A stretch of DNA of 22,247 nucleotides from a virus, in IMG/VR virus record IMGVR_UViG_3300037488_000813, positions 1-22,247 of that record. One strand, given 5' to 3'. Both the position numbers and the translations under genes were made by a program. Below, in pieces: positions 1-22,247 of the stretch. The notes beneath the pieces are model-generated. The model was given only the letters and a program-made list of their open reading frames with translations. It did no database searches and was not told the DNA's origin. The first letter of the stretch is position 1; each line of letters opens with the position of its first letter.

Positions 1-284
1 TAACTAATTATGATCCGGCAGATAAAAAACTTACAGCTAAAGATCCTTACAAACCATTCTTATTTATAAATTTAGGTACCTTTAAAAAATATAATATTAC
101 AGAAAAAGCTACAGGCATTATGCATGAAACAATGCACATGAGTATTATATTAAATAACTGGGACATAAAAGATAAAGAAGAAGAAGTAATAACATTTGCT
201 GAAGAAGAAGCAAATAAGATAATTGAAAAACTAAAAGATGTTAAGGTAGAACAACCAAAAAAAACATTCTTTTCTAGAAAATAA
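1..284 (+). CDS. HExxH metallopeptidase-like protein (5' end outside window)
   Basis: This open frame runs in from the left edge (first whole codon at base 3) and stops with TAA at 282-284, giving 93 visible residues. They contain GIMHETMHMS, a clear HExxH zinc-binding signature (His codons at 123-125 and 135-137). About 20 residues later comes the acidic stretch EEEVITFAEEEANK, a plausible place for the third (Glu) ligand of a gluzincin and similar in pattern to the E-x-x-A-x-x-F-A stretch of ImmA/IrrE-type peptidases. The C-terminus is basic (KKTFFSRK). No signal peptide can be judged because the N-terminus is missing. It lies just upstream of a promoter and is probably the last gene of the preceding unit. 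Peptidase activity is inferred from the motif only; the substrate is unknown. Confidence 0.6.
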   Translation, partial: TNYDPADKKLTAKDPYKPFLFINLGTFKKYNITEKATGIMHETMHMSIILNNWDIKDKEEEVITFAEEEANKIIEKLKDVKVEQPKKTFFSRK

Positions 285-294
285 TTTTAATATA

Positions 295-325
295 TTTGTT
301 TTAATATAAAATATTTTTATATTTG
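295..325 (+). promoter_or_regulatory. Bacteroidota-type promoter (TTTG-N19-TATATTTG)
   Basis: TTTG at 295-298 is followed after 19 nt by TATATTTG at 318-325. This matches the known Bacteroidota consensus of a -33 TTTG and a -7 TAnnTTTG spaced by about 19-21 nt. The start codon of the CDSGH-family gene lies 21 nt downstream, so the leader would be short and A-rich. It is the best promoter in the window and should drive the cassette 347-1510. Confidence 0.7.
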
Positions 326-346
326 TAAAAACTAAACAAATATATT

Positions 347-673
347 ATGTCAGATAAGCCTAAATGTGGATGTGGAAAATCTCAAGATCCTGATGGATTT
401 TGTGATGGATCTCACAAAAATAATGTAGATCAAGTAACATTTAAAGAAACAAAAATTTATTCTTTTGGAGATATCTTAGTAGGATTAAATACTGAAGAAT
501 TACCAGAAGGTGCTGAATTAGAAGTAAAACAAAAATTTTCTGAGATTACAGAAATTTTAAAAAGTACTTATACAATGTCAACACAATCTCCAGTTAAAAG
601 TTTATTGTTTGATCATGCAGTTGGAGAAATACTAAATGCTCAAATGTCTGTTGTTAAATTATTAAAACTATAA
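347..673 (+). CDS. CDGSH-type iron-sulfur protein with C-terminal helical region
   Basis: The 108-residue product begins with a CDGSH iron-sulfur motif: C7, C9, C19 and H23 in CGCGKSQDPDGFCDGSH. In known CDGSH proteins three Cys and one His bind a redox-active, pH-labile [2Fe-2S] cluster. The spacing between the second and third Cys is one residue longer than the usual C-x-C-x2-[ST]-x3-P-x-C pattern. The motif sits at the extreme N-terminus. Residues 50-108 look like two amphipathic helices of unknown role. There is no signal peptide or membrane segment, so it is probably cytoplasmic. It is the first gene after a strong promoter, and its stop is 2 nt before the GroES-like gene, so the two are probably co-expressed. 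Cluster binding is well supported; the phage role is unknown. Confidence 0.8.
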   Translation: MSDKPKCGCGKSQDPDGFCDGSHKNNVDQVTFKETKIYSFGDILVGLNTEELPEGAELEVKQKFSEITEILKSTYTMSTQSPVKSLLFDHAVGEILNAQMSVVKLLKL

Positions 674-675
674 AT

Positions 676-963
676 ATGAATCCATTTAAAACATTAAGAG
701 GAAGAAGAATACTTATTGAAGTTCCTGTAAAAAAAGAATCAGTAATTACATTATCTGAAAAAGATAAAGATGCTTTAATGTATGAAGCAATGAAACAATG
801 GAATAGATTAACTGTATATGCTATAGGTGATAAAGTAGAAGAGATTGCTGTTGGAGATTCAGTATATATTCCTGTTCCACAATTAGAACAAGCAGAAAAA
901 GTTGACATTGATGGTAGTGTAAAACTAATGTTTAATGAAATGGATATAGCAATAATATGGTAA
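676..963 (+). CDS. GroES-like co-chaperonin
   Basis: The 95-residue product has the length and pattern of GroES (Cpn10). An N-terminal stretch (residues 5-18, KTLRGRRILIEVPV) resembles the KPLxDRVLVxx start. A polar segment at 19-40 lies where the mobile loop should be and holds the hydrophobic patch V23-I24-T25-L26, like the IVL tripeptide that contacts GroEL. Residues 46-66 (TVYAIGDKVEEIAVGDSVYI) match the G-x-V-x-A-V-G ... V-x-V-G-D-x-V core, and the end FNEMDIAIIW matches the terminal strand of the family. Phage versions such as T4 gp31 replace host GroES in folding capsid protein. It overlaps the next gene by 7 nt. The homology is seen by eye only; a different small beta-barrel is the main alternative. 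Confidence 0.6.
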   Translation: MNPFKTLRGRRILIEVPVKKESVITLSEKDKDALMYEAMKQWNRLTVYAIGDKVEEIAVGDSVYIPVPQLEQAEKVDIDGSVKLMFNEMDIAIIW

Positions 964-1322
964 ATATAACAGATGATCTTCCATATTTTTGTGGAAAAAC
1001 AAGTACTGATAAAATTAATTCTAAAGAATTATCTAAAGAAGATATAGATAAAAGAATTAAAAATACTTTAGACTCTGAACATAATAAAAATTATGACTTT
1101 AGAAAAGATATTCCACCATTTGAATCACGTCCTAAATACTATGGTGGAAAAGATTCAACATATGAAGTTTTTAATGTGCTAGAAGCTTGGAAGTTAGATA
1201 AAGATTTTTACTTAGGAAATGTAATAAAATATTTAGCTAGAGCTGGTAAAAAAACTTTTAACAATAAAGAAGATTTAGAAAAAGCATTAGTATATTTACA
1301 ACGTAGAATTGATACTTTATGA
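957..1322 (+). CDS. DUF3310 family protein
   Basis: The 121-residue product ends in a DUF3310-type domain. Residues 40-121 contain KYYGGKDSTYEVFNVLEAW, then DKDFYLGNVIKYLARAGKK, then EDLEKALVYLQRRID. This order (H/Y-Y, E-V-x-x-V-x-x-A-W, F-x-L-G-N-V-I-K-Y-x-x-R-A-G-K-K, D-L-x-K-A-x-x-Y-L) is characteristic of this phage family, which I recall being linked to T7 gp1.7-like nucleotide-kinase proteins. Residues 1-39 are polar and probably a flexible extension. The start overlaps the GroES-like gene by 7 nt, and the stop overlaps the next start as ATGA. Family membership is strong; the biochemical role is uncertain. Confidence 0.82.
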   Translation: MVNITDDLPYFCGKTSTDKINSKELSKEDIDKRIKNTLDSEHNKNYDFRKDIPPFESRPKYYGGKDSTYEVFNVLEAWKLDKDFYLGNVIKYLARAGKKTFNNKEDLEKALVYLQRRIDTL

Positions 1323-1510
1323 ATTATTTAATAATGTTATTTATTTTAAGCATAGCATGTTTGTTATGGATTATAGGAAATTCTTTTAGAGGACCTTTAT
1401 ACAATAGTGTTAAAGACTCATATGAATTAGATCCTGAAGGTGATATTATTAGTTCATATTTTATTATTGCAGCACTTCTATTAATTTTTATAGCAGGAAC
1501 ACTGATATAA
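1319..1510 (+). CDS. small two-TM membrane protein
   Basis: The 63-residue product has two hydrophobic segments, about residues 3-20 (YLIMLFILSIACLLWIIG) and 45-62, separated by a short polar loop with several acidic residues. This predicts a helical hairpin in the inner membrane. The start codon overlaps the DUF3310 stop (ATGA), so it is translationally coupled, and the intrinsic terminator follows directly. No family is recognised. A superinfection-exclusion or host-takeover role is possible for such a protein but nothing in the sequence shows it. Confidence 0.6.
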   Translation: MNYLIMLFILSIACLLWIIGNSFRGPLYNSVKDSYELDPEGDIISSYFIIAALLLIFIAGTLI

Positions 1511-1521
1511 TGTCAGTTATT

Positions 1522-1550
1522 AATCTCTATTAATCATAGAGATTTTTTTT
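1522..1550 (+). terminator. intrinsic terminator
   Basis: AATCTCTAT (1522-1530) and ATAGAGATT (1536-1544) form a perfect 9-bp stem around a 5-nt loop. A run of eight T spans 1543-1550. It begins 11 nt after the last stop of the upstream cassette and so closes that transcription unit before the tail genes. Confidence 0.85.
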
Positions 1551-1557
1551 GTCATAA

Positions 1558-1573
1558 AATTTTTGTATATTAT
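1558..1573 (+). promoter_or_regulatory. possible promoter element before the tail module
   Basis: AATTTTTG (1558-1565) differs by one base from TAnnTTTG and is directly followed by TATATTAT (1566-1573). The ATG of the next gene is at 1577, so a transcript from here would have almost no leader. TGTATATTATA recurs at 7711-7721 before another gene. No -33 TTTG is correctly spaced. The position just after a terminator is the main support. Confidence 0.3.
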
Positions 1574-1576
1574 AGT

Positions 1577-1882
1577 ATGGCTGAATTTACTAAAACCGGA
1601 AAACTATCTGTTACAGGTACTGTTTTAGCAGTAGGGGGACCTTCTTCAGTAGGTTTAAATAGATTATTTACCGTTAGATTTAATAATGCTGTATCATATA
1701 ATATACAAATATATATTTATGAAGCTAGTTCAGCAACAACAATTTTAATGTATGCTTTAAATTTATCAGCTGGTGATACAGTAACAGATGATTTCTCATA
1801 TGCATTAAGTAATGGTGATCAAATAATTGCCTATTCAAGTGTAGTAGGCACTAGTTATTATATATATGGAGCAACATACTGA
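1577..1882 (+). CDS. small beta-rich putative tail protein
   Basis: The 101-residue product alternates hydrophobic and polar residues and is rich in Ser, Thr, Ala, Val and Tyr, as expected for an all-beta virion protein. There is no signal peptide, transmembrane segment or recognised motif. It is the first gene after the terminator, and its TGA stop overlaps the ATG of the long fibre gene by one base (TGATG), so the two are coupled. A minor tail or fibre-associated subunit is the likely role, inferred from context. Confidence 0.55.
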   Translation: MAEFTKTGKLSVTGTVLAVGGPSSVGLNRLFTVRFNNAVSYNIQIYIYEASSATTILMYALNLSAGDTVTDDFSYALSNGDQIIAYSSVVGTSYYIYGATY

Positions 1883-4800
1883 TGCAAGTAATAGATAAAG
1901 TTGGAAAATTATTAACCAGTGGTAGTGGTGGTGGTGGAGGAGCTCCTTCAGGGCCAGCTGGTGGAGATTTATCTGGTGTTTATCCTAATCCTTCTGTATT
2001 ATGGAATAATGGACTACCAACATATGATTTATTATATTATCCTTTAACTGGTAATCCATCAGGATTTGTAACAGCATCTGCATTAACTCCATATTTAACA
2101 ATTACATTAGCAGCATCAACCTATTATCCAATACCTACTGGTACAGTATCACAATATATAAGAGGAGATGGTACATTAGCTACATTTCCAACAATACCAA
2201 GTTTTACACCATCTGCTTTAACTAAGGTTGATGACACTAATGTTACTCTTACATTAGGAGGTACACCTGCTACAGCATTGCTTCAATCAACTAGTTTAAC
2301 ATTAGGATGGACAGGAACTCTAGCAGACTCAAGAATAACTTCTGCAACTACCTGGAATAATAAAGTAACATCTTTATCTTCGGGTACAGGAATTTCTATA
2401 GGAGGTACAACTACTGTACCAATTGTGACTAATACTGCTCCAGATCAAACTGTAGTACTTACTCCATCAACAGGAATATCTGTAACAGGTACTTATCCAA
2501 GTTTTACTATAATTAATACTGCTCCATCTACTACTTCAGGTACTGTAACTAGTGTAGCTACAGGTACAGGTTTAACAGGTGGTACAATTACTTCTGCAGG
2601 AACAATAGCATTAAATACTAAATTATCTCCTTTAGATAGTTTAACAGGTAATGCTTTAAAACTAGTAAGAGTTAATACAGGAGAAACAGCTTTAGAATAT
2701 TTTACAGCTCCTTATGGAACAGGTACAGTAACTTCTATAGCAACAGCCGGTCTAATTTCAGGTGGAACTATTTCTACAACAGGAACTATTACAACTTTGA
2801 TGACTACAAATAGGTTAGTTGGTCGGGGTACTGCATTATCAGGTGTAATGGAAGAAATTACACTTGGTACAAATCTTTCACTAACAGGTACTACTTTAAA
2901 TGCAATAAATAGTGGTGGTACTGTAACTAGTGTGGCAGCATTAACTTTAGGTACAACTGGTACTGATTTATCTTCTACTGTAGCTACAGGAACAACTACT
3001 CCAGTAATTACATTAAATGTACCCACAGCTTCTGCATCTAATAGAGGAGTTTTATCTACTACAGATTGGTCTGCTTTTACTGCTAAACAAGCTGCATTAA
3101 ATGGTACTGGTTTTGTTAAAATTATAGGTACTGTTATTTCTTATGATAACTCTACTTATTTAACAACCATATCAGGTATTACCGCAGGAGGTGAATTAAG
3201 TGGAACTTATACAAATCCATCTTTAGTCAATTCAGCAGTAATAGGAAAAGTTTTAACAGGAGTTAATATTACAGGAGGCACTATTTCAGCTACTGATTCT
3301 ATCTTAATTGCCTTTGGTAAAGTTCAAAATCAAATTAATGGTTTAATTGGTGGTTCAACTTATCAAGGTACTTGGAATGCTTTAACTAATACACCTCCAT
3401 TAACAAGTAGTGTTGGAACTTCAGGATATTATTATATTGTAAATGTTGCAGGTTCTACTAACTTAAATGGAATTACTGATTGGAACATTGGAGATTGGGC
3501 AATATTTAATGGTGGTGTATGGCAAAAAGTAGACAATACTGATGCAGTAGTTTCTGTAAATGGTTTTACAGGTGCTGTAAGTTTAACAACTACAAACATT
3601 GCTGAAGGTACTAATTTATATTTTACTAATGTTAGAGCAATTTCTGCTATTTTAACTGGTTATGTAAGTGGTGCAGGAACAATATCAGCAACTGATACTA
3701 TTTTAAGCGCAATACAAAAACTTAATGGAAATATAGGATCAATTGTTTCAGGTGTTTCTAGTGTATTTGGAAGGACTGGTGCAGTAGTTTCAGTTAACGG
3801 AGACTACACAACTTCACAAGTAACAGAAGGTACTAACTTATATTATACAGATTCAAGAGCAAGATTATCTAATTCATTTGTTGCAGGTTCAGGAGCATAT
3901 AATTCTACAACAGGAGTTATCACAATTCCAACTAACAACAATCAAATTACAAATGGTTCTAACTTTATAATCTTAACTTCTTTAAGTGGAGGTACGGGAA
4001 TAAACTACAACAATACAACAGGAGTAATTACTAATTCTGCTCCAGACCAAACTGTTTCTTTATCAAATGGTGCAGGAATATCAGTTACAGGAACATATCC
4101 TTCTTTTACAATAGCATCTACAATCACTCAATATACAGATGCTTTAGCTAGATTAGCTATTAGTTTAACTACTACAGGAACATCAGGTGCAGCTACATAT
4201 AATTCTACAACAGGTGTTTTAAATATTCCACAATATTCAGGTGGTAGTGGAATGGTTTATCCTGCAGCAGGTATTGCACTTTCAACAGGTTCAGCTTGGG
4301 GAACTTCAATAACTAATAATAGTGCAGATTGGAATACTGCGTATACAAACAGAATAACAAGTTTAACAACAACAGGATCAGGTGCTGCCACTTTAGTAAG
4401 TAATGTATTAAATATACCTACACCTCCAACAGCTGCATTTACATCATTAACTGTAACAGGATCTTCAGGATCTTCAACATTGTTATCAGGAGTATTAAAT
4501 GTACCTACATATACTTTAACAGGATTAGGTGGACAACCTTTAGCTACTAATCTTACTTCATTAGCAGGATTATCTTATGCCTCAACTTCATTTGTAAAAA
4601 TGACAGGAACAGGTGTATTTGCTCTTGATACTAATACATATATAACTGGTAATCAAACTATTACTTTATCTGGTAATGTTACCGGAACTGGAACAACTTC
4701 AATAACTACTACAATAGGTGCAAATGTAGTTACTAATGCTATGTTAGCACAGGTTGCAACAAGTACAATTCAAGGAAGAGTAACAGCAGGCACGGGTAAT

Positions 4801-5310
4801 ATTGAAACATTAACTGGTACACAAGCTACAACATTAATAGATACCTTTACATCTACATTAAAAGGTCTTGCACCTGCAAGTGGTGGTGGTACTGCAAACT
4901 TTTTACGTGCAGATGGTACATGGGCAGCTCCAGGTGGAGGAGGTGGTGGAGTTACACAAATTGTTGCAGGAACAAATGTTACTATCTCACCTGCTGGTGG
5001 TACAGGAGTAGTAACTATAAATTCAACAGGTGGAGGTGGAGGAGGAACTATACTAAAACTAACAGCTCAAACATTAACTTCAACAAGTTGGTCACTTGTA
5101 AGTGGATACTATACATATACATTTTCTAATGTAAATATAACAGTAAATACAAGAGTAGACTTTACTCCTGATAAGACTAGTTATCTTGAAGTAACAACTT
5201 GTGGAATGCAATCTGAAGTAACAGTGGCTGCAGGATCATGTACATTTTATTCATTATTTCCACCTCAAACAAATATAACAGGAGAAATAACTATATTTCC
5301 AACAATATAA
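1882..5310 (+). CDS. long modular tail-fibre protein
   Basis: The 1142-residue product is rich in Gly, Ser and Thr and is built from tail-fibre modules. It starts with a Gly-rich linker and GPAGGDLSGVYPNP (residues 24-37), the well-known GDLSGTYPNP-type fibre repeat, which recurs as GGELSGTYTNPS. GTVTSVATGTGLTGGTI units repeat three times near residues 219-360. NAPDQTV...GISVTGTYPSFTI-type blocks occur twice. EGTNLYFTNVRA and EGTNLYYTDSRAR are paired repeats, each following a V-N-G-x-[FY]-T-x-type turn. FLRADGTWAAPGGGG comes near the C-terminus, and a last domain of about 90 residues forms a probable beta tip. It should be a trimeric receptor-binding fibre. The module pattern is strong; the receptor is unknown. 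Confidence 0.85.
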   Translation: MQVIDKVGKLLTSGSGGGGGAPSGPAGGDLSGVYPNPSVLWNNGLPTYDLLYYPLTGNPSGFVTASALTPYLTITLAASTYYPIPTGTVSQYIRGDGTLATFPTIPSFTPSALTKVDDTNVTLTLGGTPATALLQSTSLTLGWTGTLADSRITSATTWNNKVTSLSSGTGISIGGTTTVPIVTNTAPDQTVVLTPSTGISVTGTYPSFTIINTAPSTTSGTVTSVATGTGLTGGTITSAGTIALNTKLSPLDSLTGNALKLVRVNTGETALEYFTAPYGTGTVTSIATAGLISGGTISTTGTITTLMTTNRLVGRGTALSGVMEEITLGTNLSLTGTTLNAINSGGTVTSVAALTLGTTGTDLSSTVATGTTTPVITLNVPTASASNRGVLSTTDWSAFTAKQAALNGTGFVKIIGTVISYDNSTYLTTISGITAGGELSGTYTNPSLVNSAVIGKVLTGVNITGGTISATDSILIAFGKVQNQINGLIGGSTYQGTWNALTNTPPLTSSVGTSGYYYIVNVAGSTNLNGITDWNIGDWAIFNGGVWQKVDNTDAVVSVNGFTGAVSLTTTNIAEGTNLYFTNVRAISAILTGYVSGAGTISATDTILSAIQKLNGNIGSIVSGVSSVFGRTGAVVSVNGDYTTSQVTEGTNLYYTDSRARLSNSFVAGSGAYNSTTGVITIPTNNNQITNGSNFIILTSLSGGTGINYNNTTGVITNSAPDQTVSLSNGAGISVTGTYPSFTIASTITQYTDALARLAISLTTTGTSGAATYNSTTGVLNIPQYSGGSGMVYPAAGIALSTGSAWGTSITNNSADWNTAYTNRITSLTTTGSGAATLVSNVLNIPTPPTAAFTSLTVTGSSGSSTLLSGVLNVPTYTLTGLGGQPLATNLTSLAGLSYASTSFVKMTGTGVFALDTNTYITGNQTITLSGNVTGTGTTSITTTIGANVVTNAMLAQVATSTIQGRVTAGTGNIETLTGTQATTLIDTFTSTLKGLAPASGGGTANFLRADGTWAAPGGGGGGVTQIVAGTNVTISPAGGTGVVTINSTGGGGGGTILKLTAQTLTSTSWSLVSGYYTYTFSNVNITVNTRVDFTPDKTSYLEVTTCGMQSEVTVAAGSCTFYSLFPPQTNITGEITIFPTI

Positions 5311-5312
5311 TT

Positions 5313-7514
5313 ATGGCATTTAACTTACCAGTACAAAATTATTTTAGTAGAACAACAGGTCCAGCAGTATATTCTAGACCTGCATGTTGGCCTGTAATTA
5401 CAGATGTAGCAACAGAAGTACAATTCTTATTCTGTGATCTTGGAGATGCTGCCTGTCAAATTAGAACAACATTTACAAGAACATCAGGTTCTCAAAATAT
5501 AGTTATAGATTGGGGAGATGCCACTATTAGTACAGTTACAAATAATTTCTCAACAGATACTACTCATACATATACTCCAGGATCAGGAACACCTTGTCCA
5601 TCTTTAGGTTATACAACATTTAAAATTAGAGTTTATTTTACAGGAACTGGAGTATCAGTTTTACATAACTGTAATATAATGTCTATATTAATTGGTGGTA
5701 GTAATAATAGTCTTCAAGTTTGTCATGTATTAGAAGCATATTATGGTGATAGCACTCAAAATGCAACTGCTATTAATTTTTATTCACCCCTAGGTACTCC
5801 TGGTATATCTATATATACCGATTTACAATTTATAAAATGTCCAGCAACAGTATCTTGGACAAATTATCTTACTGCTTTTCAACAATGTTATTCATTAGTT
5901 AAAGTTATTATGCCAACTTCTAATCCTAATAACGCTAGCTTTAATCAAGCATTTTTTTATTGTCATGCTTTATTAGAAGTTACTTTTCCTTCTAATGTTA
6001 ATATTACATCATTTGATAATGCATTTCAAAATTGCTATAATTTAAGGTCTGTTACACTTCCAGCTACAATGAATTCACTTACTAGCATGAATTTAAGTTT
6101 TTTTTTCTGTTATAATTTAAGATCTGTTACTATACCTTCTATAAATAGTCTTAATTCACTTAGTAGTACATTTCAAAATTGTTATCAATTAGAATGGGTA
6201 AAATTTACAAGTATGCCAATAGTAGGTTCTGTTAGTATGACTAATACTTTTAATACTTGTTATAATTTACAAACTGTATATTTTCCTGCTACTGGAACTG
6301 CAACGTCTAGTTATAACTTTACTGCTACATTTTATAATAGTAAGCAATTAAAAAACATTGTATTTCCATCAAATATAAATGTTAGTACTTTTTCACAAAC
6401 ATTTTATGATTGTTCTTCATTAATATCATGTATATTTCCAACAAGCATTTCCGCTTGTACAAACTTTAGTAATACATTTTATAACTGCATTTCTTTACTT
6501 AAAATTACATTACCTACTGGAGCACCAACAGCTGCAAATAATTTTGATAATACATTTTATAGTTGCTATAAATTACAAGAAATTATAATTCCTCCAGGAT
6601 ATATATTTTCATCTATGAATAGTACGTTTGTTAATTGTGTTAGTTTAAAAACATTTACATGGACCCCAGGAGTACAAAATTCATTAACAAGTTTACTTGG
6701 TGCATTTTTTAATTGTGCCCTATTAACTAGTATTACAATGCCTACTTCTATGACAGCATTAACATCAACAGGATTAAATAGCACATTTAGTGCATGTGTT
6801 TCACTATTAAGTATAACTTTACCTTCAACTTTAAATACTGTTACTACACTGGGAAGTACTTTTAATTCTTGTAGGTCACTTACATCTGTTACTTTACCTA
6901 CTTCAATGTCAGCATGTACTAGTTTTAGTAGTACATTTACTAATTGTTATTTAATTACCAGCATTATTTTACCAAATACTGTAGGAGCAGTTACAACATT
7001 TAATAGTGCTTTTGGCCAATGTAATAGTCTTAAAACTTGTATTTTACCTGGAGCTGCTCAGTTATCTTTAGTAAATGACATATATGGAATGTTTGCTGGG
7101 TGTTCTGATTTAGTAACACTTACAAACTTTGATAAAATAGGATCTTTAACTGCTACACCTTTAATAGCTGGTTCTAATATAACAAACAATAGATTTAAAG
7201 GTGGATCTGCAATTTCATTCTCAGGACCATTAAGTATACTTCAATTAAATGGAACAAACACTAAAACAGATGTACAATCAGTAAGACTTTTAAATGCATC
7301 AGCAGGACAATGGACAGGATCATCCCCTCAAATAAATGTATCTTATACTAATATGAGTACAGCACAAATAGTACAATTATTTACTGATATGGCAGCTCAA
7401 GGAACTCAGCCAACTACAAAAACAATTAATATAACATCAGCAACAGGAGCAGCAGCTTTAACTGCAGCAGATAGATTAATAGTAACATCAAGAAATTGGA
7501 CAATAATAGGATAA
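5313..7514 (+). CDS. tail protein with PKD-like domain and BspA-type leucine-rich repeats
   Basis: The ATG at 5313 is chosen because it lies 2 nt after the fibre stop in an AATTATGG context; an in-frame ATG at 5238 would overlap the fibre gene by 73 nt. The product has 733 residues. Residues 60-115 look PKD-like (IDWGDATIS at 65-73, HTYTPG at 85-90). Residues 189-606 hold 17 repeats of about 24 residues with the form F-x-x-C-x-x-L-x-x-[IVF]-x-[LIF]-P, as in BspA/LRR_5 surface proteins; the Cys is missing only from repeat 7 (FYNSKQL). The C-terminal region has KTINITSATGAAALTAADR and ends RNWTIIG, a typical closing segment of such proteins. It probably displays an LRR receptor-binding solenoid on the tail; the surface role is inferred. 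Confidence 0.8.
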   Translation: MAFNLPVQNYFSRTTGPAVYSRPACWPVITDVATEVQFLFCDLGDAACQIRTTFTRTSGSQNIVIDWGDATISTVTNNFSTDTTHTYTPGSGTPCPSLGYTTFKIRVYFTGTGVSVLHNCNIMSILIGGSNNSLQVCHVLEAYYGDSTQNATAINFYSPLGTPGISIYTDLQFIKCPATVSWTNYLTAFQQCYSLVKVIMPTSNPNNASFNQAFFYCHALLEVTFPSNVNITSFDNAFQNCYNLRSVTLPATMNSLTSMNLSFFFCYNLRSVTIPSINSLNSLSSTFQNCYQLEWVKFTSMPIVGSVSMTNTFNTCYNLQTVYFPATGTATSSYNFTATFYNSKQLKNIVFPSNINVSTFSQTFYDCSSLISCIFPTSISACTNFSNTFYNCISLLKITLPTGAPTAANNFDNTFYSCYKLQEIIIPPGYIFSSMNSTFVNCVSLKTFTWTPGVQNSLTSLLGAFFNCALLTSITMPTSMTALTSTGLNSTFSACVSLLSITLPSTLNTVTTLGSTFNSCRSLTSVTLPTSMSACTSFSSTFTNCYLITSIILPNTVGAVTTFNSAFGQCNSLKTCILPGAAQLSLVNDIYGMFAGCSDLVTLTNFDKIGSLTATPLIAGSNITNNRFKGGSAISFSGPLSILQLNGTNTKTDVQSVRLLNASAGQWTGSSPQINVSYTNMSTAQIVQLFTDMAAQGTQPTTKTINITSATGAAALTAADRLIVTSRNWTIIG

Positions 7515-7516
7515 TT

Positions 7517-7696
7517 ATGGAAGATACATCAGGATTTTATAAATTAGAAGATAACAATTGGCTTTATGCACCTAATTTTGTATATGGCCCAAATTATGAA
7601 TTAGTTAAAGAAAACAAAGATTCTTACACATATCCTGTAGACGGATGGGAATGGTATGATGAATCACCTATAAAAGAAGAACCAAATAGTTTGTAA
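7517..7696 (+). CDS. small tail-module accessory protein
   Basis: The 59-residue product starts at the ATG at 7517, 2 nt after the LRR gene stop; the in-frame ATG at 7496 would overlap that gene by 19 nt. It is acidic and aromatic-rich, with GFYKLEDNNWLYAPNFVYG, then YELVKENKDSY and PVDGWEWYDESP. It has no membrane segment. Small proteins with such a W-L-Y-A-P-N-F-V and D-G-W-x-W-[FY] pattern follow fibre genes in Bacteroidota phages, in my recollection, so a fibre-associated or assembly role is plausible. The same translational context as its neighbour (AATTATGG) supports it as a real gene. Confidence 0.6.
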   Translation: MEDTSGFYKLEDNNWLYAPNFVYGPNYELVKENKDSYTYPVDGWEWYDESPIKEEPNSL

Positions 7697-7732
7697 TATA
7701 AAATATTTTGTGTATATTATATATATATATAT
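7690..7732 (+). promoter_or_regulatory. possible promoter with AT dinucleotide run
   Basis: TTTG at 7690-7693 is followed after 19 nt by TATATTAT at 7713-7720, which keeps TA and TT of TAnnTTTG but not the final TG. A 15-base alternating TA run (7718-7732) overlaps it. It lies in the 61-base gap before a gene with an A-rich leader. The element shares TGTATATTATA with 1564-1574. Support is modest because the region is very AT-rich. Confidence 0.35.
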
Positions 7733-7757
7733 TATTAATACTTAAAAAACAAACAAA

Positions 7758-8225
7758 ATGGATATCTTAAATTTTATTAACTGGGTTAAATCTGGTAATT
7801 ACAGAAAAACACTACCAACAGACGTACAAAGTTTATTAATTATTGGAGCTAAAGATCCAAGTAGAGATGATGATTATTTATCATTAGCTGTTAATACAGC
7901 ACCTTTACAAGCAGTATATGATTCAGCTAATGTAACTCAGATAACTTCAATGACTACTCCTGTTACAGTTAATGCACATAATGGAACAATAACAACTGTT
8001 TCTTATACTTTATCTGGTACTAGTAATGCATCTTTTACTGTAAATAATAATAAAGTAACTACAGCATCTAAAATATTATTAACTGTAGATTCAACAACTG
8101 CAGGAATACCAATATTAGTTACTAATACTATAGCAAATGGAAGTTTTGTAATTAAAGTAATTAATGCTTCTGTTGGTATTGCATTAAATAGTACATTAAA
8201 GATTTCTTATCTTATACTTGATTAA
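7758..8225 (+). CDS. putative tail/fibre structural protein
   Basis: The 155-residue product has an N-terminal part of about 60 residues (DILNFINWVKSGNYRKTLP, then LLIIGAKDPSRDDDYLSL) that looks like a docking or oligomerisation segment, followed by a beta-rich Ser/Thr/Asn domain. There is no signal peptide or membrane helix. The leader AAACAAACAAAATG is typical of this genome. It is separated from the upstream gene by a possible promoter and lies in a run of tail genes. I recognise the N-terminal pattern as one seen in tail regions of Bacteroidota phages but cannot name a family. Confidence 0.6.
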   Translation: MDILNFINWVKSGNYRKTLPTDVQSLLIIGAKDPSRDDDYLSLAVNTAPLQAVYDSANVTQITSMTTPVTVNAHNGTITTVSYTLSGTSNASFTVNNNKVTTASKILLTVDSTTAGIPILVTNTIANGSFVIKVINASVGIALNSTLKISYLILD

Positions 8226-8227
8226 AG

Positions 8228-8245
8228 TATAAATAGTTATTTATA
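8228..8245 (+). repeat. perfect AT-only inverted repeat in the gap between two tail genes
   Basis: TATAAATA (8228-8235) and TATTTATA (8238-8245) are perfect reverse complements around a GT spacer. It lies 2 nt after a stop and 19 nt before the next start. There is no T tract, so it is not a standard terminator. It could be a protein-binding palindrome or an mRNA hairpin, or chance in AT-rich DNA. Confidence 0.35.
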
Positions 8246-8264
8246 ACCTTAAACTTTAACAATT

Positions 8265-8741
8265 ATGTCAGTAGGAAATTTAAAAACAGATGGTCAAAAA
8301 GGAAATAACTTTCCTTGGCAATTAAAAATGCTAAAAGGTTTACAAGGCATTATTAATGCTATTATTTCATCAACTAATATAAACATTATAGGTCCATTAG
8401 GACAAAGAGCTTGTGCTGATTCAGTTTCTTCAACTTTGTGTACTAGTCAAGCTAATGTAGTAATTACACCAAGTATAAATACAGTTAATGGAATTAAAAA
8501 TATAGCTTTCTTTACTGGAGCAACTTCAAAACTATTAACATTATCAATTTATAATCAAGACACTACTGTTTCTATTTTAGTAAGTACAAATAATGGTGTT
8601 AATTATGTTTCTGTTCCTAGTAAAGCAACAATTAATTTTGATGCTGGAGGATTACTAAACTACTTTGATCCAGTTAGAATATATATTAATTCAAATTCAG
8701 CTACAATAGATCCACTTATTATTTATACATATACACTATAA
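8265..8741 (+). CDS. putative tail protein
   Basis: The 158-residue product begins with MSVGNLKTDGQKGNNFPWQL, followed by an amphipathic helix (about residues 20-37). Residues 46-158 form a beta-rich domain beginning RACADSVSSTL and including a VSTNNGVNYVSV strand pair. The N-terminal pattern (G-N-L-K-x-x-G-x-K-G-N-N-F-P-W-Q) looks conserved among Bacteroidota phage tail proteins and may be the attachment segment. Its stop overlaps the next start by one base (TAATG). No enzyme motif is visible; function is inferred from position. Confidence 0.6.
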   Translation: MSVGNLKTDGQKGNNFPWQLKMLKGLQGIINAIISSTNINIIGPLGQRACADSVSSTLCTSQANVVITPSINTVNGIKNIAFFTGATSKLLTLSIYNQDTTVSILVSTNNGVNYVSVPSKATINFDAGGLLNYFDPVRIYINSNSATIDPLIIYTYTL

Positions 8742-9433
8742 TGTCTACAAGTATTACTATATCAAAACAAATTGCTATTAAAGATGAAGGAGTAGTAAAA
8801 ACTTCTGATGTAAATAGTATTGATTTCACAGGTGCAGGTGTAACTGCAACAAATGTTGGAAATGCAGTTACTGTAAATATACCAAGTGGTGGTGGTGGTG
8901 AAGTTACTGGTTTACAATCAGCGGTTTATAGTACTTTGTTTAATTTCAAAACATCAAACGCACTGTGTGCTATTAGTACTCAAAGTCATGCTGTAAATGC
9001 AGGTATGCAATACGTTCCTTATATACCAAACACAACTTTTACTTGTGTAGAGTTCTCTATTAATGTAGCAACTGCACAAGCAACAGGTTCAGCAAGGATT
9101 TGTGTTTATTCTTCAAGTAATAATGTACCTACTAATTTGTTATACAGTAGTGCTGATTTAGATTGTTCAACCACAGGTGCAAAAAGTGTAATATCTTCTT
9201 TTATTTTTACAAAAGGAACAACTTATTGGTTGGGTCTTCAAGCAAATCTTGGTAGTATTAATGTTACAGGATTAGCTGGTGATGCTTGTATTCCATTATG
9301 TCATTTTGCTTCTGGAACTGCAATTACTTGTTGGGTTCAAGTTGGTCTTAATTACGCAAGTGGTGCACCAAGTGTAGCAGGTGTAAATTCTTATACACCT
9401 AATACTTCACCACAAATAATAATGAAAAAATAA
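8741..9433 (+). CDS. tail-fibre/receptor-binding protein with jelly-roll-like C-terminal domain
   Basis: The 230-residue product starts with a fibre-type segment: VNSIDFTGAGVTATNVG (residues 24-40), then AVTVNIPSGGGG, a common phage fibre spacer. A Gly run (50-53) links it to a C-terminal domain of about 170 residues with GSARICVYSSSNNVPTNLLY and KGTTYWLGLQ. This matches a beta-sandwich module often found at fibre tips (short strands, x-R-x-x-[IV]-Y, Y-W-L). The architecture suggests an adhesin-like tip carried on a short stalk. Coupled to the upstream gene by a one-base stop/start overlap. Confidence 0.65.
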   Translation: MSTSITISKQIAIKDEGVVKTSDVNSIDFTGAGVTATNVGNAVTVNIPSGGGGEVTGLQSAVYSTLFNFKTSNALCAISTQSHAVNAGMQYVPYIPNTTFTCVEFSINVATAQATGSARICVYSSSNNVPTNLLYSSADLDCSTTGAKSVISSFIFTKGTTYWLGLQANLGSINVTGLAGDACIPLCHFASGTAITCWVQVGLNYASGAPSVAGVNSYTPNTSPQIIMKK

Positions 9434-9440
9434 TAAAATT

Positions 9441-9596
9441 ATGGCACAAATAAGAAATGAAATTTATGATGAGAACGGACTTGTAAGAGTTGAATTTACT
9501 GAAGTAGAAGGCCCTACTCAAGAAGAACTAATTGCTCAAAAAGAAACACAGTTACTTGCTTTGTATGCTGAGTTAAAAACTCTTAAAGGAGAATAA
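9441..9596 (+). CDS. 51-residue acidic protein at the end of the tail module
   Basis: ATG at 9441 (AAAATTATGGC context) to TAA at 9594-9596 encodes 51 residues. The product starts MAQIRNEIYDENGLVRVEF, which looks like a small beta hairpin, and ends in an acidic helix with heptad-like Leu spacing (LIAQKETQLLALYAELKTL). It fills the gap between the fibre gene (7 nt upstream) and the spanin gene, whose ATG directly follows its TAA. Tight packing and phage-like composition support it; a chaperone or fibre-associated role is only a guess. Confidence 0.6.
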   Translation: MAQIRNEIYDENGLVRVEFTEVEGPTQEELIAQKETQLLALYAELKTLKGE

Positions 9597-10079
9597 ATGA
9601 AATACTTAATTATATTACTTGTATTATTATCATCTTGTTCTCTTGAAAAAAGATTAGCAAAGTATTGTCCACTATGTGTACAAAAAGATAGTACAGTAAC
9701 AGTAATTCAAATCAAAGATACTACAATTGTAATTCCTGGAGAAACAATAACCTTAATAGATACTCTTTATTGTGACTCTCTTGGTAATGTTATATCTAAA
9801 TTAAAAGAAGACTTAAGAGACAAAGATGGTACTTTAGTTAGTGTACAAACTAAAATTAAAGATAATGTATATTACACAAAAGCTAAAGTTCATACAATCT
9901 ATAAAACAATTAAAGGTAATGATGTTTATCATACCAGAGTTGTTACCAAAACTTTAAAACCAGAAAAAATTAAATACATTCCATGGTGGGTAAATTTCTT
10001 TGCTGTACTAGGAGTAATATTATTTCTTATACTACTTATATACTTTGGTTACAAGCTAATTAAACTTTATTTATTATGA
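9597..10079 (+). CDS. unimolecular-spanin-like lipoprotein
   Basis: The 160-residue product has a short N-terminal hydrophobic segment ending in a lipobox L11-S12-S13-C14, so it should be lipidated and anchored in the outer membrane. Residues 132-152 form a strong C-terminal transmembrane helix (WVNFFAVLGVILFLILLIYF). A polar domain with beta-like and charged segments spans the middle. This is the architecture of a u-spanin, which links the two membranes and disrupts the outer membrane in the last step of lysis. It overlaps the holin gene by 4 nt (ATGA), as expected for a lysis cassette. C24 and C27 might form a disulfide. The topology is clear; direct spanin homology is inferred. Confidence 0.72.
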   Translation: MKYLIILLVLLSSCSLEKRLAKYCPLCVQKDSTVTVIQIKDTTIVIPGETITLIDTLYCDSLGNVISKLKEDLRDKDGTLVSVQTKIKDNVYYTKAKVHTIYKTIKGNDVYHTRVVTKTLKPEKIKYIPWWVNFFAVLGVILFLILLIYFGYKLIKLYLL

Positions 10080-10537
10080 AAGCACAGTTAACACTATTAC
10101 TAATATCAATACAACAAGAACTTTTGACTTTAATATCTATTTGCTTTGCATTCTTTTTACCAATATCTGGTATACTCTTGATGATTGGAGTATTAATAGC
10201 TATTGATACTTTTACAGGAATATGGAAAGCTAATAAGTTAGAAGAAAAAATAACTAGTAGAAAGTTATCAGCTATAGTTAGTAAGCTAGCACTTTATGAA
10301 ATAACTGTAATTATGTTCTTTCTTATAGATAAATTTATTCTTAATGATATCATACTAACTTTTTTTAGTGTACCATTCATGCTAACTAAAGTAGTGGCAT
10401 TGGTGCTAGCTAGTATAGAAGTAATGTCAATCAATGAAAACTACAAAGTAGTTAAAGGAATAGACCTGTGGCAATCAATGAAGTTATTATTTGCTAGAGC
10501 AAAGGATATTAAAGATAATATAAATAAAATAAAATAA
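10076..10537 (+). CDS. holin (phage_holin_4-like)
   Basis: The 153-residue product has about three or four hydrophobic helices (near 14-32, 33-50, 70-88 and 95-115) and a basic C-terminal tail rich in Lys. The stretch IAIDTFTGIWKANKLEEKITSRKL carries the D-x-x-T-G-[IV] and following basic segment found in the phage_holin_4 (toxin-secretion/phage-lysis holin) family. The start overlaps the spanin stop. The product should sit in the inner membrane and set lysis timing. Family match is by pattern; length fits. Confidence 0.75.
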   Translation: MKAQLTLLLISIQQELLTLISICFAFFLPISGILLMIGVLIAIDTFTGIWKANKLEEKITSRKLSAIVSKLALYEITVIMFFLIDKFILNDIILTFFSVPFMLTKVVALVLASIEVMSINENYKVVKGIDLWQSMKLLFARAKDIKDNINKIK

Positions 10538-10539
10538 AA

Positions 10540-11139
10540 ATGGACTTAAAAAAACAAAGATTAGAAGAGTTAACTAATATTGCACCAACAGTATCAGTCA
10601 AAATGGACATGGAGTGGTTAGGTTCAACATCTAATACTGCTGATTTTCAGATACGTTTAACAAGCACTGGTAAAACAGCAGTTAAATTAAATGCTTTAAT
10701 TATACGTGGAGTTCATGCTCCAAAGATAACAACAGGAGCAATATCCTGGAAAGCATTAAATAACAATACTGATCCTTCATGGTTAGGTTGGCCTAAAGTG
10801 GCAACTAACTTACCGTATATCTCAGGGCAGAGAAAATTAAATTTCTCTTCAGCAACAAATATCTTTACCAATGAAACTGCTCCTATTATACCAACTGGAG
10901 ATGGAGTTGTAGTTGGAACTTTTAGAGTTTCAACAACAACATCATGGAATCCAAATACTGACTTTGGTTTTACTTGGGAAATGACAACAGGTGGAGTTGT
11001 TGGCTATGTAAATTTTGAAACACAATCTTCAACTACGGCATTACCAGTTGGTTTTATACATTACGGACCAATCACATCTAATGCAATAGGAAAATGTTTA
11101 ACAGTAACAGCATCAAGTACTCAACCATTAAATAAATAA
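10540..11139 (+). CDS. beta-sandwich protein of unknown function inside the lysis cassette
   Basis: The 199-residue product is beta-rich without a signal peptide. After a polar start, the region with DMEWLGSTSNTADFQIRL and STGKTAVKLNALIIRGVHAP resembles N-terminal beta-sandwich modules of secreted Bacteroidota proteins, in which a strand pair describes an x-x-x-N-T-G-x-x-x-[IL]-x-x-[IL]-Q-x-[GS] pattern. The middle has DFGFTWEMTTGGVVGYVNF and the C-terminus TASSTQPL. It lies between the holin (2 nt gap) and the putative endolysin (6 nt gap). A virion or cargo protein seems as likely as a lysis factor. No family is certain. Confidence 0.6.
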   Translation: MDLKKQRLEELTNIAPTVSVKMDMEWLGSTSNTADFQIRLTSTGKTAVKLNALIIRGVHAPKITTGAISWKALNNNTDPSWLGWPKVATNLPYISGQRKLNFSSATNIFTNETAPIIPTGDGVVVGTFRVSTTTSWNPNTDFGFTWEMTTGGVVGYVNFETQSSTTALPVGFIHYGPITSNAIGKCLTVTASSTQPLNK

Positions 11140-11145
11140 AGTTAA

Positions 11146-11739
11146 ATGTTATATACTAGAGAACAAATAGAAAAAGCAGTAAAAGAAAAAGGATACACTT
11201 ATTTTAAAGGTCCTAAAAACTATGATGTTAATATAGTAGGAGTAAGAAACTCTAATACTGGTAAAACAGTAACTAATCTATTTGATGATAAGATAACTTT
11301 ATCTTATAAATTAGATGGAGTATGGAAATATCATGAGTGGGATAACACAACTGAACCAGGTAAAAAAGGAGTTACACAATATCACAATGCTAATGGTGTA
11401 GCTAGATTAGTACCAGGACAGTATAGAGGTGTATATGCTATATCTAAGCACCAAGGAAAGTATGAAGCACTGTGTCAAAGACTAGGAGATGTAACTGTAT
11501 GGAGAGATAAAAATAAAAACATGACCTTTGATGAGGTTGAAACAGATACAGGAATGTTTGGTATAAATATTCACAAAGCAGGTTCAGTATCAAACTTTGT
11601 AGAAAACTGGTCAGAAGGATGCCAAGTATTTAAAAGAGTAAAAGATTTTGATGAGTTTATGAAAATAATAAATAAAGCAAAAGACTTTCATGGCAATCAT
11701 TTTACATATACTTTACTAGAGAGTAAAGATATTAATTAA
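11146..11739 (+). CDS. putative endolysin, L,D-transpeptidase-like
   Basis: The 197-residue product lies in the lysis cassette after spanin and holin. Residues 85-162 contain ARLVPGQYRGVYAISKHQGK, then DVTVWRDKNKNMTFDE, then FGINIHKAG and NWSEGCQVF. H143 and S156-x-G158-C159 have the spacing and order of the H-x(12-17)-[ST]-x-G-C catalytic signature of YkuD/L,D-transpeptidase-like enzymes. The x-V-T-V-W-R-D strand and the Asp/Asn-rich turn are also seen in that kind of Bacteroidota phage protein. The position makes peptidoglycan cutting most likely, but the family usually transfers rather than hydrolyses. No signal peptide, so release would depend on the holin. Confidence 0.65.
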   Translation: MLYTREQIEKAVKEKGYTYFKGPKNYDVNIVGVRNSNTGKTVTNLFDDKITLSYKLDGVWKYHEWDNTTEPGKKGVTQYHNANGVARLVPGQYRGVYAISKHQGKYEALCQRLGDVTVWRDKNKNMTFDEVETDTGMFGINIHKAGSVSNFVENWSEGCQVFKRVKDFDEFMKIINKAKDFHGNHFTYTLLESKDIN

Positions 11740-11753
11740 TTAAACAAACAATT

Positions 11754-11912
11754 ATGAAATTTAGAAACAATTGGAAATCAGCAAGAAAACAATGGGATAA
11801 GATATCTATAAGACTTAGATTATCTTCAGTAGATGTATTTACTTTAGAGATAGATATCTATAGAGAATTTTACATGCTAACAATATTAAATTGGACTATT
11901 AAAAATAGATAA
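11754..11912 (+). CDS. 52-residue basic protein after the endolysin
   Basis: ATG at 11754 (leader AACAAACAATTATG) to TAA at 11910-11912 gives 52 residues. The product is basic at the N-terminus (MKFRNNWKSARKQWDKISIR) and more hydrophobic at the C-terminus, with no full transmembrane helix. It is the last gene before the terminator-like hairpin. Its typical leader, its good fit into a 14-nt gap after the putative endolysin and its base composition support it; its function is unknown. Confidence 0.5.
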   Translation: MKFRNNWKSARKQWDKISIRLRLSSVDVFTLEIDIYREFYMLTILNWTIKNR

Positions 11913-11930
11913 TTAACTTATAGACATTAC

Positions 11931-11968
11931 AAAGATCCAGGTAATTTAATTTATTTGGATTTTTTTTT
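11931..11968 (+). terminator. probable intrinsic terminator of the lysis unit
   Basis: AAAGATCCA (11931-11939) pairs with TGGATTTTT (11956-11964) through nine pairs including one G-U, around a 16-nt loop. A T run continues from 11960 to 11968. It begins 19 nt after the last stop. The large loop and weak stem lower confidence. Confidence 0.5.
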
Positions 11969-11999
11969 GTTTAAATATTTTTTATTTAAACTTTTATAG

Positions 12000-12007
12000 T
12001 ATATTTG
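12000..12007 (+). promoter_or_regulatory. promoter -7 element (TATATTTG) for the head/packaging unit
   Basis: TATATTTG matches TAnnTTTG exactly and is identical to the element at 318-325, including the T that follows (TATATTTGT). It lies 23 nt before the start codon at 12031. No TTTG is correctly spaced upstream; the area is T-rich. Its place just after a terminator supports it as the start of the head/packaging transcription unit. Confidence 0.55.
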
Positions 12008-12030
12008 TTTAAACTTTAAAAATATAAACA

Positions 12031-12324
12031 ATGAAAGACTTAAATGAAAATGTATTAGGAGCAGATGAAATGACATCTGATGAACTAAATTTAAAAAAAG
12101 AAGAAATGTTGTCATTTTATAATGGTTCATTATCTTATTTGCAAGCACAACATGACTATGAAAACATCTTATTAAAAATTGATGAAGTTAGATTTAAAAG
12201 AGCTAATATACAAATGCAGTTTGCAATGATGATGCAAGAAAATAAAGAAGAAGAAGATATTGAAAAAAATGATGAAGGTACTGATACAAATATTGAAAAA
12301 AAAAGAATTCTTAAAAAATCATAA
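12031..12324 (+). CDS. small helical hypothetical protein
   Basis: The 97-residue product is almost entirely helical in pattern, with a coiled-coil-like middle (residues 18-70) and a polar, strongly charged end (EENKEEEDIEKNDEGTDT, then KKRILKKS). It is the first gene after the head-unit promoter. No domain is recognised. A run of nine A (12296-12304) lies near the 3' end. Its leader (AAATATAAACAATG) is typical here. It is probably a real early-in-unit gene; function unknown. Confidence 0.55.
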   Translation: MKDLNENVLGADEMTSDELNLKKEEMLSFYNGSLSYLQAQHDYENILLKIDEVRFKRANIQMQFAMMMQENKEEEDIEKNDEGTDTNIEKKRILKKS

Positions 12325-12326
12325 AA

Positions 12327-12704
12327 ATGGCAATTGTAAACCAAGTTCAAAAAAAAACAAGGCTTACTAAATGGGATATAATAAAGTATCAAATAATGAC
12401 TTATTGTTATATTAAAAAAATTGCAGTAACTGATTCAGATCTTAATTGTATGACATTACTAAGCCTTAATCAACCAATAGAGCTTACACATTTTTGTTAT
12501 GATGCCTCTTCAGAAGAAGATTGTATTTTTAAATCATCACAAACTGTAAGAAATTGTATCAATAAGGCAGAAAAAAATAAATTAGTTATTAAAGATCTTA
12601 GTAATAAAAAATTAATATTAATAAATCCTGACTTACAATTACAAACAGAAGGTATTGTTTTATTAGATTATAAATTTTTAAGTGATGATACCTCAAAAAC
12701 CTAA
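12327..12704 (+). CDS. winged-helix-like DNA-binding protein
   Basis: The 125-residue product has a C-terminal half that looks like a winged helix: a helix SSQTVRNCINKAEKNKLVIK (residues 70-89) ending in the K-L-V-I-K-D turn, a two-strand wing (KKLILINPDLQL), and a further strand. The N-terminal half has WDIIKYQIMTYCYIKKI, a probable helix pair. It starts 2 nt after the upstream stop, and the IHF-like gene starts 20 bases inside its 3' end. A transcription regulator or a small-terminase-type DNA-binding role could both fit. The HTH reading is by eye. Confidence 0.5.
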   Translation: MAIVNQVQKKTRLTKWDIIKYQIMTYCYIKKIAVTDSDLNCMTLLSLNQPIELTHFCYDASSEEDCIFKSSQTVRNCINKAEKNKLVIKDLSNKKLILINPDLQLQTEGIVLLDYKFLSDDTSKT

Positions 12705-13047
12705 TAAATTATATATTGAATTATCTGAAACATTAAATCATAGTAGTTTTTTAATTGAAGAAGTTGTTGAATTTTATTATAAAACAGTTAAAAATTTATT
12801 AGCTGATTTAAAACATCCTAGAGTTAATATAGAAGGCCTTGGGCATTTTGTTGCAAAAACAGGATTAGTAAAAAAATCAATATTTAAATTTCAAAATATT
12901 TTAGAAAAACATGATACATCCACTTATGCTGCATATTATAATAAAAAAATGATTGAAAATAAACTTGATTTATTAATTCAATTAGAACATATGATTATAA
13001 TTGAAGAAACAAGAAAAAAAATATTTAAAAAAAATAAGTATGAGTAA
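12685..13047 (+). CDS. IHF/HU-like DNA-binding protein
   Basis: The ATG at 12685 is chosen over the adjoining in-frame GTG at 12682; the gene overlaps its predecessor by 20 nt. The 120-residue product has helices at 10-43, then PRVNIEGLGHFVAKTGLVKK, matching the V-x-[LI]-x-G-[FL]-G-x-F strand turn of HU/IHF. Beyond this, the usual beta-arm with its Pro is replaced by a basic stretch and a long helix (80-115). IHF-like proteins are a known part of crAss-like genomes near the terminase. It may bend DNA for packaging or transcription. Family moderately sure; DNA-bending not shown. Confidence 0.65.
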   Translation: MIPQKPNKLYIELSETLNHSSFLIEEVVEFYYKTVKNLLADLKHPRVNIEGLGHFVAKTGLVKKSIFKFQNILEKHDTSTYAAYYNKKMIENKLDLLIQLEHMIIIEETRKKIFKKNKYE

Positions 13048-13342
13048 TATATTAAAAACACTTTGGAAAAATAAAAAAGAAATTTTAGAAGGTATAAAAA
13101 ATTCAGTTATTAGAGATGAATTTGTAGAAAAAATTGCTTTATTAAGAAATGATATATGTAATAATTGTGAATTAAAAGGAGATGATTGTGCTGTAAAAGG
13201 AACTGGTCCATGCTGTAATGAATGTGGATGTTCATTAACATTTAAAACTAGATCATTATCATCATCTTGTCCTCATCCTGATGGCGCAAAATGGAAAAAA
13301 ATTTTTACTGAAAAAGAAGAAGATAAAATTTATAAATTATGA
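13040..13342 (+). CDS. Cys-rich zinc-binding protein
   Basis: The start at 13040 is chosen because it gives an 8-nt overlap; an in-frame ATG at 13001 would overlap by 47 nt. The 100-residue product has eight Cys (40, 43, 50, 58, 59, 62, 64, 77): C-x2-C at 40-43, then CCNECGC at 58-64, and SSSCPHPDGAKW at 74-85. This fits one or two zinc-binding knuckles. The pattern C-G-C-x-L-x-x-K-T-R-...-C-P-...-W is one I recall from phages of Bacteroidota. An N-terminal helix (2-36) precedes the metal part. It lies between the IHF-like and nuclease genes; its stop overlaps the next start as ATGA. Function unknown. Confidence 0.65.
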   Translation: MSNILKTLWKNKKEILEGIKNSVIRDEFVEKIALLRNDICNNCELKGDDCAVKGTGPCCNECGCSLTFKTRSLSSSCPHPDGAKWKKIFTEKEEDKIYKL

Positions 13343-14169
13343 CAATAGCATTTAAATCAGATGATCATACATATGTAAGTATTAATGATGAAAAAATTAA
13401 TTGGATAAGTGTTACAACTCTTATTTCTTATTTTAAAAAACCTTTTGATGCTAAAAAAGTTGCTGAAAAAGTTTCTAAAAATAAAAAATCTAAATGGTTT
13501 GGTATAAACCCTTTAGAAATACAAAACATATGGAATTGTGAATCAGCAAGAGCAACTGCATTAGGTACATATTATCATGATCAAAGAGAAAATGATATAT
13601 GTTCATTTGCTTCTATGGAAAAAAATGGTATTACAATACCAGTTATACAACCTTTACCTTTAAAAGACGGATTAAAAATAGCACCTATTCAAAAACTTGA
13701 ACCTGGAATATATCCAGAGCATATGGTGTATTTAAAATCTGCTGGTATATGTGGTCAGTCAGATTTAGTAGAAGTAGTAAATAATACAGTAAATATAATT
13801 GATTATAAAACAAATAAAGAAATTAAAAAAGAATCATATGTTAACTGGGATGGAATTTCAGAAAAATTATCTAACCCAGTTAATAATTTAGATGATTGTA
13901 ATTTTAATCATTATGCATTACAATTAAGTGTTTATATGTATATTATATTAAAGCATAATCCAAAACTAAAAGTTGGAAAAATGTTAATTCATCATGTAAT
14001 ATTTGATGAAGATGAAAAAGATTTAAATGGTTATCCAGTTACTAAGTATAATGAAAATGGAGATCCTATTGTAAAAGAAGTAATTGTAATACCAGTTCCT
14101 TATTTACAAGATGAAGTTATAAGCATTATGCATTATTTAAAAGATAACCCTATTAAAAAAATAAAATGA
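13339..14169 (+). CDS. PD-(D/E)XK nuclease, Cas4/RecB-like
   Basis: The 276-residue product carries the parts of a RecB/Cas4-type PD-(D/E)XK fold: a helix with H80 (GTYYHDQREN), E127 (PEHMVY), D142 (GQSDLVEVV), D155-x-K157 (NIIDYKTNK) and Q195-x3-Y199 (LQLSVYMY), in the right order. The N-terminal WISVTTLISYFKKPFD is typical of the family entry. It has no Fe-S Cys cluster. Nucleases of this type sit next to the terminase in crAss-like phages and may process DNA during recombination or packaging. It overlaps its neighbours as ATGA on both sides. The fold call is strong; the exact role is not. Confidence 0.85.
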   Translation: MTIAFKSDDHTYVSINDEKINWISVTTLISYFKKPFDAKKVAEKVSKNKKSKWFGINPLEIQNIWNCESARATALGTYYHDQRENDICSFASMEKNGITIPVIQPLPLKDGLKIAPIQKLEPGIYPEHMVYLKSAGICGQSDLVEVVNNTVNIIDYKTNKEIKKESYVNWDGISEKLSNPVNNLDDCNFNHYALQLSVYMYIILKHNPKLKVGKMLIHHVIFDEDEKDLNGYPVTKYNENGDPIVKEVIVIPVPYLQDEVISIMHYLKDNPIKKIK

Positions 14170-14681
14170 CAATTAAACTATTTGATATTGAAAATGGTGT
14201 AGTAGTTCCTACAGAACACTGTTATACTTTAAAAGCATTAAAAGATGTTATGGATGAGTATCCAGAAGAGCATTTAAAAATTTATTTATACTTGTTTTAT
14301 ATGAGTTGTCCAAATCCTGATTTAAATCCTTTTTTTTATACTCCTGAAATGGATAAAGAAGATTTAATATTAAAACAAATAGATTCTAATTTTTCAGTAG
14401 AAGATGATAGTATTCATAAAGCATTGCAATTTTGTCAAAGAATGTATGAAACACCAACTTCAAGAGCTTATAAAGGTATTGCTTCTATGTTAGATAGATT
14501 AGCAAGATATATGGAAACACAAAGTATTACAGATGGTAGAGACGGTAATATAAACTCTATTGTAAGTGCTGCAAAAAACTTTGATCAAATAAGATCTTCT
14601 TTTAAAGGAGTATATAAAGATCTTCAAGAAGAACAATCTAGTAAAGTTAGAGGTGGTATTGGTATGGCTTATGATCAATAA
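14166..14681 (+). CDS. conserved pre-terminase protein, small-terminase candidate
   Basis: The 171-residue product is helical and acidic, with a region ETPTSRAYKGIASMLDRLAR (residues 98-117), then TDGRDGNINSIVSAAKNF, SFKGVYKDLQEEQ, and a C-terminal RGGIGMAYDQ. I recognise this pattern as a conserved protein found directly before TerL in crAss-like and related Bacteroidota phages. Position (14 nt before nothing else than TerL, with a 2-nt gap) and size fit a small terminase, but no HTH is obvious. The start overlaps the nuclease stop (ATGA). Confidence 0.6.
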   Translation: MTIKLFDIENGVVVPTEHCYTLKALKDVMDEYPEEHLKIYLYLFYMSCPNPDLNPFFYTPEMDKEDLILKQIDSNFSVEDDSIHKALQFCQRMYETPTSRAYKGIASMLDRLARYMETQSITDGRDGNINSIVSAAKNFDQIRSSFKGVYKDLQEEQSSKVRGGIGMAYDQ

Positions 14682-14683
14682 GC

Positions 14684-16885
14684 ATGGATAAAATTTATAA
14701 TAATATACCAACTTGGGATAATGGTCAATGGACTGTTACTAATTTTGAATCAAGAAAGTTATTTTCTGATTTTATTTTTGGTTTATTTAAAGAACCAGGT
14801 GAATATAATTTTAATGAAACAAGTTTATTATTTAATAAACAAGGAGAATTATTTAGAGAAAATAAAGTTTATTGTATAGCACCATTTAAATCTAAAGACT
14901 TTGTTAATTATTGGGATGATCAAAAATTAAAATGTAGAAAAGGTATAATCTTTAAATCTAAAGATGATACATGGTTTATTACAAGAGACTACTATATGTG
15001 GTTAAACTTTTTACCAATTTTTGATAAAGAACAACAAAAGTTTGACTTTGCAAAAATTAGAGATGCTCAGTATCATATGGCTTTATATGAATTACTTGCA
15101 GAACTTAATTATAAACATGTTGCTATTTTAAAAAAACGTCAAATAGCATCTTCTTATTTTCATATATCTAAGTTACTAAATCAATTGTGGTTTGAAGAAG
15201 GAGTTACTTTAAAAATGGGTGCTAGTCTTAAAGATTATATTAATGAAAAAGGATCTTGGAAATTTCTTGCAGAATATGCAGCATTTCTTAATCAACATAC
15301 AGCATGGTATAGACCTATGAATCCTGATAAAATTTTAATGTGGCAACAAAAAATTGAAATAAGAAAAGGAGACAGAAAAACTGAATCAGGGTTAAAAGGA
15401 ACTATGCAAGGAATGTCATTTGAAAAAGATCCTACAAATGGTGTAGGTGGACCAGTAAAATATTTCTTTCATGAAGAAGCAGGTATTGCTCCTAAGATGG
15501 ATCAAACTTATGAGTACATGAGACCTGCAATGAGATCAGGTTTAACAACTACAGGAATGTTTATTGCTGCAGGATCAGTAGGTGATTTATCACAATGTAA
15601 TCCTTTAAGAGATATGATATTAAATCCTGATTCAAAAGATATATATGCTGTAAAAACAAATTTATTAGATAATAAAGGTACTTTAGGTGTGTCAGGTTTA
15701 TTTATTCCAGAACAATGGTCTATGCCTCCTCATATTGATTCTTATGGTAACTCTCTTGTAGATGAAGCTTTAGAAGCTTTAGATGATCAATTTGATAAAT
15801 GGAGAAAAGAATTAAATCCAGAAGACTACCAATTAAGAATATCTCAGCATCCTAGAAATATTAAAGAAGCATTTGATCATAGATCTATATCTGTTTTTCC
15901 TACACATTTAATTACAGCACAAGCAAGAAGAATTGAAGAAAAAGAATATGGATATGAATTTTTAGATATTAGTACAGATGCTAATGGTAAACCTACAGTA
16001 AAAACTTCAAATAGACAGCCTATTAAAGAATTTCCAATTACAAAAAAGACAGAAGATAAAACAGGAGTATTAGTTGTATGGGAAAGACCAATTAAAGATC
16101 CTACATTTGGACAATATTATGCATCAATTGACCCTGTATCTGAAGGAAAAACTACAACATCAGAATCATTATGTTCTATATATGTAATGAAAGCTCCAGT
16201 AGAAGTTACAAAAGTTACAGGTATTGAAACTGAAACATATATAGAACCTGATAAAATTGTTGCTGCTTGGTGTGGAAGATTTGATGATATTAATAAAACT
16301 CACCAAAAACTTGAACTTATAATAGAGTGGTATAATGCATGGACGGTTATAGAAAATAATATTTCTTTGTTTATTCAATATATGATATCTAGAAAAAAAC
16401 AAAGATATTTAGTACCTAAAAGTCAAATTATGTTTTTAAAAGATTTAGGATCTAATACAAATGTATTTCAAGAGTATGGTTGGAAAAATACAGGTACACT
16501 TTTTAAACAACATCTTCTTAATTATGCTATAGAATATACTAAAGAAGAATTAGATGTAGAAACTAAAACAGATGGAACAATAGTTAAAACTAAATATGGT
16601 ATAGAAAGAATACCAGATCCCATGTTACTTAAAGAAATGCAAGAATATGCAGCTGGTGTTAACGTGGATAGATTGGTTTCATTTGCTGCTTTGGTTGGTT
16701 TTATGAGAATACAACAATCTAATAGAGGTTATTCAAAAAGAGTTATTATGGATGATGCAGCTAAAAACTTGCAAAAGTCAGAAAATTTGTTTAAATTAAA
16801 TAGAAGTCCTTTTCGTCATATGGGCGGAAATAAGATATCAAATAAGACAGACTCTAAAAGATCTGCCTTTAAAAACTTAAAGTAA
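14684..16885 (+). CDS. terL: terminase large subunit
   Basis: The 733-residue product is a two-domain packaging motor. ATPase domain: a degenerate Walker A-like segment LKKRQIASSYFH (149-160), Walker B-like VKYFFHEEAG (258-267, catalytic E264/E265), and a coupling motif IAAGSVGD (294-301). Nuclease domain (RNase H fold): D483 in YYASIDPVSEG, E557 in WTVIENN and D662 in VNVDRLVSFA, a full set of acidic metal ligands. It cuts concatemers and pumps DNA into the prohead. The length fits crAss-like TerL. It lies 2 nt after the pre-terminase gene and 6 nt before the portal gene. Confidence 0.93.
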   Translation: MDKIYNNIPTWDNGQWTVTNFESRKLFSDFIFGLFKEPGEYNFNETSLLFNKQGELFRENKVYCIAPFKSKDFVNYWDDQKLKCRKGIIFKSKDDTWFITRDYYMWLNFLPIFDKEQQKFDFAKIRDAQYHMALYELLAELNYKHVAILKKRQIASSYFHISKLLNQLWFEEGVTLKMGASLKDYINEKGSWKFLAEYAAFLNQHTAWYRPMNPDKILMWQQKIEIRKGDRKTESGLKGTMQGMSFEKDPTNGVGGPVKYFFHEEAGIAPKMDQTYEYMRPAMRSGLTTTGMFIAAGSVGDLSQCNPLRDMILNPDSKDIYAVKTNLLDNKGTLGVSGLFIPEQWSMPPHIDSYGNSLVDEALEALDDQFDKWRKELNPEDYQLRISQHPRNIKEAFDHRSISVFPTHLITAQARRIEEKEYGYEFLDISTDANGKPTVKTSNRQPIKEFPITKKTEDKTGVLVVWERPIKDPTFGQYYASIDPVSEGKTTTSESLCSIYVMKAPVEVTKVTGIETETYIEPDKIVAAWCGRFDDINKTHQKLELIIEWYNAWTVIENNISLFIQYMISRKKQRYLVPKSQIMFLKDLGSNTNVFQEYGWKNTGTLFKQHLLNYAIEYTKEELDVETKTDGTIVKTKYGIERIPDPMLLKEMQEYAAGVNVDRLVSFAALVGFMRIQQSNRGYSKRVIMDDAAKNLQKSENLFKLNRSPFRHMGGNKISNKTDSKRSAFKNLK

Positions 16886-16891
16886 AATACT

Positions 16892-19630
16892 ATGCAGATA
16901 ATTAATGCAATGCAAGCCAAAGCAGGAGTTAAAACTTCTCAAAATAGAATGGGAACTATTACTCAGCCATTACAGTTTATATCAAAAAAAGATAAAACTC
17001 AAGAATGGGCAGCATGGAATATTGATTGGATAGAATGGCAAGGCCTTAAACAATTAAAAAGAAATGCAAGAAGGTTAATGAAAAATTACAAACTTGCAAA
17101 AGGAGTAATTGATAGAACTGATTACATAGTAGAAAATGATAATGATTATAGAGATATAATTGAATCATTAACACAAGAAGATACTTCTGCATTAGAATTA
17201 AAATTTTATCCAATAATCCCAAATGTTATAAATGTACTTGTAGCTGAATTTGCAAAAAGATCTACTAAACTTATATATAGAGCTGTTGATGACATATCAT
17301 ATAATGAAATGTTAGAACAAAAAAGAAAAATGGTTGAAGATGTTTTACTATCTGATGCACAAATGAAAATTACACAAGCTCTTATTGAACAAGGAATGGA
17401 TCCAGAATCTCCTGAGTTTCAACAAGAAGTATCACCAGAAAAATTAAAAACATTACCAGAAATAGAACAATTTTTTCAAAAAGATTATAGGTCTATGGTA
17501 GAAGAATGGGCTTCACATCAACATAAAGTAGATGTTGAAAGATTTGGTATGGATGAACTTGAAGAAAGAGCATTTAGAGATATGCTTATTACTGATAGAG
17601 AATTTTGGCATTTTAGAATGATGGAAGATGATTATGATGTAGAACTTTGGAATCCCGTTTTAACATTTTATCATAAGTCTCCAGATGTAAGATATATATC
17701 TCAAGGAAATTGGGTTGGTAAAACAGATATGTTAACTGCAGCAGATGTTATTGATAAATATGGTTATTTAATGAATGAAGACCAACTTTTATCTTTAGAA
17801 GCAGTTTATCCAATAAAATCAGCAGGATATACAATTGGTGGTTATCAAAATGATGGTACTTTTTATGATGGTACAAAAAGTCATGACTGGAATACTAATA
17901 TGCCTTCATTAGCAATGAGACAATATACTTCTGCAATGAATGGTTCAGTAATTGATACTCAAGATGTTGTTTCACAAATATTATCAGAAGGTGAAGATTA
18001 TTTTGATCAAGGTGACAATTCTTTATTAAGAGTAACTACAACTTATTGGAAATCACAAAAGAAAGTAGGTCATCTTACTAAAATTTCTGAATTAGGAGAT
18101 GTAAGTACTGAAATAGTAACAGAAGATTATAAAATTACTGATAAACCTATTTATGATAATAGATTATTTAAAAATAAAACTAAGGATACTTTAGTTTATG
18201 GTGAACATTTAGATTGGATATGGATTAATGAAGTTTGGGGTGGTGTTAAAATTGGACCAAATATAGCTTCATTTTGGGGAATGAACAATCCTGGTGGATT
18301 CTCTCCTATGTATTTAGGAATAGAAAAAAATAATTTAGGTCCTCTTAGATTTCAATTTAAAGGTGATAGTACATTATATGGGTGTAAATTACCAGTTGAA
18401 GGTTCTGTTTTTTCTGATAGAAATACAAAGTCTACAGCATTGATTGATTTAATGAAACCATATCAAATTGCTTTTAATATAGTAAACAATCAAATAGCGG
18501 ATATCTTAGTTGATGAATTAGGTACTATTATAATGCTTGATCAAAATACTCTACCTAAACATTCATTAGGAGAAGACTGGGGTAAAGGTAATTTAGCTAA
18601 AGCTTATGTAGCAATGAAGAACTTTCAGATGTTACCATTAGATACTTCTATTACTAATACTGAAAATGCTCTTAACTTTCAACATTTCCAAAAACTTGAT
18701 CTTTCACAAACTGAAAGATTAATGTCAAGAATAAGTTTAGCAAATCACTTTAAACAACAAGCATTTGATGTAATTGGTTTAAACCCTCAAAGAATGGGAC
18801 AACAATTATCTCAAATGACTGCTACTGGTGTAGAACAAGCAACAGCTTCTTCATATGCTCAAACAGAAATATATTTTATTCAACATTGTGATTACTTAAT
18901 GCCAAGAGTTCATACTATGAGAACTGATTTAGCACAGTATTATAATTCTACAAATCCATCAAATAGATTAACATATATGACATCTGCTGAAGAAAAAGTA
19001 AATTTTAATATAAATGGTACAGAATTATTAATGAGAGATTTAAATATTTTTTGTAGTACAAGTGCAAATCATAGATCTATTCTTGAACAACTTAAACAAA
19101 TGGCTATGACAAATAATACTGCAGGTGCTAGTATTTATGATCTTGGTAAAATTGTGCAATCTGATTCAATTGCTGAACTTAATAGTGTTCTTAAATCATC
19201 ACAAGCAAAACAAGAAGCACAAAAACAACAAGAAATGCAACAACAACAACAAATGCAACAAGAACAATTAGCTTCTCAAGAAAAACAAAAACAAATGGTA
19301 ATTCAAGCTGAAGCTGAAAATCAAGATAAACAACTTCAAAATAATATTACTGTTGCTGAAATTAGAGCTGCTGGTTATGGAGCTGCTGTTGATGTAAATG
19401 AAAATGAACTTTCAGATTATCAAGATGCAATGAAAGATATAAGAGATACTGAACAATATCAAGATCAAACTAATTTACAAAGAGAAAAAGATTCAAACAG
19501 AATGACAATTGATAGAGAAAAAAATAATATTGAAAGAGAAAAAATTCAAGCTCAAAAAGAAATAGCTGAAAAACAATTACAAGTAGCTATGGTTAATAAA
19601 AATAAATTTGATAAAAATAATAAAAAATAA
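16892..19630 (+). CDS. portal protein
   Basis: The 912-residue product directly follows TerL and has portal features: a Trp-rich N-terminal region (TQEWAAWNIDWIEWQGLKQL), NVINVLVAEFAKRSTK in the clip/wing part, and a central helix-rich body with TEREFWH-like TDREFWHFRMM and LMSRISLANHFKQQAFDVIGLNPQ. The large size is usual for crAss-like portals. The last ~140 residues (about 770-912) are low-complexity, Gln/Glu/Lys-rich and probably a long coiled coil. It forms the dodecameric DNA channel. Assignment rests on the sequence pattern and on position between TerL and the scaffold and capsid genes. Confidence 0.85.
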   Translation: MQIINAMQAKAGVKTSQNRMGTITQPLQFISKKDKTQEWAAWNIDWIEWQGLKQLKRNARRLMKNYKLAKGVIDRTDYIVENDNDYRDIIESLTQEDTSALELKFYPIIPNVINVLVAEFAKRSTKLIYRAVDDISYNEMLEQKRKMVEDVLLSDAQMKITQALIEQGMDPESPEFQQEVSPEKLKTLPEIEQFFQKDYRSMVEEWASHQHKVDVERFGMDELEERAFRDMLITDREFWHFRMMEDDYDVELWNPVLTFYHKSPDVRYISQGNWVGKTDMLTAADVIDKYGYLMNEDQLLSLEAVYPIKSAGYTIGGYQNDGTFYDGTKSHDWNTNMPSLAMRQYTSAMNGSVIDTQDVVSQILSEGEDYFDQGDNSLLRVTTTYWKSQKKVGHLTKISELGDVSTEIVTEDYKITDKPIYDNRLFKNKTKDTLVYGEHLDWIWINEVWGGVKIGPNIASFWGMNNPGGFSPMYLGIEKNNLGPLRFQFKGDSTLYGCKLPVEGSVFSDRNTKSTALIDLMKPYQIAFNIVNNQIADILVDELGTIIMLDQNTLPKHSLGEDWGKGNLAKAYVAMKNFQMLPLDTSITNTENALNFQHFQKLDLSQTERLMSRISLANHFKQQAFDVIGLNPQRMGQQLSQMTATGVEQATASSYAQTEIYFIQHCDYLMPRVHTMRTDLAQYYNSTNPSNRLTYMTSAEEKVNFNINGTELLMRDLNIFCSTSANHRSILEQLKQMAMTNNTAGASIYDLGKIVQSDSIAELNSVLKSSQAKQEAQKQQEMQQQQQMQQEQLASQEKQKQMVIQAEAENQDKQLQNNITVAEIRAAGYGAAVDVNENELSDYQDAMKDIRDTEQYQDQTNLQREKDSNRMTIDREKNNIEREKIQAQKEIAEKQLQVAMVNKNKFDKNNKK

Positions 19631-19669
19631 TTATTAGCTATATAGTAAACAAAATTAATAATAATGCTT

Positions 19670-19686
19670 TAAATTTTAAAAATTTA
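19670..19686 (+). repeat. perfect AT-only palindrome in the 91-base gap after the portal gene
   Basis: TAAATTTT (19670-19677) and AAAATTTA (19679-19686) are perfect complements around one A. No T tract or G/C clamp is present, so it is a poor terminator. The gap 19631-19721 otherwise shows only A-rich leader sequence (CCAACAAAAGATG). It may be an operator-like site or chance. Confidence 0.3.
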
Positions 19687-19721
19687 TACTTATATTAAAT
19701 TATAATTAAAACCAACAAAAG

Positions 19722-21002
19722 ATGAATGAAAATGAAAAATCAACTGAGGAAGCTCAGTTGCTTGATTCTACAAAGGTAGATCAAATTGAAGTAAATATTG
19801 ATGAACTCTTTGGAATGCCTGGTGCAGAAAATGTAATGCTACCAAGCACTGGTTCTAAAGAAGAAGAAGAAAAACCAAAATCTATATTCTCAAAAGAAAA
19901 TGTAGATGTTTCGTTCCTTGACAACTCTAAAACAACTATTTCTGAAAAGAAGGAAGCTATAGAAAATAAAGCAGAAGTTGAAGACACTATTGCTGAACTT
20001 GATGGCTTAATTGCACAAGAAGAAGATGCTGGTAATAAAGGTAGACCTAAAGTTGATAAATCTGGTTTATCTGAATTAGCACATAAAATGATTGAAGATG
20101 GTACATTAGTTCCATTTGATGATGATAAATCTTTTGATGAATATACTACAAAAGATTTTAGAGAACTATTTGAAGCAAATTTTCAAGAAAGAGAAAAAGC
20201 AATAAGAGAAAATACACCAAAGGAGTTTTTTAATTCCTTACCAGAAGAGTTACAATATGCAGCAAAATATGTAGCAGATGGTGGTCAAGATCTAAAAGGA
20301 TTATTTAGAACATTGTCATATGTAGAAGAAATTAGACAATTAGATCCAGAAGATCAAAATGATCAGGCAGAAATTGCAAGACAATATCTACATGCTACAG
20401 GTTTTGGAACAGCAGAAGAAATTGAAGAAGAAATTAGTGATTGGGAAGAACTTGATAAATTAGAACAAAAAGCAAATCAATTTAAACCAAAACTTGATAG
20501 AATGCAAGATGAAATAATATCAAGACAATTAGCAGAACAAGAAAGAAAAAAACATCAACAAAATGAACAAGCTAAAGCATATACAGATAATGTATTTAAT
20601 ACTTTAGCAACAGGTGAACTAGGAGGTGTAAAATTAGATAAAAAAATACAAGGGTTATTGTATACAGGATTAGTTCAACCAAACTATCCTTCAATACATG
20701 GAAAACCTACAAATTTATTTGGTCATTTAATTGAAAAATATCAATTTGTAGAACCTAGACATGATTTGATTGCTGAGGCACTTTGGTTACTTGCAGATCC
20801 TGATGGATACAAAAGTAAAGTTAGAGAAATAGGTTCTAAAGCAGCTACAGAAAAAGTAGTAAGACAATTAAAAACAGAAGAATCTAGAAAAATTAGTTCT
20901 TCAACAATTGAAGATGAAGAAGTAAAAAGAACAGTAGCTTCTCCAAGAACAACACAAAGGACAATTCCTCGCCAAAACAATATGTTTAAAAGAGGATTTT
21001 AA
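19722..21002 (+). CDS. putative scaffold/prohead assembly protein
   Basis: The 426-residue product is highly charged and mostly helical. The N-terminal part is acidic (ELFGMPGAENVMLPS, then EEEEKPKSIF), the middle is coiled-coil-like (residues 240-290), and the C-terminus is basic and ends IPRQNNMFKRGF. This acidic-to-basic layout between portal and major capsid genes fits a scaffold. It has no transmembrane segment and no protease motif. It starts 91 nt after the portal gene and ends 28 nt before the capsid start. Scaffold function is inferred from position and composition. Confidence 0.65.
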   Translation: MNENEKSTEEAQLLDSTKVDQIEVNIDELFGMPGAENVMLPSTGSKEEEEKPKSIFSKENVDVSFLDNSKTTISEKKEAIENKAEVEDTIAELDGLIAQEEDAGNKGRPKVDKSGLSELAHKMIEDGTLVPFDDDKSFDEYTTKDFRELFEANFQEREKAIRENTPKEFFNSLPEELQYAAKYVADGGQDLKGLFRTLSYVEEIRQLDPEDQNDQAEIARQYLHATGFGTAEEIEEEISDWEELDKLEQKANQFKPKLDRMQDEIISRQLAEQERKKHQQNEQAKAYTDNVFNTLATGELGGVKLDKKIQGLLYTGLVQPNYPSIHGKPTNLFGHLIEKYQFVEPRHDLIAEALWLLADPDGYKSKVREIGSKAATEKVVRQLKTEESRKISSSTIEDEEVKRTVASPRTTQRTIPRQNNMFKRGF

Positions 21003-21030
21003 TAAAGTAACAAATAAAACAAAATAAAAA

Positions 21031-22247
21031 ATGGCAACTCCAGTAATGAACAACGGCATATTCCTTCGGGATACAGCCTATGCAGCTAGTTCCCATGTGG
21101 ATTCTTACCACTTGGTGAACATGCTAAAAGATGCAGAACCAATGGACTTAGGTCCAGTAGACCTTTGGGCTATGGCTCAAAGAGTTGAAATGCCTCTATA
21201 CCAAATGTCAAGCTTTGGTGGAAAAAATGTAATCAATGTAGATAATGCTCGTGGAGAGTACAAATGGCAAACTCCGGTTACCATTGACCTTCCTTACATT
21301 ATTGAAGACATTGAAGGAACTAATTACTTCAAAGGTATTGATGGTTCAACTTTCAAAATTAAAATTAACAAAAGAGAATTTGGACATGGTGATATCATCA
21401 CATATGACAAATACAATGGTGTTGAGATGTACATTACAGCAGATGATATCCTTCCTTTAGGAGATGGATTTATCTACACTGTACAATTAGTAAACAATGA
21501 TAACTATAAATACCTAGATAATAAGTATTTAGCTAATGGTACAAAAGTATTCCGTAAGGGTTCTGCCCGTGGGGAATATGGAGAAAGATTCTCTGACATT
21601 ACAACAAACACAGGATTCCGTGAATTCTACAACTATGTTGGTGGTGCAGAAGCTCATGTTCATTATTCTATTTCTTCTCGTGCAGACTTGATGATCAAAG
21701 GTGGAATGAATGCAGATGGTACAGTTCCTGTAACTGAAATTTGGAGAACATTTGACAAATCAATTGATCCATCTATTGCATCTTTAGATGACATGGTTAA
21801 AGTAATGGGTAAAGACAAAGTTAAAAAAGCTTTTGACAATGGTGATTTATCACGTACATTTTTAACTAATATGGAAGCTGCACATCTTTCTAAGATTGCA
21901 ACAGACATAGAAACTTATTTAATGTGGGGTCATGGTGGACGTGTACGTCAGGATGGACCAGATGATGTTAGATTGTCAGTAGGTCTTTGGAAGCAGTTGG
22001 ATAACTCATTTAAAAGAGTATACAACAAGAATAACTTTACACTTGATTTATTCCGTGGAGAAATTTATAATTTCTTTAATGGTAAAGTTGAGTTCCAAGG
22101 TCCAGATCCAAAACGTTCATTAGTTGTTCAAACTGGTATGGCAGGTATGAGAATGGTTAATGAGGCAATTAAAACTGAAGCAATCTCTTCAGGTCTTTTA
22201 ATCCAAGCTGCAGACATAGGAGCTATCACAGGAAAAGGAATGGACTT
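21031..22247 (+). CDS. major capsid protein (3' end outside window)
   Basis: The frame opens at ATG 21031 (A-rich leader AAAACAAAATAAAAAATGGC) and stays open to the right edge, giving 405 whole codons. It begins MATPVMNNGIFLRDTAYAAS. Later stretches include VINVDNARGEYKWQTPV, FKIKINKREFGHGDIITYD, GTKVFRKGSARGEYGERFSD and NNFTLDLFRGEIYNFFNGKV. The pattern and size suit an HK97-fold crAss-like capsid protein, and it lies just after the scaffold-like gene. Codon usage differs from neighbours: CGT for Arg and C-ending codons are common, as in a highly expressed gene. Probably forms the icosahedral shell. Confidence 0.85.
   Translation, partial: MATPVMNNGIFLRDTAYAASSHVDSYHLVNMLKDAEPMDLGPVDLWAMAQRVEMPLYQMSSFGGKNVINVDNARGEYKWQTPVTIDLPYIIEDIEGTNYFKGIDGSTFKIKINKREFGHGDIITYDKYNGVEMYITADDILPLGDGFIYTVQLVNNDNYKYLDNKYLANGTKVFRKGSARGEYGERFSDITTNTGFREFYNYVGGAEAHVHYSISSRADLMIKGGMNADGTVPVTEIWRTFDKSIDPSIASLDDMVKVMGKDKVKKAFDNGDLSRTFLTNMEAAHLSKIATDIETYLMWGHGGRVRQDGPDDVRLSVGLWKQLDNSFKRVYNKNNFTLDLFRGEIYNFFNGKVEFQGPDPKRSLVVQTGMAGMRMVNEAIKTEAISSGLLIQAADIGAITGKGMD

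Follow-up and report, generated by a model that had tools for sequence, protein, structure and literature searches.

A four-gene cassette and its boundaries

The window, by which we mean the whole stretch of DNA analysed, is a 22,247-base virus fragment and the source record of a cassette of four genes, all on the plus strand. Gene 1 (347-673, 108 aa) encodes a hairpin protein of the Acb2/Tad1 kind that bears a micro-CDGSH tag at its N-terminus, gene 2 (676-963, 95 aa) a predicted co-chaperonin of the GroES/T4 gp31 type, gene 3 (957-1322, 121 aa) a protein with DUF3310 at residues 58-115, and gene 4 (1319-1510, 63 aa) a putative membrane protein with two hydrophobic stretches. Genes 1 and 2 are separated by a 2-nt gap, genes 2 and 3 overlap by 7 nt, and genes 3 and 4 overlap by 4 nt. 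The identification of these parts is very probably correct.

The window's terminase matches those of Flavobacterium psychrophilum phages, Bacteroides phages, Kehishuvirus, Kolpuevirus and Bohxovirus. We take the last three to be crAss-like genera, and because of these matches the window is described here as crAss-like-related; no near-identical cultured phage was found for it. Relatives were drawn from IMG/VR independently with gene 1, with gene 2 and with the gene 1 alignment. The contigs compared are metagenomic, and the locus lists contain near-copies. In each of eight long contigs (80-122 kb) the cassette is single-copy and lies 10-20 kb upstream of the terminase. No RNA families were found within positions 1-2400 of the window. 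The gene upstream of the cassette (3-284), truncated by the start of the window, has a conserved HExxH motif (HETMH here, HEAMH in contig L057) and no Pfam match; it may encode a small zinc peptidase conserved 5' of the cassette.

A promoter-like element of the Bacteroidota type, TTTG-N19-TATATTTG, lies at 295-325 on the plus strand and is that strand's sole match to TTTG-N17-23-TAnnTTTG in the window. Of 85 distinct relatives, 20 have the pattern ahead of gene 1, as against 0.5% of 90-nt control windows; these 20 are near relatives and not independent cases. The -7 element is retained in further relatives, and elsewhere the upstream coding gene directly precedes gene 1. The preliminary description had called the cassette self-contained, with a consensus Bacteroidota promoter in front of it. 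The pattern is present, but it is kept only in near relatives, and "self-contained" is therefore a lineage-specific property.

The other boundary is an intrinsic terminator at 1522-1550 (plus strand), AATCTCTAT-TAATC-ATAGAGATT-TTTTTT, with a perfect 9-bp stem, a 5-nt loop and a T6 tail; like the promoter, it was recognised as a sequence pattern. Its stem has only 2 G-C pairs (-7.4 kcal/mol), and a consensus terminator scanner missed it because that scanner demands 3. Divergent relatives keep a terminator in this position, immediately behind gene 4. In contig L101 a U-A pair of the window's stem has become C-G, with both sides changed, and many divergent relatives have stems of 11-14 pairs there, for example AAATCCCTAG..CTAGGGATTT; many close relatives have weak A-T stems only. 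A stem follows gene 4 in 51 of 70 distinct downstream regions, a count in which one group's longer-loop stems escaped the stem filter, versus 19% of random segments.

The co-chaperonin is the next gene after gene 1, on the same strand, in all 93 of the testable distinct loci listed, a locus counting as testable when its sequence continues for 1 kb or more beyond gene 1. At the thresholds used, DUF3310 is also present in 82 of these 93 and the gene 4 membrane family is kept in place in 71. The order hairpin, GroES, DUF3310, membrane is conserved among relatives, co-occurrence of the four is far above chance, and the four-gene block is real and conserved. The overlapping or 2-nt-spaced genes and the perfect 9-bp terminator of the preliminary description are thus confirmed, as is the co-occurrence that it proposed to look for in related genomes. 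A few phages have extra genes interposed between genes 1 and 2. Several relatives (L006, L009, L029) have one accessory gene inserted at this same junction, an FkbM methyltransferase (PF05050) in L006 and a 2OG-oxygenase-like gene in L029.

The four genes could be mere neighbours, with an order inherited in one phage clade and products that work separately. The cassette-bearing contigs checked do all come from a single clade, within which TerL identity is 75% or more, and the junction of genes 1 and 2 tolerates the FkbM methyltransferase, the 2OG-oxygenase-like gene and other insertions. However, order, overlaps and terminator persist while hairpin identity drops to about 50%, and the flanking upstream genes are exchanged while the cassette persists. 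We consider mere adjacency a possibility of some weight, though not a probable one, and prefer to read the cassette as a module.

Genes 2, 3 and 4

Gene 2 has no Pfam match, Cpn10 included, and a tblastn search of cultured phages with this GroES-like gene found none. Seven of 11 gene 2 relatives match phrog_3188, co-chaperonin GroES (best 4.2e-6). When a template-free model of gene 2 was searched with Foldseek, the best PDB matches were GroES/Cpn10 structures (best E 1.1e-3, probability 1.00, TM 0.5-0.63), and T4 gp31 (1g31) was among the matches, also with probability 1.00. The predicted fold supports gene 2 as a Cpn10/gp31-type co-chaperonin. It resembles T4 gp31 and GroES in this fold and in size, and a low-confidence segment (residues 20-26) at the appropriate position may be a disordered mobile loop with a hydrophobic GroEL-binding tripeptide. 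It differs from them in lying outside Pfam Cpn10 and in a helical insert (residues 28-41), longer than theirs, that follows the putative mobile loop.

Gene 3 matches DUF3310 (PF11753) with E 7.6e-11 and 42.4 bits versus a cut-off of 24, and has a PHROG "nucleotide kinase" match of 3.8e-15; no PDB relative was found. DUF3310 is a domain of several phage "nucleotide kinase" families, that of T7 gp1.7 among them. The gene 3 protein is short (121 aa), has no separate kinase part, and its function is putative. The two hydrophobic stretches of gene 4 were read from the sequence of its 63 residues. A co-chaperonin, a DUF3310 protein and a membrane protein had all been named in the preliminary description and all three hold, the first by predicted fold though without Pfam support.

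A hairpin domain in gene 1

When gene 1 relatives were aligned, they were found to share a conserved C-terminal domain of about 80 residues behind variable N-termini of three types: a CDGSH stretch, a short MEEx start, and the extension MTQHQLDIWxKLTxESETNLEARIKFDKYM. In the window the domain covers residues 32-108 (440-670, plus strand), and F40, G41, K61, S85, F88, H90, G93, E94 and Q99 are invariant in its core. The preliminary description had seen gene 1 as a CDGSH protein and missed this domain, which is a hairpin of the Acb2/Tad1 type.

Direct sequence searches of Pfam, PHROG, NCBIfam and PDB with gene 1 gave nothing usable, and neither the window protein nor its close relatives matched PF24729 (Acb2_Tad1_hairpin). 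The hairpin core does match hypothetical proteins of other phages: EcP1 gp26, Providencia phage PS3 Stuart_43, Aaphi23 ORF38, and proteins of DSL-LC05 and Pmp11. Those of EcP1, DSL-LC05 and Pmp11 exceed the PF24729 cut-off, as do proteins of FCL-2 and elemo reached from EcP1; those of PS3 and Aaphi23 are weaker. Profile-profile comparison of the core with a PF24729-type set gave a probability of 98.2 (E 2.9e-14) over the full domain, and 97.0% (8e-11) with a smaller set. A strict set made of FCL-2 and elemo alone, which the core itself never matched, gave 91% and a score of 38, versus at most 3.8% and a best score of 18 for 40 column shuffles, and 0.1% and a score of 9 for the co-chaperonin family as a control. 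The same kind of comparison with T4 Vs.4 alone gave no signal, and the gap between the hairpin core and the superfamily is bridged only by FNPS-type intermediates.

The AlphaFold2 model of gene 1 has helices at residues 40-45, 56-77 and 82-107, with a core pLDDT of 86-97, so that the core is modelled as a short helix followed by an antiparallel pair of long ones. Acb2 has been described with the same arrangement (PMC10419184). A Foldseek search of the hairpin model against the PDB gave no significant match. Homology with the superfamily is supported by the controlled profile comparison together with this Acb2-like architecture, and makes the gene 1 core a divergent member. It shares with the phage anti-immunity proteins Acb2 (T4 Vs.4, Pseudomonas phage p26) and Tad1 the helix layout, a helix-1 Lys and a helix-2 basic residue. 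It differs in falling below Pfam detection, in the residues replaced at the Tyr11, Arg67 and Thr74 equivalents, in its CDGSH or NLEAR N-terminal tags, and in its fixed place beside a co-chaperonin.

The NLEAR stretch is a second mobile N-terminal extension (MTxHxLxIWxKLTxESETNLEARIKFD), found on the hairpin in many phages and on the co-chaperonin in others (L100-L103, L111 and L053-L079, L140, L149-L161). Contig L150 has tandem hairpin paralogues at 2775-3053 and 3301-3648, one with the extension and one without.

The Acb2 sponge is a hexamer that sequesters cyclic nucleotides. We take Tyr11, Lys26, Arg67 and Thr74 of Acb2 to be its ligand-contacting residues, with numbering verified on the PDB sequence. 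In the alignment Tyr11 corresponds to Gly46 of gene 1, Arg67 to Leu86 and Thr74 to Gly93; Lys26 (K61) is the sole one of the four retained, and Arg85 is matched by K104. Because these ligand residues are mostly replaced, nucleotide sponging is a lead and not a result; the hairpin may equally well bind some other ligand, or have no sponge role, as bind cyclic nucleotides. The chance that the hairpin works as a sponge seems to us a little below even.

Alternatively, the hairpin may have left sponge function and become an oligomeric assembly adaptor, a partner of the co-chaperonin in handling a head or portal protein, which would make the cassette a morphogenesis unit. Such a role would fit the unbroken adjacency of hairpin and co-chaperonin in the 93 loci listed, and the replacement of the Acb2 ligand positions while the nine core residues stay invariant. 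In the unrelated phage DSL-LC05 (L166), the interval from TerL to portal contains a PF24729 gene some 0.8 kb away from GroES, and the copies in Aaphi23, Pmp11 and PS3 are beside terminase or internal virion genes; these placements fit a morphogenesis role as well. On the other hand, gp31-type co-chaperonins require no partner, and the core is at about 50% identity where TerL is at 75-85%, the faster change expected of an arms-race protein. We also know of no PF24729 member that acts in assembly. An assembly adaptor is, on balance, possible but less likely than not.

The CDGSH tag

In the window, residues 1-28 of gene 1 (347-430, plus strand) form an exchangeable micro-CDGSH tag, with the motif C7-x-C9-x9-C19-x3-H23 at 365-415. 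Over its 17 residues the motif reads C-x-C-G-K-[ST]-x4-G-F-C-D-G-S-H, and the three Cys and one His are invariant, in this order, in all tag-bearing sequences. The iron-sulfur CDGSH protein of the preliminary description is there as a motif in the first 28 or so residues, but gene 1 scores 11.3 bits against Pfam CDGSH (PF09360), below the cut-off of 29.5. Tags in general cover only the 17-residue end of that profile, at 11-20 bits.

The ligands in mitoNEET are Cys72, Cys74, Cys83 and His87 (PMC9490426). The canonical motif is C-x-C-x2-(S/T)-x3-P-x-C-D-G-(S/A/T)-H, and mitoNEET also uses a beta-cap (PMC9737848). The tag does not follow this motif, in that x4-G replaces x3-P. It has the three Cys and one His, their order and the CDGSH signature in common with CDGSH/NEET proteins (mitoNEET, CISD3; PF09360). 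Unlike them, it consists of the cluster-binding loop only, with no beta-cap and with the rest of the 39-residue domain missing; its spacing is x9 and not x8, and the micro version serves as a tag or as a stand-alone peptide of 22-45 aa. The tag probably binds metal.

The tag is present in 16 of 76 distinct hairpin cores. One and the same core is found with it in L037 and without it in L117, and other cores that are 97-99% identical have opposite tag states. The hairpin and co-chaperonin tree implies at least five tag changes, two of them forced by well-supported branches, and in L107 and L114 a core from one clade is preceded by a leader and tag that belong to a different one. Within gene 1 tags, pN/pS is 0.27, which indicates purifying selection. 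Separate translation of tag and hairpin was considered and rejected: there is no ATG, GTG or TTG between them, and the tag is in frame. A tblastn search for the tag in cultured phages found none, its 26-aa query being at the method's limit.

The preliminary description had suggested an iron-sulfur, redox-sensing partner in a host-takeover or capsid-folding unit. In favour of gene 1 as a [2Fe-2S] redox sensor that controls such a unit are the CDGSH order of the three Cys and one His, the constrained tag sequence and mitoNEET chemistry (PMC9490426). But the tag is optional, missing from most relatives and also from a core identical to one that has it, so the unit cannot depend on it. With the longer spacing, Gly in Pro's place and neither the rest of the domain nor the beta-cap that mitoNEET uses (PMC9737848), this reading is very improbable.

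A proposed accessory module

We propose, with a probability of roughly 0.6, that the cassette is an accessory module with an Acb2-like hairpin, an exchangeable metal tag, a co-chaperonin, a DUF3310 protein and a membrane gene, conserved in one clade of Bacteroidota phages, most of them environmental, that are related to crAss-like phages. It would presumably be expressed as one message that ends at the conserved terminator. In this lineage a CDGSH-type peptide of about 25 residues, closest to free-standing flavobacterial micro-CDGSH peptides, has been fused to the N-terminus of the hairpin, and it comes and goes without change in the hairpin. The hairpin would oligomerise and act as a small-ligand sponge or as an adaptor, with a specificity other than that of Acb2, and the tag, with its metal ([2Fe-2S] or Zn), would modulate the hairpin and not be required for it. 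The co-chaperonin may cap host GroEL and fold the capsid protein as gp31 does, the DUF3310 protein may act in nucleotide metabolism, and gene 4 would act at the membrane.

With gene 1, the Acb2/Tad1 superfamily reaches into a large group of environmental phages related to the crAss-like ones and becomes tied to a capsid co-chaperonin. The tie is of note because phages without acb2 escape CBASS via major-capsid mutations (PMC10419184).

Micro-CDGSH peptides beyond the cassette

A degenerate x9 DNA pattern was found in at least 120 stretches of the viral collection, where about 0.05 would be expected by chance (an estimate, 2^-41 x ~1e11 positions). Most of the viral stretches listed are free-standing ORFs of 22-45 aa, on more than 100 viral contigs, and some are C-terminal tags, for example on an XkdF-like phage protease (PF14550). 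The canonical x8 spacing was also found, as phage ORFs of 24-45 aa. Bacterial x9 peptides (L286-L405) occur in Flavobacteriaceae, in Paenibacillus, where they are 25 aa long, and in Opitutae, where they are tandem-duplicated and 54-63 aa long. Among the matches listed, the cellular sequence that comes nearest to the window's tag is MSDKPKCGCGNTQNPNGFCDGSHNNQID, on the Flavobacteriaceae contig L354. Cellular micro-CDGSH sequences have a pN/pS of 0.18 and phage ones of 0.30, and the ratio stays below 1 even at columns that the search pattern did not fix, a sign of purifying selection. Predicted micro-CDGSH peptides are thus common in phages and bacteria, a class shorter than the usual gene-calling length; the literature searched contained no paper describing CDGSH proteins of phages, CDGSH together with YceI, or small CDGSH proteins from Bacteroidetes.

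In flavobacteria the micro-CDGSH gene is directly downstream of YceI (PF04264) in about 57 of the 60 YceI-bearing loci listed, and upstream of an NADPH-dependent FMN reductase (PF03358) in at least 15 loci. Since mitoNEET carries electrons from FMNH2 to ubiquinone (PMC9490426), the position of cellular micro-CDGSH genes beside YceI-like and FMN-reductase genes makes a specific redox role testable. A broader reading, which we offer as speculative, is that these widespread 22-45-aa metalloproteins are minimal electron carriers or metal knuckles, and that phages take them up and append them, interchangeably, to other proteins, in this case to an Acb2-like counter-defence protein produced alongside a capsid co-chaperonin.

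Examples of free-standing viral micro-CDGSH peptides are L174:1880-1930 and L200:34-84 (within L170-L285). Their same-strand neighbours include an M15-peptidase endolysin (PF08291) at 53 or more loci and a holin-like membrane protein at 51 or more. The motif is also seen on unrelated proteins in viral contigs L193, L210 and L219 and genomes L385, L304, L395, L313 and L328: at the C-terminus of the XkdF-like protease, of an apparent ribosomal protein bS16 and of an "MGCSNCSTC" protein, and at the N-terminus of YceI-like proteins. A gammaproteobacterial tandem CDGSH protein (L301, ~920-1160) has x9 in its first motif and x8 in its second, and x9 therefore occurs in a longer CDGSH protein too.
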